A DNA stretch of 64,000 bases, from contig NZ_JASHIM010000006.1 of the NCBI RefSeq assembly GCF_030733685.1, positions 1-64,000 of the forward strand, read 5' to 3'. Shown here one piece after another: positions 1 to 64,000 of the stretch (position 1 is its first letter; each line of letters starts with the position of its first letter). The notes under the pieces were generated by a model, which did no database searches, was not told where the DNA came from, and saw only the letters and a program-made list of their open reading frames with translations. Both the position numbers and the translations under genes were made by a program. This stretch comes from Roseovarius sp. MMSF_3281. GTDB lineage: Bacteria > Pseudomonadota > Alphaproteobacteria > Rhodobacterales > Rhodobacteraceae.

Positions 1-119
1 CCGCGTCCGGCGGGGCGGGGCGGTTGGCAATAGACGGCCACAACGTCATGGCCCGCGTCGATCAGGGCATCGAGGACGGGGACCGAGAAATCGGGGGTGG
101 CCATGAAGATTACACGCAT
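1..119 (-). CDS. fmt: Methionyl-tRNA formyltransferase, N-terminal fragment
   Basis: Formylates initiator Met-tRNA using 10-formyl-THF. Only the first 39 codons lie in the window; the rest runs off the left edge. The reverse complement reads [20 protein letters not shown] and continues to a PPRPAGR segment, which is the usual Fmt N-terminus (MRIVFMGTPDFSVP type) up to the substrate-binding region. The ATG begins three bases after the stop of the deformylase-like gene upstream on the same strand, so it closes a def-def-fmt minus-strand operon that couples formylation with deformylation. Identity is secure for the part visible. Confidence 0.93.
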
Positions 120-122
120 CGG

Positions 123-617
123 TCAGCCTGCCTTTTTCGCTTTGCGCAGCAGCATGTCGCGTTTCACCTTCGAAAGATGGTGAAAGTAAAGCTTGCCGTT
201 CAAGTGGTCGATCTGGTGCTGCACGGAGGTGGCCCAAAGGCCGACGAGATCACGCTCTTCCATCTCGCTCTGGTCATTGAGGAAGCGCACGGTCACGGCG
301 CGGGGGCGCTTGATGGTGGCCGAGACCCCGGGAAGGTTGGGGCTGGCTTCCTCATGCGGGCGCAACTCGATGCTGGAATGCAGGATCTCGGGGTTGGCCA
401 TGCGGATGACCTGACCGCGCTCGGAGCTGGCATCGACCACGGCGAGGCGTTGCATCACGCCGATTTGCGGGCCGGCGAGGCCGACGCCGGGCATGGCCTC
501 CATCGTGTCGATCATATCGGTCCAGATGGCGCGAATGTCGTCGGTGATCGCCTCAACGGGGTCCGCCACGCTGCGCAGGCGTTTGTCGGGCCATGGCAGG
601 CAGGGGCGAACGGCCAT
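123..617 (-). CDS. Peptide deformylase-like protein, catalytic motifs degenerate
   Basis: A 164-residue member of the peptide deformylase family, but probably not a working iron hydrolase. Motif 1 is GVGLAGPQ (44-51) instead of GxGLAAPQ. The EGCLS loop reads EASPNLPG (90-97), so the metal-ligand Cys is Ser92. The HExDH motif reads HQIDH (134-138), so the catalytic Glu is Gln135. It starts one gene after the canonical def, with only two bases between def stop and its ATG, and is followed directly by fmt. Paralogues of this sort are known in alphaproteobacteria; the function is unknown and could be peptide or ribosome binding. The fold assignment is firm, activity doubtful. Confidence 0.85.
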   Translation of the reverse strand: MAVRPCLPWPDKRLRSVADPVEAITDDIRAIWTDMIDTMEAMPGVGLAGPQIGVMQRLAVVDASSERGQVIRMANPEILHSSIELRPHEEASPNLPGVSATIKRPRAVTVRFLNDQSEMEERDLVGLWATSVQHQIDHLNGKLYFHHLSKVKRDMLLRKAKKAG

Positions 618-619
618 GA

Positions 620-1144
620 TCAGGCCCTCGCCTTGGCCTGTTCGCGCTTCAGCTTTTGCATCTTGCGGGTGATCATCTGCCGTTTCATCGGACCGAGGTA
701 GTCGATGAAAAGCTTGCCGTTCAAATGGTCGATTTCATGCTGAACGCAGGTGGCCCAGAGGTCGTCGAAAGTCTCGGACTGTTCATTGCCGTCGCGGTCG
801 ATCCAGCGGACATCGACCACCTTGGGGCGTGTCACCTCGGCGTATTGTTCGGGGATCGAAAGGCAGCCTTCTTCGTAGACGTTGGTTTCGTCCGATGAGG
901 CCACGATTTCGGGGTTGAACATCACCAGCGGGCGGGGCTCTTCGCCGTCTTCCTTGATGCAGTCCAGCACGATCAGTCGATCCATCACGCCGATTTGCGG
1001 CGCGGCCAGCCCGATACCCGGCGCGTCATACATGGTTTCCAGCATGTCGTCGGCCAGCTTGCGCAGATCGTCCGAAAGGTCGGGCACGGGTGCACAGACC
1101 TTTTTCAGGCGCGGATCGGGGTGGATGAGGATCGGGCGTTTCAT
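620..1144 (-). CDS. def: Peptide deformylase
   Basis: Removes the N-formyl group from nascent proteins. All three diagnostic motifs are intact in this 174-residue protein: GIGLAAPQ (43-50), EEGCLSIPE with metal-ligand Cys94, and HEIDH (136-140) with two His ligands and catalytic Glu137. The length is normal for a type I enzyme. It is the first gene of the minus-strand def/def-like/fmt operon; the region upstream (1145-1400) is shared with the divergent aminotransferase gene and is AT-rich, fitting a bidirectional promoter region. The ATG at 1144 is the only start consistent with the family N-terminus. Confidence 0.96.
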   Translation of the reverse strand: MKRPILIHPDPRLKKVCAPVPDLSDDLRKLADDMLETMYDAPGIGLAAPQIGVMDRLIVLDCIKEDGEEPRPLVMFNPEIVASSDETNVYEEGCLSIPEQYAEVTRPKVVDVRWIDRDGNEQSETFDDLWATCVQHEIDHLNGKLFIDYLGPMKRQMITRKMQKLKREQAKARA

Positions 1145-1400
1145 GGCGTTGGATTTATGTCATGCGTATTGGGCGTGCAATGGGCCAATGTTTCACGGGG
1201 TTTGTCATACGTTCAGTCTGTACGGGAATTAATTCCTGTTTAAGATATCAATATGGGAAATAGTTCCAATATCCAACCCAACAATAAAACAGACTTCCAA
1301 TCTCTGTTTGATTTGTGGAATAATTGTCCTTGGCCATTCGGCCCTACACCTTAGGGAAAGTACGATATAACCTTCGCCAGGACGCAGCAAGGAGACAGGC
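1145..1400. promoter_or_regulatory. Divergent promoter region between def and aminotransferase gene
   Basis: No gene is visible here. The stretch is markedly richer in A and T than its surroundings, especially 1220-1330, and contains a 12-bp perfect palindrome GGAATTAATTCC at 1225-1236. A ribosome-binding site AAGGAGA lies just before the ATG at 1401. A divergent control region is inferred from gene orientation; no promoter hexamers are assigned with confidence. Confidence 0.4.
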
Positions 1401-2573
1401 ATGGATTTCGACCGCATCATCGACCGTCACGGCACCCATTCGATGAAATGGGACATGATGGAAAAGATTTACGGTGTCCCCGCAAAAGACGGGATCGCGA
1501 TGTGGGTGGCGGATATGGATTTCGAACCTCCCAAATGCGTGTCGGAGGCCCTGCGCGGCATGGTGGATCACGGGATCTATGGATACTACGGCGATGATCG
1601 CAGTTATCTTGAGGCGATCGGCTGGTGGATGCAGGAGCGGCATGGCTGGGCCATTCGGCCCGAGTGGGTTTTTACCACGCATGGCTTGGTCAACGGCACC
1701 GCAATGTGTGTGGACAGTTTCACGCAGCCGGGCGATGGCGTGGTCGTGTTTACACCAGTTTACCATGCTTTCGCCAAGGTCATCAACGCCGCGGGGCGTC
1801 GCGTGGTGGAATGCCCGCTGGTGAACAACGCGGACCGTTACGAAATGGATTTTGCCAGCTACGACGCGATGCTGGATGGCAGCGAAAAGATGGTTATCCT
1901 GTGTTCGCCGCATAACCCCGGCGGGCGGGTCTGGAGCCGTGAGGAATTGCAGGGCGTTGCGGATTTCGCCAAACGGCATGATCTGGTGCTGGTCTCGGAC
2001 GAGATTCACCATGATCTGGTGATGCCCGGGCAGGCCCATGTGCCGATGAGTCTGGTCGATGACAGCATCATGGACCGGCTGGTGATGATGACGGCCACCA
2101 CCAAGACCTTCAACATCGCGGGTAGCCATTCGGGCAATGTGATCATTGCCGACGAGGGATTGCGCGCCAAGTTCGGCGCGCGGATGGCGGCCCTTGGCCT
2201 GTCGCCCAACTCTTTCGGGTTGGTCATGGCCGAGGCGGCCTATAGCCCCGAGGGCGCGGCGTGGGTCGATGCGCTTGTGGACTATCTCGACGGCAACCGG
2301 AAGGTATTCGACGACGGGGTGAACGGTATTCCGGGACTGGCTTCGATGCCGCTTGAGGCGACCTATCTGGCGTGGGTCGATTTTTCGGGCACCGGCATGG
2401 AGATGTCCGACTTCACCCGGCGGGTTCAAGAGGATGCGCGAGTTGCCGTGAACCACGGGCCGACCTTCGGACAGGGCGGTGAAAGTTACCTGCGGTTCAA
2501 TCTTGCCACCCCGCGCGCCCGGGTGGAAGAGGCGGTCAGCCGATTGCAGGCCGCATTTGCCGATCTGCAATAA
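1401..2573 (+). CDS. PLP-dependent aminotransferase / cystathionine beta-lyase (MalY/PatB family)
   Basis: A fold type I PLP enzyme of 390 residues resembling MalY/PatB C-S lyases, which release thiol, pyruvate and ammonia from cystathionine or related substrates. The beginning (DRHGTHSMKWD, then WVADMDFEPP) is typical of the family. The SPHNPGGRVW segment binds the cofactor region, SDEIHHDLVM carries the PLP-ring Asp, and TATTKTFNIAG holds the Schiff-base Lys. The strong AAGGAGA ribosome site fixes the ATG. It stands alone, divergent from def and convergent with the NYN gene, with a shared terminator after it. The substrate (cystathionine, cysteine conjugate or DMSP-derived thioether) cannot be told from sequence. 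Confidence 0.88.
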   Translation: MDFDRIIDRHGTHSMKWDMMEKIYGVPAKDGIAMWVADMDFEPPKCVSEALRGMVDHGIYGYYGDDRSYLEAIGWWMQERHGWAIRPEWVFTTHGLVNGTAMCVDSFTQPGDGVVVFTPVYHAFAKVINAAGRRVVECPLVNNADRYEMDFASYDAMLDGSEKMVILCSPHNPGGRVWSREELQGVADFAKRHDLVLVSDEIHHDLVMPGQAHVPMSLVDDSIMDRLVMMTATTKTFNIAGSHSGNVIIADEGLRAKFGARMAALGLSPNSFGLVMAEAAYSPEGAAWVDALVDYLDGNRKVFDDGVNGIPGLASMPLEATYLAWVDFSGTGMEMSDFTRRVQEDARVAVNHGPTFGQGGESYLRFNLATPRARVEEAVSRLQAAFADLQ

Positions 2574-2588
2574 GCCTTCCAACGAAGA

Positions 2589-2616
2589 ACCGGGGCCGCA
2601 TGGCCCCGGTATTTTG
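2589..2616. terminator. Bidirectional intrinsic terminator
   Basis: A perfect 9-bp stem ACCGGGGCC / GGCCCCGGT around a GCAT loop is followed on the plus strand by ATTTTG. It lies between the convergent stop codons at 2573 and 2619 and can serve both genes. Confidence 0.75.
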
Positions 2617-2618
2617 CT

Positions 2619-3191
2619 TTAGTCCTGCCGTTCGTAGGCGTTTTCGCGATCTGCGGGCACGTCGCGCGGGGGACGGCCGATCACATCCTTGAGGTCTTCC
2701 AGTTCGATGAAGTTGTCGGCCTGACGGCGCAGGTCGTCAGCGATCATCGGCGGTTGGCTGCGGATGGTCGAGACCACGGAAACACGTACGCCTTGACGTT
2801 GCAGGCTTTCCACCAGCGGGCGGAAATCGCCATCGCCAGAGAACAGCACGATATGGTCGATGCGCGGCGCAAGTTCCATGGCGTCCACCGTCAATTCGAT
2901 GTCCATGTTGCCCTTGACCTTCCGACGGCCTTGGCTGTCGGTGTATTCCTTGGCCGGTTTGGTGACCATGGTGAAGCCGTTATAGTTCAGCCAGTCGACC
3001 AGTGGCCGGATGGGGGAATACTCATCATTTTCAAGCAGTGCCGTGTAATAAAAGGCCCGCAACAACTTGCCCCGGCGCATGAATTCCGTGCGGAGCAGCT
3101 TGTAGTCGATGTCGAACCCAAGGGCCTTGGCGGCCGCGTATAAATTCGACCCATCGATGAACAGCGCGAGCCGCTCGTCCTTGTAAAACAT
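2619..3191 (-). CDS. NYN-domain protein (LabA/DUF88-like putative RNase)
   Basis: A 190-residue protein made almost wholly of a NYN (PIN-like) domain. ALFIDGSNLY near residue 9 supplies the first acidic residue, KGNMDIELTVDAM (about 94-106) and VLFSGDGDFRPLVE (about 115-128) supply the remaining Asp cluster expected to bind a divalent metal, and the Rossmann-like ending VSVVSTI fits. Family members are single-strand RNA nucleases or RNA-binding proteins, but the target is unknown. It is monocistronic, convergent with the aminotransferase gene and divergent from folK. A short polar C-terminal tail follows the domain. Confidence 0.85.
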   Translation of the reverse strand: MFYKDERLALFIDGSNLYAAAKALGFDIDYKLLRTEFMRRGKLLRAFYYTALLENDEYSPIRPLVDWLNYNGFTMVTKPAKEYTDSQGRRKVKGNMDIELTVDAMELAPRIDHIVLFSGDGDFRPLVESLQRQGVRVSVVSTIRSQPPMIADDLRRQADNFIELEDLKDVIGRPPRDVPADRENAYERQD

Positions 3192-3337
3192 TGATTGTCC
3201 TTCCGAATGTCTGGCCTTGTCCGCTGAATCGATTATGTGAGTGGTAAATAGACGAACAAAGCTATTGGTTTAAATAGGTATGGCTTGCGTTTATGGCAAG
3301 GCGGGACGCCCCGTGCAAAAGGATAGGATTATTGTGC

Positions 3338-3898
3338 ATGAGTAAACATTGCTTGATCGCATTGGGCGCCAACGTGGCCTCGGGGGGCGAGGCTTTGGAG
3401 CATACGTTCGATGCGGCCTTGGCGCGTCTTTCTGAGTTGGGTGTCAAGGAGTTGGTCGTCAGCAGGTATTATAAAACGCCATGTTTTCCTGTGGGGGCGG
3501 GGCCGGATTACCTGAATGCCGCCGCCAGTTTGGCCTGGGATGGCACGGCGCGGGATCTGGTGGACTTGCTGCACGGAGTCGAGGCCGAATTTGGCCGCGA
3601 GCGCGTACAACGCTGGGGGCGCCGGACGCTGGATCTGGACCTGATCGCGGTGGGGGATTGCGTGTTGCCGGATGCCGCAACGCAGGATGAATGGCGCGCC
3701 TTGCCGATGGAAGAGCAGGTTGAGAAAACGCCCGGGGAGCTGATTTTGCCGCATCCCCGGTTGCAGGACAGGGCCTTTGTCCTGGTGCCCTTGGCGGATG
3801 TTGCGCCCGATTGGGTGCATCCGCGTTTGGGTATAAGCGTGTCCGAGATGGTTAAGGCGCTTCCCGGACAGGCCCGATCCGAGGTCGTGCCGCTTTAA
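3338..3898 (+). CDS. folK: 2-amino-4-hydroxy-6-hydroxymethyldihydropteridine pyrophosphokinase
   Basis: Transfers pyrophosphate from ATP to hydroxymethyldihydropterin in folate synthesis. The 186-residue protein opens with IALGANV, carries FGRERVQRWGRRTLDLDLI (about 86-104) with the HPPK signature Arg and Asp pair that binds ATP/Mg, and ends with LPHPRLQDRAFVLVPLADVAP, the family C-terminal motif. The ATG at 3338 is preferred to the in-frame one 15 codons earlier because the HPPK fold begins immediately after it. It stands upstream of the rpoZ block, a placement common in Rhodobacterales. Confidence 0.93.
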   Translation: MSKHCLIALGANVASGGEALEHTFDAALARLSELGVKELVVSRYYKTPCFPVGAGPDYLNAAASLAWDGTARDLVDLLHGVEAEFGRERVQRWGRRTLDLDLIAVGDCVLPDAATQDEWRALPMEEQVEKTPGELILPHPRLQDRAFVLVPLADVAPDWVHPRLGISVSEMVKALPGQARSEVVPL

Positions 3899-4006
3899 GA
3901 CCCTCTGCAAATCCAGAAAACGTTGCCCTGGCCCTTGATGGCAGGGTGAGGGCTGCACCTGTTTGCCGCGGTGAATTTTCGGGTTGATCTTTTCCATCGT
4001 GTAAAT

Positions 4007-4024
4007 GTAATGATATAACATAAT
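4007..4024. promoter_or_regulatory. Candidate Zur box
   Basis: The sequence GTAATGATATAACATAAT is a near-palindrome centred on TATA at 4014-4017. It resembles alphaproteobacterial Zur operators of the GTAATGTTATAACATTAC type. It lies about 30 bp before the ATG of the COG0523 gene, where a bound repressor would block transcription. The link to zinc starvation is inferred from motif plus gene family. Confidence 0.55.
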
Positions 4025-4054
4025 ATGTGCTTTGAAAATATGGAGGTCTGAGCC

Positions 4055-5272
4055 ATGACGCAACAGGCGGAGCGATTGCCGGTCACTGTGCTTTCCGGGT
4101 TTCTGGGGGCCGGAAAAACAACCTTGTTGAACGCGGTCCTGAATAATCGCGAGGGGCGGCGGGTGGCTGTCATCGTGAATGATATGTCCGAAGTTAATAT
4201 CGACGCCGATCTCGTGCGGGACGGTGGCGCCGACCTAAGCCACACCGATGAAAAGCTTGTGGAAATGTCCAATGGCTGCATTTGCTGTACGCTGCGCGAC
4301 GACCTTTTGCAGGAGGTTCGGCGGCTTTCCGAGGCAGGGCGGTTTGATTACCTTTTGATCGAATCCACGGGAATCGCCGAGCCGCTTCCGGTGGCGGCCA
4401 CCTTCGAATTTCGTGACGAGGCGGGGCAGTGCCTGTCGGACGTGGCGCGGCTTGATACCATGGTGACGGTGGTGGACACGGTTAACCTGCTGGAAAACTA
4501 CGCCAGCCACGATTTCCTGAGTGATCGCGGTGAGGTGGCAGGTGATGCCGATGACCGGACGCTGGTGGATTTGCTGGTGGATCAGATCGAATTTGCCGAT
4601 GTGATCGTGATGAACAAGGTCAGCGATGCGGGGCCTGAACGCTGTGATGCCGCCCGCAAGATCATCCGCAGCCTGAATGCCGATGCACGTGTCATCGAAA
4701 CCGATCATGCACAGGTGCCGACCGAGATGATTTTCGATACCGGCCTGTTCGATTTTGAAAAAGCCCATGACCATCCGCTTTGGGCCAAAGAGCTTTTTGG
4801 TTTTGCCGATCACGTGCCGGAAACCGAGGAATACGGGGTATCGTCATTTGTATATCGGGCGCGGCGGCCATTTGATCCGCAAAAGGTGCACGATGTGTTG
4901 AATGGGCCCTTGCCGGGGGTGATCCGGGCGAAGGGGCATTTCTGGCTGGCGACGCGACCCGAATGGGTGGCCGAGTTCAGCCTTGCGGGGGCTTTGTCGA
5001 AGGTGGCGCCGCTTGGCACGTGGTGGGCCACGGTGCCGCAAGAGCGTTGGCCGGATCATCCGCAGGCGCGTGAATACCTTGAAAAGCACTGGCAGGAGCC
5101 TTTCGGCGACCGGCGCCAGGAGTTGGTGTTCATCGGGGCGGGCATGGACCGTGATGCGATTTGCGCGGCCTTGGATGCGGCGCTTGTCGGACCGGATGAC
5201 CGATATGATCCCGCGGCCTATACCGGCCTTGCCGATCCGTTCCCGGCGTGGCGTCGGGCGCAGGCGGCCTGA
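4055..5272 (+). CDS. COG0523 CobW-type GTPase, putative zinc metallochaperone
   Basis: A 405-residue G3E-family GTPase. Walker A is [12 protein letters not shown] (about 15-26), the COG0523 metal-binding motif CICC sits in [11 protein letters not shown] (about 74-84), ESTGIAEP is the switch-like segment, and VMNKVSD is the G4 position (Ser replaces the usual Asp of NKxD). A C-terminal CobW domain (about 255-390) contains the GHFWLATRP motif. Such proteins deliver Zn (or another metal) to client enzymes under starvation. The AGGAGGT-like ribosome site GGAGG lies before the ATG, and a Zur-like operator lies just upstream. The gene interrupts the usual closeness of folK and rpoZ. The metal is inferred, not proven. 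Confidence 0.88.
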
Positions 5273-5382
5273 ACCGTGGCGGATGGCAGGGTGATAGGCG
5301 CAACGCGCATGGTCAAAGGCTGCGACGGTGCCGCGTGCTTTCCGGTGGTCCGGGGCGCAATTTTGCCGGATAGGTTCTGACA

Positions 5383-5661
5383 ATGTGCGGCAATTGCAGG
5401 ACGGCCTTGGCCCGCCGACGCAGGCGGGCCGACCCGATGGCGGAATTCGACAGGTTGCCGCCGGCCGCGCGGCGTTGGCTTTCGCAGGCGGTTTTGCCGT
5501 GGTCCGCGCGCTCGGTGCGACGCTTGTGGAGGAAAGCCCTGGAGGAATCGCAAGGGGATGAACGCGCGGCCCTGGCCTGCCTGACGCGCGCCGAGGCGGC
5601 GCGTCTGACGCGCGAGGGCGGGGCCGTTCGACGACCTTTGCAGCAAGGTCAAAACGCGTGA
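5383..5661 (+). CDS. DUF6525-like small basic protein
   Basis: A 92-residue Arg-rich protein beginning MCGNCRTALARRRRRADPM, with FDRLPPAARRWLSQAVLPW in the middle and helical, Ala-rich remainder. It resembles the short DUF6525 proteins annotated in Rhodobacterales, from memory of the family pattern. The CxxC near the N-terminus could bind metal but is followed by no second pair. It lies in the same direction between the COG0523 gene (110 bp before) and rpoZ (70 bp after). The function is unknown. Confidence 0.65.
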   Translation: MCGNCRTALARRRRRADPMAEFDRLPPAARRWLSQAVLPWSARSVRRLWRKALEESQGDERAALACLTRAEAARLTREGGAVRRPLQQGQNA

Positions 5662-5731
5662 TTCTACCCTTGTAAATTCTGTTGTGAGGGCGTAAGTAAC
5701 CGACTTCTGCAGATGACTTACCGGAGGTCCA

Positions 5732-6094
5732 ATGGCCCGCGTTACCACAGAAGATTGCGTTGACAAGGTTCCCAATCGTTTTGACCTTGTGATGCTTGCC
5801 GCCCATCGCGCGCGAGAGATTTCCGCCGGTGCGCCGATCACCGTGGACCGCGACAACGACAAGAACCCGGTCGTGGCACTGCGTGAGATCGCCGAAGAAA
5901 CCCAATCGGCGGATGAACTTCGCGAACGCCTGATCGAGTCGAACCAGACCCAGATCGAAGTGGATGAGCCGGAAGAGGATTCCATGGCGCTTCTTATGGG
6001 TGGCGGTGCCGAAGCGGCCGATAAACCCGCTGAAGACGATATGTCGGAAGAGAAGCTGCTACGGGCGCTGATGGAGGCTCAGGGACAGGGGTAA
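5732..6094 (+). CDS. rpoZ: DNA-directed RNA polymerase omega subunit
   Basis: The omega subunit (120 residues) stabilises the beta-prime subunit of RNA polymerase and contributes to ppGpp binding. The core [20 protein letters not shown] followed by AAHRAREIS and [12 protein letters not shown] is the standard omega fold; the C-terminal third is an acidic extension usual in alphaproteobacteria. GGAGG lies seven bases before the ATG. It is the first gene of a block leading into rsh, so the ppGpp synthetase and its RNAP target subunit are adjacent, 29 bp apart. Confidence 0.96.
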
Positions 6095-6123
6095 CCCCGT
6101 CCCATAGCGGAGAAGCGGATCGT

Positions 6124-8265
6124 ATGATCGCCTGCCAAGACCTGATCAAACTGGTCCGCGCCTACAACCCGAAGACAGACGAAAAGCTGATCTCGGCGGC
6201 CTATGACTATGGCCGCGAGATGCACGAGGGGCAGTTCCGCCACTCGGGCGAGCCTTATTTTTCGCATCCCGTGGCGGTGGCCGCCATATTGACCGAACAG
6301 CGGTTGGATGATGCGACGATCGTCACCGCGCTGTTGCATGATACGATCGAGGATACCCGCGCCTCGTATACGTCGGTGACCGATCAGTTCGGCCGCGAGA
6401 TCGCCGATCTGGTGGACGGTGTTACCAAGCTGACCAATCTGCAGCTGAGCAGCACCGAGACCCAGCAGGCCGAGAATTTCCGCAAGCTGTTCATGGCGAT
6501 GTCCAAGGATATGCGGGTGATCCTTGTGAAGCTGGCCGACCGTTTGCACAACATGCGCACGATCAAGGCGATGCGCCCCGAAAAGCAGCTTAAGAAAGCC
6601 CGTGAGACGATGGATATCTATGCGCCGCTGGCGGGGCGCATGGGGATGCAGTGGATGCGCGAGGAACTGGAGGATCTGGCCTTTCGGGTGATCAACCCCG
6701 AGGCGCGGGCCAGCATCATCCGCCGCTTTATCACGCTGCAAAAAGAAACCGGGGATGTGATCGAGCGAATCACCGGTGACATGCGTCGCGAGCTGGACAA
6801 GGCGGGGATCGAGGCGGATGTTTTCGGCCGCGCCAAGAAACCCTATTCGATCTGGCGCAAGATGGAAGAAAAGGAGATGGGATTTTCCCGCCTTTCGGAC
6901 ATCTACGGATTTCGCGTGATTACCCAGAACGAGGAAGACTGTTACGCCGTGCTGGGCGCCATTCACCGCCGCTGGCGCGCGGTGCCGGGGCGGTTCAAGG
7001 ATTATATCAGTCAGCCGAAATCAAACGGTTATCGCAGTATCCACACCACGGTGTCGGGCCGGGATGGCAAGCGGGTAGAAGTGCAAATCCGCACCCAGGC
7101 CATGCATGACGTGGCCGAGTCGGGCGTCGCGGCGCATTGGTCCTATCGTGACGGGGTGCGGTCGGAAAACCCGTTTGCGGTGGACCCGGTCAAGTGGATC
7201 TCCAGCCTGACCGAGCAATTCGATTCCGAGGAAGATCACGAGGATTTCCTCGAAGCGGTCAAACTGGAAATGTATGCCGACAAGGTGTTCTGCTTCACGC
7301 CCAAGGGGGATGTGGTGAAGCTGCCGCGCGGGGCCACGCCGATTGATTTTGCCTATGCCATCCACACCCGGATCGGGCATGCCTGTGTCGGGGCCAAGAT
7401 CGACGGGATGCGCGTCCCCCTGTGGACGCGAATCAAGAACGGACAATCGGTTGAGGTGATCACCGCCGATGGGCAGGCGCCGCAGGCCACTTGGCTGGAT
7501 ATTGCGACCACCGGCAAGGCGCGGGCCGCGATTCGGCGTGCGCTGCGCGAACAAGACCGCGACCGGTACATCAAGCTTGGCCGGGAATTGGCGCGCTCAG
7601 CCTTCGAACATGTCTCGAAGAAGGCCACGGACAAGGCTTTGGACAGTGCCGCCAAGACCCTGCGATTGAAAGATCGCGACGAGGTTCTGGCCCGCTTGGG
7701 CAGTGCGGAACTGACGGCGCGGCAGGTCTTGCACGCGGTTTACCCCGATCTGGCCCCTGACGACAGCGATGCCGTGGGTCGTGAGCGCCCGGTGATCGGC
7801 CTGTCGGCGGACCAGAGTTTCGACCGTGCGCGTTGCTGTCAGCCATTGCCGGGGGAGCGGATTGTCGGGATTACATACCGTGGCAAGGGCGTGGTGGTGC
7901 ATGCCATCGACTGTGAGGCGCTTTCGGCCTATGATGATCAGCCGCAAAGATGGTTGGACCTGCATTGGCACAGCGGGACACACCCGGCAGTCTACGGTGT
8001 GACCCTGGATGTGACGATTGGCAACGATGCGGGTGTGCTGGGACGGATTTGCACATTGATTGGCGAGCAGAAGGCCAATATCTCTGACCTGACATTCGTT
8101 GACCGCAAGCCGGATTTCTTCCGGTTGCTTGTTGATGTCGAGTTACGTGATGCCGAACACCTGCACGGTGTGATTTCGGCGCTCGACGCCGAAAGCGATG
8201 TGGCCACCGTAGAACGACACCGTGACCCGCGTTTGGCTGGCACGGCGCCAGCAACAGAAGATTAG
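6124..8265 (+). CDS. rsh: Bifunctional (p)ppGpp synthetase/hydrolase (RSH)
   Basis: The stringent-response enzyme of 713 residues. The N-terminal HD hydrolase domain has HDTIED at 72-77. The synthetase domain follows, with YGFRVI, FKDYISQPKSNGYRSIHT and VEVQIRT around 250-340. A TGS domain starting at VFCFTPKGDVVKLPRGATPI (about 385) and a C-terminal ACT domain (about 635-705) complete the long RelA/SpoT architecture. Both catalytic sites look intact, as expected for the single long RSH of alphaproteobacteria. It also appears as relA or spoT in databases. It is co-directional with rpoZ and the DUF2062 gene. Confidence 0.96.
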   Translation: MIACQDLIKLVRAYNPKTDEKLISAAYDYGREMHEGQFRHSGEPYFSHPVAVAAILTEQRLDDATIVTALLHDTIEDTRASYTSVTDQFGREIADLVDGVTKLTNLQLSSTETQQAENFRKLFMAMSKDMRVILVKLADRLHNMRTIKAMRPEKQLKKARETMDIYAPLAGRMGMQWMREELEDLAFRVINPEARASIIRRFITLQKETGDVIERITGDMRRELDKAGIEADVFGRAKKPYSIWRKMEEKEMGFSRLSDIYGFRVITQNEEDCYAVLGAIHRRWRAVPGRFKDYISQPKSNGYRSIHTTVSGRDGKRVEVQIRTQAMHDVAESGVAAHWSYRDGVRSENPFAVDPVKWISSLTEQFDSEEDHEDFLEAVKLEMYADKVFCFTPKGDVVKLPRGATPIDFAYAIHTRIGHACVGAKIDGMRVPLWTRIKNGQSVEVITADGQAPQATWLDIATTGKARAAIRRALREQDRDRYIKLGRELARSAFEHVSKKATDKALDSAAKTLRLKDRDEVLARLGSAELTARQVLHAVYPDLAPDDSDAVGRERPVIGLSADQSFDRARCCQPLPGERIVGITYRGKGVVVHAIDCEALSAYDDQPQRWLDLHWHSGTHPAVYGVTLDVTIGNDAGVLGRICTLIGEQKANISDLTFVDRKPDFFRLLVDVELRDAEHLHGVISALDAESDVATVERHRDPRLAGTAPATED

Positions 8266-8276
8266 GAGCCCGCCAG

Positions 8277-8939
8277 GTGGTCTTCAAACGTCGTGACAAA
8301 CGCCCTCTGTGGAAGGCGGTGGCCGACTTTTTTTGGCCGCGTGGCGGCTGGACGCGCGCATTTCACTATGTGAAGCATCGCTTGCGCCGTCTGCCCGACC
8401 CGCCGCACCGGATCGCGCGGGGTATTTTCGCCGGTATCTTCGTGACCTTTTCACCGTTCTTCGGGCTGCACTTCTTTCTGGCGGCGGCGCTGGCATGGAT
8501 CATGCGCGGCAATATCGTCGCGGCGCTTTTGTCGACATTCGTGGGCAATCCTCTGACCTTCGTGCTTATTGCGGCCAGTTCCCTGCAAACCGGGTATTTC
8601 CTGTTGGGGATGGGCACGCCTTTGGGCCACACGGTCGAGCGATCCCTGGGTGGAAAATTCGTGGATGCAGGCAGGGACCTCAAGCATAACCTATGGGCTA
8701 TGTTCACGGATGCGCCAGCAGATTGGAGCCATCTGCAGCTTTTCTATGACGAGGTGTTCTTTCCCTATATGATCGGCGGGGTGATCCCCGGAATGATCGC
8801 GGCGCTGATTGGATATTATGTCAGCCTGCCGGTGATCCAAGCCTATCAGAACCGCCGTAAAGGCGCGCTCAAGGCGAAATTGGCCGCGCTGAAGGAAAAA
8901 GCCGCGCATAAGGCTGACGTTCGCAACAAACCGGACTAA
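8277..8939 (+). CDS. DUF2062 membrane protein
   Basis: A 220-residue inner-membrane protein. The arginine-rich N-terminus is followed by hydrophobic segments around 50-75, 80-105 and 160-190 and a basic Lys/Ala-rich tail. The PHRIARGIFAGIFVTFSPF stretch is the DUF2062 signature. The start is a GTG at 8277 placed seven bases after AGGAG; it begins 11 bases after rsh ends, so translation is probably coupled. The function is not known; conserved placement after rsh in Rhodobacterales suggests envelope housekeeping. Its stop codon forms the left tip of a dispersed repeat. Confidence 0.85.
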   Translation: MVFKRRDKRPLWKAVADFFWPRGGWTRAFHYVKHRLRRLPDPPHRIARGIFAGIFVTFSPFFGLHFFLAAALAWIMRGNIVAALLSTFVGNPLTFVLIAASSLQTGYFLLGMGTPLGHTVERSLGGKFVDAGRDLKHNLWAMFTDAPADWSHLQLFYDEVFFPYMIGGVIPGMIAALIGYYVSLPVIQAYQNRRKGALKAKLAALKEKAAHKADVRNKPD

Positions 8940-9052
8940 AGCGTTCCGCCTTTAACCTGATGCATCAGCGAAAGGCGGAACGCGTGCAACGATTGAGCGG
9001 AGCACTGCGTTTCGCGAAAATCTGTGATTCAGGTTTTTCGCGAAACGCTTTA
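8937..9052. repeat. Dispersed repeat with terminal inverted repeats (copy A)
   Basis: A 116-bp element bounded by TAAAGCGTT (8937-8945) and its exact complement AACGCTTTA (9044-9052). It contains a second inverted repeat, TTTCGCGAAA near 9010 and TTTTCGCGAAA near 9035. A shorter relative with the same ends and the shared block GGAACGCG..GC.ACGATTG lies at 34615-34705. The left tip includes the TAA of the DUF2062 gene. It carries no coding sequence and looks like a REP/MITE-type element. Confidence 0.65.
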
Positions 9053-9087
9053 GGCTTCGGGCGACTCGGACGGAAAGGGAGCGCGAG

Positions 9088-9837
9088 ATGGCGAATGAAG
9101 GCAAGTTGCGGCTTGGTGTGAATATCGACCACGTGGCGACGCTGCGTAATGCGCGTGGAAGTCCTTATCCTAACCCGGTGCGCGCCGCGAAACTGGCCGA
9201 GGAGGCCGGCGCCGACGGGATCACCGCGCATTTGCGCGAAGATCGCCGCCATATCCTGGACGGGGACATCGACGGGTTGATGGCGGCCCTGGATGTGCCG
9301 TTGAACTTCGAGATGGCCGCGACGGCCGAGATGCAGTCGATCGCCCTGCGCCACATCCCGCATGCGGTCTGCATCGTCCCCGAAAAGCGCGAGGAACGCA
9401 CCACCGAGGGCGGTCTGGACGTGGCGGGCGACGATAACCGGCTGGCCGATTTCATCGCGCCCCTGCGCGAGGCGGGCTGCCGGGTATCGCTGTTCATCGG
9501 CCACGAGGCGCGGCAGATCGAAGCCTCGGCCCGGATTGGTGCCGCGGTGGTCGAACTGCATACCGGGGCCTATTGCGATTATCACTACGAAGGCGATTTC
9601 GATAAGCGCGACAAGGAGTTGGAGGGATTGCGCGAAGGCGCGGCGCTGGCTCGTTCCTTGGGGCTTGAGGTGCATGCAGGCCATGGGCTGACTTATGAAA
9701 CCGTTGGTCCGATTGCCGCCATGCCCGAGGTGATGGAGCTTAACATCGGGCATTTCCTGATGGGCGAGTCGATCTTTCGCGGGCTTGGCCCGGCGATTGC
9801 CGAAATGCGTCGCCTGATGGATGAGGCGCGGGGATGA
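9088..9837 (+). CDS. pdxJ: Pyridoxine 5'-phosphate synthase
   Basis: Condenses 3-amino-2-oxopropyl phosphate with deoxyxylulose 5-phosphate to pyridoxine phosphate. The 249-residue TIM barrel starts [16 protein letters not shown] with the catalytic His, continues with [16 protein letters not shown], has the [19 protein letters not shown] loop, ELHTGAYCD, and [11 protein letters not shown] near the phosphate site. Length and motifs are standard. The ATG follows AGGGAGCGCGAG. It overlaps the next gene by four bases (ATGA), so the two are cotranslated. Confidence 0.96.
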
Positions 9838-10271
9838 CCCTTTGGCGATACGCATTGGTCTTTCTGGCCGTCGCCGTCGGGGCAAGCCTTGCGGTGCAGG
9901 CCCTGCAGGGGCGGGTTGCCGGTGTCGTAGGGTCTTCGGCGCAACTGATGGTGCCGGCGATGATCGCCGCATTGATCGAGGGGCAGCAGTTCGCGCGCCG
10001 TCACGAGCGCAAGCCGGAAAGTCGCGAAATCTGGGGCTTTGCCTGGGCGGCGACCGGGGTGGCCGTGGCGCTGAACATCGGGTTGTCCTTTGCCGGGCAG
10101 GGATATTTCCCCGAATTCGAGAAACTGGCTGTTGCGAGGATTTTTTCCAAGCAATTCATGATCCTGCTTGGGCTTTATGCAGGGGGGTACCTGCTTTGTA
10201 ACCGGTTTTTCGCAGGGCTTGGCGCGGGCAATCAGCTGAGCCTCATGAAGAACAGGGATAGCGCCGAATGA
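9834..10271 (+). CDS. Small integral membrane protein (ABZJ_00895-like)
   Basis: A 145-residue membrane protein with four predicted hydrophobic segments (about 5-22, 33-50, 68-88, 108-128). The layout and the [13 protein letters not shown] loop resemble the ABZJ_00895 family of uncharacterised proteins. It overlaps pdxJ and acpS by four bases on each side (ATGA junctions), so it is embedded in the pdxJ-acpS operon. No catalytic motif was seen and no function is assigned. Confidence 0.72.
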
Positions 10272-10681
10272 TCCTTGGTATAGGCACCGATCTTGCGAAT
10301 ATCGAGCGTATCCAGGGCACTTTGGACCGCTTTGGCGACAGGTTCCGCAATCGCGTGTTCACAGATGTGGAACAGCGCAAGGCCGAGCGGCGGGCCGATG
10401 TCGCGGGGACCTATGCCAAGCGCTGGGCCGCGAAGGAGGCCTGTTCCAAGGCGTTGGGCACGGGGCTTCGGATGGGGATCGCCTGGAAGGACATGGCGGT
10501 CAGCAATATCGAAACGGGCCAACCCACCATGGCGGTCACCGGCTGGGCCGCCGACCGGCTGGCCGAGATGACGCCCGAAGGGTACGAGGCGGTGATTCAT
10601 GTCACCCTGACCGACGATCACCCTTGGGCACAGGCCTTCGTGGTGATCGAGGCGCGAAGCGGCGCGCCGAGTCGTCCATAG
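10268..10681 (+). CDS. acpS: Holo-[acyl-carrier-protein] synthase
   Basis: Transfers phosphopantetheine from CoA to acyl carrier protein. The 137-residue protein opens with [14 protein letters not shown], which has the Mg-binding Asp, and contains [17 protein letters not shown], the AcpS signature with the Glu ligand and the CoA-binding Lys. The later half ([34 protein letters not shown]) matches the family. It overlaps the preceding membrane-protein gene by four bases. About 120 bp separate it from the peroxiredoxin-like gene. Confidence 0.95.
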
Positions 10682-10803
10682 GTTCCTGTCGGAACGGAAA
10701 ACCCCTGTCCGGAAACCTCGGTATTTTGTCGGTATCGCGCCGGACCCGATGGCGATACGGTCATGGTGAACAAAGCTTTCGCCGCGCGAGGAGGAAACAG
10801 CCC

Positions 10804-11376
10804 ATGACATCGTCGCAGTCCCTTGCCAACCCGAATTGGGAAAACCTGCCGCGCCCCGAGGATGACGGGGCCGCGGATCACTTGTTGGGGATGGAGATGC
10901 CCGATATCGCGCTGCAAGCCACCGACGGGGGGCAGGTGACGCTGTCTGGGATGGCCGGGCCGGTGGTGGTCTATGCCTATCCGATGACCGGCCGGCCGGA
11001 CCGGGCCTTGCCCGCGGGCTGGGATGACATACCGGGCGCGCGGGGCTGTACACCGCAGAGCTGCGCCTTTCGTGACCATCATGCGGAATTGCAAAGCTTG
11101 GGCGCCACGGCGGTCTTTGGCCTGTCGACCCAAAGCCCCGAGGACCAGGCCGAAGCTGCCGCGCGCCTGCACCTGCCTTTCGCGCTTTTGTCAGATGCAA
11201 ACCTCGACCTTGCCCATGTGCTTGACCTGCCCAGCTTCGAGGTTGAGGGGCGCAGGCTTTTGCGCCGCCTGACCCTGCTTGTTCAAAACGGGCATATCAC
11301 GCATCTGCGCTATCCCGTCTTTCCGCCAGACAGCGATGCCGAGGCGGTGGCGCAATGGCTGAAAGGCCTGGCTTGA
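10804..11376 (+). CDS. PrxQ/BCP-like peroxiredoxin
   Basis: A 190-residue thioredoxin-fold protein of the AhpC/TSA family. The segment RGCTPQSCAFRDHH places Cys82 and Cys87 in the C-x4-C arrangement of PrxQ/BCP peroxiredoxins, so Cys82 would be the peroxidatic and Cys87 the resolving residue. It departs from the family by about 18 extra residues between the VVVYAYP strand and the active-site Cys. The ATG at 10804 follows GAGGAGG. Its neighbours are acpS and lepB, but it is probably its own unit because a dispersed repeat separates it from lepB. The peroxide substrate is unknown. Confidence 0.75.
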   Translation: MTSSQSLANPNWENLPRPEDDGAADHLLGMEMPDIALQATDGGQVTLSGMAGPVVVYAYPMTGRPDRALPAGWDDIPGARGCTPQSCAFRDHHAELQSLGATAVFGLSTQSPEDQAEAAARLHLPFALLSDANLDLAHVLDLPSFEVEGRRLLRRLTLLVQNGHITHLRYPVFPPDSDAEAVAQWLKGLA

Positions 11377-11384
11377 GGCACTCT

Positions 11385-11453
11385 TTCATCTTTCCCCAAA
11401 TACTCCGGGGGGAGCGTTGAAAATCGCGATTTTCAACGTGGGGGGCAGCGCCT
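11385..11453 (-). repeat. Dispersed hairpin repeat, family 1 (inverted copy)
   Basis: Read on the minus strand this has the order seen at 13115, 27765 and 33274: a GC hairpin (GGCGCTGCCCC), an AT-centred hairpin, then CCCCCGGAGTATTTGGGGAAAG. The middle hairpin is a 24-bp perfect palindrome at 11415-11438 with CGTTGAAAATCG as half-site. It lies between the peroxiredoxin gene and lepB. Nothing else is visible in 11377-11546. Confidence 0.6.
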
Positions 11454-11546
11454 CCTGACCCCTGCGGGATCACAAGCGCGGTGCTTGCCTTGACTCCCTG
11501 TCACGCGCGCCGCATGTAGCGGTAACACCATAAACCGGAGGGCGGG

Positions 11547-12383
11547 ATGGCAAGCGAAGGCAAGACAGGCGGCGGCATTTGGGAAACGGTGAAAACCGTC
11601 TTCTGGGCCTTGGTGATCGCCGGGATTTTCCGCACGATCTTTTTCCAGCCATTCTGGATTCCCTCGGGGTCGATGAAGGATACGCTGCTGATTGGGGATT
11701 TCCTCTTTGTCAACAAGATGGCCTATGGCTATTCCTATGCCTCCTGCCCGACGATCCGCATTCAGGCGGTCGGGGTGAATATCGACGCCAAGGATATTTG
11801 CGGGTGGATGGATGGCGATAACACCCGTGTGCTGGGGTCCGAACCCGAGCGCGGCGATATCATCGTGTTCCGCCACCCTGTGAACGGCACCGATTTCATC
11901 AAGCGCCTGATCGGCCTTCCGGGCGACCGGGTGCAGATGAAAGACGGCGTGCTCCATATCAACGGCGAGGCGGTGACGCTGGAAGATGCGGGCACCTTCG
12001 AGGAAGAGTTCGAAGCCCAGGGTCCGATGCGGATTCGCCCGCGCTGTGAAAACGGCGTGGTGGGCGAAGGGGCGACCTGTGAAAAGTCGCGCCAGATCGA
12101 GACCCTGCCCAATGGCCATTCGCATCAGATCATCAATATCGGGCGGCAGCGCTCGGATGATACGGGCGTTTATACCGTTCCGGACGGCCATTACTTTTTC
12201 ATGGGCGATAACCGCGACAACTCCACCGACTCGCGCTTTCCGCAGGCTGTGGGCGGGGTCGGTTTCGTTCCCTATGAAAACCTGATCGGGCGCGCGGGGC
12301 GGGTTGTGTTTTCCTCGGCGGGACGCTCGATGCTGTTTTTCTGGACGTGGCGGGGCGACCGCTTCTTCGAAAAGCTGGACTGA
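11547..12383 (+). CDS. lepB: Signal peptidase I
   Basis: Cleaves signal peptides from exported preproteins at the periplasmic face. One N-terminal membrane helix (about 14-34) precedes the catalytic [10 protein letters not shown] with Ser42. The general-base Lys119 lies in [13 protein letters not shown], and [14 protein letters not shown] is box E. At 278 residues it is of ordinary length. Two Cys pairs (67/85 and 167/178) lie in insertions of the periplasmic domain and could form disulfides. The start at 11547 follows CGGAGGGCGGG. It is followed by rnc after eight bases. Confidence 0.95.
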
Positions 12384-12391
12384 GGACGGCG

Positions 12392-13072
12392 ATGAAACTG
12401 TCGGGGGAGATGAAAGCGTTTCAGGCCCGGTTGGGGCATGAGTTTTCCGACCCAGCCCTATTGGTGCGGGCGGTGACGCATTCTTCCATGTCCACGCCCA
12501 CCCGGGATGACAACCAGCGTCTTGAGTTTCTGGGGGACCGGGTATTGGGCCTTGTCATGGCCGAAGCGCTTTTGGAACACGACCGGACAGCCAGCGAGGG
12601 CCAGTTGGCCCCGCGGTTCAACGCGCTTGTGCGCAAGGAAACCTGCGCCGATGTGGCCCGCGAGATCGACATCGGCGCGGTGTTGAAACTGGGCCGGTCC
12701 GAAATGCTGTCGGGTGGGCGGCGCAAGTTGGCACTTTTGGGCGATGCCATGGAAGCGGTGATCGCCGCCGTTTACCGCGATGCCGGGTTCGAGGCGGCAA
12801 AGGCGCTGGTACTGCGGCTTTGGGGCGATCGGATCAGTAGCGTCAAGGACGATGCCCGCGATGCCAAATCGGCGCTTCAGGAATGGGCGCAGGCCAGGGG
12901 GTTACAACCGCCCGAATACCTGGAGAAGGCCCGCAGCGGCCCCGACCATGCGCCGCAATTCACCATCGAGGCGCGGCTTTCAAGCGGGGAGGCCGCCGAG
13001 GCCAAGGCAGGGTCCAAGCGGCAGGCCGAACAGGCGGCGGCCAAGGCCCTTTTGGCGCGCGTGGAAGGGTAG
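12392..13072 (+). CDS. rnc: Ribonuclease III
   Basis: A double-strand-specific endoribonuclease for rRNA and mRNA processing. The signature [15 protein letters not shown] (about 37-51) holds the Mg-binding acidic residues, [16 protein letters not shown] (about 112-127) holds the second set, and a C-terminal dsRNA-binding domain (about 155-225) ends with [13 protein letters not shown]. Length is 226 residues. The ATG at 12392 is chosen over the in-frame start 15 codons upstream because that lies inside lepB, and TGAGGAC precedes 12392. lepB-rnc-era is a conserved order. Confidence 0.95.
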
Positions 13073-13114
13073 CGTTTTCAAATTGTGCCCTTCGGGCGCA
13101 GGTTTGATTCCGAT

Positions 13115-13165
13115 GAGGGGCTTTGCCCCTCAAACGCCCCAGGATATTTTCGGCCAGAAGAAAAG
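13115..13165 (+). repeat. Dispersed hairpin repeat, family 1
   Basis: GAGGGGC-TTT-GCCCCTC forms a 7-bp hairpin at 13115-13131, followed by CCCCAGGATATTTTCGGCC and AGAAGAA. The same order recurs at 27765-27831 and 33274-33345, and inverted at 11385-11453. It lies in the 155-bp gap between rnc and era. Confidence 0.65.
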
Positions 13166-13227
13166 GGGTGTGGCGCGGTTTCCCCGGATAGGGTAGGGCT
13201 GCGCCGTTCATAAGGAATTGACGTGAC

Positions 13228-14136
13228 ATGACCCAACGTGCCGGATTCATCGCCCTGATCGGGGAACCCAATGCGGGCAAATCGACGCTTCTTAACCGGA
13301 TGGTGGGGGCGAAGGTTTCGATCGTGACGCACAAGGTGCAGACCACGCGGGCGCGGATCAGGGGGGTGGCCATCGAGGGCGAGAGCCAGTTGGTGTTTGT
13401 CGACACGCCGGGCTTGTTTCGGCCGCGCCGCCGGTTGGACCGCGCCATGGTGGCCGCGGCTTGGGGGGGCGCGGCGGATGCCGATGTGATCGTTTTGTTG
13501 ATCGAGGCGCATCGCGGGATCACCGAAGGGGTCGAGCGGATTCTGGAAAGCCTGGACGAGGTGGCCACCGGACGCAAGGTGGCGCTGGCCATCAACAAGA
13601 TCGACCGGGTGAAATCGGAGGTCTTGTTGGGCCTGACCGAGAAGATGAATGCCCGGTTTGCCTTTGCCGAGACCTTCATGATTTCCGCCGAACGCGGCCA
13701 TGGGGTGGAAGATTTGCGCAAATGGCTGGCGGGCGAGGTGCCGGAGGGCCCGTGGCTTTACCCCGAGGACCAGATTGCCGATTTGCCGATGCGGATGATC
13801 GCCGCCGAGATCACGCGCGAGAAGCTGACCCTGCGTTTGCATCAGGAGTTGCCCTATCAGTTGACGGTGGAAACCGAGAACTGGGAAGAGCGCAAGGATG
13901 GATCGGCCCGCATCGACCAGATGATCTACGTGGCCCGCGATGGCCACAAGGGGATCATCCTTGGCAAGAAGGGTGAGACGATCAAGGCCGTGAGCAAGGC
14001 CGCGCGCGAGGAGTTGGAAGAATTCCTTGGCCGCAAGGTGCATCTGTTCTTGCAGGTCAAGGTGCGGCCCGGGTGGCTTGAGGAAGCCGAGCGCTATTCC
14101 GAGATGGGGCTTGAATTCAAGGACGGCAACGCGTGA
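13228..14136 (+). CDS. era: GTPase Era
   Basis: Binds GTP and the 3' end of 16S rRNA during 30S maturation. In 302 residues: G1 GEPNAGKST (about 11-19), G2/G3 region ending DTPGLF, G4 NKID, then a KH domain after about residue 200 with YVARDGHKGIILGKKGETI containing the GxxG RNA-binding loop. The G3 extension RRRLDRAMVAAAW is typical. It follows rnc and overlaps the DUF1491 gene by four bases, as in other Rhodobacterales. Confidence 0.96.
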   Translation: MTQRAGFIALIGEPNAGKSTLLNRMVGAKVSIVTHKVQTTRARIRGVAIEGESQLVFVDTPGLFRPRRRLDRAMVAAAWGGAADADVIVLLIEAHRGITEGVERILESLDEVATGRKVALAINKIDRVKSEVLLGLTEKMNARFAFAETFMISAERGHGVEDLRKWLAGEVPEGPWLYPEDQIADLPMRMIAAEITREKLTLRLHQELPYQLTVETENWEERKDGSARIDQMIYVARDGHKGIILGKKGETIKAVSKAAREELEEFLGRKVHLFLQVKVRPGWLEEAERYSEMGLEFKDGNA

Positions 14137-14465
14137 CGCGCCTGACGGCGGAATTCTGGGTGCAGGCCTATCTGGCGCGGTTGCGATTGCAGGAGATTCC
14201 GGCCTTCGTGGTGGCGCATGGCGATGACACGGCGGGCGCGGTGCTGGTCAAGTTGAACACCCTCGACGGGCAGGCCCGGGCCTTTCAGCGGTCTTTCGAT
14301 TTGATGAGCGGCGCGCGCATCTGGGCCACCTTGGCCGAGGGGGAGGAGCGCGCGGTGGATGAGGCCGTGGCCAGGCAAAGGTCGTTCGATCCCGATCTTT
14401 GGGTCATCGAGGTCGAGGATCGGGCCGGGCGGCACTTGCTGGATGAGCCGGGCTTGGCTGATTGA
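14133..14465 (+). CDS. DUF1491 family protein
   Basis: A 110-residue soluble protein beginning MTRLTAEFWVQAYLARLRLQ and ending in a acidic strand region with FDPDLWVIEVEDRAGRHLLD; both are DUF1491 hallmarks. The function is unknown. It overlaps era by four bases (ATGA), so it is translationally coupled. In many relatives recO is close by; here the syntenic block stops at this gene and an unrelated operon begins after an AT-rich gap. Confidence 0.82.
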   Translation: MTRLTAEFWVQAYLARLRLQEIPAFVVAHGDDTAGAVLVKLNTLDGQARAFQRSFDLMSGARIWATLAEGEERAVDEAVARQRSFDPDLWVIEVEDRAGRHLLDEPGLAD

Positions 14466-14478
14466 TGTGAAACCTTAA

Positions 14479-14495
14479 CTTACTGTTTGAGTAAG
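14479..14495. promoter_or_regulatory. Inverted repeat upstream of the dehydrogenase-hydratase operon
   Basis: CTTAC-N7-GTAAG lies inside an AT-rich 107-bp gap (14466-14572) between DUF1491 and the first operon gene. Dyad symmetry in an otherwise A/T-dense leader suggests a regulator site, but the regulator is unknown. The operon's first start, a GTG at 14573, is preceded by GGGAGG. Confidence 0.35.
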
Positions 14496-14572
14496 AACTT
14501 ATTCCTTTTCGTTAGCAATATTCAAAATTATAACTCCCGTAGGATGGAATTCCAAGTTTCGGGAGGTGTGTC

Positions 14573-15307
14573 GTGTCGGCAGAGAACGGCAGTTTGAAGG
14601 TGACTGTATGGCGTGGCGATGGGGCCACCGGAGCTTTCGAGACGCATGAGGTGCCAAGGCAGGAAAGCCAGACGGTTCTGGATGTCGTCAGTTGGATTCA
14701 GCAATATGCCGATCCGACCCTGACCTATCGTTTCGCTTGCCGTGTCGGTATGTGCGGCAGCTGCGCGATGATGGTGAACGGGGTGCCGCGTTGGACCTGC
14801 CGAACCCACGTGGGCAAGGTGGCGACGGGTGACAGCCTGACGGTGGAGCCGCTGCGCAATTTGCCCGTGATCAAGGATTTGGCGGCCGATATGGACCCGT
14901 TCTTCGATAAATGGGTCAAGGCCGAGGCGGTGCATCATCCCAGTGAGACACGCCACGATCCGATTCGCCCGGTCGATACGGAAACCGAGGCGCGCCAACA
15001 GGCCGATGTCGGGATCGAATGCATCAATTGCGCGGTGTGCTACGCGGCCTGCGATACTGTGGCGGGGAACCCCGATTACCTTGGGCCCGCCGCCTTGCAA
15101 CGGGCATGGACGCTTTACAATGATGAGCGCGAGGCCAATCCCGAGGCGATCCTGGACGCGGTATCGGGCGTGGGGGGCTGTCACAACTGCCATTCCATGG
15201 GCAGTTGCACGCAGTATTGCCCGAACGAATTAAATCCCTTGGCGGCGATCGCGGGCTTGAAGCGCGAGACCACCAAGCGCGTGTTTCGGAGGCGGAGGAA
15301 TGATTGA
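14573..15307 (+). CDS. Succinate dehydrogenase/fumarate reductase-like iron-sulfur subunit
   Basis: A 244-residue electron-transfer subunit. The N-terminal ferredoxin domain has CRVGMCGSC plus a distal Cys in VPRWTC for a 2Fe-2S cluster. The C-terminal domain has CINCAVCYAAC and CHSMGSCTQYCPNELNP for 4Fe-4S and 3Fe-4S clusters, with one extra Cys (GGCHNC) not usual in SdhB. Electrons would pass from the flavoprotein gene three places downstream to quinone at the anchors. It starts with GTG and overlaps the next gene by eight bases. Whether it works as dehydrogenase or reductase, and on which dicarboxylate, is not set by sequence. Confidence 0.88.
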   Translation: MSAENGSLKVTVWRGDGATGAFETHEVPRQESQTVLDVVSWIQQYADPTLTYRFACRVGMCGSCAMMVNGVPRWTCRTHVGKVATGDSLTVEPLRNLPVIKDLAADMDPFFDKWVKAEAVHHPSETRHDPIRPVDTETEARQQADVGIECINCAVCYAACDTVAGNPDYLGPAALQRAWTLYNDEREANPEAILDAVSGVGGCHNCHSMGSCTQYCPNELNPLAAIAGLKRETTKRVFRRRRND

Positions 15308-15632
15308 TCTACGACTTTACATGGCGCAGCGCTTGAGCGCGCTGATCATGGCGCCATTGGTCATCGGGCATATCGCGGTGATGATCTATGCCATACAGGG
15401 TGGGCTGAGCGTGGACGAAATCCTGGGGCGTACTCAGGACTCATTCGCGTGGTTTGCCTTTTACGGGCTCTTTGTACTGGCGGTTTCGGTGCATGCGGCC
15501 ATTGGCCTGCGGGTGATCGTGCATGAATGGCTTGGCCTGAAAGGCGGCGGTTTACAGGCCTTTACATGGGCCGTGGCACTTGGCCTGCTGGTGATGGGAG
15601 GGCGGTCTGTCTGGGCCGTGACCTTCGCATGA
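15300..15632 (+). CDS. Succinate dehydrogenase-like membrane anchor subunit (first)
   Basis: A 110-residue protein with three hydrophobic segments (about 12-32, 50-72, 86-106). His residues in IGHIAVMIY and SVHAAIGLRVIVHEW are placed where haem b or quinone ligands lie in Sdh/Frd anchors. Similarity to named SdhC/D proteins is low, as usual for anchors; the role comes from topology and position between the B and A subunits. It overlaps the iron-sulfur gene by eight bases and the next anchor by four. Confidence 0.75.
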   Translation: MIDLRLYMAQRLSALIMAPLVIGHIAVMIYAIQGGLSVDEILGRTQDSFAWFAFYGLFVLAVSVHAAIGLRVIVHEWLGLKGGGLQAFTWAVALGLLVMGGRSVWAVTFA

Positions 15633-15970
15633 AGGCCCCGCCGCGCGCACATCCCCTTTGGCTGGCCTTCGTGCTGCACCGGGTGTCGGGCCTTGCCCTG
15701 GCGCTGTTCTTGCCGGCGCATTTCTGGGTGCTGGCCAATGCGGTGACGGCCCCGGGCCAATTGAACAGTTTCCTGCACCTGACCGAACAGCCCTTGGTCA
15801 AGCTGGCCGAGTTTGGCCTTGTGTTCCTGTTGGCGGTGCATTTTTTCGGCGGTTTGCGCCTTCTGGCGCTGGAGTTGCTGCCGTGGAGCGACACGCAAAA
15901 GACCCTTGCCGCGGGCGCGGTCGGGGTGGCTGTGCTGGTTTCCGGCACGTTTTTCCTGAATGCGATATGA
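15629..15970 (+). CDS. Succinate dehydrogenase-like membrane anchor subunit (second)
   Basis: A 113-residue protein with three membrane segments (about 10-33, 50-72, 88-110). HRVSGLALALFLPAHFW near residues 17-33 is close to the conserved SdhC pattern (HRxSGxxL), and a further His lies in LAVHFFGGLRLLALE. The start at 15629 overlaps the previous stop (ATGA), which rules out the longer open frame. Together with the preceding gene it would make a six-helix quinone-reactive anchor carrying haem b. Confidence 0.78.
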   Translation: MKAPPRAHPLWLAFVLHRVSGLALALFLPAHFWVLANAVTAPGQLNSFLHLTEQPLVKLAEFGLVFLLAVHFFGGLRLLALELLPWSDTQKTLAAGAVGVAVLVSGTFFLNAI

Positions 15971-15971
15971 C

Positions 15972-17729
15972 ATGACCACACAGATCGACACACATGACAC
16001 CGATATCCTGATCCTTGGCACCGGGGGGGCGGGGTTGTTTGCCGCGCTGCATGCCCAGCAATCGGCGCCCGAGGGGACCAAGATCACCATTGCGGTCAAG
16101 GGGCTGATCGGCAAATGCGGCTGCACGCGGATGGTGCAGGGGGGCTATAACGTGGCGCTTGGGGGCGGCGACACCGTCGAGCGGCACTTCATGGACACGG
16201 TCATGGGCGGGAAATGGCTGCCCAATCAGGATATGGCGTGGCGGCTGTGCAAGGAGGCGGTGACCCGCATCCACGAGTTGGAAAACGAGGTGGGCTGTTT
16301 CTTTGACCGTAACCGGGACGGGACGCTGCACCAGAAGGCCTTTGCCGGGCAGACCGCCGACCGCACGGTGCACAAGGGCGATTTGACGGGAATCGAGATC
16401 ATCAGCCGCTTGATGGAGCAGGTTCTGTCGCGCCCGGTTGAGAAACTGCAGGAGCATCGGGCGATCGGCTTGATCCCCACCCGTGACGGAAGTGCCCTTG
16501 CCGGAGTGCTGATGATCGACATGCGCACCGGGCGGTTCCGGCTGGTGCGGGCCAAGACGGTGCTTATGGGCACCGGCGGCGGGCCGACCATGTACAAGTA
16601 TCACACGCCCTCGGGCGACAAGACGATGGATGGTTTGGCCATGGCCCTGCGCGCGGGGCTGCCCTTGCGCGACATGGAGATGGTACAGTTTCACCCAACG
16701 GGGCTTTTGGCCGGCGATCACACCCGGATGACCGGCACGGTGCTTGAGGAGGGCCTGCGCGGGGCCGGGGGGCAGTTGCTCAACGGCTCGGATCACCGGT
16801 TCATGTTCGATTACGACGCGAAGGGCGAACGCGCGACGCGCGATGTTGTCAGTCGCGGCATCTACGCGGAAATGCGCAAGAGCAACACCACCGTGAACGG
16901 CGGCGTCTATATCTCGATGAGCCATCTGGGGCCGGAGTTCGTGGCCGAGAAGTTCAAGGGTATGGTCAAGCGCTGTGCCGATTGCGGGTTCGATCTTGCC
17001 GGGGGCAAGGTCGAGGTGGTGCCGACGGCGCATTACTTCATGGGCGGTGTCGTGGTGGATGTGGATACCCGCACCGCGATGGAGGGCCTTTACGTGGCCG
17101 GTGAGGATGCCGGCGGCGCGCATGGCTCGAACCGTTTGGGCGGCAATGGCGTGGCCAATTCCACCGTTTACGGTGGGATTGCGGGCGATACCATGGGCGC
17201 CGACATTCGCACCATGGGCGCGCTGCGTGAACCGGACCCCGAGGTTCTGGAGGCCGAGGTGGCCCGCGCGATGCAACCGTTCAGCAAAAAACCCGACCTG
17301 ATACAGCCGCTGCGCGACCGCTTGCAGGAGGTGATGTGGGATGACGTGGGTGTCATGCGCATGGCCGACAAGATCGTGCGCGGGCAGGCACAGGTGGCGT
17401 CGATCCGCGACGACCTGATGGAGGTTGGCGTCTCGGATGACACCCGAGCCTTCAACCTGACATGGCACGATTGGCTGAACATGGCCTCATTGTGTGATAT
17501 ATCCGAAGTGATCGCAGGGGCGGCCTTGGCGCGGGAAAACTCGCGCGGGGCACATTACCGCGAGGATTTCCCCGAAGAAGGGGATTTGGAGACCTCGTAT
17601 TTCACCGTGGCGCGGCAGGTTGATGGCGCGCTTGAGGTGGGACGCGAAGATGTTGATTTTTCCATCGTTCGCCCCGGGGAAAGCATTTTGCCCGAGGGAG
17701 AACCAGACACATTGGTGGCAGCGCAATGA
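15972..17729 (+). CDS. Succinate dehydrogenase/fumarate reductase-like flavoprotein lacking the FAD-linking His
   Basis: The FAD-binding catalytic subunit, 585 residues. Substrate-site residues known from FrdA/SdhA are all visible: QFHPTG, the general-acid Arg in ATRDVVSR, AHYFMGG, and GSNRLGGNG. The dinucleotide fold opens at ILILGTGGAG (about 13-22). The His that covalently holds FAD in SdhA/FrdA (SHTxxAQGG) is replaced: the segment reads CGCTRMVQGG, putting Cys51 in that place, so FAD is probably bound non-covalently as in L-aspartate oxidase. ATG at 15972 lies one base after the anchor stop. An unusual member of the family; substrate may be a succinate analogue. Confidence 0.88.
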   Translation: MTTQIDTHDTDILILGTGGAGLFAALHAQQSAPEGTKITIAVKGLIGKCGCTRMVQGGYNVALGGGDTVERHFMDTVMGGKWLPNQDMAWRLCKEAVTRIHELENEVGCFFDRNRDGTLHQKAFAGQTADRTVHKGDLTGIEIISRLMEQVLSRPVEKLQEHRAIGLIPTRDGSALAGVLMIDMRTGRFRLVRAKTVLMGTGGGPTMYKYHTPSGDKTMDGLAMALRAGLPLRDMEMVQFHPTGLLAGDHTRMTGTVLEEGLRGAGGQLLNGSDHRFMFDYDAKGERATRDVVSRGIYAEMRKSNTTVNGGVYISMSHLGPEFVAEKFKGMVKRCADCGFDLAGGKVEVVPTAHYFMGGVVVDVDTRTAMEGLYVAGEDAGGAHGSNRLGGNGVANSTVYGGIAGDTMGADIRTMGALREPDPEVLEAEVARAMQPFSKKPDLIQPLRDRLQEVMWDDVGVMRMADKIVRGQAQVASIRDDLMEVGVSDDTRAFNLTWHDWLNMASLCDISEVIAGAALARENSRGAHYREDFPEEGDLETSYFTVARQVDGALEVGREDVDFSIVRPGESILPEGEPDTLVAAQ

Positions 17730-18685
17730 TTGCAATCGACACGATTCAAAGCACCGCCGAAACCCTGATGGACAAGGCGGCCATCGAAATTCCGCAGGAT
17801 TACCTGGACGGGCTTCAGGCGGCGGCGAAATCCGAGGACGGTGATCTTTCGTCCTTTGTTTTGCAGGCTATGCTTGAAAACTACGAGGCCGCCAAGGAAG
17901 ACCGCCGCGCCATGTGCGGCGATACCGGCGTGCCCCGGTGGTTCGTCAAGATGGGCAACGAGGCGCAGGTTGAGGGCGGCATGTGCGCGCTTGAAACCGC
18001 GCTGCGGTCGGCCACGGCAAGTGCCACCAATGGTGTGCCCCTGCGGCCCAACCGGGTGCATCCGCTATGGCGCACGGATCACAACAACAACGTCGGTATC
18101 GGCGCGCCCGAGATCGAATACGGGTTCGAGCCCGAGGGCGATTGGATCGACCTGATCACGGTACACAAGGGCGGGCTGTTTGGCACCGATTACCGCATGC
18201 TGTTCCCATCGGACGGGATCGAGGGGATCAAGCGGTTTTACCTTGATACGCTGGTGGCTTTCGGCAAGCGGGGCCTTGCCTGCCAGCCCGCGATCATCGG
18301 GATCGGTCTTGGCGGGTCGAAAGACACCTGCATGGTTTTGGGCAAACGGGCCTCGGTGCTGCGCACCGTGGGCAGCCGCAACTCGGACCCCAAGATCGCC
18401 GAACTGGAAGATGAGTTGAAAGAGCTTGGCAATTCCATCGGCATGGGGGCCATGGGATTTGTCGGCAAGAACATGGTGATCGATTGCAATATCGAGGTGG
18501 GCTATTGCCACACCGGGGGCATGCAGATGAGTGTGCATGCCTTTTGCCTGAGTTCGCGGCGGGCCGTGGCGCGCATCTATCCCGATGGCCGCGTCGAATA
18601 CCGCACCGACCCCGATTGGTTCACGCCGTATCAACGGCGCGAGACCGTGGAGTGGGATCCGGCCGCGTCGCAGGCGGCGGAGTGA
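17726..18685 (+). CDS. Class I fumarase/tartrate dehydratase-type hydratase, alpha subunit
   Basis: The iron-sulfur half of a two-subunit class I hydro-lyase (319 residues). Three Cys suited to a 4Fe-4S cluster are visible: AMCGDTGVP (about 64), GLGGSKDTCM (about 199) and GYCHTGGMQMS (about 263). Relatives hydrate fumarate, dehydrate L-tartrate or hydrate mesaconate. The partner is encoded two genes downstream, at 19895, with a CoA-transferase gene in between, which is unusual. It overlaps the flavoprotein gene by four bases. The match to the family is good, the substrate open. Confidence 0.85.
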   Translation: MIAIDTIQSTAETLMDKAAIEIPQDYLDGLQAAAKSEDGDLSSFVLQAMLENYEAAKEDRRAMCGDTGVPRWFVKMGNEAQVEGGMCALETALRSATASATNGVPLRPNRVHPLWRTDHNNNVGIGAPEIEYGFEPEGDWIDLITVHKGGLFGTDYRMLFPSDGIEGIKRFYLDTLVAFGKRGLACQPAIIGIGLGGSKDTCMVLGKRASVLRTVGSRNSDPKIAELEDELKELGNSIGMGAMGFVGKNMVIDCNIEVGYCHTGGMQMSVHAFCLSSRRAVARIYPDGRVEYRTDPDWFTPYQRRETVEWDPAASQAAE

Positions 18686-18692
18686 TCCTGCT

Positions 18693-19898
18693 ATGACTGG
18701 CACCCCCCTTGAGGGTCTGCGTATCCTTGACCTGACCCATGTTCTGGCCGGGCCCTATGCCACCGGGCAACTGGCCCTGATGGGGGCCGAGGTGATCCGG
18801 GTGGAACGGCCCGGATCGGTGGATTTCGTCCGCCGCCACGGGGGCGATGCAGTGATGCAGGACGCGGGGCTTGGCGCCTCGTTCCTGAGCCAGAACGCAG
18901 GCAAGCGTTCCACGGTGATCGACCTGAAAAGCGATGAGGGCCGCGACCTGGTTTTGCGCATGGCGGCACAGGCGGACGTCTTCGTCGAGAATTTCCGCCC
19001 CGGCGTGATCGACCGTCTGGGGCTGGGCTATGACGCGGTGCGCGCGGTTCGTCCTGACGTGATCTATGCCAGCATCTCGGGCTTCGGGCCGGACGGGGCA
19101 TTGTCGGATCGCCCGGCCTATGACCATATTCTACAAGGCCTTAGCGGGTTGATGGCAATGACCGGCACGCCCGAAAGCGGGCCGATGCGCGTGGGGTTTC
19201 CCATCGTGGATTACATCGCCGGCCAAGCCTTGATTGCCGCCGTTCTGGCCGCGATCATCCAACGCGGCAAAGCCCCGGGGCAGGCACAGCGTTTGCATGT
19301 CTCTATGCTGGATGCCGTGGTGAACCTGATGGGCCCCTATGCGGTCAACTGGCAGGCCACGGGCAACATGCGCGGGCTTGAAGGCAACCGGGCCTTCTCG
19401 GATTCGCCTTTCTCGGGGCGGTTCGATACAGCCGACGGCCAGATCGTGGTGACCGCGAACACGCCCGCGCAATCGGTGCGCTTGTGCGCCGCGATCGGGC
19501 GGCAGGATCTGGTAGGGGAGACGGATAACGAGGCCGTGCGCGCGGTCTTGGATGCCGTCTTTGCCGCGCGCCCCACGGCGCATTGGGATAGGGCCTTGGC
19601 GCAGGCCGAGGTGCCCGCCGGGCCGGTTCTCGGGCTTGATGACCTGCTTTCGGACCCGGCGCTTGCGGCGCTTTTGTCATGGCAGGATCTGGACGTGCCG
19701 GAACTGGGGCGCGCATTCCGCGTTCCGGGGCTGAGTTTTTCCGCCCCCTGGGCGCCTCGAACCCTTGCCCATGCGCCAAGATTTGCCCGCGACACCAAAA
19801 GCGTTTTGGCAGCTATGGGCATTGAAGACACAGAGATTGACCGGCTGTCGCAGGCTGGCATCATTCACACGGAAACCGATAAGGAGGACCAGATATGA
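18693..19898 (+). CDS. CaiB/BaiF family III CoA-transferase
   Basis: A 401-residue family III CoA-transferase, which moves CoA between carboxylic acids through an aspartyl-CoA intermediate. The beginning LEGLRILDLTHVLAGPYATG and RVERPGSVDFVR are typical; the catalytic Asp is probably Asp173 in RVGFPIVDYIAGQ. It lies between the two hydratase subunit genes, seven bases after alpha and overlapping beta by four. That placement suggests it activates the hydroxy-acid made by the hydratase (malate or citramalate type). It is about the same length as the second CaiB gene at 23469 but clearly different in sequence. Confidence 0.87.
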   Translation: MTGTPLEGLRILDLTHVLAGPYATGQLALMGAEVIRVERPGSVDFVRRHGGDAVMQDAGLGASFLSQNAGKRSTVIDLKSDEGRDLVLRMAAQADVFVENFRPGVIDRLGLGYDAVRAVRPDVIYASISGFGPDGALSDRPAYDHILQGLSGLMAMTGTPESGPMRVGFPIVDYIAGQALIAAVLAAIIQRGKAPGQAQRLHVSMLDAVVNLMGPYAVNWQATGNMRGLEGNRAFSDSPFSGRFDTADGQIVVTANTPAQSVRLCAAIGRQDLVGETDNEAVRAVLDAVFAARPTAHWDRALAQAEVPAGPVLGLDDLLSDPALAALLSWQDLDVPELGRAFRVPGLSFSAPWAPRTLAHAPRFARDTKSVLAAMGIEDTEIDRLSQAGIIHTETDKEDQI

Positions 19899-20563
19899 AA
19901 CCACGCGAGGTCCGACTGAGCACGACGCCCACCGATGAGGAAATTGCCGCGCTTCGGCTGGGCGATATCGTCTACCTGGATGGTTTGATGTACACGGCGC
20001 GCGAAGGCGTCTATATGCGCGCGCTTGAGGAAAAAGCCAATATTCCCATGGAGTTGCCTTCGGAAAGCGCGGCAAATTTCCATTGCTCGCCCGCTGCGGT
20101 GATCCGCGAGGATGGCAGTTTCGACATGGGGGCGGTGACGGCCACGGCCTCGTTCCGGTTTGCCAAGTGGTTGCCCGAGTGGATCGCCAAGACCGGCGCG
20201 AAGCTGATTATCGGCAAGGGCGGTATGAGTTCCAAGGACTACAAGGAATATTTCGTGCCCAACGGCGCGGTTTACCTGTCCACCGTTGGCTATGGCACCG
20301 GCGCGCTTTTGGGGCGCGGGGTCGAGAACGTGGAAGCCGTGCATTGGAACGAGGAACTGGGTCTGGCGCAGGCGATGTGGGTTATTCGCTGTAACAAGAT
20401 GGGGCCGTTTATCGTGGCCTCGGACATGGAGGGCAATTGCCTGTTCGAGCGGGAAAATGCCCGGATTACCAAGAACTTGGAGCATGTTTACGAAGGAACC
20501 AGGCCTGCCGTCTTGCGCCGCTATGGCGAAACCGATGATCGCAGCGACGAGGTTATCGGATGA
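19895..20563 (+). CDS. Class I fumarase/tartrate dehydratase-type hydratase, beta subunit (divergent)
   Basis: The 222-residue swivelling subunit. LRLGDIVYLDGLMYTAREG near the start and LIIGKGGMS near 105 match the family. The substrate-loop motifs depart from it: the usual YYxGP reads FHCSPA, and the usual GPTTSGRMD reads TATASFRFAKW. This argues for a substrate other than plain fumarate, or a different subfamily. It overlaps the CoA-transferase gene and the following molybdoenzyme gene by four bases each. The subunit role is secure by family and position, the specificity unknown. Confidence 0.78.
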   Translation: MKPREVRLSTTPTDEEIAALRLGDIVYLDGLMYTAREGVYMRALEEKANIPMELPSESAANFHCSPAAVIREDGSFDMGAVTATASFRFAKWLPEWIAKTGAKLIIGKGGMSSKDYKEYFVPNGAVYLSTVGYGTGALLGRGVENVEAVHWNEELGLAQAMWVIRCNKMGPFIVASDMEGNCLFERENARITKNLEHVYEGTRPAVLRRYGETDDRSDEVIG

Positions 20564-21657
20564 GCGACAATCCGTTCCGTGGTGAACATGCAAGAGAAGT
20601 GACCGCCTCGGGGGTCTTTTCGCAACACGAAGTGAGCTTGGCCAACCGGAATTCGGGCGTTTTCCTGGAGATGCTCGCGCTGGATATCACGCCCGTGGGG
20701 GCGCATTACTTGCTGAGCCATTTCGATGTGCCTTTGCTGCAGGCGGGGGCGCATCGGCTGGTGCTGGACGGGGCCTTCGACGCGCCGTTCGAGATGAGCC
20801 TTGAAGAGATACGTGCCGAGCCACAAGTGACCATGCCGGTCACCATGGAATGCGCCGGCAATGGCCGGACAGGCATGGAACCGCGTTCCTTTTCAATGCC
20901 TTGGGCCTATGAGGCGGTGGGCACGGCCGAATGGACCGGCACGCCGCTGGCGCCGTTGATCGAGCGCGCCAAGCCACAGGGTGGCGTGGTGGATTTTGCC
21001 TTCGAGGGGGCCGATTTCGGTTATGACAAAGGCGTGGGCCATGCCTTTGGCCGAAGCCTGACACCCGAGGAATTGGACCGTTTGGAGGTGCTGTTGGTCT
21101 ACGAGATGAACGGCCAGCCCTTGTTGCCCCAACACGGCGCGCCGCTACGATTGATCGTACCGGGATGGTACGGAATGGCCAGTGTGAAATGGCTGAACCG
21201 GATCACGGCGATGACTGAAAGGTATCAAGGGTTTCAACAGGTTGGCACCTATCGTTTTCGCCAGGCCGCCGATGATCCGGGCGAGCCCGTCACCGAGGTC
21301 AGGGTCAAATCCCTGATGGTGCCGCCGGGGGTTCCGGACTGGATTACCCGCAAGCGCCGGCTGTCGCCGGGCCGCGTGACCCTGCAGGGCCGGGCGTGGT
21401 CGGGCGCGGGCGTCCCGGTTGAGCGGGTCGAGGTGCGGATCGGTGAGGACTGGCACGAGGCCAAGGTAGAGGCGCCCGTGGGGCGTTATGCATGGTCCGG
21501 GTGGTCGTTCGACTGGCAGGCCGAACCGGGGCATTACCTGCTGGCCTGTCGGGCGACGGATGCCGAGGGCAACATGCAGCCGATGGAGGCGGCGTGGAAC
21601 CTGTCGGGCTTTGCCAATAACGCGCCGCATGAGGTCGAGGTTTTCGTGGAAGACTAG
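20560..21657 (+). CDS. Sulfite oxidase-fold molybdopterin enzyme (SoxC/SorA-like)
   Basis: A 365-residue protein with an N-terminal molybdopterin domain and a C-terminal Mo-co dimerisation domain (about 245-360, starting near VTEVRVKSLM). MECAGNGRTGM (about 93-103) contains the Cys that ligands molybdenum in the sulfite oxidase family, and GWYGMASVKWL is the family substrate-region motif. No Tat or Sec signal is seen, so it looks cytoplasmic, unlike SoxC or SorA. It overlaps the hydratase beta gene by four bases and ends the operon. It may oxidise sulfite released by the pathway or act on another oxyanion. Confidence 0.83.
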   Translation: MSDNPFRGEHAREVTASGVFSQHEVSLANRNSGVFLEMLALDITPVGAHYLLSHFDVPLLQAGAHRLVLDGAFDAPFEMSLEEIRAEPQVTMPVTMECAGNGRTGMEPRSFSMPWAYEAVGTAEWTGTPLAPLIERAKPQGGVVDFAFEGADFGYDKGVGHAFGRSLTPEELDRLEVLLVYEMNGQPLLPQHGAPLRLIVPGWYGMASVKWLNRITAMTERYQGFQQVGTYRFRQAADDPGEPVTEVRVKSLMVPPGVPDWITRKRRLSPGRVTLQGRAWSGAGVPVERVEVRIGEDWHEAKVEAPVGRYAWSGWSFDWQAEPGHYLLACRATDAEGNMQPMEAAWNLSGFANNAPHEVEVFVED

Positions 21658-21936
21658 GCGCGCGCGCCGGGGCCTTCAGGTCAGTCGCCAGAGGGGCAGA
21701 GTGTACAACTTGTACAGACTGTCCGCGCGCCCGGCACACTGCCCGAAGCTCATGCCGGTATCTCACCGGGTGGATTGTTGATGTCGGGGGATGCGGCGGC
21801 GCATAGGGGGGAGACAGCCCGGGGGTCTGCCGCCGATTTATATCGCTTGGCCCCCCGTGTTCCGCGACAACCCGGATGGACGCGCGCCGATGCCTGCGCT
21901 ATCAGCGCCAGCGACCCACCCATGAAAGGCACGCCC

Positions 21937-23286
21937 ATGTCCGGCCACGGCACCCCCATTCCGATGATCGCGCACCGCTCTTGCGGCCTGAAAGGCACGG
22001 CGGAGGTGCCGGGCGACAAGTCGATCTCGCACCGCTCGTTGATCCTTGGGGCCATGGCCGTGGGCGAAACCGTGGTCACCGGCCTTCTGGAAGGTCAGGA
22101 CGTGCTGGACACCGCCAAGGCGATGCAGGCCTTCGGGGCTGAGGTGACGCGCGACGAGGATGGCACATGGCATATCCACGGCGTTGGCGTTGGCGGCTTT
22201 GCCGAACCCGATCAGGTGATCGACTGCGGCAACTCCGGCACCGGCGTGCGCCTGATCATGGGGGCCATGGCGACCTCGCCGGTGACCGCCACCTTCACCG
22301 GCGACGCCAGCCTGAACAAGCGCCCCATGGCGCGGGTCACCGACCCTCTGGCGCTGTTCGGCACACAGGCCGTTGGCCGCGCGGGCGGGCGTTTGCCGAT
22401 GACCATCGTCGGCGCGGCAGATCCTTTGCCGGTGCGCTATACTGTGCCCGTGCCCTCGGCGCAGGTGAAGTCGGCGGTGCTGCTTGCGGGGCTCAATGCC
22501 CCCGGCCAAACCATTGTGATCGAACAGGAAGCCACCCGCGACCACACCGAACGGATGCTCGAAGGTTTCGGCGCGACCATCACTACCGAGGTCACCGACG
22601 AGGGCCGGGTCATCACCCTGCAAGGCCAGCCCGAGTTGCAACCGCAGACCATCGCGGTGCCACGCGATCCCAGCTCGGCGGCCTTCCCGGTTTGTGCCGC
22701 CCTGATTACCGAAGGCTCGGACATCCTGGTGCCCAATATCGGCCTCAACCCCACCCGCGCTGGGCTTTTCACCACCCTGCGCGAGATGGGCGCGGATCTG
22801 ATTTACGAGAATGAACGCGAAGAAGGCGGGGAGCCCGTGGCCGACCTGCGCGCGCGGTTCTCGCCCGACCTCAAGGGCATCGACGTGCCGCCCGAACGCG
22901 CCGCCAGCATGATCGACGAATACCCCGTGCTGTCGGCGGTCGCGGCCTATGCCGAGGGGCAAACCGTGATGCGCGGCGTCAAGGAATTGCGCGTCAAGGA
23001 AAGCGACCGGATTGAGGCCATGGCCACCGGCCTGCGCGCCAATGGCATCGAGGTCGAGGAGGGCGAGGATTGGTGGATCGTCCATGGCAAGGGCTTTGGC
23101 AATGTCACCGGCGGGGCCACCTGCGCCAGCCATCTGGACCACCGGATCGCCATGTCGTTCCTTGTTCTGGGCCTGGCCAGTAACGCCCCGATCCGCGTGG
23201 ATGACGGCGGGCCCATCGCCACTTCCTTCCCGATCTTCGAGGGCCTCATGGCCGATCTGGGGGCCGACATCCGCCGCGAGGGCTAA
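21937..23286 (+). CDS. aroA: 3-phosphoshikimate 1-carboxyvinyltransferase (EPSP synthase, class II type)
   Basis: Joins PEP to shikimate 3-phosphate in the chorismate pathway. The protein (449 residues from 21937) resembles class II EPSP synthases: [72 protein letters not shown] and [10 protein letters not shown]. The loop that is NAATG in well-known class II enzymes is NSGTG here. ATG 21937 is preferred over 21922 and 21775 because AAAGGC lies just before it and the fold starts there. It is transcribed alone; two tandem palindromes follow the stop. Confidence 0.94.
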
Positions 23287-23331
23287 GCCCGTTGCAACGG
23301 GCTTGGCCAAGGATTTTCGAAAATCCTTGGC
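23286..23331. terminator. Tandem palindromes after aroA
   Basis: An 18-bp perfect palindrome (23286-23303, half-site AGCCCGTTG) is followed by a 26-bp perfect palindrome (23306-23331, half-site GCCAAGGATTTTC). The second is identical in sequence to one at 58044-58069. They sit between convergent genes, and likely act as transcription stop structures in both directions; there is no long T run. Confidence 0.55.
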
Positions 23332-23334
23332 GCT

Positions 23335-23451
23335 CTACCGGTCGATATCGGCGCCGCCTTCCGCGGTGCGGCGGGCGATGAAATCGTCGAGGTATTCCAG
23401 CGTTTCAGCGGGCAGGGGCGATGCCTCCGGTGGTTGGCCTGCACCTGCCAT
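23335..23451 (-). CDS. Possible 38-residue protein downstream of CaiB gene
   Basis: A short reading frame following the CaiB-type gene by 17 bases on the same strand. It encodes MAGAGQPPEASPLPAETLEY and then an acidic/basic helix ending ARRTAEGGADIDR. The composition of the C-terminal half looks protein-like, but the ribosome site (AGAAG) is weak and no family is recognised. It could equally be a noncoding 3' region. Confidence 0.25.
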   Translation of the reverse strand: MAGAGQPPEASPLPAETLEYLDDFIARRTAEGGADIDR

Positions 23452-23468
23452 CCCAGGCGCTTCTGGCC

Positions 23469-24653
23469 TCAGGTCTTGTTCTTTCTGGCCGAAGGCCCGT
23501 CGCCCGCAGGCGCATCCAGCCATGTCAAAATCTCGGCCCGGTCGCCATCCAGCAGGGGCGCGGGGCGGCGGGTTTTGGGATCGTCCATATCCGACAGCTT
23601 GATGGGGTTGCCGGCGGCCAGGTATTTCGGCACGCCATCCGCGCCCAGCACATCCACCACCATGTTGCGGGCCAGGATTTGCCGGTCTTGCAGGGCTTCG
23701 GCGACGTTTTGAATGGGGCCGGTGGGCACGCCCACGGACTCCAGTTTTTCGACCCAATATGCCTTGGGCCGGTCCAGCGTGATTGCCTCGATCAACCGCT
23801 TGAGCGTGCGGGCGTTTTCACAGCGCGCCGGGTTGGTGGCAAAACGCGGATCATTGGCCAAGGGCAGGCCCAGAACATCGCAGAGCTTGGCAAAAAGCGC
23901 GTCATTCCCGGCGGCGATGACGAACAACCCGTCGGCGGCGTGGAAGGTCTCGAACGGGGTGATCGACGGGTGGCGCGCGCCTGTCGGGCCGGGCGGCGTG
24001 CCGGTGGTGGTGGTCAGGGCGATGGCATGTTCCAGGATGGCCAATTGCCCGTCAAGCATGGCCACATCCACCTTCTGGCCCCGGCCCGTGGTGTCGCGGG
24101 CCATCAAGGCCCCCATCACCCCTTGCACGAGGTACATGCCCGCCACGATATCGCCGATACTGGCGCCCACGCGCACCGGATCGCGCCCCGCCTCGCCGGT
24201 GATCGACATCACGCCGCTGCGCGCCTGCACCACCATGTCATACGCGGGTTTCAGGGCCTCGGGGCCGGAATGGCCGAACCCGCTGACCGCGCCATAGATC
24301 AGGCGGGGGTAACGGGCGTGCAGGTCATCCCATCCATAGCCCAGCTTTTCCATCGTGCCGGGGCGGTAGTTTTCAAGCACCACGTCGGCGCGGGCCAGAA
24401 GCCGCTCGAAAATCGCCCGGTCGCCCTCGGCCTTCAAATCAAGGGCGATGCTTTGCTTGGAGTGGTTGATGGTGGCGAAATAGGCGCTTTCGCCATCCTT
24501 GAAGGGCGGGAAGGCGCGGGTATCGTCGCCCACGCCGGGGCGTTCCACCTTGATCACATGCGCGCCAAGATCGGCCATTGTCATCGAGGCGAAGGGCCCG
24601 GCCAAAACATGGGTCAGGTCCAGAACGGTCACGCCTTCAAGGGGCTGGGTCAT
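23469..24653 (-). CDS. CaiB/BaiF family III CoA-transferase (second)
   Basis: A 394-residue family III CoA-transferase. LEGVTVLDLTHVLAGPFASM, IKVERPGVGDDTR and YFATINHSKQSIALDLK are characteristic, and the likely catalytic Asp is Asp168 in RVGASIGDIVAG. The ATG at 24653 is preceded by AAGGAAA; the upstream in-frame ATG has no such site. It is on the minus strand, convergent with aroA. The two CaiB proteins in the window belong to different subgroups, so this is probably not a tandem duplicate. Substrates of this subgroup include succinyl-CoA/dicarboxylate pairs, not resolved here. Confidence 0.87.
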   Translation of the reverse strand: MTQPLEGVTVLDLTHVLAGPFASMTMADLGAHVIKVERPGVGDDTRAFPPFKDGESAYFATINHSKQSIALDLKAEGDRAIFERLLARADVVLENYRPGTMEKLGYGWDDLHARYPRLIYGAVSGFGHSGPEALKPAYDMVVQARSGVMSITGEAGRDPVRVGASIGDIVAGMYLVQGVMGALMARDTTGRGQKVDVAMLDGQLAILEHAIALTTTTGTPPGPTGARHPSITPFETFHAADGLFVIAAGNDALFAKLCDVLGLPLANDPRFATNPARCENARTLKRLIEAITLDRPKAYWVEKLESVGVPTGPIQNVAEALQDRQILARNMVVDVLGADGVPKYLAAGNPIKLSDMDDPKTRRPAPLLDGDRAEILTWLDAPAGDGPSARKNKT

Positions 24654-24817
24654 GCGGTTTCCTTTTTCGGTCATGGTCCGCCCTGCTTAACGGGAATTTA
24701 CAACAGCGCCCTGACACGGATCAAAGCCGGTGACGATTGACAAGGCCGGGCGTGGCACGGCACATCCCCTACCATGGTCACCCGCCGTGTTGTATCTTTC
24801 CTGCCCCGAGGGATGGC

Positions 24818-25414
24818 ATGATCTGGGCCGCGCTTCTTCTGGTGGCGGGGCTGGTGGGCATTTGGTGGTGGACCGCCGCGCGCCGGATGATCCGCCAAAG
24901 CCATGGCCCCAAGGTCGATCCGCGCCCGGGCCGTGCGCTGTTGCTGGTGGATTTGCAGGACGGGGCCTGGTGCGCCCCCCGCTATGACGATGCCATCCGG
25001 ACCGGGGTCGAGGCCGCCATCGCGCGCGAGGTCACGCTGGCCCGGCACCGCGATATTCCGGTGATCGCCCTCAAGCAACAGGTTGCCGCGCCGGTGGCGC
25101 GGCTGATTGCACCGCATGCGGCCTCGGGCCCCTTGGCGGCCCCCTTCCAGGGGATGGCCGATCACGTTGTCACCCGCTGGGCCGAGGACGGGTTCGAAAC
25201 CGGCGAACTGGACAACCTGCTGGACGTGCTGCGGGTGGGCCACCTGCGGATCATGGGGCAGGACGGGGCGCATGGCGTGGCGCGCACGGCGCAATCGGCG
25301 CTGGACCGCGGGATCGAGGTGGAACTGCCCCGCGCGGCCATTGCCACCGCTGACCCCGAGCGGTTCAACGGCGTGTTGGAGGCGCTTACCGGGCAGGGCG
25401 CGCGCCGGGTTTGA
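24818..25414 (+). CDS. Membrane-anchored isochorismatase-fold protein without catalytic triad
   Basis: A 198-residue protein: one N-terminal membrane helix (about 2-19), then a domain resembling isochorismatase-like cysteine hydrolases. RALLLVDLQDG holds the family Asp (Asp45). The Lys position is Arg120 in VTRWAEDGFETGELDNLL, and the catalytic Cys of GxxTDxCVxxTA is Gly153 in GQDGAHGVARTA. The D-K-C triad is therefore D-R-G, which argues against hydrolase activity. GAGGG lies just before the ATG. It is 103 bp upstream of the corrinoid-activation gene on the same strand, which may be a functional link. A binding or scaffold role is possible. Confidence 0.7.
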   Translation: MIWAALLLVAGLVGIWWWTAARRMIRQSHGPKVDPRPGRALLLVDLQDGAWCAPRYDDAIRTGVEAAIAREVTLARHRDIPVIALKQQVAAPVARLIAPHAASGPLAAPFQGMADHVVTRWAEDGFETGELDNLLDVLRVGHLRIMGQDGAHGVARTAQSALDRGIEVELPRAAIATADPERFNGVLEALTGQGARRV

Positions 25415-25517
25415 CGCGCGATGCCGCTGGAACGTCATTTTCTGACGGTTGCAGGCTGTCGGTCCCCGGCTAAAGGTCTATGTTGCAATCAACTTTCGGG
25501 AATATGAGGTTTCGGCC

Positions 25518-27569
25518 ATGTCGCAAGATCCCCTTGTCGTCTTTACCCCCTCGGGCAAGCGCGGCCGCTTTGCCAAGGGCACGCCCGTCCTGACCGCCGC
25601 GCGGCAGTTGGGGGTCGACCTTGATTCGGTCTGTGGCGGGCGGGGCATCTGCTCGAAATGCCAGATCACGCCCAGCTATGGCGAATTTTCCAAGCACGGG
25701 GTGACCGTCCATGACGATGCGCTTTCGGAATGGAACAAGGTGGAACAACGCTATGACGACAAGCGCGGTTTGAAACCGGGCCGCCGCCTGGGCTGTCAGG
25801 CGCAGGTGATGGGCGACGTGGTGATCGACGTGCCCCCCGAATCCCAAGTCCACCGGCAGGTGGTGCGCAAGGCCGCCTCGGCCCGGGTGATCGACATGGA
25901 CCCGGCCACGCGGCTGTATTTCGTCGAGGTGGACGAGCCTGACATGCACGAACCCACCGGCGATCTTGAACGGCTGGAACGCGCTTTGAAGCGCGAATGG
26001 GATATCCCCGAAATCCGTGCCGAAGGCTCGCTTTTGTCCAAGCTGCAGCCCACGCTGCGCAAGGGCAAGTTCCAGGTTACCGTCGCCCTGCACAAATCCC
26101 ATACCGATGACGTGGCGCGTGTCATCGACATCTGGCCGGGCCTGCACGAGGACGGTTTGTACGGGCTGGCCATCGACCTTGGCTCCACCACCGTGGCCGC
26201 CCACCTGACCGATCTGGATACAGGCGAGGTCAAGGCCAGCTCGGGCATCATGAACCCGCAAATCCGCTTTGGCGAGGATTTGATGAGCCGGGTCAGCTAT
26301 TCGATGATGAACCCCGGCGGCGATCAGGAGATGACCCGCGCGGTGCGCGAGGCCATCAACACGCTGTCCGAGGAGATCGCCAAGGAAGCGGGGATCGCGC
26401 CGCATCTGATCGTGGAAACGGTTTTCGTCTGCAACCCGGTGATGCATCACCTTCTGCTGGGGATCGACCCTGTGGAACTGGGCCAGGCGCCCTTTGCGCT
26501 GGCCACCTCCGATTCGATTTCCATGCCCGCGCGGGAATTGGACCTGCAGGCCATCAACCCGCGCGCCCGCACCTATGTCTTGCCCTGTATCGCGGGGCAC
26601 GTGGGCGCGGATGCCGCCGCCGTGGCCCTGTCGGAAGAACCCGGCAAATCCGAAGACCTGGTCTTGGTGGTCGACGTCGGCACCAATGCCGAGATCCTGC
26701 TGGGTGACACCTCCCGCGTGCTGGCCTGTTCCTCGCCCACCGGCCCGGCCTTCGAGGGCGCGCAAATCTCAAGCGGGCAGCGGGCCGCGCCGGGGGCCAT
26801 CGAGGCCATCCAGATCGACCCGGACACCAAGGAACCGCGCTTTCGCGTGATCGGCTGTGACAAGTGGTCGGACGAGGAAGGCTTTGACGAGGAAACCGCC
26901 GCCACGGGGATCACCGGCATTTGCGGCTCGGGCATCATCGAGGCGGTGGCCGAATTGCGCATGGCGGGGCTGATGGATGAAAGCGGGCTGATCGGTTCGG
27001 CCGCGGCGACGGGCACCGCGCGGTCCGTGCCCGAGGGGCGCACCCATGCCTACCTGATCCATGACGCCACCGCGACAGGCGGGCCGCGTATCACCGTGAC
27101 CCAAGGCGATATCCGCGCGATCCAACTGGCCAAATCGGCGCTTTACGCGGGCGCGCGCCTGTTGATGGATGAACGCGGCGTGGACAAGGTGGACCGGGTG
27201 GTTCTGGCCGGGGCCTTCGGGGCGCATATCAGCCCCAAACACGCCATGGTTCTGGGCATGATCCCCGATGTGCCGCTTGAGAAAGTGACCAGTGCGGGCA
27301 ACGCCGCCGGCACCGGTGCGCGGATCGCCCTGTGCAACGTGGCGGCACGGCAAGAAATCGAGCGCGTGGTGCGCGAGATCACCAAGGTGGAAACCGCCAT
27401 CGAGCCGAAGTTCCAGGATCACTTCGTGGCCGCCAATGCGATACCGCACAAAACCGACCCCTTCCCGGAACTGTCGAAAATCGTGCCGCTGCCCGATGTC
27501 AGCTTCAACACCGGCGGTGACGGCGACGGCGGCGAGGGCGGGCGACGCCGGCGTCGGCGGCGGGCCTGA
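25518..27569 (+). CDS. RACo-like ASKHA protein, reductive activator of a corrinoid protein
   Basis: A 683-residue protein with an N-terminal plant-type 2Fe-2S ferredoxin domain (DSVCGGRGICSKCQ, fourth Cys in LGCQAQV), a middle domain, and a C-terminal ASKHA ATPase (DUF4445) with GLAIDLGSTTVAAHL and LVVDVGTNAEILLG phosphate loops. Family members use ATP to reduce inactive Co(II) corrinoid proteins back to Co(I), for example in methyltransferase systems. A Gly/Arg-rich tail RRRRRRRA closes it. ATG 25518 follows a TGAGG site. No corrinoid protein or methyltransferase gene is visible next to it, so the client is encoded elsewhere. Confidence 0.87.
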   Translation: MSQDPLVVFTPSGKRGRFAKGTPVLTAARQLGVDLDSVCGGRGICSKCQITPSYGEFSKHGVTVHDDALSEWNKVEQRYDDKRGLKPGRRLGCQAQVMGDVVIDVPPESQVHRQVVRKAASARVIDMDPATRLYFVEVDEPDMHEPTGDLERLERALKREWDIPEIRAEGSLLSKLQPTLRKGKFQVTVALHKSHTDDVARVIDIWPGLHEDGLYGLAIDLGSTTVAAHLTDLDTGEVKASSGIMNPQIRFGEDLMSRVSYSMMNPGGDQEMTRAVREAINTLSEEIAKEAGIAPHLIVETVFVCNPVMHHLLLGIDPVELGQAPFALATSDSISMPARELDLQAINPRARTYVLPCIAGHVGADAAAVALSEEPGKSEDLVLVVDVGTNAEILLGDTSRVLACSSPTGPAFEGAQISSGQRAAPGAIEAIQIDPDTKEPRFRVIGCDKWSDEEGFDEETAATGITGICGSGIIEAVAELRMAGLMDESGLIGSAAATGTARSVPEGRTHAYLIHDATATGGPRITVTQGDIRAIQLAKSALYAGARLLMDERGVDKVDRVVLAGAFGAHISPKHAMVLGMIPDVPLEKVTSAGNAAGTGARIALCNVAARQEIERVVREITKVETAIEPKFQDHFVAANAIPHKTDPFPELSKIVPLPDVSFNTGGDGDGGEGGRRRRRRRA

Positions 27570-27577
27570 GGCGGGGC

Positions 27578-27623
27578 GCGGAATTTTTCAAAAATTCCGC
27601 CCCGTTTTCCGTTCGGAAAACGG
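27578..27623. terminator. Tandem palindromes after the RACo-like gene
   Basis: A 23-bp hairpin GCGGAATTTTT-C-AAAAATTCCGC (27578-27600) is followed by CCGTTTTCC-GTTC-GGAAAACGG (27602-27623). They lie between the gene stop (27569) and tRNA-Gly and would terminate transcription before the tRNA. The layout mirrors the pairs after aroA and rsmD. Confidence 0.5.
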
Positions 27624-27665
27624 CCTTGACCCGGTCAGGGGGATTGCCTAACTACAAGGCTCGGC

Positions 27666-27739
27666 GCGGGTATGGTGAAAAGGTATCACGCGAGCTTCCC
27701 AAGCTTAAGTTACGGGTTCGATTCCCGTTACCCGCTCCA
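27666..27739 (+). tRNA. tRNA-Gly (anticodon CCC)
   Basis: A 74-nt cloverleaf including encoded CCA. The acceptor arm GCGGGTA (27666-27672) pairs with TACCCGC (27729-27735), discriminator T, then CCA at 27737-27739. The anticodon loop is TTCCCAA, giving anticodon CCC, which reads GGG. The T arm ACGGG-TTCGATT-CCCGT is perfect. The anticodon stem has one A-C mismatch at its outer pair. No integrase or attachment-site duplication was seen nearby. Confidence 0.93.
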
Positions 27740-27764
27740 ACCATTTCCAGGCCATCTTGATTTT

Positions 27765-27831
27765 GGGGCTCTGCCCCGCCGCCCTGCGGGCGACTCCCCG
27801 GGATATTTATTGAAAAGAAGAAGATATCGGA
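27765..27831 (+). repeat. Dispersed hairpin repeat, family 1
   Basis: GGGGC-TCT-GCCCC, a second small hairpin (GCCGCCCTGCGGGCG region), then CCCCGGGATATTTATTGAA and AAGAAGAAG. It matches the order of the copies at 13115 and 33274 and lies between tRNA-Gly and cmk. Confidence 0.6.
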
Positions 27832-27889
27832 GGCGCTTGAGGGGCTTGCGTTCTTCCTCTAGGTCTTTTGGCAGGACATGGGGTGAGAC

Positions 27890-28498
27890 ATGGCATTCAC
27901 GATCGCGATCGACGGGCCCGCGGCGGCGGGCAAGGGGACGGTTTCCAAGGCGGTGGCCGCGCATTTCGGCTTTGCGCATCTGGACACCGGGCTTTTGTAT
28001 CGCGCCACGGGGCGGCGGACACTGGATGGGACCGACCCGGTCGAGGCGGCCAAATCCCTGCAGGCCGGGGATCTGGAGGCGGGCGACCTGCGGACGCCGG
28101 AGGTGGCGCAGGCGGCCAGCCGCGTGGCGGCAAACCCCGAGGTGCGGCAGGCCCTGGTGGATTTTCAGCGCGCCTTTGCCCGGCGCGCGGGCGGTGCGGT
28201 TCTGGATGGGCGCGACATCGGCACGGTGATCTGCCCCGAGGCCGAGGTGAAGCTTTTCGTCACCGCCTCTGACGACATCCGCGCCGAGCGGCGCTTCAAG
28301 GAGTTGACCGGAAACGGGCACGAGGTGAGCTATGACGAGGTGCTGGCCGACCTGCGCGCCCGTGACGCCCGCGACAGCGCCCGCGCGGCGGCGCCGTTGA
28401 AACCCGCCGAAGACGCGGTGCAACTGGATACCTCAAGGATGAGCATCGAGGAGGCCGTGGCGGCGGCGATTGCCGAGGTCGAGGCGCGGCGCGGGTAA
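27890..28498 (+). CDS. cmk: Cytidylate kinase
   Basis: Phosphorylates CMP and dCMP. The 202-residue protein has P-loop [16 protein letters not shown] (about 5-20), the NMP-binding segment [26 protein letters not shown], and the lid RFKELTGN...[13 protein letters not shown], all standard. It is slightly shorter than the usual 225 residues, mainly in the central insert. It precedes rpsA by 299 bp, the common cmk-rpsA-ihfB order. The start is ATG at 27890, after GGGGTGAGAC. Confidence 0.95.
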
Positions 28499-28543
28499 GC
28501 CCGGCGGCCCCTTGCCGGATCGGCGCGCCCCGACGCAAAGGGC

Positions 28544-28572
28544 TTGCAATCAAGGGGGCAAGCCGCTAAACG
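28544..28572 (+). promoter_or_regulatory. Candidate rpsA promoter
   Basis: TTGCAA (28544-28549), 17 bases, TAAACG (28567-28572). The hexamers fit a housekeeping-sigma promoter of alphaproteobacteria with a relaxed -10 box. It lies in the 299-bp cmk-rpsA gap, leaving a leader of roughly 220 nt with several possible hairpins, which could serve autogenous S1 control. The remainder of the gap shows no gene. Weak evidence, from pattern only. Confidence 0.35.
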
Positions 28573-28797
28573 CCCCCTGTCGACAAGGCGGAAGCCGCCA
28601 CACAACAAAAAGATCGAGCAGGGTCGGGCATACCGGCCCTCTTTGTTTTGTGGTTTGCCGGGTCGATAAAGCCGCTCTTCTTCGGAAGGGCAAAACAGCT
28701 CTGCCCTCAAGTAGCGAAGCGGTAGGGCTTTCATTAAAGACCGGCGGAGACAACCGCGCGGCCCGAAAAATGCACTTGTAAAGGAAAACGACGCCAC

Positions 28798-30483
28798 ATG
28801 GCTCAGAACGCATCGATGGAGGAATTCGAGGCCCTCCTTAATGAAAGCCTCGAAATGGACACGCCCCAAGAGGGCTCTGTTGTCAAAGGCAAGGTCATCG
28901 CGATTGAAGCGGGCCAAGCCATCATCGACGTCGGCTACAAGATGGAAGGCCGTGTCGAACTCAAGGAATTCGCAAACCCCGGTGAAGCGCCCGAAATCGA
29001 AGTCGGCGACGAAGTCGAGGTTTACCTGCGCGCCGCCGAAAACGCCCGTGGCGAAGCGGTTATCAGCCGCGAGATGGCCCGCCGCGAGGAAGCCTGGGAT
29101 CGCCTGGAAAAAGCCTATGCCGACGACCAGCGCGTCGAAGGCGCGATCTTTGGCCGTGTCAAAGGCGGCTTTACCGTCGATCTGGGCGGTGCCGTGGCCT
29201 TCCTGCCCGGCTCCCAGGTCGATGTGCGCCCCGTGCGCGATGCCGGCCCGCTCATGGGTCTCAAGCAGCCCTTCCAGATCCTCAAGATGGACCGCCGCCG
29301 TGGCAACATCGTGGTGTCGCGTCGCGCCATCCTCGAAGAGAGCCGCGCCGAACAGCGCGCCGAGGTCATCGCCAAGCTGGCCGAAGGGGACACCGTGGAA
29401 GGCGTCGTCAAGAACATCACCGAATACGGGGCCTTCGTGGACCTTGGCGGTGTCGACGGGTTGCTGCACGTCACCGACATGGCATGGCGCCGTGTGAACC
29501 ACCCGTCGGAAATCCTGTCGATTGGCGAAACCGTCAACGTGCAGGTCATCAAGATCAACAAGGAAACCCACCGCATCAGCCTTGGCATGAAGCAGCTGCA
29601 GGAAGATCCATGGGATCTGGTCGCTGCCAAGTACCCGCTGAGTTCGGTGCACACGGGCCGCGTGACCAACATCACCGACTACGGTGCCTTCGTTGAGCTG
29701 GAACCGGGTGTCGAAGGTCTGGTTCACGTCTCGGAAATGTCCTGGACCAAGAAGAACGTGCACCCCGGCAAGATCGTCTCGACCTCCCAGGAAGTCGAAG
29801 TCATGGTTCTGGAGATCGACCCCAGCAAACGCCGTGTCTCGCTTGGCCTCAAGCAGACGCAGCGCAACCCCTGGGAAGTCTTCGCCGAAACCCACCCCGT
29901 GGGCACCGAAGTCGAAGGCGAGGTCAAGAACATCACCGAGTTCGGCCTGTTCATCGGCCTGCCCGGCGAGATCGACGGCATGGTTCACCTTTCCGACCTG
30001 TCGTGGGACGAGCGTGGCGAGGATGCGATCCAGAACTACAAGAAGGGCGACATGGTCAAGGCCGTCGTCTCGGAAGTGGATGTCGAGAAAGAGCGCATCT
30101 CGCTTTCGATCAAGGCGCTGGACGGCGATCCCTTCGCCGATGCCGTGGGCGGCGTGAAGCGCGGCTCGATCATCACCGTCGAAGTGACCGCGATCGAAGA
30201 TGGCGGCATCGAGGTGGAATACGAAGGCATGAAAAGCTTCATCCGTCGTTCCGACCTGTCGCGTGACCGCGCCGAACAACGCCCCGAGCGTTTCTCGGTC
30301 GGTGACAAGATCGACGTGCGCGTCACCAACATCGACAGCAAATCGCGCCGTCTTGGTCTTTCGATCAAGGCCCGCGAGATCGCCGAAGAGAAAGAAGCCG
30401 TCGAACAGTTCGGCAGCTCGGACTCGGGTGCATCGCTGGGCGATATCCTTGGTGCCGCGCTCAAGGGCGGCGACGACAAGTAA
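28798..30483 (+). CDS. rpsA: 30S ribosomal protein S1
   Basis: The largest 30S protein, unwinding mRNA for initiation. The 561 residues comprise six S1 (OB-fold) repeats at roughly 21-88, 106-172, 193-261, 278-348, 365-436 and 451-522. Repeats 3 to 5 share the pattern VKNITEYGAFVDLGGVDGLLHVTDM. An acidic tail follows. Codon use is strongly biased to C-ending codons, consistent with high expression. It is followed by a clear terminator at 30509. The ATG follows AAAGGAAAAC. Confidence 0.97.
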   Translation: MAQNASMEEFEALLNESLEMDTPQEGSVVKGKVIAIEAGQAIIDVGYKMEGRVELKEFANPGEAPEIEVGDEVEVYLRAAENARGEAVISREMARREEAWDRLEKAYADDQRVEGAIFGRVKGGFTVDLGGAVAFLPGSQVDVRPVRDAGPLMGLKQPFQILKMDRRRGNIVVSRRAILEESRAEQRAEVIAKLAEGDTVEGVVKNITEYGAFVDLGGVDGLLHVTDMAWRRVNHPSEILSIGETVNVQVIKINKETHRISLGMKQLQEDPWDLVAAKYPLSSVHTGRVTNITDYGAFVELEPGVEGLVHVSEMSWTKKNVHPGKIVSTSQEVEVMVLEIDPSKRRVSLGLKQTQRNPWEVFAETHPVGTEVEGEVKNITEFGLFIGLPGEIDGMVHLSDLSWDERGEDAIQNYKKGDMVKAVVSEVDVEKERISLSIKALDGDPFADAVGGVKRGSIITVEVTAIEDGGIEVEYEGMKSFIRRSDLSRDRAEQRPERFSVGDKIDVRVTNIDSKSRRLGLSIKAREIAEEKEAVEQFGSSDSGASLGDILGAALKGGDDK

Positions 30484-30508
30484 AACCCCGCGTGGTTTTG
30501 AAATTGGA

Positions 30509-30537
30509 AAGGCCCCACCGGTGCGTGGGGCCTTTTT
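30509..30537 (+). terminator. Intrinsic terminator of rpsA
   Basis: A perfect 10-bp stem AAGGCCCCAC / GTGGGGCCTT with loop CGGTGC, followed by a T run (TTT). It starts 26 bases after the rpsA stop. Confidence 0.88.
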
Positions 30538-30588
30538 GTTTCCAGGGGCGCGGTGTAAGGAGTGCGCGCAACCTGGGGATTGGGCGAT

Positions 30589-31248
30589 ATGGATTTCAGG
30601 ATAGTTGGTGTTTTGTTACTGGCGGCTGGCATCTTGGCCGGGTGCCGCACAGGGTATGATCTTGAGGCTTACAATAAGCCCTTGCCGGTCACAGGTATGC
30701 CTCTGAGCTCTTCCGGAAAGGTGACGCGCGAAACCCATGGCCGGATCGTGGAGCTTCCCTATTTCGCGGCGTCGGATGTCCCGGCGCGCCCACAGGTTCA
30801 CGGCAAGGACACTGCCGAACCGACGATCAATCTCGCGGTTGAAAGCAACCTTGGATATCTCGAGGTGCTGATGCTCTATCCACCGTTTGGCCATGTAAAC
30901 TATGGCGCGGGCGGGGGCGGCAAGGCGATCCCGATCATGGTCAAGATCGAGGCGCCTTATGCCCCTACGGCCATGGTGCCGCGCGACAGCAGGCGCAGGT
31001 ACAAGCCAGCCCAAGACCGGACATTCCGGGCGCCGATCTATCATCAGCGCAATCGGCAAAAGGCGATTTCGCTGGCCAAGGAGATTCTGGCAAACACCCA
31101 TTGCCGGGGCGGGCGCGTGACCGAAGATCACGCGGATGGCCCCTTTGCCGAAGCCTATGACAAGAAGACCCGCTCTGTCACCGGGTTGAGGGTTACGCCG
31201 GGTTGGGGCATCAAGCTGCGGTGTTCTAGGTGGCGGGCCAAGGGCTGA
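30589..31248 (+). CDS. Hypothetical lipoprotein
   Basis: A 219-residue protein with a lipoprotein signal: MDFRIVGVLLLAAGILAGC places the lipidated Cys at residue 19 after the lipobox LAGC. The mature part has no recognised domain; it contains NLAVESNLGYLEVLMLYPP, a basic central part and a Cys pair (about 185 and 213) that may form a disulfide. ATG 30589 is chosen because an earlier GTG would spoil the signal peptide. It lies between rpsA and ihfB on the same strand but is set apart by the rpsA terminator. The function is unknown. Confidence 0.7.
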   Translation: MDFRIVGVLLLAAGILAGCRTGYDLEAYNKPLPVTGMPLSSSGKVTRETHGRIVELPYFAASDVPARPQVHGKDTAEPTINLAVESNLGYLEVLMLYPPFGHVNYGAGGGGKAIPIMVKIEAPYAPTAMVPRDSRRRYKPAQDRTFRAPIYHQRNRQKAISLAKEILANTHCRGGRVTEDHADGPFAEAYDKKTRSVTGLRVTPGWGIKLRCSRWRAKG

Positions 31249-31475
31249 TCGGCGCGGCGAATCGTGTGGTGTCGCGAGCTGCGCGCCGTTGGTCACGCGG
31301 GGCGATGTGATCGCCATTTCGGCCGGAGGGGTGCGGAGATTTCGTCCAAGTCACGCATTTCTCGGGGTTTTCTGCCCAATCCGGCTTGCCTTCCTGTTTC
31401 GGTTTTTCACGTTTATATCTATAGTCGTGTGATGAAATGACGGGCGCGACCAACAAGATCCGTGGGAGGACACCG

Positions 31476-31760
31476 ATGATCAGATCGGAATTGATTCAAA
31501 AAATTGCCGACGAAAACCCGCATTTGTACCAGCGGGACGTAGAGCGGATCGTGAACACGATCTTCAATGAAATCACCGACGCCATGGCCGAAGGCAACCG
31601 CGTGGAACTGCGCGGCTTCGGGGCATTCTCGGTGAAAAAGCGCGATGCGCGCACCGGTCGCAATCCGCGCACCGGGGAATCGGTTAGTGTCGAGGAAAAA
31701 CACGTGCCGTTTTTCAAAACCGGTAAGCTTTTGCGTGATCGTCTGAATGGGAAGTCCTGA
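31476..31760 (+). CDS. ihfB: Integration host factor beta subunit
   Basis: A DNA-bending nucleoid protein, 94 residues. [33 protein letters not shown] and [23 protein letters not shown] are typical of IhfB; the flanking Pro in RNPRTGE is the intercalating residue of the beta arm. ATG 31476 is chosen over the upstream ATG at 31437 because the family N-terminus starts there. An AT-rich leader with likely promoter precedes it. It overlaps lapA by one base. It usually follows rpsA, as here. Confidence 0.95.
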
Positions 31761-32110
31761 TGCGCTATATCCGCTATGCCTCGATTGCCATCTTCGCAGT
31801 GGCCCTGATCCTGATCGCCCTGGCCAACCGGGGCATGGTTTCGGTCAGGGTGTTGCCCGATGAATTGTCGGGCATGGCGGCGCTGAACCCGACCTATGAC
31901 GTGCCGCTCTTCGTCGTGATCTTCGGCGGCATCTTCGCGGGTTTCATCATCGGGTTGATCTGGGAATGGATCCGCGAACACGGCGAACGCGTCGAGGCGG
32001 CCCGCAAGGCCCGTGAACTCAGCGCGCTGCGCGCCGAGGTGCGCCGCCTGAAGGGTGAAAAGCACGAGGGCAAGGACGAGGTTCTGGCACTTTTGGACGA
32101 GGCCAGTTAA
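31760..32110 (+). CDS. lapA: LapA-domain (DUF1049) inner-membrane protein
   Basis: A 116-residue protein with two membrane helices (about 5-25 and 48-70), a short loop between, and a charged helix after about 72 with heptad-like spacing (ELSALRAEVRRLKGEK), the LapA/YciS layout. In E. coli LapA works with LapB to regulate LpxC turnover; here no lapB is beside it. It begins at the last base of the ihfB stop, so translation is coupled. Its position between ihfB and trpF is typical for the order. Confidence 0.78.
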   Translation: MRYIRYASIAIFAVALILIALANRGMVSVRVLPDELSGMAALNPTYDVPLFVVIFGGIFAGFIIGLIWEWIREHGERVEAARKARELSALRAEVRRLKGEKHEGKDEVLALLDEAS

Positions 32111-32119
32111 ACCCGCGTC

Positions 32120-32764
32120 ATGGCCCATGACACCCGCGTTAAAATCTGTGGACTGACCGAAACCGCCGATATCCCCGCCGCCATCGTGGCGGGGGCGTCT
32201 TACGTCGGGTTCGTGTTCTTTCCCAAATCCCCCCGCCATCTTGATCTTGAGGCGGCACGTTTCATGGCAAGCTCGGTGCCCGAGGGGATCATGAAAGTGG
32301 CGCTGACGGTGGATGCCAAGGATGCGATGCTCGATGAACTGACCTCCGAGGTGCCGCTGGACATGCTGCAACTTCATGGCAAAGAAAGCCCGGCCCGGGT
32401 GGCCGAGGTGAAAACGCGCTACGGCTTGCCGGTGATGAAGGCCATCGGCATCGAATCCGAAACCGACCTGACGCAGATCGACTTCTACGCCAAGGTGGCC
32501 GACCAGCTTTTGATCGACGCCAAGCCGCCGACAGGTGCCGACCGCCCCGGCGGCAATGCCATGGCCTTTGACTGGTCGCTGATTGCCGGGCGGCGCTGGC
32601 CGGTGCCCTGGATGCTGGCGGGCGGTCTGACGCCGGACAACGTGGGCGAGGCGGTGCGCGCCACCGGCGCGCGGCAGGTCGATGTGTCCTCGGGCGTGGA
32701 AAGCGCGCCGGGGGTGAAAGACGCGCAGAAGATGGTGGATTTCGTAACCGCCGCCCGCGCATGA
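32120..32764 (+). CDS. trpF: Phosphoribosylanthranilate isomerase
   Basis: Tryptophan synthesis, Amadori rearrangement of PRA. The 214-residue TIM barrel has [12 protein letters not shown] with the catalytic Cys, [34 protein letters not shown] with the catalytic Asp, and [14 protein letters not shown] at the phosphate site. It begins nine bases after lapA and overlaps the GNAT gene by four (ATGA). trpB, normally its near neighbour, lies 2.66 kb downstream beyond three accessory genes. Confidence 0.96.
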
Positions 32765-33210
32765 TCCGCTTTCGCCCCGCCACGCGCGCCGATGTCGCGG
32801 CGGTGGTGGCATTGCTGGCCGACGACATGCTGGGGCAGGGGCGCGAGGCGGATGACCTGGATAGGTATCTTGCGGCGTTCGACGCCATGCAGGCCGAGGG
32901 CGGCAACCAGCTTATCGTCGGCGAGGACAAGGCGGGCCGGGTGATCGCCACCTATCAACTGACCTTGATTTCCGGCCTTTCGCTCAAGGCCGCGCGGCGG
33001 GCGCAGGTGGAAAGCGTGCGGATCGCCAGAGACCGGCGCGGTCATGGCCTTGGCCAACGGATGTTTGCGGATGTCGAGGCCCGCGCGCGGGCCGCGGGCT
33101 GCCGGTTGATCCAACTGACGATGAACGCCACCCGCACCGACAGCCGCCGGTTTTACGAAGGCCTGGGGTTCGAGGCCTCGCACATAGGGTTCAAGCGGTA
33201 TCTGGAGTGA
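32761..33210 (+). CDS. GNAT-family N-acetyltransferase
   Basis: A 149-residue acyl-CoA-dependent acetyltransferase. The acetyl-CoA binding motif is [17 protein letters not shown] (about 84-100), followed by [14 protein letters not shown] and the ending [19 protein letters not shown], all GNAT marks. It overlaps trpF by four bases, so it rides on the trp transcript. Its substrate is not known. The distance to trpB and the repeat after it suggest that it is part of an insertion between trpF and trpB. Confidence 0.85.
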
Positions 33211-33273
33211 TCCCCCCGTGACCGAAAGGAGCGGCTGCGCCGCACAGGATAAGCGCGCTTATGCGCGCCGATT

Positions 33274-33345
33274 GAGGGGCTTTGCCCCTTCGTTGAAAAT
33301 GGGATTTTCAACGTACCCTAGGATATTTCGGGCCAGAAGAAGGGG
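33274..33345 (+). repeat. Dispersed hairpin repeat, family 1
   Basis: GAGGGGC-TTT-GCCCC hairpin, then CGTTGAAAAT-GGG-ATTTTCAACG (33291-33313), then CCCTAGGATATTTCGGGCC and AGAAGAAGGGG. This is the fullest copy of the family and helps define it. It lies in the 293-bp gap between the GNAT and sulfotransferase-like genes, in which no gene is seen. Confidence 0.68.
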
Positions 33346-33503
33346 GCAGGGGTGGCCTTGCAATCCGCTCTTGGGGTCAGGATAAAACGGTCTGCCTGTC
33401 ACCTGGGCCATCGGGGAAAGGCGGAAGATGTGCAGCGGGTGGGTTTGGGCCTGCAACTCGCGAAAGGCTTTGGTTTGCCCGGGTCTGGGCAGGGGGGATG
33501 GTG

Positions 33504-34580
33504 ATGTATTCACAACACGATGCGGCAGGCCCGCCGGCCCGGCGAATTCTACTGCATTTGGGAATGAACAAGACCGGCTCGACCGCGCTGCAGGTGGCGT
33601 TGCGGGGGTACCGAACGGCGGAGTGGGCCATGCTGGATATTCCGGGCTTTACCCAGACACAGGCCATGTGCCTGGCCTTTCGCAATACTGTGCCGCCGCA
33701 GCTTTACGTATCGCGCGATGAGGCCGGGCGGGCGGCCGAACGGGCCAAGGCGCGTGCCGCGCTGGAGCAGGCCTTGGCGGAGGAGCGCCGCTCGGTGATC
33801 ATCTCGTCCGAGTTCCTGTCGGATTTCACGGGCGATGGCGAGGTCGAGGGCGCGCTTGCCGCCCTGCGCCGCCACGCCGAGGACATCACCGCCATCGTCT
33901 ACCTGCGCGATCCGGCAGGGTATGCGGCAAGCCTTTATCAGCAAAGCCTGAAAACCCGTCTGCCCGGTGCGGATTTGCGCGGGCTTTATCCGCGCTATCG
34001 CCGCCGGTTGCGGCCCTGGGTCAAGACCCTGGGCCGGCGCGGGGTGATCTTCCGCCCCTATAGCCCCGGGGCTTACCCGGGCGATGCCTTGATGCGCGAT
34101 TTCGCGGCCCATGGCGGGATTGACCCCACGGCGATGAAGCCGGTTCCGCGCCGTGCCAATGCCTCGCTCAGCGCCGAAGCCACGGCCCTTCTTTATTGTT
34201 ATCGGCAAAAGCATCCACAGATGCCCGGCGATCCGGCATGGCGGCGCGCCGAGGCGAAAATGGTTCTTCGCCTCAAGGGGTTTGGAGAGCGGAGTTTTTC
34301 CTTTAGTCCAGCGGCCAAGGCCCATATCATCGACGGGCACGAGGCGGATCTGGCCTGGGCCGAGGCACGCCTTGGCACAGGGTTCGCGCCACAGGCCGCG
34401 ACCGGCACGGCGCTGCGCCTTGACAGTCCGGAGCAGTTCGACGATGTGGCGCAAGAGTCCTTTGCGGATTTCCGGGAGTGGTTGGCGGCCTGCGGTCCAT
34501 ATCCGGCCCGACGCCTGCGCACCCCGGCGCAAGCCCTGCGCGCCCTGGTCGAGAGAGCCTATGAACAGGGGGGCGATTGA
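33504..34580 (+). CDS. Sulfotransferase-like P-loop protein
   Basis: A 358-residue protein. ILLHLGMNKTGSTALQVAL near residue 15 resembles the 5'-phosphosulfate-binding loop of PAPS-dependent sulfotransferases; IVYLRDPAGYAASLYQQ (about 132-148) resembles the 3'-phosphate-binding strand and helix. The remainder is not recognised. The ATG at 33504 has AGGGGGG six bases before it; the ATG at 33498 would leave no spacing. It might sulfate a surface glycan or a small molecule; this is inferred from the family only. It lies in the block between trpF and trpB. Confidence 0.72.
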   Translation: MYSQHDAAGPPARRILLHLGMNKTGSTALQVALRGYRTAEWAMLDIPGFTQTQAMCLAFRNTVPPQLYVSRDEAGRAAERAKARAALEQALAEERRSVIISSEFLSDFTGDGEVEGALAALRRHAEDITAIVYLRDPAGYAASLYQQSLKTRLPGADLRGLYPRYRRRLRPWVKTLGRRGVIFRPYSPGAYPGDALMRDFAAHGGIDPTAMKPVPRRANASLSAEATALLYCYRQKHPQMPGDPAWRRAEAKMVLRLKGFGERSFSFSPAAKAHIIDGHEADLAWAEARLGTGFAPQAATGTALRLDSPEQFDDVAQESFADFREWLAACGPYPARRLRTPAQALRALVERAYEQGGD

Positions 34581-34614
34581 CAAACCGCCCCCTGCGGCGC
34601 CGTGATGCAAGGCC

Positions 34615-34705
34615 TGAAGCGTTGCGCCGTTCACCGGCGCCGTCGGCGAAAGGGTGGAACGCGCGCGACGATTGGGCTATGGATTGCATTTCGCGAAACG
34701 CTTTA
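34615..34705. repeat. Dispersed repeat with inverted ends (copy B)
   Basis: A roughly 90-bp relative of 8937-9052. It starts with AAGCGTT (34617), shares GGAACGCG and ACGATTG blocks in the centre, and ends TTTCGCGAAACGCTTTA (34689-34705). The internal second hairpin arm of copy A is missing. It lies just before the methyltransferase gene. Confidence 0.58.
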
Positions 34706-34721
34706 GGGAAAGGGGAAAAAG

Positions 34722-35345
34722 ATGCAAAGCGACGGTCTGGAGGATGTCTATGGGGCCGACTCCCCCGAGGAGGCCCGCCGCCTTTATGACGAATGGTCGG
34801 GCAGCTATGATGCCGATAACCTTGCAAAGGGGTTTCGCCTGCCCGGTTTGGGGGCGGCGATGCTGGCACGGCATCTTGGCCGGAGCGATGGGCCGATCCT
34901 CGATGCCTGTTGCGGCACGGGGTTGGTGGGCGAAAGCTTGGCGGTCCTGGGCTATGGGCCGATTACCGGCTGTGACCTGTCGCCCGAAATGGTTGCAGCC
35001 GCGCAAAAGACCGGGGCCTATGCCGATCTGGCGCAGGCCAACATGGTCGAAGGCTTGCCCCATGATGACGATACATTCGCCGGGTTTGCCTGCATCGGGT
35101 CTTTCGGACCCGGCCATGCCCCGCCCGAAAGCCTGTATGAACTGGCCCGTGTCACCCGACCGGGCGGGATCGGCGTGTTCAACCTTCTGACCGCGTATTG
35201 GGAGGACCAAGGGTTCCCGCGGGTGATCGAGGATCTGACCACCAAGGGCGCGTGGGAAGAGGTAGAGATCAGCCGCCCCTTCCGGCCCTATCTTCTGGCC
35301 GAACCCGATCTTTGGTCGCGCCTGCACGTGATGCGGATGCTTTAG
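34722..35345 (+). CDS. Class I SAM-dependent methyltransferase
   Basis: A 207-residue methyltransferase. Motif I is [13 protein letters not shown] (about 59-71), followed by [15 protein letters not shown] (motif II) and a [16 protein letters not shown] strand. The [18 protein letters not shown]-terminus resembles the small-molecule methyltransferases of the Williams-Beuren type. The substrate is not known. It has a good site (GGGAAAGGGG) and precedes trpB by 77 bases on the same strand, so it may share transcription with trpB. Confidence 0.82.
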
Positions 35346-35422
35346 CTTTTCGCTGGAAAATTCCGCCCGCGTCCCATATTGATCGGCGGGATCAAACGGC
35401 CCAGACGGGAAGGCAGACAACG

Positions 35423-36667
35423 ATGAACGATCTTTTCAATTCCTTCATGACCGGACCCGACGAAAAGGGCCGGTTCGGTGACTTCGGCGGGCGCTTCGTT
35501 TCGGAAACCCTGATGCCGCTGATCCTCGAATTGGAAGAGCAATACGAGAACGCCAAGACCGACCAGAGTTTCTGGGACGAGATGCACGATCTCTGGACCC
35601 ATTACGTCGGACGCCCCAGCCCGCTTTATTTCGCCCAGCGGATGACCGAGGAACTGGGCGGGGCCAAGATTTACCTCAAGCGCGATGAGTTGAACCACAC
35701 CGGCGCGCACAAGATCAACAACGTGCTGGGCCAGATCATCCTTGCCCGCCGCATGGGCAAAAGCCGGATCATCGCCGAAACCGGCGCCGGGCAACACGGC
35801 GTGGCAACTGCCACCGTCTGCGCCAAGTTCGGCCTGAAATGCGTGGTCTACATGGGTGCGCATGATGTTGAACGCCAAGCGCCCAACGTGTTCCGTATGC
35901 GCCTTCTGGGGGCCGAGGTGGTGCCGGTGACCTCTGGGCGCGGGACGCTCAAGGACGCGATGAACGACGCGCTGCGCGATTGGGTGACCAATGTGCGCGA
36001 TACCTTCTATTGCATCGGCACCGTGGCCGGGCCGCACCCGTACCCCGCCATGGTCCGCGATTTCCAGTCGATCATCGGCAAGGAAGCCCGCGAACAGATG
36101 CAAGAAGCCGAAGGCCGTCTGCCCGATACGATCATCGCCGCCATTGGTGGCGGGTCGAACGCCATGGGCCTGTTCTTTCCTTTCCTTGACGACAAATCGG
36201 TCAACATCATCGGGGTCGAGGCCGGCGGTAAAGGTGTGAACGAAAAGATGGAGCATTGCGCCTCGCTCACCGGGGGGCGCCCGGGCGTGTTGCACGGCAA
36301 CCGCACCTATCTTTTGCAGGATGACGATGGCCAGATACTTGAGGGCTATTCGATCTCGGCGGGTCTGGATTACCCCGGCATCGGCCCCGAACACAGCTGG
36401 CTGCATGAAATTGGCCGCGCGCAATATGTCGCCATCACCGACAAAGAAGCGCTGGAAGCCTTCCAGTTCTGCTGCGCGCAAGAGGGGATCATCCCCGCGC
36501 TGGAGCCCAGCCACGCCATGGCCCATGTCATGAAAATCGCGCCCGAGCTGCCCAAGGACCACATCATCTGCATGAACATGTGTGGCCGGGGTGACAAGGA
36601 TATCTTTACCGTCGCCAAGCACCTTGGCTTTGACATGGGCGATACCGAGGGCCGCGACGCGGATTAA
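35423..36667 (+). CDS. trpB: Tryptophan synthase beta subunit
   Basis: Joins indole with serine. The 414-residue PLP enzyme shows [18 protein letters not shown] with the Schiff-base Lys, [30 protein letters not shown] binding the cofactor phosphate, and EPSHAMAHV near the C-terminus. The length is standard for TrpB1. The ATG at 35423 starts the family N-terminus; a longer frame to 35198 would run inside the methyltransferase gene. trpA is not in the window. A strong terminator follows. Confidence 0.97.
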
Positions 36668-36691
36668 ACTTCGGTTTATCCCACCACAAAT

Positions 36692-36724
36692 AAACCCCCG
36701 GGTGCCTGTCACCGGGGGTTTTTT
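36692..36724 (+). terminator. Intrinsic terminator of trpB
   Basis: AAACCCCCGG, a ten-base loop, CCGGGGGTTT and further Ts (36692-36724), 25 bases after the trpB stop. Confidence 0.85.
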
Positions 36725-36776
36725 CGTGCCACATTGAGGGGGCACAAGGCCCTTCCCCCTGCATAGGAAATCCCAG

Positions 36777-37150
<374 letters not shown>

Positions 37151-37151
<1 letters not shown>

Positions 37152-37687
37152 TGAAGCGTCCCTTGCCTCATATCCTGCTCTTTGCCGTGCAGATCGCCTG
37201 CGCCGGTGTCTTCCTTTATGATATCGCGGTCACGCTTCTGGGGCTGCGCGCCGCGCCCATCTCGTGGCAGCTACACGAGATGATCGAGATCGGCGCCGCC
37301 GTGGGGCTGCTTCTGGGGGTGCTGGTGACCGGGGCCTTGCTGCGCCAATCCATCGGGCGGCAACAGCGCGCCGAAGAGGGGCTGCGCCTTGCCTCGGGTG
37401 CCTTTGCGCAGGTGCTGGAAGAACGCTTTGACACATGGGGCCTGACCCCTGCCGAACGCGACGTGGCGCTGTTTTCCATCAAGGGGCTGTCACTGTCGGA
37501 TATCGCCGCCCTGCGCCAAACCTCGGAGGGGACCGTCAAGGCGCAAAGCAATGCCATCTACCGCAAGGCCGGGGTCAGCAGCCGCGCGCAACTGCTCAGC
37601 CTTTTCATCGACGACCTGATGGAGGACAACGGCCTGCCGGGGCTGGAGGGCAACGCAGAACAGGAGCCGCCCAAGAAATCCGCCTGA
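37151..37687 (+). CDS. Membrane-tethered LuxR-type helix-turn-helix regulator
   Basis: A 178-residue protein with two membrane helices (about 7-30 and 45-66), a charged linker with coiled-coil character (68-92), and a LuxR/GerE-type HTH domain (about 97-152): LTPAERDVALFSIKGLSLSD, then TSEGTVKAQSNAIYRKAGV. The DNA-binding domain would be cytoplasmic, with a short periplasmic loop between the helices. It is translationally coupled to the exported poly-Asp protein, so the two may form a signalling pair. No receiver or kinase is present. Targets unknown. Confidence 0.82.
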
Positions 37688-37702
37688 CCCCGTGGCGCGG
37701 CC

Positions 37703-38077
37703 TTACGCTTCGGCATGTTCCCGCAACACCTCCAGCGGCACGATCTCAAGCGCGCGCTTGTGCGTCGCGGCCAGCCGCACCTTGGGGGCACAGCCCTCGT
37801 CATGCGCCTGCAGGAACCGCGCGGCGCACAGGCACCATTGATCGCCGGGCTTCAAGCCGTCAAAGCCGAACTCGGGGCGCGGGGTGGAAAGGTCATTGCC
37901 CACGTATTTCGAATAGGCCAGGAATTCGGCTGTCATCAGGGCGCAAACCGTATGGCTGCCCTGATCCTCGTCGCAGGTGTTGCAATGCCCGTCGCGGAAA
38001 AACCCCGTCAACGGGGCGTCCGAACATTTCTGCAATGCGCCGCCAAGCACATTCACTGCCTCGTCCTTGCTGATCAT
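37703..38077 (-). CDS. DUF2237 family protein
   Basis: A 124-residue Cys-rich protein: LTGFFRDGHCNTCDEDQGSH, VCALMTAEFLAYSK, and WCLCAARFLQAHDEGCAPKV match DUF2237. Five or more Cys and nearby His might bind metal, but no function is established. GGGGAGA lies before the ATG. It is convergent with the LuxR-type gene (15 bases between stops) and follows the serine hydrolase gene on the same strand by 21 bases, so those two may be cotranscribed. Confidence 0.82.
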   Translation of the reverse strand: MISKDEAVNVLGGALQKCSDAPLTGFFRDGHCNTCDEDQGSHTVCALMTAEFLAYSKYVGNDLSTPRPEFGFDGLKPGDQWCLCAARFLQAHDEGCAPKVRLAATHKRALEIVPLEVLREHAEA

Positions 38078-38098
38078 CGTCGTTCTCCCCTGACCGGT

Positions 38099-39262
38099 TC
38101 AAAGCGCTTCGGCGATCCGGCGCATCATGGCGACATTGGCCTTATGCACACCGTCCTCGCGGAATTGCCGGTCGGCGGCGGTCACCACGATCACCACATC
38201 GCGCGCCTGATCAATGTAGATGTATTGCCCGTAAATGCCACGGGCCATGAACACCCCCTCGGGCGCGCCCGCCGGAATCCACCACTGGTAGCCATAGCCG
38301 ATCTCGCCGGGGGCGGTGGGCGCGCTGGCCCGGGTCGAGGCCGCAACCCAATCCTCGGACACCACCTGTTTCCCCGCGATCCGGCCGCGCTGTTCATACA
38401 TCAGGCCAAAGCGCGCATAATCGCGGCTGCGCAGGTTCAGACCGCCCAGAACAAAGGCCACGCCCTCGCCATCGCTCAGGTAATAGGGCGCGGCCTCAAG
38501 CCCCAATGGCGCGATCACCTTCTCGCTCATCAACGCGGGGATATCGCGGCCCGTGGCGCCGCGAATGACCATGCCAAGCGCATGGGTGTCGATCGAGACA
38601 TATTTCCAAACCGCCCCCGGTTTTGCCGCCCGCGCGGTAAGGCCCGCGGCAAAGCCATCCATCGTCCCGCCAAGCGCCAGAACCCGGCCCATGCGGTTGA
38701 TGTCGGACGCGTAGTCCAGGTAATCCTCGTCAAACTCCAGGCCGCTGGTCATTTGCAAAACCTGCCGGATGCTGACCCCGTCATAGGCGCTGCCTGCCAA
38801 TTGCGGGGCGTATCGCGTCACCGGATCGTCAAGCGAGTCAATCGCGCCCTCGGCCTCGACGATCCCGAAAAGCGCCGAAAGAAAGCTTTTCGCCATCGAC
38901 CAGCTGATCCGCCGATCCTCGGGCCCGGTACCCAGACGGTAACTCTCGTGCACAACCTGCCCCGCATCCAGCACCACAAGCGAGGTCACGCTGCGCGCCT
39001 CGGCCCATTCCGCCGCCCCCTCGGGCAAGACCATCTCGGGGCCTTGGGGCAGGGGGGTCACCGGCCCATCGCCGCGCGACAAGGGCACCGTCAGAAAGGC
39101 GCGCTCCATGTTGGAAAAGTTCTTAACGATCTTGCCTTCGTCGAACAGGGTGTTGACCGCCCACAGGCGCATCACCTCTTCCCGCTTCCAAAGGCCCACC
39201 ACCACAGCCGCCAGAACAGCCATCACGGCAATTCGTGCCACCCATTTGAAAACCACACGCAT
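38099..39262 (-). CDS. Serine hydrolase of the beta-lactamase/class C family
   Basis: A 387-residue protein with an N-terminal membrane helix or uncleaved signal (about 9-25). The nucleophile motif SMAK is in ISWSMAKSFLSALFG, and the Tyr motif is YVSID in AVWKYVSIDTHALG, like NylB-type esterases and class C beta-lactamase relatives. It lacks a clear KTG box; RGIYGQYIYID occupies that area. It could be an esterase, peptidase or amide hydrolase acting at the periplasmic side. It lies upstream of the DUF2237 gene on the same strand. Confidence 0.85.
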   Translation of the reverse strand: MRVVFKWVARIAVMAVLAAVVVGLWKREEVMRLWAVNTLFDEGKIVKNFSNMERAFLTVPLSRGDGPVTPLPQGPEMVLPEGAAEWAEARSVTSLVVLDAGQVVHESYRLGTGPEDRRISWSMAKSFLSALFGIVEAEGAIDSLDDPVTRYAPQLAGSAYDGVSIRQVLQMTSGLEFDEDYLDYASDINRMGRVLALGGTMDGFAAGLTARAAKPGAVWKYVSIDTHALGMVIRGATGRDIPALMSEKVIAPLGLEAAPYYLSDGEGVAFVLGGLNLRSRDYARFGLMYEQRGRIAGKQVVSEDWVAASTRASAPTAPGEIGYGYQWWIPAGAPEGVFMARGIYGQYIYIDQARDVVIVVTAADRQFREDGVHKANVAMMRRIAEAL

Positions 39263-39588
39263 ATTCGCTTTCCCTGTGTCTAAGGGCAGAAAAGCAGCAA
39301 GAAACCTCGACGCAATATACCCTGCAAATGCTTCAAGCCTCTCGGGAAAACAGCGATCAGTTCACCGCACCATGAAACGCCCGTAACAGCAAATGTTGGA
39401 CGGAGGTCCTCAATCCTGTCAACGACAACTATGCCGATCGCAACCTTGGCGGTGTTTTTTCCCGGCGGATGCCGCCGATTGGCCCCACGATACAGGCGCT
39501 TGACAGGCAAATAGCATTTGTTTTTCCGGCCCTGTTGGGCGATGTTGCCGACGGAAAAGATGTCATTATGGAACTTGGGTAAACAAGT
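39263..39588. other. Intergenic region before the methyltransferase-kinase operon
   Basis: 326 bases without a convincing gene, between divergent transcripts. A TTGACA hexamer lies near 39500, but no good -10 box follows at the proper spacing. The stretch has lower GC than its neighbours. It would contain the promoters of the serine hydrolase (minus) and the three-gene operon (plus). Confidence 0.4.
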
Positions 39589-40362
39589 ATGAAAAAGCGA
39601 ACCGCCCACCACAAATATACTTGGTTTCCCGCGCCTCCCCTCGATATCGACGAACCTTATAAGCTCGGCAATTACGCCGTCAGCGATGTCAGTGGTGCCA
39701 TTGCAAAGAAATACCTGGATCGCGCCGCCAATCTAAAAAGAAGCTGGACGCGGATTTGCACCCATCTGCCCGAAACCGTGGACACATCCGAAAAGCTGCG
39801 CATCCTGGAATTTTCAACCGCTCATGGCGCGATGCTGGAAATCTGGAATGCACTTGGGCACGATGCGCAAGGAACAGATTATGCCGTGCCCAAGGGGTAC
39901 GGCAAAACATACAGGAAAATTTCCCCGGACGACCGGGTGTTCCAGTCACTTCACGGCAATCCCGTGGGGGCGGTTCAAAGCGGGTGGATCTATCAACCGA
40001 TCATCGAATCCATCGGCGCCCGGGTTCATTTGTTCGACGCCGGGAAGGTTCCTTATGACTTTGAGGACAAGTCATTCGATTACATCTGCTGCTATCAGGC
40101 GATAGAAGCATATGCCGTACCCGCGGAGTGGGACAAAATCCTTGACGAGTTTTGCCGCATTGCACGCCGCGGCATTGTCATCGGGTTCAATCCGCCCCCC
40201 CTGCGCGCCGACGACACATCGGGCTGGGAGGCCACCAAGATCGCGTGGGAGAAACTGCGAACCTACAAGAAGAACGGTTTCACAAATCTGTTCTTCGAGT
40301 TCGACGAAACAAATCGCGGGTTCCATCCTTCATGTTGCAAGCTGGTCGCGGACAGCATTTAG
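39589..40362 (+). CDS. Methyltransferase-like protein with degenerate SAM motif
   Basis: A 257-residue protein with a class I methyltransferase-like layout. LRILEFSTAHGAMLEIWNAL (about 66-85) stands where motif I (DxGxG) is expected, but it lacks the Gly pattern. FDYICCYQAIEAYAVPAEWD (about 163-182) matches the motif IV region. It may bind a nucleoside or SAM weakly, or be inactive. It starts an operon: the next gene is 29 bases downstream. The ribosome site is weak (GGG at -12). Codon use includes more A/T-ending codons than the neighbouring core genes. Confidence 0.6.
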   Translation: MKKRTAHHKYTWFPAPPLDIDEPYKLGNYAVSDVSGAIAKKYLDRAANLKRSWTRICTHLPETVDTSEKLRILEFSTAHGAMLEIWNALGHDAQGTDYAVPKGYGKTYRKISPDDRVFQSLHGNPVGAVQSGWIYQPIIESIGARVHLFDAGKVPYDFEDKSFDYICCYQAIEAYAVPAEWDKILDEFCRIARRGIVIGFNPPPLRADDTSGWEATKIAWEKLRTYKKNGFTNLFFEFDETNRGFHPSCCKLVADSI

Positions 40363-40391
40363 TATATCGGTATAAAAAAGGAGCAGTCGAC

Positions 40392-41033
40392 ATGGGTAAA
40401 TCCGGAGCCAAGGGCGATTCATATTACGGCAAAGTCGCCGCGAACTATGAAAAGCGCCGCACCAAACAGGGCTGGTGGCAGGTCGAACAAGAGCAGATGC
40501 AGTCCCTTCTGGAAACTCTGCCCGAAGGCTTGTCCGTGCTGGACGTTCCCTTTGGCACGGGTCGTTTCGTACCCTATTACGTCGAGCGTGGCTTTACCAT
40601 TCACGGGCTCGATGCCTCGATCGAGATGCTCTCGGCGGCGCGGGAAAGTCTTGGCGACAACTTCAACAAGTGCAAAGTCGCCGTCGGCAGCGCGATGGAG
40701 ATGGATTTTAACGACAACCAGTTCGACTTGCTGGTGAGTACGCGTTTCCTGCGCGATATCATCGTGGCCAAGGATGCGAAAAAGGCCCTGTCCGAATTCG
40801 CAAGGGTCACGAAACAATATGCCATCATCCAACTGGGCGAGAATACGCGGGACAAGAGCGAAGACATAGACCCCGAGGTCATTCTGGAAAGCAAGCTGTC
40901 TGCCGAGGGAAACGCGGAACTGCTTGGCGAGGTCGGCTTGGACGTGGTCGAAAAACGATTGGTGAAATCGGACCCCGAGGCAAACTCGAATATCTACCAC
41001 ATTCTCTGCAGGAAGGCGGCGAATGCTGATTGA
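40392..41033 (+). CDS. Class I SAM-dependent methyltransferase
   Basis: A 213-residue methyltransferase with good motif I SVLDVPFGTGRFVPYYVERG (about 48-67) and HGLDASIEMLSAARESLGD for motif II. FDLLVSTRFLRDIIVAKDAK is the motif IV area. It is the middle gene of a three-gene operon and overlaps the kinase-like gene by 11 bases. The acceptor is not known. AAGGAG precedes the ATG by about ten bases. It is distinct in sequence from the methyltransferase at 34722. Confidence 0.78.
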   Translation: MGKSGAKGDSYYGKVAANYEKRRTKQGWWQVEQEQMQSLLETLPEGLSVLDVPFGTGRFVPYYVERGFTIHGLDASIEMLSAARESLGDNFNKCKVAVGSAMEMDFNDNQFDLLVSTRFLRDIIVAKDAKKALSEFARVTKQYAIIQLGENTRDKSEDIDPEVILESKLSAEGNAELLGEVGLDVVEKRLVKSDPEANSNIYHILCRKAANAD

Positions 41034-41718
41034 ATTTGCCGGTTTGCCGGGGTCGGGAAAAACCACACTCCTGAAGCGATTGAGGCGAGAGCTTGAAAAG
41101 CGCGATATTGCGGTGACGGATGCAAACACGATTGCCGAAAAGCGTACGGATGACAAGAACGCCCCCCGCTTCGTCAGGAACAAGCCGCATCGAAACCTGC
41201 TGTTCCGCCTTACCCGGTTCTCGGCCAAGAACCCCGAGTTCTTTTCAAAAGCCGAGCAGTCATTCGAAGACGCAACGATCAAGAAATTCCTGTTCTTTCT
41301 CTTCGGGGCGCATTTTCAAATGGCGCGCGACCTTCAAAGGGACGGCGAGGTGGTTTTCATGGATGAGGGTTTTTTGAACCATTGCGTGGCAATTTACCCG
41401 GGAAAAAGCCAGCGTTCGGATTTTCTCGATCTGATGAATACCGCGCCAAAATCCGATGTCCTGATATATTTTGACATCCCCGCCGAGGTTGCCTTCGACC
41501 GTGCTGTCCAACGCCGGGGTGAAGACGGCAAAGCGCGCGAGCAGGTGATCGAGAAATTCGGCAACCTCGATGCTTTCGAGGAACGGCGAGGCACCTTTAT
41601 GGCCGCGCTGGACATCTATAAGCATCAAGACGCCACAGTCCTTCTTGTCGGGCCGGAGGAAAGCCTTGATCAGGCAGCCACAAGGCTTGCCGACCGACTT
41701 ATTGCCCTGAACGGGTAA
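41023..41718 (+). CDS. P-loop kinase-like protein (thymidylate kinase/AAA-like)
   Basis: A 231-residue NTPase. Walker A is FAGLPGSGKTTLLKRL (about 5-20); VVFMDEGFLNH (about 110-120) is a Walker B-like segment; VLIYFDIPAEVAFDRAVQRRG (about 145-165) resembles the lid region of deoxynucleoside and thymidylate kinases. The small-molecule or nucleotide substrate is unknown. It overlaps the upstream methyltransferase gene by 11 bases and ends the operon, convergent with pth. Pairing with two methyltransferase-like proteins suggests modification of a glycan or nucleotide metabolite. Confidence 0.7.
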   Translation: MLIEFAGLPGSGKTTLLKRLRRELEKRDIAVTDANTIAEKRTDDKNAPRFVRNKPHRNLLFRLTRFSAKNPEFFSKAEQSFEDATIKKFLFFLFGAHFQMARDLQRDGEVVFMDEGFLNHCVAIYPGKSQRSDFLDLMNTAPKSDVLIYFDIPAEVAFDRAVQRRGEDGKAREQVIEKFGNLDAFEERRGTFMAALDIYKHQDATVLLVGPEESLDQAATRLADRLIALNG

Positions 41719-41774
41719 ACGGCACCTCCCCGGTATTCCGCAACGGGGGCAACGACGCGCCCGCCGCGCCGACC

Positions 41775-42458
41775 CTACCGAAACTTGTCCACCAGTTTTT
41801 GCAACGGCGTGCGCTCATCCTCCGCCGCAGGCTCTTGCGCCTTGGCGGGCTTTCGGGTCTCGGCCTTCGGCGCTGGTTTCTCGGGCTTGGCGGGGGCCAT
41901 CCGCCGCGCCACGGCATTCTGGAACTTGTCGGCATGGCCCGCCGCCAAATCCGCCGCGCCATCGGAAATCCCGCGCATCAGGTCATCCAGCCAATCCCGA
42001 TCCGCCTTGGCAAAATCCTGTAGCACGTATTGCGAAACCAGTTCCTTGCGGCCCGGATGGCCGACGCCCAGGCGCACGCGTGCATAGTCGGCCCCGATAT
42101 GCGCATGGATCGACCGCAACCCGTTATGCCCCGCATGGCCGCCGCCGCGCTTCACCCGGCACTTGCCCGGCACAAGGTCAAGCTCGTCGTGAAAAACGGT
42201 CACGTCGCCCGGCTCCAGCTTGTAAAACCGCATCGCCTCGCCCACCGACTGGCCGCTGAGGTTCATGAAGGTCATCGGCTTGAGCAACAGAACCTTCTCA
42301 TGGCCCAGGCGCCCCTCGGTCACCTCGCCCTGGAACTTTGCCCGCCACGGGGCAAAGCCATGATCCTCGGCGATCCGGTCGACCGCCATGAAGCCGATAT
42401 TATGCCGGTTGGCCGCGTATTTCGGCCCCGGGTTGCCCAATCCCACGAAAAGCTGCAT
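41775..42458 (-). CDS. pth: Peptidyl-tRNA hydrolase
   Basis: Frees tRNA from drop-off peptidyl-tRNA. [24 protein letters not shown] contains the Asn and the catalytic His (His19 or 20); [27 protein letters not shown] and RLGVGHP are the other conserved blocks. The 227 residues include a Lys/Pro/Ala-rich tail of about 40 residues beyond the core, common in alphaproteobacteria. It follows rplY on the same strand, the usual rplY-pth order, with a terminator between. Confidence 0.95.
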
Positions 42459-42525
42459 CGCGCGCGCCCCTTGCTGTCTTTTGCCCCTGTCCTACGCGGC
42501 CCCCGGCCCCAAATCAACGCAGGCC

Positions 42526-42563
42526 AAAGAAAAACGCGGAAAGCCGGGGGCCTTCCGCGTTTC
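42526..42563 (-). terminator. Intrinsic terminator downstream of rplY
   Basis: On the minus strand AAACGCGGAA / TTCCGCGTTT (42532-42541 with 42553-42562) is followed by a T-rich tail (TTTTCTTT). It lies between rplY and pth. Confidence 0.75.
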
Positions 42564-42594
42564 TTGTTCCTCGGATCGGAAAAGGAAAGGGGGC

Positions 42595-43260
42595 TTATTC
42601 TTCGCCGCCTTCTGCCTCTTCCTCGTCACCGACGGTCGGTACTTCATCCGCATCGGCATCGTCTTCCTCGTCCTCGTCGGACTTGAGGGCCGACGGTGCC
42701 GCGATGTTGGCGATCACGAAGTCACGGTCGATGGTCGGCTTGGCGCCGCTCGGCAGGTCGATGCTGGAAATGGTGATGGTCTCACCGATATCCTCGATCC
42801 CCGACAGGTCAACGACCAGTTTCTCGGGAATGTCGCCGGCGGTCACGATCAGTTCCACCTCGTTACGCACCACGGTCAGAACGCCACCCTTGGTCAGGGC
42901 CGGGCACTCGTCTTCGCCGATGAACTCGACCGGGATGAACAGGTTGATCTTGGTGGACCGGCGCAGGCGCATCAGGTCAAGGTGCGTCGGAAGGTCCTGC
43001 ACGATGTCGCGTTGCACGTCACGGCAGATCACCCGCACGTCCTCGTGGCCGTCAACCTTGAGGTTGAACAAGGTCGACTTGAAGCGGCCATCCTTCAATT
43101 TCTTGATCAGGACGTTGTAGGGGATTTGGATCGGCAGCGGATCGACGTCACCACCAAATACGATACCCGGAACCATGAATGCACGACGTGCTGCACGAGC
43201 GGCGCCCTTGCCCGTCCCCGTGCGTTCCTGGGCGTGAAGATCAGGAATTTCTCCAGCCAT
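42595..43260 (-). CDS. rplY: 50S ribosomal protein L25 (CTC/TL5 type)
   Basis: Binds 5S rRNA. The 221-residue long form has the L25 N-terminal domain (about 1-95, starting [20 protein letters not shown]) and the TL5/CTC C-terminal domain (about 100-190, [20 protein letters not shown]). A strongly acidic tail ([14 protein letters not shown] and onwards) ends it. The ATG at 43260 is the family start; an open frame continues upstream but starts outside the conserved domain. It precedes pth. Confidence 0.95.
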
Positions 43261-43416
43261 GTTAATTCTCCATAAGTTAGGGCGGGGTTCCTCCAAGGCT
43301 GTAACCCCGCGTGAAGCCGCGCGTATAGACCGGATTGACCCGCTTGGAAAGGGGGATTCTGAACGGATACCGCCGATCTGTCCCTTGCCGCAACGAAATG
43401 CCAAAAGGCCTGCCCG

Positions 43417-43475
43417 CCCCGGGCCTGACCCGGGGCCTCTTGGCCTGTTCCGAGGTCCCGGATCAGGCCCGGGAC
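43417..43475. repeat. Dispersed GC-rich inverted repeat, family 2
   Basis: CCCCGGG-CCTGA-CCCGGGG followed by CCTCTTGG and then TCAGGCCCGGGAC. Two nested inverted repeats. A closely similar copy lies at 55593-55651. Elements of this kind are frequent between genes in alphaproteobacteria. Confidence 0.65.
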
Positions 43476-43501
43476 GCCGACGCGTCGAAAGACCTGCGCA
43501 A

Positions 43502-43530
43502 ATAAAAAGCCCGGGCGCGAACGCCCGGGC
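43502..43530 (-). terminator. Intrinsic terminator of amtB
   Basis: A perfect stem GCCCGGGCG / CGCCCGGGC with CGAA/TTCG loop and, on the minus strand, a run of five T (43504-43508). It lies 35 bases after the amtB stop. Confidence 0.85.
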
Positions 43531-43564
43531 AGGTGTCTCAAAGGATAACCCCGGAAGGCGGTTA

Positions 43565-44890
43565 TTACCCTTTCGAGAATTCAGGATAGGCTTCCATGCC
43601 CAGTTCGGTCATGTCCAAGCCGCTGATCTCTTCTTCTTCGCCCACGCGGATGCCCATGACAGCCTTGAGGATGAACCAGACAACCAGGCTGGCGACGAAG
43701 GTGAAGACACCGTAGGCGATGATGCCGGTCAGCTGCGTCACGATGTTGGCGTCACCGTTGTAGAAGACCACGGCGATTGTGCCCCAGATACCGGCAAACA
43801 GGTGCACCGGGATCGCGCCGACGACGTCGTCGATCTTGAACTTGTCCAGCATCGGCACGGTCAGCACCACGATGATACCACCCACGGCACCGATCCAGAG
43901 CGCCCCAAAGAGGGTGGGGGCCAGCGGTTCGGCGGTGATCGACACAAGGCCGGCCAGCGCACCGTTCAGAACCATGGTCAGGTCCGGTTTCTTGTACATC
44001 ACCTGCGTCAGGATCAGGGCGGTCACGGCACCGGCGGCGGCGGCCATGTTGGTGTTGGCGAAGATGCGGCTTACGTCCGAGACATCACCAACGGTCCCCA
44101 TGGCCAGCTGCGAACCGCCATTGAAGCCGAACCAACCCAGCCACAGGATGAACGTCCCCAAAGTGGCAAGCGCAAGGTTCGAACCGGGGATCGGGTTCAC
44201 TTTGCCGTCTTTGCCATACTTGCCCAGACGCGGGCCAAGCACGATGGCACCGGCCAAGGCGGCCCAGCCCCCTACAGAGTGCACGACGGTAGACCCGGCG
44301 AAGTCCGAGAAGCCAGCCTCGGCCAGCCAGCCGCCACCCCACTGCCACGAACCCGAGATCGGGTACATGATCCCGGTCAGCAGAACCACGAAGATCAGGA
44401 AGGGCCACAGCTTGATCCGCTCGGCCAGGGCGCCCGACACGATCGAGGCCGTGGCAGCCACAAAGACCAACTGGAAGAAGAAGTCCGACCCGACCGAGGC
44501 ATAATCAAGCGCCGCGTCAGCCGCAGCCACGCCCACCGGGTCCAGCACGGTCTGCCCGCCGATGGCGAAGAAACCGTTGAAGTCGCCGGGGTACATGGTG
44601 TTGAACCCCACCAGCCAATACATGATCGCGGCAATCGAGTAGAGCGCGATGTTCTTGGTCATCTGCATGGTCACGTTCTTCGACCGCACAAGGCCGCCTT
44701 CCAGCATGGCAAAACCGGCGGCCATGAAGAACACCAAGAAACCTGCCATGCAGAACAGCAAGGTGGTCATGATATACGGGCCGATCTCGTCAAAGCCCGG
44801 GGCGGCGGTGTCTTGCGCCAAGGCAACCTGCGGCGCAGCGATCAGCGCGGCGGCGGCCAAGCCCTTGAGTGTAAAGCGTTTCATATCCAT
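43565..44890 (-). CDS. amtB: Ammonium transporter
   Basis: Conducts ammonium/ammonia across the inner membrane. The 441-residue precursor has a cleavable signal (about 1-22, cut after ALAQ) and eleven membrane helices. [22 protein letters not shown] is a hallmark; the twin His of the pore are in [13 protein letters not shown] and [10 protein letters not shown]. It is transcribed after glnK (20 bases between), so expression follows nitrogen status and GlnK can plug the channel. The ATG at 44890 is set by the signal peptide; a longer open frame is not real. Confidence 0.96.
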
Positions 44891-44910
44891 TGTCCTTTCC
44901 CCCTGACGGC

Positions 44911-45249
44911 TTAAAGCGCGTCGTCGTTGGTTTCGCCGGTGCGCACGCGCATGGCTTGTTGGATGTCGAGAACGAAAATCTTGCCGTCCCCGATCTTGCC
45001 GGTGCGCGCCGTGCTGGTGATGGTCTCGACCACCTGGTCGGCCATCGCCGCCGACACGGCGATTTCCAGCTTGATCTTGGGTACGAAGTTCACGGCGTAT
45101 TCGGCGCCGCGATAGATTTCCGTATGCCCGGATTGAGAGCCGAAGCCCTTGATTTCGGTTACCATCATGCCGCTCACGCCGATTTCGGTCAGCGCCTCGC
45201 GGACCTCCTCCAGCTTGAACGGTTTGATTGTCGCTATGATGAGTTTCAC
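44911..45249 (-). CDS. glnK: Nitrogen regulatory protein P-II
   Basis: A 112-residue trimeric signal protein reporting ATP/ADP, 2-oxoglutarate and glutamine. VKLIIATIKPFKLEEVREAL is the N-terminus, the T loop GHTEIYRGAEYAVNFVPK contains the uridylylated Tyr, and TGKIGDGKIFVLDI is the B loop. Because it precedes amtB on the same transcript it is called GlnK rather than GlnB. The start is GTG at 45249, not ATG, read from family alignment and GGGACACCA just upstream. Two 21-bp direct repeats lie 110-160 bp upstream and are probable NtrC sites. Confidence 0.95.
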   Translation of the reverse strand: MKLIIATIKPFKLEEVREALTEIGVSGMMVTEIKGFGSQSGHTEIYRGAEYAVNFVPKIKLEIAVSAAMADQVVETITSTARTGKIGDGKIFVLDIQQAMRVRTGETNDDAL

Positions 45250-45358
45250 TGGTGTCCCTTTCGGTTGCGTCACCTGACGTTTGCAGGTGCAGCAAACCCA
45301 AGGTGCCCCCGGATTCGGAAGGTGAAACCACGCAATCAGGCCCAATTGACGGGGTGAT

Positions 45359-45408
45359 ATGCGCAAAAAATACGCACAAACGCCAAAATGCACAAAAAAT
45401 ATGCACAA
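45359..45408. promoter_or_regulatory. Two 21-bp repeats upstream of glnK-amtB, candidate NtrC sites
   Basis: Copy 1 (45359-45379) and copy 2 (45388-45408) agree at 19 of 21 positions, pattern ATGCRCAAAAAATAYGCACA. Each has TGCR/YGCA dyad symmetry. They are 29 bp apart centre to centre, near three helical turns, as for cooperative enhancer-type binding. On the glnK strand each reads as TTTTTTG cores. They lie between glnK and the divergent penicillin-binding protein gene. NtrC is proposed because of the gene; no assay is possible here. Confidence 0.5.
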
Positions 45409-45500
45409 TAAAAAGGAGGGCAGGCCCAACCCCGGGGGTCTACATTTCCAAACCGGCGCTGTAGACTGCGCAAAACACATTGGTCCCGGGCAGGACGAGC

Positions 45501-47648
45501 ATGAGCAATTCAGGCCGCAAGACACCGCGTCTCGTCGCGGACAAGCGCACACCGAAATCCAATAAAAAGAAACCCGCGCCCAAGCGCCGCAAAGCGCCTG
45601 CCCGGCGCAAACGCACGCCCTCGCGCAATCCCCTGGTGCGGCTTCTGCGGGGGATTTTCGGTTGGGTCTTCCGGATTGTCTGGGGCATCGGCTGGCGCGT
45701 GACCGCGGTTGTGGCCCTGATCGTCGGCGTGGCCGTGGCCTATACCTACACCACCCTGCCGTCGGTGAATGAACTGCTGGACGGTCGCGCGCGTGGCTCG
45801 GTCACCCTGCTGGACCGCGAGGGCGATGTTTTCGCGTGGCGCGGCGATACCTTCGGCGGTGTCGTGACCTCCGACACCGTCAGTCCGCATTTGAAAAACG
45901 CCGTCATCGCCACCGAGGACAGGCGCTTTTACATGCACCCCGGCGTCGATCCCATCGGCATCGCCAGCGCCATCCGCATCAACCTCAGCGAAGGGCGCGG
46001 GCCGCTCTCGGGCCACGGCGGCTCGACCCTCACGCAGCAAACCGCGAAGCTTTTGTGCCTCGGCGTCGAATACGACAAATCCGAATGGGAATCCGAGGCC
46101 GATTACATCGCCGACTGCCGCCGTGGATCGCTGGCCCGCAAGGCCAAGGAAGCGGTCTTTGCCATGGCGATGGAGGCCAAGTACTCCAAGCAGCAGATTC
46201 TTTCGATTTACCTCAACCGCGCCTACATGGGCGGCGGCGCCTACGGGGCCGAGGCGGCGGCCCAACGCTATTTCGGCAAATCCGCCGGGCAGCTGACCCC
46301 ACAGGAATCCGCCATGCTGGCGGGGCTGCTTACCGCGCCCACGCGGCTGGCCCCCACCTCCAACCTCAAACGCTCACAGGATCGCGCCGCCACCGTGCTG
46401 CGCCTGATGAACGAACAGGGCTATCTGTCAGACACCCAAACCGCCGCGGCCCAGGCCGACCCGGCAACCCTGTCCGAGGCAGCCCAGGCCCAGACCGGCG
46501 GCTATTTCGCCGATTGGGTGATGGATTCGGGCCCCGAGTTCTTCACCCGCGACACCACCGAGGACGTGATCATCAAGACCACCCTCGACCAGCGCATGCA
46601 AACTGCCGCCGAAGACGCGCTGAAGTATATCTTCGAGGAAAAGGTGCGCGAAGGCTCCAAGGCGCAGGCCGCTATCGTGGTGATGTCCGCCGACGGGGCG
46701 GTACGCGCCATGGTGGGCGGACGCAACAGCAAGGTGACCGGCGCCTTCAACCGCGCGACCATGGCCCGCCGCCAGACCGGATCGGCCTTCAAGCCCTTCG
46801 TCTATGCCACGGCGCTTGAACTGGGGTACTCCCACGATGCCACCGTGGTCGATGAACCCTACTGCCTCGACATTCCCGGCTCGGGCCGCTGGTGCCCGGA
46901 AAACTACACCCGCAAGCATTATGGCCGTGTCACGCTGGCCCGCGCCCTGCGCGACTCGCTCAATATTCCCGCCGTGAAGGTCTCTGAAAGCGTGGGCCGC
47001 GATCTGGTTCGGCAAGTGGCCAGCGATTTCGGCATCGACAGCGATCTGGCCGATGGCCCGGCGCTGGCGCTGGGGGCCTCGGAAAGCACGCTGCTGGAAA
47101 TGACCGGGGCCTATGCCGGTATCCTCAACGGCGGCTCCTCGGTCACGCCCTATGGTTTGGTCGAACTCAAACTGTTGGGCGAGGACGCGCCATTGATGGG
47201 CACCGGCGGCGGCATCGGCGAACGGGTGATCCGCGACGAGGCCGCGCGCGAACTCATTTACATGATGCATCAGGTTGTCCACGGCGGCACCGGCGGGCGT
47301 GCCCAACTGCCCGACCGCGAGGCGGCGGGCAAAACCGGCACCACCCAGGCCGCCCGCGATGCGTGGTTCCTTGGTTTCACCGCCGATTACGTGGCCGGTG
47401 TCTGGATGGGCTATGATGACAACACGCCGCTCACGGGCGTGACGGGCGGCGGCTTGCCCGCCGAGATCTGGCACGAAACCATGGTCCGGGTCCACGAAGG
47501 GATCGAGCCCAAGCCCCTGCCGATGATCCGCCCGCAACCCAAACCGCAGGTTCAACAGGAACCCTTGCGCCGCCAGCAACGCCGCACCCAACCCGACCGC
47601 GGCAACCCGATCGAAAACATCCTGCGCGGCATCTTGGGGGTGGATTGA
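45501..47648 (+). CDS. Class A penicillin-binding protein (glycosyltransferase/transpeptidase)
   Basis: A bifunctional peptidoglycan synthase, 715 residues. A basic cytoplasmic N-terminus (RTPKSNKKKPAPKRRKAPAR) precedes one membrane helix (about 58-82). The GT51 domain has ATEDRRFYMHPGVDPIG and GHGGSTLTQQTAKLL. The transpeptidase has SAFKP (QTGSAFKPF) as SxxK, SLN in RDSLNIPAVKV, and KTGTT. The tail is Gln/Pro/Arg-rich. ATG 45501 follows CAGGACGAG; a TTG 21 bases earlier is less likely. It is divergent from glnK and belongs to the PBP1A/1C range. Confidence 0.92.
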   Translation: MSNSGRKTPRLVADKRTPKSNKKKPAPKRRKAPARRKRTPSRNPLVRLLRGIFGWVFRIVWGIGWRVTAVVALIVGVAVAYTYTTLPSVNELLDGRARGSVTLLDREGDVFAWRGDTFGGVVTSDTVSPHLKNAVIATEDRRFYMHPGVDPIGIASAIRINLSEGRGPLSGHGGSTLTQQTAKLLCLGVEYDKSEWESEADYIADCRRGSLARKAKEAVFAMAMEAKYSKQQILSIYLNRAYMGGGAYGAEAAAQRYFGKSAGQLTPQESAMLAGLLTAPTRLAPTSNLKRSQDRAATVLRLMNEQGYLSDTQTAAAQADPATLSEAAQAQTGGYFADWVMDSGPEFFTRDTTEDVIIKTTLDQRMQTAAEDALKYIFEEKVREGSKAQAAIVVMSADGAVRAMVGGRNSKVTGAFNRATMARRQTGSAFKPFVYATALELGYSHDATVVDEPYCLDIPGSGRWCPENYTRKHYGRVTLARALRDSLNIPAVKVSESVGRDLVRQVASDFGIDSDLADGPALALGASESTLLEMTGAYAGILNGGSSVTPYGLVELKLLGEDAPLMGTGGGIGERVIRDEAARELIYMMHQVVHGGTGGRAQLPDREAAGKTGTTQAARDAWFLGFTADYVAGVWMGYDDNTPLTGVTGGGLPAEIWHETMVRVHEGIEPKPLPMIRPQPKPQVQQEPLRRQQRRTQPDRGNPIENILRGILGVD

Positions 47649-48051
47649 CGCCCGGTTTAGGGGCCGTTGCGGGACGAAGCGGTTGTTGCCCCAGCGCGGA
47701 ATCAAGGGCCGCAGGCCCGCCGCGCATCGCCGGGCCGCCCCCCGGCACGGCGATTGGGTAGGGCTTGGCGCATAGATCAAAAGTTGCGCGCCAGTGGCTG
47801 GTATAAAGTGCACCATCTCAGAGGGTGGATCGCCGCACCGCGGCCCGTCGATGCGCGGCTCATGATGTCATGTTCAGCAATGGCCTTGTCACTGACATTT
47901 TCCGCAGCGCAGCACCGTGTTGCAGCCAGAGCGCAGGGTTTCGCCCCTCGCCGCAACTGACCCCAGTTTCGTACGACTCGTACGTACCACAAAAAAGACC
48001 CCCCGGTTTTCGTACGAAACAGGGGGGTCTTGCGTACGAGCCGTACGAAAA
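47649..48051. other. Intergenic region between PBP and phhB
   Basis: 403 bases, convergent gene ends. 47649-47960 holds a minus-strand open frame of 71 codons (47777-47992) without ribosome site or family and is not called as a gene. 47967-48050 is a nested inverted-repeat structure described separately. Confidence 0.45.
47967..48050. terminator. Nested CGTACG hairpin between convergent genes
   Basis: Outer arms 47967-47984 (TTTCGTACGACTCGTACG) and 48033-48050 pair at 17 of 18 positions. Inside, AAGACCCCCC (47995-48004) pairs perfectly with GGGGGGTCTT (48022-48031), and its loop holds the palindrome TTTCGTACGAAA (48008-48019). An A run before the inner stem gives the minus-strand transcript a T tail, so bidirectional termination is likely. 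The repeated CGTACG core is unusual. Confidence 0.65.
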
Positions 48052-48354
48052 TCAGTCGCCGGAATACAGCACGTCCATCTTGCGGGCCAGTTTCACGTCC
48101 AGCGAACTCAGGCCCTCCACGTCATGGGTGCTCAGCGTGACCTCCAAGGTCTTGTAAACATTGAACCATTCGGGGTGGTGGTTCCATTTCTCGGCCCAGA
48201 TAGCCACCCGCGTCATGAAGCCGAAGGCATCCACGAAGTTCTTGAATTCAAAGGTTTTCTTGATCGCATCGCGCCCCTCGACCATCTCCCAACCGTCCTT
48301 CAACAACGGTTCAAGCGTGGTTTTCCGGGCTGTATCGCTCAGTTTCTCGGTCAT
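48052..48354 (-). CDS. phhB: Pterin-4a-carbinolamine dehydratase
   Basis: Recycles the tetrahydropterin cofactor of aromatic hydroxylases by dehydrating 4a-hydroxytetrahydropterin. The 100-residue protein has [20 protein letters not shown] with the catalytic His pair and [20 protein letters not shown], the family consensus. Length is normal. It overlaps the upstream COG3146 gene by four bases on the minus strand, so both are cotranslated; no phenylalanine hydroxylase is seen in the window. Confidence 0.93.
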
Positions 48355-49538
48355 TGGTGATCCTCCATGTCCGTTTTCTTGAAAGGGCCGAATTGTGTAA
48401 GGATTTCAATATCTTCCTCAACCGCGGCCCGCTCTGCCTCAAGGTATTGTCCGACCGCGTCGGCAAATCCCGCATCGCGCATCCAGTGCAGTGAATGGGT
48501 ACTGACCGGTAAATATCCCCGCGCCAGTTTGTGTTCTCCCTGCGCCCCGGCCTCCACCGTGGCCAATCCTCTCGCAATCGAAAAATCCATTGCCTGATAA
48601 TAACATAGCTCGAAATGCAGGCAGGGGTGATGCTCTGAACAGCCCCAGTATCGCCCATAAAGTGCCGTGCGTCCAATCAGGTTCATCGCCCCGGCAATGG
48701 CTTGCTCATCCCGCTCGGCCAGCACCAAAAGGATATCGTCGCGCAGGGTTTCATGAGCGATTTCAAAGAATTGCCGGGTGAGGTAGGGCATCCCCCATTT
48801 GCGCGCGCCGGTATCCTGATAGAATTCCCAGACCGCATCCCAATGATGCGCTTCGATCTGATTGCCGGTCAACTGCCTGATTTCGCCGCCGAATTCCTGT
48901 GCTTGCCGGCGTTCCTTGCGGATCGCCTTGCGCTTGCGCGAACTCAGCTCGGCCAGGAAATCGTCAAAGCTTTGATACCCACGGTTTTGCCAATGATACT
49001 GCTGGCTGGTTCGCGCCATCAGGCCCATCTGCGCGCCCGCCTCGGCCTCGTCGCCGGTGCAAAACGTGACATGAACCGAAGAAAGCCCATTGTTTTCCGC
49101 CACTTGCACCGCGCCCTGGATCAACCCCGCGCGGCCTGCCGCCTCATGTCCGGGCTTCACCAGAAACCGCCGCCCCGTCACTGGCGTAAAGGGTACGGCC
49201 ATCTGCAACTTGGGATAATACCGCCCGCCCGCGCGCTCATAGGCATGGGCCCAGTTGTGATCGAAGATATATTCGCCCTGGCTGTGGGATTTGAGGTAAA
49301 GCGGCGCACAGGCGATCACCGCGCCACCCATCTCGACCACCATGTAATGCGGGGCCCAGCCCGTCCCGGCCCCGACCGAGCGGCTGTCTTCCAAGGCCTT
49401 CAGGAACCGGTAAGTGGTGAACGGGTCATTAGGCCGCCCGCCGTCCGCGGTCTCGGGGCAGGCACAGGCATCCCAGTCCGCCGCGTCGATCCGCGACAGG
49501 CTGTCGTGCAGGGTTATGGAAAGCTCTTGCTCGGCCAT
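48351..49538 (-). CDS. COG3146 (DUF482) GNAT-like protein
   Basis: A 395-residue member of the DUF482/COG3146 family, sometimes labelled peptidoglycan biosynthesis/recognition, with a GNAT fold related to Fem[21 protein letters not shown] at the start, [23 protein letters not shown], and [31 protein letters not shown] are characteristic. The substrate has not been established. The ATG at 49538 suits the family N-terminus; a GTG at 49559 is possible. It overlaps phhB by four bases. Confidence 0.83.
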
Positions 49539-49568
49539 GTCGCTAACTTGTGGCCTCACCCCGCGGAA

Positions 49569-50339
49569 TCAAGCCGGAAAGTCAGGCAGATAGCCTTCGA
49601 AGGTGATATTGCAGGCCACCTGCCGCGCGATCTGTTCCTGTGCCCGCGATTTCACCGTCCAGCATAGAATATCTGCGCCTCGGGCCTTCATCCCGGCCAC
49701 CTTGGGACTATCCAGATCAGCCACCTCATGGCTGATGAAACTGGCTCCCACGCGGTCGTAATCCGGGATCTCGCGCAACCGCGCGCGCACCGCTGGTTTC
49801 AAAAGGCCCCAGCCTTCGGGTGAAAAGCCCGCCGTGGTCAATCCGCGCGGCACATCCGGGATCAACCCGGCCAGCCGCGCCACCATCTCGGGGTTGAAGG
49901 ACATCACCGCCACCGGCCCGCCATAGCCCTTTACCGCGTCGGCCACCGAGGCCTCAAGCCGCCCGTCGGTCGCGCCCATCTGGCCGTGCTGATCCTTCAA
50001 CTCGATCAGCAAAGGCACCTTGCCGCCGACAAGCTCCAGCACTTGCGCCAGCGTCGGCACACCCTCGTCACCGCCCAAAAGCGGGACCTGTGCCAGTTCC
50101 GCAACCCGGCGCTGCTGAATCGGCCCGCGCTCGCCCGTCAGGCGGGCCATGTCATAATCGTGAAACACCATGGCACAGCCCTCTTGCGAGGGCTGCACGT
50201 CGATCTCGATCCCGTAACCCGCTGAAACCGCGGCCATAATCGCCGCGCGCGAGTTTTCCGGCCGTCCGGCGGATTTGTCGTGCAGGGCACGGTGCGCCAA
50301 GGGGATATGCCGAAAGGCATCGGGCAAGCGGCGGGTCAT
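49569..50339 (-). CDS. Glycerophosphodiester phosphodiesterase
   Basis: Hydrolyses glycerophosphodiesters to glycerol 3-phosphate and an alcohol. The 256-residue TIM barrel opens LAHRALHDKSAGRPENSRAA with the catalytic His-Arg and Glu-Asn, then GIEIDVQPSQEG and MVFHDYDMARLTG with metal ligands and second His; LLIELKDQ follows. There is no signal peptide, so it is cytoplasmic (UgpQ type). The ATG overlaps the RidA stop by four bases (ATGA), so the two are translationally coupled. Confidence 0.92.
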   Translation of the reverse strand: MTRRLPDAFRHIPLAHRALHDKSAGRPENSRAAIMAAVSAGYGIEIDVQPSQEGCAMVFHDYDMARLTGERGPIQQRRVAELAQVPLLGGDEGVPTLAQVLELVGGKVPLLIELKDQHGQMGATDGRLEASVADAVKGYGGPVAVMSFNPEMVARLAGLIPDVPRGLTTAGFSPEGWGLLKPAVRARLREIPDYDRVGASFISHEVADLDSPKVAGMKARGADILCWTVKSRAQEQIARQVACNITFEGYLPDFPA

Positions 50340-50797
50340 CCGATCTGGAAAATCCCTTCGATTTCCACCGCCACGCCAAAGGGCAGGGCCGCTGCCGATA
50401 CGGCGGACCGCGAATGCTTGCCTGTCTCGCCAAGCGCCTCGCCGATGAAATCGGAGGCGCCGTTCACCACCTGCGGCTGTTCGCCATAATCGGCGGTGGA
50501 GTTGACGAACCCGGTCAGCTTCACAACCCGCTTCAACCGGTCCAGATCGCCGCCACAGGCCGCTTTCACCTGCGCCAAAAGGGCAATTGCGCAAACCCTG
50601 GCGGCCTCGGCCCCCTGTGCGGTTTCCATATCGTCACCCAGCTTGCCGGTGATCAGGCTGTCGCCATCCTTGGAAATCTGGCCCGAGACATAAAGGATAT
50701 CGCCCACCTGCACGTAAGGTACGTAATTCGCCGCCGGGGCCGGGGCGTCGGGCAGGGTCACGCCCATCTCTGCCAGTTTCGCTTCGAAATTTCCCAT
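50336..50797 (-). CDS. RidA/YjgF family protein
   Basis: A 153-residue RidA-like enamine/imine deaminase, longer than the classic 128-residue RidA, of the COG0251 subgroup beginning NFEAKLAEMGVTLPDAPAPA. ILYVSGQISKDG, and HSRSAVSAAALPFGVAVEIE supply the pocket Arg and Glu equivalent. It may protect PLP enzymes from 2-aminoacrylate. ATG 50797 is placed by family start; GGAGG lies seven bases upstream. It is the first gene of a coupled pair with the phosphodiesterase. Confidence 0.85.
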   Translation of the reverse strand: MGNFEAKLAEMGVTLPDAPAPAANYVPYVQVGDILYVSGQISKDGDSLITGKLGDDMETAQGAEAARVCAIALLAQVKAACGGDLDRLKRVVKLTGFVNSTADYGEQPQVVNGASDFIGEALGETGKHSRSAVSAAALPFGVAVEIEGIFQIG

Positions 50798-50905
50798 GAT
50801 CCGTCCTCCCACATGGATTGCGTCGGGCGGACGCTAGCGCCCCGGTGGCGCAAGGGAAACCCGAAAAGACGGCCATGCCCGGTGCTTTTGCGGCGATCCC
50901 GGCGA

Positions 50906-52204
50906 TTATCGGAAGGCGCGGGCGAAATAATCGCTCATCGGTTTGATCAAATAGGCCGCGGGCCGATGATCGCCGGTGCGGATATAGGCCTCGACGGGCA
51001 TGCCCGGAATCAAGCGCGCGGTGTCGGGCAGGGCGGTGGCCGCCCCTGCGGTAAGGGCGATCCGCGCCTGGTAATAGGCCAGCCCGCTTGCCGAATCCCA
51101 AAGCGCATCCGCCGAGACCGAGGCAACGCGCCCCTCAAGCGTCGGTGTCATCGCCCGATCCAATGCGGGAAACCGCAGTTGCACCGCCTGATCGGGAAAC
51201 ACGGCGTCGATATCCGTGGGGGTAATGCGCGCCCGTATCATCGGGGGGCGGTCTTGCGGCACGATCGTCAGGATCGGGGCCGCCGCGGGCACCACCGCCT
51301 GCGGTCCCGGCACCCTGAGGTCATGAACCACCCCGCCAAGGGGCGCGACAACCCGCCTTTGCGAAAGACGCGCCTGCAGGCGCTGCCGTTCTTGCCGCAG
51401 GCCGCGTTCCTGCGCCTGAACATCCCGCAGCTGGGTGATTGCCGCCTCTTGCCGCCGCGCCTTCAGGCGCAGAATTTCAAGTTCAATCCCCGCCGCGCGG
51501 TCGGCCAGTTCGGCGTCGCGGGCCTGCAATTCCCCCACGGCCCCGCGCAAGCGGGCCTTCTCCCGTCGCAATGCCAAGACGCGCGTCATCTGCGCCAACC
51601 CCTGCTGCAAAAGCGCTTCTTGGGCGTTCAATTCCTGCCCGATCAGTTGCAGTTGATGCTTAAGCGCAGCCAATTGTGCGGCGATACCCTCGGATGCCTT
51701 GGCCGCTTGGGCCCGGCGTGTCTCCAGTTGCGCCAGTTCCTGTTCGAGCGAGGCCGCCCGCGCCTGCATCAACCGGCGCTGCCCGGCCATGACATCGGTC
51801 AAGGCGGGGCTGTCCTTGGCGCGCTGCCTCAGCAGGGGGGCGAACCGGATCAGCGGTGCGCCATCGCGCTCGGCCTCCAGGCGCGCCCGGCGGGCCATCA
51901 CCTCGAATAGCCGGGTTTCGACCTGTGCCAACTCTGCTCCAATCGCACCCTGGTCGAATCGCAACAGCACGTCGCCCGCCGTTACCCTTTGACCTTCCGA
52001 GACAAGCAGCGCGGCAACCACCCCGCCGTCAGGATGCTGAACCACCTGCGGGCTGTGCGCCACCACGATGCGGCCGGGCGCGATGATTGCGCCCGAGATA
52101 CGCGCATTTGCGGCCCATGTGCCGAAACCACCCAGCAGAACCAACAGCGCCAGCCACCCCATGATCACCGGCCGCCATGCCGACCATGTCGCCCCGCCGG
52201 TCAC
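50906..52204 (-). CDS. HlyD-family type I secretion periplasmic adaptor
   Basis: The membrane fusion protein of a type I exporter, 432 residues. One N-terminal membrane helix (about 15-32) is followed by a lipoyl half (GRIVVAHSPQVVQHPDGGVV), a long coiled coil (about 85-280, Gln/Ala/Leu/Arg-rich), the second lipoyl half (APLGGVVHDLRVPG), and a beta-barrel domain. It overlaps the ABC gene by four bases. It would link the ABC exporter with an outer-membrane TolC, which is not in the window. No RTX substrate gene is near. Confidence 0.92.
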   Translation of the reverse strand: MTGGATWSAWRPVIMGWLALLVLLGGFGTWAANARISGAIIAPGRIVVAHSPQVVQHPDGGVVAALLVSEGQRVTAGDVLLRFDQGAIGAELAQVETRLFEVMARRARLEAERDGAPLIRFAPLLRQRAKDSPALTDVMAGQRRLMQARAASLEQELAQLETRRAQAAKASEGIAAQLAALKHQLQLIGQELNAQEALLQQGLAQMTRVLALRREKARLRGAVGELQARDAELADRAAGIELEILRLKARRQEAAITQLRDVQAQERGLRQERQRLQARLSQRRVVAPLGGVVHDLRVPGPQAVVPAAAPILTIVPQDRPPMIRARITPTDIDAVFPDQAVQLRFPALDRAMTPTLEGRVASVSADALWDSASGLAYYQARIALTAGAATALPDTARLIPGMPVEAYIRTGDHRPAAYLIKPMSDYFARAFR

Positions 52205-53928
52205 GAGGCGGCCCCGGCGGTTTTCGTGATGTCAGAATGGTTTTCGACCACCTCGTGCAGAACTCGGGCTTTCGGGCCGAACCGACGCACCACGCCCCCC
52301 TCCAGCGTGAGGACCAGATCGCAGGCCTCGATCGCGGCTGGCCGGTGCGCCATCACCACGACGGCCTTGCCGTTGGCCTTTGCCGCGTGAATGGCCCGCG
52401 TCACCGCCATGCATCCTTCGTGATCAAGCTGCGCATTGGGTTCGTCCAGCACCAAAAGCGCGGGGTCGCCGAACAGGGCCCTGGCCAAGCCTATGTGCTG
52501 TACCTGCCCGCCCGACAGGCCCTCGCCCGGGGCCGTGACCGGGGTGTCATAGCCATGCGGCAGCCCAAGGATCATCTCGTGCGCGCCCGCCGCCATGGCC
52601 GCGTCGACAATCGCCGCCGGGTCGGCATCAAGGGTCAGCCGCGCGATATTCTCGCCGACCGTCGCGTCAAACAATGTGACCCGCTGCGGCAAATACCCCA
52701 GGTGTCGGGCGCGGCCTTCGGGGGCAACCTGATCCAGCGCCGCCCCATCCAATCGCACAGTGCCCGCCACTGCGGGCCATGCCCCCGTCAAGGCCTGCGC
52801 CAGTGTCGATTTGCCTGATCCCGAGGGGCCGATCACGCCCAGGGCCTGGCCGGGAGAAAGCTCGAAACTGACCTGGCGCAGGGTCGGGTGGCGCGTGCCG
52901 GGGGGGATCACGCTTATCCCCTCTACCCGAAGCCGTGCGCGTGGCGTGGGCAATGCCATGGGAGGGGGCCCAGACGGGTGCGCCTCCAGCCGCCGGCCAA
53001 GCCTGCCCCAACCCTGCCTTGCGGCTTGCAGAAGTGGCCAAAAGGCGATGCACTGTTCAATCGGGGCCAAGGCACGCCCCAATAGGATCGAGGCGGCGAT
53101 CATGCCGCCGGGGCTCAGCGTGCCATGCAGCACCAGATAGGCCCCCAGGCCAAGCATGCCCGATTGCAACAACAGCCGATACGCCTTGGTCGCGCTGTGG
53201 AACCCGCCGCCCATATCCGAGGCGCGCACCTGCGCCACAAGGCTTGCGGTGCGGTGCCCCTGCCATTGGGCAAACCCCGCGCTTTCCATGCCTAACGCCT
53301 TGATATCAAGGGCATGTTGCCGGAACTGATGCGCGATCCGGTTGGCCTTGGCCTCGGCCCGCGCCGCGCGATCCGCCGGGGCGCGCGTGACCCATTGGTT
53401 CAGCACCGCCAAGGCAATCAGGCTGCCCCCGCCCAACAGGGCCAGCATGCCCAACCACGGATGAAACAGCCAAATGCCAAGCACGAACAGCGGCGTCAGC
53501 GGAATATCGAACAGCGCCCCCATCGCCGGAGAGGCCAGCGCGCGGCGCACCACCTCCAGATCGTGCAGGCCCGTGCCGGTGTCGGCCGCGTCCCCCCGCG
53601 CGGCCTGTCGCAGATCCGCCGCAAAGACACGCCGTTCAAGCCCGGCGTGGAAACGTGCGGCGATCCGCGCCATGATCCGCCCGCGGGCATGATCCAGAAC
53701 GGCCATGACGCCAAACAGAAACACCACCAACAGCGTAAGCGCGATCAGGCTTTCCACCGAGCCGCTGCCAAGCACCCGGTCGTAAATCTGCAGCATGTAA
53801 AGCGGCCCGGTCAGCATCAGCAGGTTCACGAAGACGCTGAACACGGCGACGCAGGCCAGAAGGCCGCGATGGTCGTGGCACAGGGCGCGCAACTGGACGC
53901 GACCGGGGGGATGGGGATCGCCTGTCAT
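52201..53928 (-). CDS. Type I secretion ABC transporter (PrtD-like)
   Basis: A 575-residue half-transporter of the PrtD/AprD type. Six membrane helices fill about 20-310. The nucleotide-binding domain has Walker A GPSGSGKSTLAQAL, Q-loop YLPQRVTL, signature LSGGQVQHIGLARAL and Walker B LLVLDEPNAQLD. There is no N-terminal C39 peptidase domain, so substrates would be RTX-type with C-terminal signals. It precedes and overlaps the HlyD gene. The promoter region is shared with divergent mlaA. Confidence 0.92.
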   Translation of the reverse strand: MTGDPHPPGRVQLRALCHDHRGLLACVAVFSVFVNLLMLTGPLYMLQIYDRVLGSGSVESLIALTLLVVFLFGVMAVLDHARGRIMARIAARFHAGLERRVFAADLRQAARGDAADTGTGLHDLEVVRRALASPAMGALFDIPLTPLFVLGIWLFHPWLGMLALLGGGSLIALAVLNQWVTRAPADRAARAEAKANRIAHQFRQHALDIKALGMESAGFAQWQGHRTASLVAQVRASDMGGGFHSATKAYRLLLQSGMLGLGAYLVLHGTLSPGGMIAASILLGRALAPIEQCIAFWPLLQAARQGWGRLGRRLEAHPSGPPPMALPTPRARLRVEGISVIPPGTRHPTLRQVSFELSPGQALGVIGPSGSGKSTLAQALTGAWPAVAGTVRLDGAALDQVAPEGRARHLGYLPQRVTLFDATVGENIARLTLDADPAAIVDAAMAAGAHEMILGLPHGYDTPVTAPGEGLSGGQVQHIGLARALFGDPALLVLDEPNAQLDHEGCMAVTRAIHAAKANGKAVVVMAHRPAAIEACDLVLTLEGGVVRRFGPKARVLHEVVENHSDITKTAGAAS

Positions 53929-54118
53929 GAAAACAGGTTACAGCCGGGGTGCCTGCCAAATCGTTACCACGCGCGGAATTCGGCAATCCGCAGGCGTGAA
54001 ACCTGTCACTCATCTGCCACAGGATGGCAGTTGTCTGTGACGTGCTTCTGGGCAAAGGTTTATGATAGTCTATGTAGCAGGTCTGCACCAAAAGATTTTC
54101 GGTACCCCCTTGCCTGTT

Positions 54119-54907
54119 ATGCTGCCACAATCCCTTGTCACCGGTCTTCGCGCCCTTGCCATGCTGGCCTTGGGCGGGGTTCTGGCCGCCTGTGCCAACC
54201 CCGGCCCCTCGCAACCCGTGGACGAGCCCTTCGATCCCTATGAAGAATCGAATCGCGATGTTCACGCTTTCAACCGCAGCCTTGACCGCGCCATCATCCG
54301 CCCCGCCGGGCGCGGCTACAGCAACTTCTTGCCGGACGATATCGAAACGGTGATCGGCCGCTTTGCCTTCAACCTGTCGATCCCGGGGGCCATCGTGAAC
54401 AACATCCTGCAAGGCAACGGGCGCGGCGCCAGCCAGGATTTGTACCGCTTCGCGATCAACACCACCTTTGGGTTGGGCGGCTTTTTCGACCCGGCCAGCG
54501 AGATGGGGATGCCCGCACCCACGGATGCCGATTTCGGCCAAACCCTGCATGTCTGGGGCGCGCGCGAAGGGGCCTATGTGGAACTGCCGTTTCTTGGCCC
54601 CTCGACCGAGCGTGACACATGGGGCAAGGCGGTTGACCTGTTCACCAACCCGCTGACCTATGTCATCGACGACCCGGAAAACTACTATGGCACCGCTGCC
54701 TCCGCCTCTTCGCGCCTCAGCGACCGGGGCCGGTATTCCGAAACGATCGATTCGATTCTTTACGAAAGCGCCGACAGCTACGCACAGGCCCGATCACTTT
54801 ATCTTCAGAACCGCCGGTTCGAACTGGGCGGCACCGAAGACAGCACCTATGTTGACCCCTACGATGATCCCTATGGCGACCTTTACGAGGACCCCTATGA
54901 AAACTGA
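54119..54907 (+). CDS. mlaA: MlaA-family outer-membrane lipoprotein
   Basis: Removes phospholipids from the outer leaflet of the outer membrane and passes them to MlaC. A lipobox LGGVLAAC gives a lipid-anchored Cys at about residue 25. The body has DPYEESNRDVHAFNRSLDRA, FAFNLSIPGAIVNNILQG, FGQTLHVWGAREGAYVELPF and LTYVID, all MlaA hallmarks. The tail repeats DPY/D-rich units (DPYDDPYGDLYEDPYE). An ATG at 54062 (AAAGG before it) would give an unusually long leader. It overlaps mlaC by 11 bases. Confidence 0.9.
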   Translation: MLPQSLVTGLRALAMLALGGVLAACANPGPSQPVDEPFDPYEESNRDVHAFNRSLDRAIIRPAGRGYSNFLPDDIETVIGRFAFNLSIPGAIVNNILQGNGRGASQDLYRFAINTTFGLGGFFDPASEMGMPAPTDADFGQTLHVWGAREGAYVELPFLGPSTERDTWGKAVDLFTNPLTYVIDDPENYYGTAASASSRLSDRGRYSETIDSILYESADSYAQARSLYLQNRRFELGGTEDSTYVDPYDDPYGDLYEDPYEN

Positions 54908-55502
54908 TATCTCACGCCGTCACCTGATCGCGGCTGGCCTTGCCGGCACCGCGCTAACCGCGCTGCCCACAGGCGCCTTTGCCCTGAGCGACGCCGGTGC
55001 CAAGCAACTGGTTGATCGCGTGGTCTCCGAGATCAACCGGGTCATTGCCTCGGGTAAATCCCTGTCGTCGATGATCCGCGATTTCGAACGGATTTTTGCG
55101 CGTTATGCGGATGTGAACATTATCGCCCGCTCGACCCTGGGCGCGGATTCGCGCCGCGCTTCGGCCTCGCAGATGCGCGCCTTCACCGATGCCTTCCGCG
55201 GCTACGTGGCCCGCAAGTACGGCAAGCGGTTCAATGAATTCGCCGGTGGCGAGATCGAAGTCAAAGGCGTGCGCCGCGTCAAATCCTGGCACGAGGTGCG
55301 TTCAACCGTCTACCTGCGCGGTGAATCGCCCTTCGAGGTGCTGTTCCTGGTCTCTGACCGTTCGGGCAAGGACCTGTTCTTCGACATGGTAATCGAAGGG
55401 GTCAGCCTGCGCCTGACCGAGCGCAGTGAAATCGGCGCCATGCTTGATCGTCGCCAAGGCAATATCGACGCGATGATCCAGGATTTGCGCAAGGCGGGCT
55501 AA
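54897..55502 (+). CDS. mlaC: MlaC-family phospholipid-binding periplasmic protein
   Basis: A 201-residue shuttle carrying phospholipid between MlaA and the inner-membrane MlaFEDB. The signal has a twin-Arg-like start (SRRHLIAAGLAGTALTAL), suggesting Tat export. The MlaC/Ttg2D domain follows: FERIFARYADVNIIARSTLG, FTDAFRGYVARKYGKRFNEF and a KDLFFDMVIEGVSLRLTER ending. It overlaps mlaA by 11 bases, so the two form an operon. The mlaFEDB genes are not in the window. A strong terminator follows. Confidence 0.9.
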   Translation: MKTDISRRHLIAAGLAGTALTALPTGAFALSDAGAKQLVDRVVSEINRVIASGKSLSSMIRDFERIFARYADVNIIARSTLGADSRRASASQMRAFTDAFRGYVARKYGKRFNEFAGGEIEVKGVRRVKSWHEVRSTVYLRGESPFEVLFLVSDRSGKDLFFDMVIEGVSLRLTERSEIGAMLDRRQGNIDAMIQDLRKAG

Positions 55503-55522
55503 GCTGCCCCGCTACCAACAGG

Positions 55523-55556
55523 AAAGCCCCGGTCGCGTCAACGACCGGGGCTTTTT
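55523..55556 (+). terminator. Intrinsic terminator of mlaAC
   Basis: A 13-bp perfect stem AAAGCCCCGGTCG / CGACCGGGGCTTT with loop CGTCAA, followed by Ts, 20 bases after the mlaC stop. Confidence 0.9.
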
Positions 55557-55592
55557 CATGTGTGGCCTCACGTGCGTCCTAACCCCGTCGCG

Positions 55593-55651
55593 CCCCGGGC
55601 TTGACCCGGGGCCTCTTGGTGGGCCGCAAGGTCCCGGGGCAAGCCCGGGAC
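55593..55651. repeat. Dispersed GC-rich inverted repeat, family 2
   Basis: CCCCGGGCTTGACCCGGGG, then CCTCTTGG, then GTCCCGGGGCAAGCCCGGGA. It closely matches 43417-43475 and lies between the mla terminator and the end of the peroxiredoxin gene. Confidence 0.65.
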
Positions 55652-55664
55652 GGGATGCGCTGTC

Positions 55665-56153
55665 TTACACCGCCTCAAGCAGCGCTTCGCCCGCCGACAC
55701 CTCGCAGGCACCGGGGCTCTCTTCTTCGTTCAGGGCGGTCACCACGCCATCTTCCACCACCATGGCATAGCGCTTGGAACGCGCGATCAGGCCAGCCGGC
55801 GGCGCGGTGAACTCCATGCCGATCGCCTTGGTAAAGGCTGATTCCGGATCGCCCAGCATGGTGATTCCGGCATCAGCGGCCCCCGTGGCCTCGCCCCATG
55901 CGCCCATGACGAATGGGTCGTTGACCGAGATACAGATGATCTCGTCCACGCCCTTGGCATCGAATTGATCCTTGGTGCGGATGAAACTTGGCACATGCGC
56001 CGAATGACAGGTCGGCGTATAGGCCCCCGGTACGGCGAAAATCACCACCTTGCGGCCCTTCACCTTGTCGGACAGTTCCACCTGTTCCGGGCCGTCGCCG
56101 CCCATCTGTGCCAGCGTCGCTTCGGGAAGTTTGTCGCCTTTTGAAATGCTCAT
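55665..56153 (-). CDS. Prx5-type peroxiredoxin
   Basis: A 162-residue atypical 2-Cys or 1-Cys peroxiredoxin of the Prx5/PMP20 family. VIFAVPGAYTPTCHSAHVP carries the peroxidatic Cys (about residue 49), and the DEIICISVNDPFVMGAWGE segment is family-specific. Glutathione or glutaredoxin is the usual reductant. It is monocistronic, divergent from the FAD oxidoreductase gene with about 90 bp between starts. Lengths and motifs are normal. Confidence 0.93.
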   Translation of the reverse strand: MSISKGDKLPEATLAQMGGDGPEQVELSDKVKGRKVVIFAVPGAYTPTCHSAHVPSFIRTKDQFDAKGVDEIICISVNDPFVMGAWGEATGAADAGITMLGDPESAFTKAIGMEFTAPPAGLIARSKRYAMVVEDGVVTALNEEESPGACEVSAGEALLEAV

Positions 56154-56242
56154 GGTCGCTCCCTGTCTATCAATTGCGTTTCCAGTACGGGTAGATATAG
56201 GGTCAGCGCGCGGGCGTGACCATGGAAAAGGAAGGGAAAAAT

Positions 56243-57454
56243 ATGACCGGGATAGTCGTGATCGGGGCCGGGCAGGCGGGCGCGTCCTGCGTGGCGAAAC
56301 TGCGTAACCTTGGCTACGACGGCAAGATCACCCTGATCGGCGAAGAACCGGTTCCCCCCTACCAACGCCCGCCGCTGTCGAAAAAATACCTCCTGGGCGA
56401 GATGGAGCTTGAACGCCTCTTCCTGCGGCCCGAAAGTTTTTACGGCGAAAACGGCATCGACCTGCACTTGGATGAAACCGTCACCGCCATCGACCGCGCG
56501 GATAAATGCGTTACCGTGGGCGATCAGACGATCCCCTACGATCACCTGGTGCTTACCACCGGTTCAACCCCCCGCCGCCTGCCCGACAGCATCGGGGGCG
56601 GGTTGCAGGGTGTTTATACCGTGCGCGATCTGCACGACGCCGACACCATGGCGCCGGAATTCACCGAAGGCCGCCATGTCCTGATCGTCGGCGGTGGTTA
56701 CATCGGGCTTGAGGCCGCCGCCGTGGCTGCCTCGAAGGGCCTCAAGGTCACGCTCGTCGAAATGGCCGACCGCATCCTGCAACGGGTGGCCGCCCCCGAA
56801 ACCTCGGATTACTTCCGAGCGCTGCATCGCTCTCACGGGGTCGATATCCGCGAAGGCATCGGCCTTGAAACCCTGCTGGGCGAGACCCGCGTGACCGGCG
56901 CGCGCCTCAGCGATGGCAGTGAACTCAGCGTCGATTTCGCCATCGTCGGCGTTGGAATCACACCCGCTACCACATTGGCGGAATTCTCGGGCGTGCTGAT
57001 CGACAATGGCATCAAGTGCGATGAACAGGGCCGTACCAGTGACCCGGCCATCTGGGCCGCGGGCGATTGCGCTTCCTTTCCGGCCCGGGGCGGGCGCATC
57101 CGCCTTGAATCGGTTCCCAATGCCATCGACATGGCCGAATGCGTGGCCGAAAACATCATGGGGGCGGGCAAGACCTATGTTCCGCAGCCGTGGTTCTGGT
57201 CCGATCAATACGATGTGAAATTGCAGATCGCGGGTCTTAATACCGGCTACGACCATATCGTCACCCGCCCCGGCGATGCCGACGGGCATGTGTCCTTCTG
57301 GTATTTCAAGGGCGATCAATTGCTTGCCGTGGACGCCATGAACGACGCCCGCGCCTACATGGTGGGCAAACGCCTGATCGACGCGGGCAAAACCGCCGAC
57401 CCTGCGGCGGTGGCCAACCCCGAAACCGATCTCAAAACCCTTCTGCGGGCATGA
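56243..57454 (+). CDS. FAD-dependent ferredoxin reductase-like oxidoreductase
   Basis: A 403-residue flavoprotein of the NAD(P)H:ferredoxin/rubredoxin reductase type. The first dinucleotide fold is VVIGAGQAGASCVAKLR, followed by PPYQRPPLSKKYL (a family mark), the NAD(P) fold HVLIVGGGYIGLEAAAVAA, and WAAGDCASFP binding FAD. The reductase would feed a ferredoxin for a monooxygenase or P450; no such partner is adjacent. The ATG at 56243 follows GGAAGGGAAAA and is preferred to the one at 56216. It overlaps rsmD by four bases. Confidence 0.88.
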   Translation: MTGIVVIGAGQAGASCVAKLRNLGYDGKITLIGEEPVPPYQRPPLSKKYLLGEMELERLFLRPESFYGENGIDLHLDETVTAIDRADKCVTVGDQTIPYDHLVLTTGSTPRRLPDSIGGGLQGVYTVRDLHDADTMAPEFTEGRHVLIVGGGYIGLEAAAVAASKGLKVTLVEMADRILQRVAAPETSDYFRALHRSHGVDIREGIGLETLLGETRVTGARLSDGSELSVDFAIVGVGITPATTLAEFSGVLIDNGIKCDEQGRTSDPAIWAAGDCASFPARGGRIRLESVPNAIDMAECVAENIMGAGKTYVPQPWFWSDQYDVKLQIAGLNTGYDHIVTRPGDADGHVSFWYFKGDQLLAVDAMNDARAYMVGKRLIDAGKTADPAAVANPETDLKTLLRA

Positions 57455-58008
57455 GGATCATCGGCGGAGACTTCGGCGGCCGCCGTCTGGCCTCGGTGGG
57501 CAAGGGGGATGCGGGCGCCCACCTGCGCCCCACCGCCGACCGGGTGCGCGAAAGCCTGTTCAACATGCTGGCAGGGGGCTTCGGCGGCTCCTGTGACGGG
57601 GCCATCGTTCTCGATCTTTTCGCAGGCACCGGGGCCTTGGGGCTTGAGGCGCTCTCGCGCGGGGCCGGACAGGTTACTTTTGTTGAGAATGGCCGCACCG
57701 CCCTCAAACTCCTGCGGCAAAACATCGGTATTTGCCGGGCCGAAGGGGAAACCCGCATCATCCAACGCGATGCCCGCAAACTGGGCGATTGCCCCGGCAC
57801 ACCCGCAACCCTCGTCTTTCTTGATCCCCCCTATGGCAAGCAAATGGGCGAGGCCGCGCTTGCCGCCGCCCTCGCGGGCGGCTGGATCGCCGAGGAGGCC
57901 CTGATCGTCTGGGAGGAAAGCGCCGATATCACCCCGCCCGAGGGCCTGACCCTACTTGATGAACGCCGCTACGGCGACACGATGATCCGGGTGTTGGAGC
58001 GCGGCTAG
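57451..58008 (+). CDS. rsmD: 16S rRNA (guanine966-N2)-methyltransferase
   Basis: Methylates G966 of 16S rRNA. The 185-residue protein has MRIIGGDFGGRRLASVG and RPTADRVRESLFNML at its start, motif I LDLFAGTGALGLEALSRGA, and the catalytic FLDPPYGK. All are standard for RsmD. It overlaps the preceding flavoprotein gene by four bases and is convergent with ubiH. Tandem palindromes follow the stop. Confidence 0.94.
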   Translation: MRIIGGDFGGRRLASVGKGDAGAHLRPTADRVRESLFNMLAGGFGGSCDGAIVLDLFAGTGALGLEALSRGAGQVTFVENGRTALKLLRQNIGICRAEGETRIIQRDARKLGDCPGTPATLVFLDPPYGKQMGEAALAAALAGGWIAEEALIVWEESADITPPEGLTLLDERRYGDTMIRVLERG

Positions 58009-58021
58009 CCGTCAGAGCGGG

Positions 58022-58118
58022 CAAGCGATTTCGAAATCGCTTGGCCAAGGATTTTCGAAAATCCTTGGCCCCTGCGTTGTGTACAAAACTCACGTACGTT
58101 CTGTACGATCTGTACACC
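58022..58118. repeat. Tandem palindromes and TGTAC-rich segment between rsmD and ubiH
   Basis: A 22-bp perfect palindrome (58022-58043, half-site CAAGCGATTTC) is followed at once by a 26-bp perfect palindrome (58044-58069) identical to 23306-23331. Then 58078-58118 carries four TGTAC/CGTACG cores (TGTACA, ACGTACGT, TGTACG, TGTACA). The location between convergent stops points to transcription termination; the GTAC cores recall 47967-48050 and 21700-21717. Confidence 0.6.
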
Positions 58119-58120
58119 CG

Positions 58121-59335
58121 TTACCCCTTCATCAAATCCGGCAAATCCCCGGTCAGGCCCGCCGCCTCGCGGATAAAGGTCCGGCGCAGTTTCGGCATGG
58201 CATTCAGCGCCCCCATGCCAAGGTCACGCCCAAAGCGCAGGATGGGATTATCGTTTGAAAACAGCTTGTTGGTGGCATCCGTCACCAGCGCCAGCGTGGC
58301 CGTATCGAACCGCCGCCACTGCTGATACCGCGCCAGGACATCGGGGGCGGCCATATCCTCGCCGCGCTTGCGCGCCTCGTCCAAAACCTGCGCCAAGGCC
58401 GCCACATCCCTTAACCCCGCGTTAAGCCCTTGCCCGGCAATCGGGTGCATCCCATGTGCCGCGTCACCAATCAGGGCCACGCGCGGGGCCGCGAAATGAT
58501 TGGCAATCGTCAGGTTCAAAGGATAGGTGAACCGCTTGCCCAACAGTTTGATATCGCCCAGAAAATCGCCAAACCGGGGGCGTAGAACCTCCATGAACTC
58601 CGCATCCGGCAGCGCGGCAAACCGCGCGGCGGTTTCCTCGGTTTCACTCCAGACGATCGAACTCACGTTGCCCGGTAGCGGCAAGATCGCCAAAGGCCCC
58701 GGCGGCATGAAAAATTGATGTGCGACACCGTTATGCGGCAACTCATGCTCAATCGCCGCGACCAGGGCCGTCTGGCCATAGCCCCAGCCCGTGCGCTTGA
58801 TCCCGGCCCGCTGTGCGGTGCCCGATGCGCGCCCGTCCGACCCCACAAGCAATTGACACGACAGGGTTTTACCCGACTCGAGCGTCACGCGCATCCCGCC
58901 GCGTTCCACCTCCTGCGCGACCACCGTATCGCGCAACTGGGTGATATTCGCCTCGTCCTTCATCGCCTCAAGGAAAGCCCGTCTAAGGTAGCGATCCTCC
59001 AGCATATGGCCCATCGGCCCTTCCTCGATCTCGGCATGATCGAAATGCATGAAAAACGGCGATGCCCCTTCGCCCGCGCGCCCGTCGCTCACCTTGATTT
59101 CAAGCATCGGCTGGCTGTGCTCTTCGACCCGGCTCCAAACCCCGATGGCCTGCAGCAACCGCACCGAGGCCAAGGCCAGCGCATAGGCCCGCCCGTCAAA
59201 GGCCGCGTTCTTGCGCACGGTTTCCGGCAGGCTGTCAATCACGGTCACGCGAAACCCTTGTTTGGCAAGGGCGATGGCAAGGGCAGGGCCGTTCAGGCCC
59301 CCGCCGACGATGGCGATATCGGTATCATGTTCCAT
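58121..59335 (-). CDS. UbiH/UbiF/COQ6 family FAD monooxygenase
   Basis: A 404-residue flavin hydroxylase for ubiquinone synthesis. DIAIVGGGLNGPALAIALAK is the FAD fold, GSDGRASGTAQRAGI the second motif, and VALIGDAAHGMHPIAGQGLN the UbiH/COQ6 signature, with the ring-binding Asp and Pro. Which ring position it hydroxylates cannot be told. Start 59335 fits the family; upstream ATGs would add a non-conserved 12-23 residues. It is divergent from the amidase gene and convergent with rsmD. Confidence 0.92.
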   Translation of the reverse strand: MEHDTDIAIVGGGLNGPALAIALAKQGFRVTVIDSLPETVRKNAAFDGRAYALALASVRLLQAIGVWSRVEEHSQPMLEIKVSDGRAGEGASPFFMHFDHAEIEEGPMGHMLEDRYLRRAFLEAMKDEANITQLRDTVVAQEVERGGMRVTLESGKTLSCQLLVGSDGRASGTAQRAGIKRTGWGYGQTALVAAIEHELPHNGVAHQFFMPPGPLAILPLPGNVSSIVWSETEETAARFAALPDAEFMEVLRPRFGDFLGDIKLLGKRFTYPLNLTIANHFAAPRVALIGDAAHGMHPIAGQGLNAGLRDVAALAQVLDEARKRGEDMAAPDVLARYQQWRRFDTATLALVTDATNKLFSNDNPILRFGRDLGMGALNAMPKLRRTFIREAAGLTGDLPDLMKG

Positions 59336-59424
59336 GCCGCGCAATATGGCGGCTTTAGCGGGATTGTCCATGCGCCGCACTGCCGCTACCGTGGCTTTTG
59401 ACAATTGATACGAAAGGGCAGGGC

Positions 59425-60756
59425 ATGCGTGATTGGCTGACCATGACAGCGACGGAGTTGGGCAAGGGCATCGGCAAGGGCGAGATTGACCCGGTCGAGC
59501 TGACCGAAACCTATTTGGACGCGATCAAAGGGCACGAGGCCCGCGACCGCATCTATTCCGCCGTCACTGCTACCCGCGCCCGGGCCGAGGCACAGGCCGC
59601 CGCCGAACGCGCCAAGGCCAAGCTGCGCCTTGGCCCCCTCGATGGCGTGCCGATCAGTTGGAAAGATCTTTTCGATACAGCAGGTTACAAGACCGAAGCC
59701 GGCAGCGCCCTTCTGGAAGGTCGCACGCCTGATAGCGACGCCCGCGTGTTGCGCAATGCGTCGCAAGCGGGGCTTGTCTGCCTTGGCAAAACCCACATGA
59801 GCGAACTGGCTTTCTCGGGCCTTGGCCTCAACCCTATCACCGCCACGCCCCCCAATGTGAACGATGAAGGCGCGGTGCCCGGCGGGTCCAGTTCGGGGGC
59901 CGCGGCCTCGGTCGCCTTTGGTCTTGCGGCTTGCGGGATCGGCAGCGACACGGGGGGCTCCGTCCGTATTCCCTCGGCCTGGAACGATCTGGTGGGTCTC
60001 AAAACCACCTCTGGCCGGGTCTCTCTTGAAGGCGCCGTGCCGCTGGCAGCGTCCTTCGATACCGTCGGTCCACTGGCCCGTACCGTCGAAGATGCCAGCC
60101 TCATGCTCGCCGCCCTTGAAGGTATCAAACCCGCCGATCTGCGCGGTGCGACCCTCAAGGGCAAACGGCTTGCCATCCTTGATACCGTGGTTTTCGACGA
60201 TATCCGCGAGGCGCCTCTCAAAGCCTTCAACGATGCGGTCACACGCCTGCAAGATGCCGGTGCCGTGGTCGAACGCATCACCTCGCCCGAAGTCTCTCAG
60301 GCCATGCCCATGTCCGGCATCCTTTATACCTCCGAGGCCTACGGCACATGGTCCGAGGTGGTCGAAGCCGCACCCGACAAGATGTTTGCGCCGATTCTAG
60401 AGCGTTTCCGCGGCGGTAAGGAATTCAAAGCCTCCGACTATGTCGCCGCATGGCAAAAGCTCGAAACCCTGCGCGCCGCTTATGACGCCCGCACCGCAGG
60501 CTTTGACGCGGTCATCATGCCAACCGCCCCCAACATGCCGCCCAACATGGAAAAACTCATGTCGGACGATGACTATTATGTCACCGAAAACCTGCTCACC
60601 CTGCGGAACACGCGGGTGGGCAACCTCATGGGGGGCTGCGGCGTGACCCTGCCCACCGGAACGCCAAGCTGCGGCATACTCCTTTGCGGTGCGCCCCATA
60701 CCGAGGAACGCCTGCTGCGCCTTGCCAAGGCCGCCGAAGCCGCGCTTACCCCGTAA
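59425..60756 (+). CDS. Amidase-signature family hydrolase
   Basis: A 443-residue amidase with the Ser-cisSer-Lys triad: Lys in GVPISWKDLFDTAG, the Ser pair in the amidase signature GGSSSGAAASVAFGLAACGIG plus SDTGGSVRIP where the nucleophile Ser lies. The family includes GatA, but the isolated location and lack of gatB/gatC suggest a general amide hydrolase. ATG 59425 follows AAGGGCAGGG. The C-terminal part contains PTGTPSCGILLCGAP. It is divergent from ubiH. Confidence 0.88.
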   Translation: MRDWLTMTATELGKGIGKGEIDPVELTETYLDAIKGHEARDRIYSAVTATRARAEAQAAAERAKAKLRLGPLDGVPISWKDLFDTAGYKTEAGSALLEGRTPDSDARVLRNASQAGLVCLGKTHMSELAFSGLGLNPITATPPNVNDEGAVPGGSSSGAAASVAFGLAACGIGSDTGGSVRIPSAWNDLVGLKTTSGRVSLEGAVPLAASFDTVGPLARTVEDASLMLAALEGIKPADLRGATLKGKRLAILDTVVFDDIREAPLKAFNDAVTRLQDAGAVVERITSPEVSQAMPMSGILYTSEAYGTWSEVVEAAPDKMFAPILERFRGGKEFKASDYVAAWQKLETLRAAYDARTAGFDAVIMPTAPNMPPNMEKLMSDDDYYVTENLLTLRNTRVGNLMGGCGVTLPTGTPSCGILLCGAPHTEERLLRLAKAAEAALTP

Positions 60757-60881
60757 CGCCGACTGCGAAAATGCCACAATCTGCCTGTCAAGGCATTGGT
60801 TTTGCTGGACCTAAGCCAAACCCTTGAGTAGATTCATCCTCAAACGGGACGATGACGATCCCGAACTTTGAGGCAGTATTG

Positions 60882-62057
60882 ATGTTTCCCGAGCGGTTTT
60901 CGAACCTACCGGCCTATGCGTTTCCGCGCCTGCGGAGCCTGTTGGACGCCCACGCGCCCGGCGGCGAGGTGATGCATATGACCATTGGAGAGCCCAAACA
61001 CGCCTTCCCGGCGTGGGTGGGGGATATTATTGCCGACAATCTGGCCGAATTCGGCCGCTACCCCGCCAACGAAGGCACGGTTGAACTGAGGCAGGCGATT
61101 TGCGATTGGGTGCAACGCCGCTATGGCGTGGCGCTTGAGGCCGAGCGTCACGTCATGGCCCTCAATGGCACGCGTGAGGGGCTTTATAACGCCATGATGG
61201 CGCTTTGCCCCGAAACCAAGGGCGGACAGCCCGTGGTGCTTTTGCCCAACCCCTTCTATCAGGTCTACATGGTCGCGGCCCTCAGCGTGGGGGCCAAACC
61301 CGTGCTGCTGCCTGCCACCGCCGAGACCGGCCATTTGCCCGATTTCTCTGCCGTGTCGCCCGAAACGCTGGACCGCGCTGCGGTGGTCTACCTTTGCTCA
61401 CCCTCCAACCCGCAAGGGGCGGTGGCCAGCCATGACTACTGGCGCGAGCTTATCGCATTGGGCGAAAAGCACGATTTCCAGATTTTCGCCGATGAATGCT
61501 ATTCCGAGATTTACCGCGGCGACGCCCCCACCGGTGCCCTGCAAGTGGCCCACTCGATGGGCGCAAGCCCCGAACGCGTGGTGATCTTCCACAGCCTTTC
61601 GAAACGCTCCAACCTGCCGGGGTTGCGTAGCGGCTTTGTTGCCGGTGGGCCGGAAACTATCGCCCGCCTGAAACAGCTTCGCAACTATGCCGGCGCGCCG
61701 CTGCCCATGCCCCTGCAACGGGTGGCCGAAAAGGTCTGGGCCGACGAGGCGCATGTGATCGAAAACCGCGCGCTTTACGCCGAGAAATACGCGCTGGCCG
61801 ATGACATCTTGGGCCATGTGCCGGGTTACCAAAGCCCCGAGGCGGGATTTTTCCTTTGGCTGCCCGTCGAGGATGGCGAAGAAGCCGCGCTCAAACTTTG
61901 GAAAGAAACCGGCGTCCGGGTCTTGCCCGGTGCCTACCTAAGCCGTGAAGTCGGGGGCGCGAACCCCGGCCAAGGATACATTCGGGTCGCCATGGTGGCC
62001 CCAAAAGACGAGATGGCGCAGGGCCTTACCCGGCTTCGCGACTGTCTTTTCAGATAA
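60882..62057 (+). CDS. Class I/II aminotransferase, DapC-like
   Basis: A 391-residue PLP enzyme similar to N-succinyldiaminopimelate aminotransferases. MHMTIGEPKHAFPAWV near 40, GRYPANEGTVELRQAI, VYLCSPSNPQGAV, FADECYSEIYRG, and HSLSKRSNLPGLRSGF with the cofactor Lys are aminotransferase marks. The ATG at 60882 follows GAGGCAG. It precedes ftsK by 19 bases, a common Rhodobacterales order. A role in lysine/peptidoglycan precursor synthesis is likely but not proven. Confidence 0.87.
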   Translation: MFPERFSNLPAYAFPRLRSLLDAHAPGGEVMHMTIGEPKHAFPAWVGDIIADNLAEFGRYPANEGTVELRQAICDWVQRRYGVALEAERHVMALNGTREGLYNAMMALCPETKGGQPVVLLPNPFYQVYMVAALSVGAKPVLLPATAETGHLPDFSAVSPETLDRAAVVYLCSPSNPQGAVASHDYWRELIALGEKHDFQIFADECYSEIYRGDAPTGALQVAHSMGASPERVVIFHSLSKRSNLPGLRSGFVAGGPETIARLKQLRNYAGAPLPMPLQRVAEKVWADEAHVIENRALYAEKYALADDILGHVPGYQSPEAGFFLWLPVEDGEEAALKLWKETGVRVLPGAYLSREVGGANPGQGYIRVAMVAPKDEMAQGLTRLRDCLFR

Positions 62058-62076
62058 ATTGAGGACGAGGGACAAG

Positions 62077-64000
62077 ATGGCATATCAGACACGCGGGCGC
62101 GACCCGCTGCTTGACAGCACCATGGCCGAGGCGATCGAAAAGCGCGGCAAGGAGTTGATGGGCATCGCGCTTCTGGTGCTTGGAGCGGCAGCGGCGGCAA
62201 TGATCGCCTCGTACCACCCCGACGATCCCAGCTGGATGTCGGCCACGGATGCGCCTGTGCAAAACTGGCTTGGCCGCTTCGGGGCCTCCATTGCCGCGCC
62301 GCTTTTCATGATTGTCGGCTGGGGCGCTTGGGCCTTGGCCATCGTTCTCGGGGCCTGGGGCCTGCGTTTTGCCCTGCACCGTGGAGAAGACCGCGCTGTT
62401 GGCCGCCTGATCTTCGCGCCCATCTGGGTTGCCGTTCTGTCGCTCTATGCCGCCTCGCTGGCCCCCGGTGAGACATGGGCAGCGACCCATAGTTTCGGCT
62501 TGGGCGGACTGTTTGGCGATACCGTATTGGGGTCGCTTCTGGGCATCCTGCCTTTCGGGGCCAGCCTGGGCCTGAAACTCCTGTCGCTTGTGCTTGGTGT
62601 GGCCATGCTGGCGCTGGGCGCTTTCGTTCTGGGGTTCACGCGGCCCGAACTTTCGCGCATCGGGCGCTTCCTGCTGGTGGGTGTCATCATGACCTACGCC
62701 TGGACCATGACGCTTCTGGGGCGTGGGGCCTCGGGTGCGGTTCATGCCGCCCAAGGCGTTCAGGCCAAGGCCGCCGATGCCCGCGCCCGCCGCGCCGCCG
62801 AGCGTGCCGAAGCGCAGGAATACGCCCGCGCCGAGGCCGCGATCCCGGCGCAGCCGGTCGTGCATCGCGCGCCGGTTTCCACGGCGCCCGCCCCCGCGGC
62901 CCCCGAGGTGGCCGAAGATGAGCAATCGGGCGGGTTCCTGTCGCGGATGCCCTCTCTTATCCGCCGCCCCGAACCTGACCCCGAACCCGAACTCATCGAA
63001 AACCCGGTCATGGCCGAGGACGTGGACGCCCCCGGCGAAGATCGCGTGCGCGCCCGCATCGCCGACGTGATCAAGGCCCGCGTGCGTCAAAACCCCGCCG
63101 TGCAATCCGAAAGCGTCGCGCCCTTGACCAAAGGCCGGGGCCGCGGCCCCGATCCGTTGATCCTCAACACCGGGGCAGGGCAGGGGCTTCCGCCCGAGCC
63201 GCCGCTTACCGCTGCACAGCCACAGCCCTTGATGCCTGCCGAGCCGCCCCTGTCGGTCCCGCAACCCGAGGCGCAGCCGATGATGCAGGCCCCCGCGCCC
63301 GAGGCACAACCGGCACCGCAACAGGAACAACCGGCCCCGCAACAGCCCGCGCCGGCCCCTCAGCCGACACAAACGGCACAACCCCGCATCCCGGTGGCCG
63401 AACCCAAAAAGGTCGTGCAGCATAGCACCCGCAAAGCCCCGCAGCCTTCGACCCGTGCCATGGCCGAGGCCCAGCCGACCCTGCAATTCGAAGAGGCGGC
63501 CAAGCCCGAGTACGACCTTCCGCCGCTCAACCTGTTGACCAACCCCGACAGCATCACGCGCCACCACCTGTCCGACGAGGCGCTGGAGGAAAACGCGCGG
63601 ATGCTGGAAAACGTGCTGGATGACTACGGTGTGAAGGGCGAAATCGTTTCGGTCCGCCCCGGCCCCGTGGTGACCATGTACGAACTGGAACCGGCCCCCG
63701 GCCTCAAGGCCAGCCGCGTCATCGGCTTGGCCGATGACATCGCGCGCTCCATGTCGGCGCTGTCGGCGCGGGTCAGTACCGTGCCGGGCCGCTCTGTCAT
63801 TGGCATCGAACTGCCCAACGACAACCGCGAAATGGTCAGTTTCCGCGAAATCCTCTCCAGTCGCGATTATGGCGACGGCAACCAGAAATTGCCTCTGGCG
63901 CTGGGCAAGGATATCGGCGGCGACCCGATGGTGTCGAACCTTGCCAAGATGCCTCACCTGTTGATTGCCGGGACCACCGGCTCGGGTAAATCCGTGGCGA
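62077..64000 (+). CDS. ftsK: DNA translocase FtsK (N-terminal part, cut by window end)
   Basis: Couples chromosome segregation to division. Only 641 codons are present. ATG 62077 follows GAGGACGAGGG. N-terminal membrane helices lie at about 28-48, 75-98, 113-132, 150-172 and 190-210. A Pro/Gln/Ala-rich linker (about 240-460) comes next; its Gln-Pro repeats lie near 63220-63420. The motor alpha/beta domain follows with VTMYELEPAPGLKASRVIGL and ends at the Walker A motif AGTTGSGKSVA. The gamma domain is outside the window. Confidence 0.94.
   Translation, partial: MAYQTRGRDPLLDSTMAEAIEKRGKELMGIALLVLGAAAAAMIASYHPDDPSWMSATDAPVQNWLGRFGASIAAPLFMIVGWGAWALAIVLGAWGLRFALHRGEDRAVGRLIFAPIWVAVLSLYAASLAPGETWAATHSFGLGGLFGDTVLGSLLGILPFGASLGLKLLSLVLGVAMLALGAFVLGFTRPELSRIGRFLLVGVIMTYAWTMTLLGRGASGAVHAAQGVQAKAADARARRAAERAEAQEYARAEAAIPAQPVVHRAPVSTAPAPAAPEVAEDEQSGGFLSRMPSLIRRPEPDPEPELIENPVMAEDVDAPGEDRVRARIADVIKARVRQNPAVQSESVAPLTKGRGRGPDPLILNTGAGQGLPPEPPLTAAQPQPLMPAEPPLSVPQPEAQPMMQAPAPEAQPAPQQEQPAPQQPAPAPQPTQTAQPRIPVAEPKKVVQHSTRKAPQPSTRAMAEAQPTLQFEEAAKPEYDLPPLNLLTNPDSITRHHLSDEALEENARMLENVLDDYGVKGEIVSVRPGPVVTMYELEPAPGLKASRVIGLADDIARSMSALSARVSTVPGRSVIGIELPNDNREMVSFREILSSRDYGDGNQKLPLALGKDIGGDPMVSNLAKMPHLLIAGTTGSGKSVA

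Follow-up and report, generated by a model that had tools for sequence, protein, structure and literature searches.

What substrate is handled by an operon that couples a relative of succinate dehydrogenase to a relative of fumarase? We analyzed such an operon in a 64,000-nucleotide stretch of DNA (the window) from the marine bacterium Roseovarius sp. MMSF_3281, using Pfam cut-offs for family calls and NCBIfam/TIGR cut-offs for subfamily and equivalog calls. The open reading frame coordinates, together with the Pfam families, bear out the tightly coupled run of eight genes described in the initial annotation (Table 1): all lie on the forward strand, and their junctions are overlaps of 4-11 bases apart from a single gap of 7 bases. 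The description of the first four genes as a Sdh/Frd-like complex, comprising B, two anchors and A, also holds, with the family models scoring over the Pfam cut-offs. The starts of gene C and the CaiB gene were refined from the sequence. In gene C an upstream start at 15527 is open, yet it would result in a 106-base overlap with D; the ATG at 15629 was read from the sequence, and the Sdh_cyt and TIGR02970 scores were computed with the long start.

Table 1. Genes of the operon, with positions in the window and the supporting family matches or residues
Feature	Position	Strand	Evidence
Iron-sulfur subunit B (SdhB/FrdB-like)	14573-15307	+	Fer2_3 and Fer4_17 over cut-off; dhsB subfamily 178.5 vs 88 bits
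D, membrane anchor 1 (SdhD-like)	15300-15632	+	Sdh_cyt over cut-off
C, membrane anchor 2 (SdhC-like, cytochrome b556 type)	15629-15970	+	Sdh_cyt; TIGR02970 56.4 vs 52.3 bits
A, flavoprotein subunit	15960-17729	+	FAD_binding_2 and Succ_DH_flav_C; Cys55, Glu263, inserted loop Arg256
Hydratase alpha, class I (Fe-S), predicted sulfoacrylate hydratase	17726-18685	+	Fumerase; CGDTG instead of CQDTG
CaiB/BaiF class III CoA-transferase, accessory in alpha/beta slot	18693-19898	+	CoA_transf_3
Hydratase beta, class I	19895-20563	+	Fumerase_C; TATASFRF instead of GPTT-x-x-R-M
SorA-like molybdoenzyme, accessory; no leader by eye; Leu for SorA Arg55	20560-21657	+	Oxidored_molyb and Mo-co_dimer

This gene order recurs elsewhere in part. 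An identical order of all eight genes is found in another genome of the same genus (G007; 85-99.7% per gene), but across 80 retrieved loci (each spanning at most 21 kb and used for order and linkage counts) only six genes, the first five and hydratase beta, form a conserved core. All six are present in 77 of these loci, invariably in the order B-D-C-A-alpha-beta (77/77). The alpha and beta genes are separated by at most 130 bases in 46 of the full-core loci and by more in 31; the placement of a CoA-transferase gene between the two hydratase subunits, pointed out earlier for this operon, is seen in 12 of the 77. CaiB and the molybdoenzyme are accessory genes, occurring in 12/80 and 13/80 loci respectively. 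The alpha subunit is encoded in 18 of 36 genomes of the genus, and a hydratase match with E <= 1e-100 was recovered in 24 of 385 sampled alphaproteobacterial genomes; among the 80 of 280 relatives listed in a scan of named genomes, the window's alpha has its closest named match in a Roseovarius MAG. As the source genome also encodes ordinary SdhA and FumC, and only half of the congeners have alpha, the operon core is distinct from the TCA machinery of the cell. Its genes carry the annotations succinate dehydrogenase and fumarate hydratase.

The dehydrogenase has the organization of complex II, with four subunits (an FAD flavoprotein, a dicluster Fe-S protein and two Sdh_cyt anchors) encoded in one operon. 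Its flavoprotein retains His242, Glu255, Arg286, His354 and Arg399 (E. coli SdhA numbering), the four His and Arg residues being present in all 77 aligned flavoproteins and in 9/9 distant ones. However, it departs from SdhA in several ways: 1) The FAD-binding His45 is replaced by Cys (Cys55 in the window) in 77/77 aligned and 9/9 distant sequences. 2) The substrate-binding Thr254, a Thr in E. coli SdhA, FrdA and NadB alike, is a Glu (here Glu263) in the same 77/77 and 9/9. 3) There is an insertion of five to six residues bearing a basic residue, which is Arg256 here and Lys in 9/77. 4) It scores under the SdhA/FrdA cut-offs and is 35% identical to E. coli SdhA, as against 52% for the ordinary SdhA of the genome. 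In a tree with long branches among the references, 16 flavoproteins with the Cys/Glu signature form one side of a branch separating them from SdhA, FrdA and NadB (support 100/99). The closest PDB sequences include both fumarate reductases and succinate dehydrogenases.

A comparable pattern of retention and change is seen in the hydratase. Like TtdAB it is split into alpha and beta subunits; the three cluster cysteines of alpha (C64, C186, C274) are retained in 79/79 rows, and the beta motif keeps its Thr and Arg. In contrast to FumA/TtdAB, alpha shows CGDTG in place of CQDTG and CH in place of RH (79/79 rows), and beta shows TATASFRF in place of GPTT-x-x-R-M across 72 rows, one of them with a single change (TATA in 71/72). 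Alpha scores over the TIGR00722 subfamily cut-off and beta under that of TIGR00723, and the hydratase lies under the FumA, TtdA and TtdB equivalog cut-offs.

The gene neighborhoods point to organosulfonates. In the 80 loci the core is linked to genes for a LysR regulator (71), a TauE-type exporter (59), TctC, TctB and TctA (35 each) and a TPP-dependent enzyme (24); this set directly follows the operon in G007, and in the source genome it lies on another contig (C44) in the same gene order as in G007. Some loci also contain genes that might produce 3-sulfopropanoate, namely an SSADH-like aldehyde dehydrogenase (7), a Zn-alcohol dehydrogenase (18) and a class III aminotransferase (7), with the alcohol and aldehyde dehydrogenase genes at times adjoining gene B. 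Further, individual loci display the following associations: 1) Methylobacterium nodulans, SoxC and SorA, each above its NCBIfam cut-off, together with TauE and a sulfate exporter. 2) Pseudomonas MPC6, SorT over the cut-off, TauE and a sulfate exporter. 3) M. radiotolerans, a UxaA-like pair in the SuyAB layout, TauE and two hydroxyacid dehydrogenases, one of which has L-sulfolactate dehydrogenase as its top NCBIfam match, under the cut-off. 4) Two haloarchaea, a UxaA-like pair and TauE. 5) Paracoccus versutus, a single island combining the operon with TauE, ComC/SlcC-like, HpsOPN-like, SuyAB-like, sulfate exporter and sulfite oxidase genes. 6) Pseudomonas MPC6 and Cupriavidus P-10, a CoA-acylating (methyl)malonate-semialdehyde dehydrogenase over the NCBIfam cut-off, whose gene overlaps beta in the former and lies near the core in the latter. 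The neighbors that we take to be SuyAB, SlcC, ComC and HpsOPN are so named from family and layout, their NCBIfam matches being generic or under cut-offs. With partner names partly of this kind, the core is linked to sulfolactate or sulfite genes in many loci, and it therefore probably acts on a small sulfonated acid such as 3-sulfopropanoate. The source genome itself has ComE and Xsc over the model cut-offs. Among 36 congeners the association of the operon with ComE is not significant (10 with both, 8 with the operon only, 4 with ComE only, 14 with neither; p = 0.086), and the two with a strong SuyB match both lack the operon; the presence of Xsc says little, since it occurs in 32 of the 36.

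3-Sulfopropanoate is succinate with a sulfonate replacing one carboxylate. Together with 3-hydroxypropanesulfonate it is a product of sulfoquinovose and DHPS fermentation, and it also arises during use of homotaurine. Inferring substrate, direction and hydroxyl position from the families, gene order, signatures and context seen in the sequences, we propose that the six-gene core is probably a quinone-linked 3-sulfopropanoate dehydrogenase with an Fe-S sulfoacrylate hydratase. The flavoprotein would remove two hydrogens from 3-sulfopropanoate to yield 3-sulfoacrylate, with electrons passing via B and the C/D anchors of this membrane-bound complex II relative to quinone; the split class I hydratase would then add water to give 3-sulfolactate. 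It is not obvious that a Glu at the position of the substrate Thr would suit a sulfonate, a drawback that the inserted Arg/Lys may offset. In the source genome sulfolactate would probably be converted through sulfopyruvate and sulfoacetaldehyde to acetyl phosphate and sulfite (ComE, Xsc), and in Paracoccus and Methylobacterium it may proceed via the SlcC/ComC/SuyAB-like enzymes. Uptake is predicted to depend on TctABC (elsewhere TRAP) under LysR control, and TauE-type and other exporters would release sulfite or sulfate. The same chemistry, from 3-sulfopropanoate through sulfoacrylate to sulfolactate, is described for homotaurine degradation by R. nubinhibens ISM in a passage of PMC11489063 (2024) that cites the thesis of J. 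Mayer and gives no gene names; this organism shares its genus name with the closest named alpha record among the 80 of 280 relatives listed. An excerpt of PMC12421959 reports that in sulfosugar-grown Paracoccus nine proteins encoded in a 'fumarate and tartrate' cluster (locus numbers 751-761) become more abundant. A TauE homolog is encoded there too, and the cluster is read as possibly tied to the Krebs cycle. Likened by description rather than by sequence, it looks like the same cluster as our operon.

The best-surviving alternative is that sulfoacrylate is hydrated at the sulfonate-bearing carbon, the product falling apart into malonate semialdehyde and sulfite, so that the operon itself desulfonates. 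The (methyl)malonate-semialdehyde dehydrogenases at the core in Pseudomonas MPC6 and Cupriavidus P-10 fit such a release better than they fit sulfolactate, and TauE exporters near the core agree with it. The hydratases of these two organisms (CADTG and TATASFRF) are moreover of the window's type (CGDTG and TATASFRF), whereas M. radiotolerans, with its SuyAB-like pair, has CQDTG and GTTTSMRM. On the other hand, P. versutus, in which the core adjoins ComC/SlcC/SuyAB-like genes, also has a hydratase of the window's type, and class I hydratases form alpha-hydroxy acids chelated to the Fe. The thesis route summarized in the passage of PMC11489063 likewise runs through sulfolactate. We regard desulfonation by the operon as unlikely.

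The earlier proposal of an acid path survives for the conversion of saturated through unsaturated to hydroxy free acids, which follows from the families, but its CoA step falls outside the core, with CaiB in 12/80 loci. The window's CaiB matches class III CoA-transferases (formyl-CoA:oxalate, succinate--glutarate and YfdE) over its full length (CoA_transf_3 331.6 bits, residues 6-367) with the Asp of the PAYD motif aligned; it is nonetheless far under every equivalog cut-off. The molybdoenzyme shares with SorA/SorT the Oxidored_molyb and dimerization domains and the Cys of the ECAGN-GR motif, presumably the Mo ligand, but reaches 171 bits where the cut-off is 600. By eye it has no N-terminal export leader, whereas the N-termini of SorA, SorT and SoxC in the alignment are long. 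The position of SorA Arg55, which we take to bind sulfite, is Leu in the window's protein and in 10 aligned orthologs of the 13, and Arg in two sulfite oxidases and one SoxC encoded near distant operon copies. Hence, the leaderless sulfite-oxidase fold noted initially stands, but with Arg55 missing the protein is probably no canonical sulfite oxidase. In this minority of loci CaiB may perhaps activate the hydroxy acid with CoA, and the molybdoenzyme may take part in sulfur or aldehyde oxidation.

As a supplement to the preferred pathway in the source genome, rather than an alternative, CaiB might move CoA from formyl-CoA to sulfolactate, the TPP enzyme cleaving sulfolactyl-CoA to formyl-CoA and sulfoacetaldehyde for Xsc to finish, in a cycle resembling that of oxalate. 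The TPP enzyme, which among solved structures is closest to benzaldehyde lyase/formolase and 2-hydroxyacyl-CoA lyase, is present in 11/11 CaiB loci and 13/60 without CaiB (71 loci of at least 14 kb; p = 1e-6, with related species making the loci non-independent), and all of CaiB, the TPP enzyme and Xsc are encoded by the source genome. The pairing is not specific to CaiB, because the molybdoenzyme is equally tied to the TPP enzyme (11/11 versus 13/60). The TPP enzyme is also present where CaiB is absent, the source genome has ComE, and of five genomes in the genus with a CaiB ortholog plus one partial match only two have the TPP enzyme (E <= 1e-100); accordingly we consider this cycle improbable.

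Another sulfonated acid, above all sulfosuccinate, would share the sulfonate context: its oxidation to sulfofumarate and hydration at the sulfonate carbon would give oxaloacetate and sulfite. Dicarboxylates are the normal substrates of both families, and the acid-binding His and Arg residues of SdhA are retained. Yet this reading is distinctly unlikely, leaving the aldehyde/alcohol dehydrogenase, aminotransferase and malonate-semialdehyde dehydrogenase neighbors unexplained, along with the sulfolactate genes. The core might instead run in reverse, dehydrating sulfolactate and reducing sulfoacrylate to 3-sulfopropanoate as electron disposal. Complex II enzymes without covalent FAD tend to favor reduction, and the His to Cys change, found in 77/77, should lower the potential of the flavin if FAD is non-covalent; it counts against the oxidative direction because a lower potential suits reduction better. 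Fumarate reductases are among the closest PDB sequences besides succinate dehydrogenases, and the lookalike Paracoccus cluster is, in the excerpt of PMC12421959, up during sulfosugar growth via sulfolactate and not sulfopropanoate. Against this, the genes linked to the core serve catabolism and the disposal of sulfite, and the alcohol and aldehyde dehydrogenases beside gene B suggest that the saturated acid is made, rendering the reductase very improbable. The substrate first put forward, methylsuccinate, mesaconate or a related C4-C6 acid, with methylsuccinate passing via mesaconate and citramalate to citramalyl-CoA by the action of CaiB, agrees in its logic with the families, and class I fumarases can use mesaconate (PMC4682846), but it is highly improbable given the organosulfonate surroundings, active sites that both depart from those of E. 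coli SdhA/FrdA and FumA/TtdAB, the limitation of CaiB to 12/80 loci, its 198 bits on the succinyl-CoA:mesaconate CoA-transferase model, whose cut-off is 700, and a methylsuccinate route in C. necator and P. aeruginosa that, in an excerpt of PMC12290011, uses CoA esters and an acyl-CoA dehydrogenase.

Returning to the 3-sulfopropanoate pathway, we tentatively suggest a wider picture, in which a complex-II-type quinone reductase and a class I hydratase were re-tooled together from C4 dicarboxylates to C3 sulfonates, as a 'sulfonate arm of the TCA cycle' in many Rhodobacterales, Cupriavidus, Pseudomonas, Methylobacterium, Rhodococcus and haloarchaea, the last with an ASL-like lyase replacing the hydratase. 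FAD may here be held via the Cys, and in some lineages CaiB and a hydroxyacyl-CoA-lyase-like enzyme might finish the pathway in the oxalate-like CoA cycle. The genes for 3-sulfopropanoate breakdown appear unassigned so far, and a named candidate set makes this gap directly testable. If correct, the assignment would amend the succinate dehydrogenase and fumarate hydratase annotations, extend the marine sulfur cycle by one step and offer a clear example in which two consecutive TCA-type enzymes were recruited together.

The eight genes of the operon share a strand, and neighbors overlap by 4-11 bases apart from a single 7-base gap, bearing out the tight packing described in the initial annotation, whose family names were likewise correct for each gene. 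All eight recur in identical order, at 85-99.7% protein identity, in another genome of the genus (G007). To place the operon more widely we searched named genomes of bacteria and archaea with the alpha subunit and kept the best 80 of 280 relatives, so that the set leans to close relatives; by record titles these are mostly Rhodobacterales, alongside some Neomegalonema, Salaquimonas and unclassified Alphaproteobacteria. The genes for the complex-II-like dehydrogenase (B, D, C and A) and the hydratase alpha and beta subunits were all recovered in 77 of the 80 loci, in conserved order in each of the 77, and every one of the three loci with an incomplete core is on a contig shorter than 33 kb. CaiB occurs in 12 of the 80 loci and the molybdoenzyme in 13; these presence counts, like those of the neighboring genes below, come from tblastn at chosen thresholds (38% or 50% identity across half the length). 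This six-gene system is real and widespread, and has two extras in the window. It is scattered in its occurrence, a point against the sulfonate reading given below: of 385 sampled alphaproteobacterial genomes, 24 match at E <= 1e-100. In a comparison with four congeners, which covers A and the molybdoenzyme in part, conservation is highest in the hydratase subunits (alpha 86-99.7%, beta 91-98%) and far lower in CaiB (61-88%). The CoA-transferase gene between the two subunits of one enzyme, which had been singled out as odd, is real here, but alpha and beta are more than 130 bases apart in 31 of the 77 loci, and these gaps hold CaiB (12), a homocysteine-S-methyltransferase-like gene (7: L037, L061, L062, L064, L065, L106 and L107) or other ORFs or spacer. 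As other loci fill this slot with other genes, the position of CaiB is one use of a variable site. An isochorismatase-family hydrolase gene lies between A and alpha in L061, L066, L077 and L088, with a further match in L083. The DUF1491 gene upstream of the operon is also upstream in locus L029 and in G007 at about 90%, yet in only one of the 80 loci, and its adjacency is probably mere synteny.

The neighborhoods of the 80 loci (at most 21 kb each) include genes for a LysR regulator (71) and a TauE/SafE-type exporter (59), followed by an NfsA-like nitroreductase (39, mostly divergent from gene B), TctC, TctB and TctA (35 each), a TPP enzyme (24), a Zn-alcohol dehydrogenase (18), a GST (17), and an SSADH-like aldehyde dehydrogenase and a class III aminotransferase (7 each). 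Downstream of the operon in the window's genome lies, by inspection, aroA, and another contig, C44, carries an enolase-superfamily gene, a TauE-type exporter, LysR, TctC, TctA, the TPP enzyme and a SulP permease. In G007 the operon and the C44-type gene set adjoin in the same order. Since these halves are contiguous there and on separate contigs here, the cluster seems to have been broken in the window's lineage directly after the molybdoenzyme gene.

More distant copies came from a plasmid search, in which 40 of 291 records were listed and 18 of those had at least 45% identity. We inspected nine (H3, H5, H8, H10, H11, H12, H16, H17 and H18), leaving out H1, H2, H4, H6, H7, H9, H13, H14 and H15; the Cupriavidus P-10 and Rhodococcus RHA1 records were unannotated. 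In about 35 kb of Paracoccus versutus the operon is accompanied by a YeiH exporter, a NIPSNAP protein, TauE, LysR, ComC-like and SlcC-like dehydrogenases, TctABC, HpsOPN-like genes, a UxaA-like pair, a sulfate exporter, pyruvate carboxylase and a sulfite oxidase. The M. nodulans locus contains SoxC and SorA above the NCBIfam cut-offs, a sulfate exporter and TauE; that of Pseudomonas MPC6, SorT above cut-off, TauE, a sulfate exporter and TctABC; and that of Pseudorhizobium, a sulfate exporter, a NIPSNAP protein, TauE, a TRAP transporter and an SSADH-like gene. M. radiotolerans has TauE, the TPP enzyme and a UxaA-like pair laid out as SuyA-SuyB; of its two hydroxyacid dehydrogenases, one finds its top family in L-sulfolactate dehydrogenase, at a score under the cut-off. 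The names SlcC/ComC, SuyAB and TauE were put on these genes by family, size and order, and are presumed assignments. In Natribaculum and Haloarcula the flavoprotein and Fe-S subunit adjoin TauE, a UxaA-like pair and a gene resembling argininosuccinate lyase ('argH'), and the annotation of these stretches contains no class I hydratase; by inspection 'argH' displays the fumarase-superfamily SSxxMPxKxN motif, and it may replace the hydratase. Rhodococcus RHA1 has A, alpha and beta, and the sulfonate genes looked for at its locus were not confirmed. ETF-like and Rieske-like genes lie, by inspection, near the RHA1 copy and are perhaps an alternative electron path.

Coordinates of features in the window, its genome and retrieved loci
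Feature	Location	Strand	Remarks
DUF1491 gene	window 14133-14465		directly upstream of operon
Eight-gene operon	window 14573-21657	+	
Second CaiB/BaiF gene	window 23469-24674	-	2 kb downstream of molybdoenzyme; the genome has 13 CoA_transf_3 matches, this one included
Long ORF	window 25449-27569		by eye, resembles corrinoid-protein activator, ferredoxin domain and ASKHA domain
FumC match	window's genome (G000), C11:353183-354577		one TAA inside match: gene end or break
NfsA-like nitroreductase	L083 5283-6116	-	example
ETF-like and Rieske-like genes near RHA1 copy	L118 18504-20399 and next ORFs		
Haloarchaeal 'argH'	L119 10218-11720	-	adjoins flavoprotein; Lyase_1
Haloarchaeal 'argH'	L120 10296-11798	-	adjoins flavoprotein; Lyase_1

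Taken together, the sulfonate readings make it very probable that the operon belongs to organosulfonate metabolism in one form or another. The six-gene core would be a counterpart of Sdh plus fumarase for 3-sulfopropanoate, the sulfonate analogue of succinate: the dehydrogenase would convert 3-sulfopropanoate and quinone to 3-sulfoacrylate and quinol, and the hydratase would add water to give 3-sulfolactate. If 3-sulfopropanal, 3-hydroxypropanesulfonate and homotaurine feed this route, the presence of an aldehyde dehydrogenase, an alcohol dehydrogenase and an aminotransferase near the operon in some species would be explained. The window's genome matches the Xsc and ComE models above their cut-offs, ComDE being judged from the ComE model only, and has no SuyB match at E <= 1e-20; hence sulfolactate could pass via sulfopyruvate and sulfoacetaldehyde, ending in acetyl phosphate and sulfite. 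Xsc is widespread among the congeners (32 of 36 genomes). Counting against the route, the two strong SuyB matches in the genus both fall in operon-free genomes, and co-occurrence of the operon with ComE there is not significant. This series and an alternative leading to malonate semialdehyde rather than sulfolactate were drawn from gene context, with the homotaurine literature as background. The alternative product would suit the methylmalonate-semialdehyde dehydrogenase gene that overlaps beta in Pseudomonas MPC6 and has an equivalent among the script-called ORFs of Cupriavidus P-10, and so speaks against the sulfolactate product; we consider the route from 3-sulfopropanoate to sulfolactate more likely than not. 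According to J. Mayer's thesis, as cited in PMC11489063, Roseovarius nubinhibens ISM is reported to degrade homotaurine via 3-sulfopropanoate, sulfoacrylate and sulfolactate. PMC12421959 proposes that SlcC/ComC and SuyAB act jointly on sulfolactate and that TauE is a sulfite exporter; it also reports that nine proteins of a 'fumarate and tartrate metabolism' cluster with a TauE homolog (P. wurundjeri MDP0926751-0926761) increase during sulfosugar growth, and this cluster is probably the present operon. Genes for aerobic 3-sulfopropanoate degradation are named in no title or abstract listed by searches of an open-licence literature library.

As an addition to this route, the data allow a formyl-CoA cycle resembling oxalate breakdown, formed by CaiB, a full-length class III CoA-transferase, and the TPP enzyme, whose closest solved structures are benzaldehyde lyase/formolase and 2-hydroxyacyl-CoA lyase. 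Among the 71 loci of at least 14 kb the TPP enzyme is present in 11 of 11 with CaiB versus 13 of 60 without (p = 1e-6, kinship ignored). However, across the genus CaiB is found in five genomes, with a partial match in one more, and only two of these have the TPP enzyme, and the molybdoenzyme pairs with the TPP enzyme in identical numbers (11/11 versus 13/60), so we rejected CaiB and the TPP enzyme as a fixed pair. The molybdoenzyme has, by inspection, no leader, and Leu occupies the position of SorA Arg55 both there and in 10 orthologs (from 10 of the 13 loci with the gene), whereas sulfite oxidases near distant operon copies retain Arg. Because this arginine is lost, a canonical sulfite oxidase is disfavoured and the protein should not be called one.

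An ordinary TCA operon was rejected: the genome encodes a separate SdhA on another contig (52% identical to E. coli SdhA, versus 35% for the window flavoprotein) and FumC (56%), and half of the genus genomes lack alpha (present in 18 of 36, the window's own counted), which is the sole class I hydratase in the window's genome at E <= 1e-20. Both enzymes are remodelled at positions with roles in SdhA and fumarase structures. Residues were counted on script-called ORFs, whose start codons are frequently too far upstream (A from 76 of the 80 loci, alpha from 78 and beta from 71, plus the window). In the flavoprotein alignment Cys takes the place of E. coli SdhA's FAD-binding His45, and Glu that of its substrate Thr254, in 77 of 77 rows and in 9 of 9 plasmid relatives (46-81% identity, including two haloarchaeal and one actinobacterial); in contrast, E. 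coli SdhA, FrdA and NadB have His, His and Ser at the first position and Thr at the second. The remaining checked catalytic residues are conserved, and relative to SdhA and FrdA five to six residues are inserted directly ahead of the Glu, with Arg (68/77) or Lys (9/77). In a 20-row tree the 16 Cys/Glu-type flavoproteins split from the four SdhA/FrdA/NadB rows with branch support 100/99, NadB and FrdA being flagged as long branches. Alpha keeps its three cysteines and has CGDTG for CQDTG in 79 of 79 rows; in beta, GPTT-x-x-R-M becomes TATASFRF (72 rows, with a Ser variant in one). Among the distant hydratases, one type pairs C[G/A]DTG with TATASFRF (Paracoccus, M. nodulans, Pseudomonas MPC6, Cupriavidus, Pseudorhizobium), and the other, seen in Rhodococcus RHA1 and M. 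radiotolerans, combines CQDTG and GTTTSMRM. On the grounds of the altered sites, the sulfonate context and the accessory status of CaiB, the methylsuccinate or mesaconate substrate of the initial annotation was rejected as unsupported. The new Glu, and the S-methyltransferase gene that certain loci have between alpha and beta, had suggested cationic substrates (DMSP, betaines), which were abandoned after the sulfonate islands were found. Speaking against sulfonate oxidation, a Glu in the substrate site combined with loss of the FAD histidine is an unlikely design for such chemistry. We predict that this six-gene system, annotated as TCA enzymes, most likely serves C3-sulfonate breakdown.
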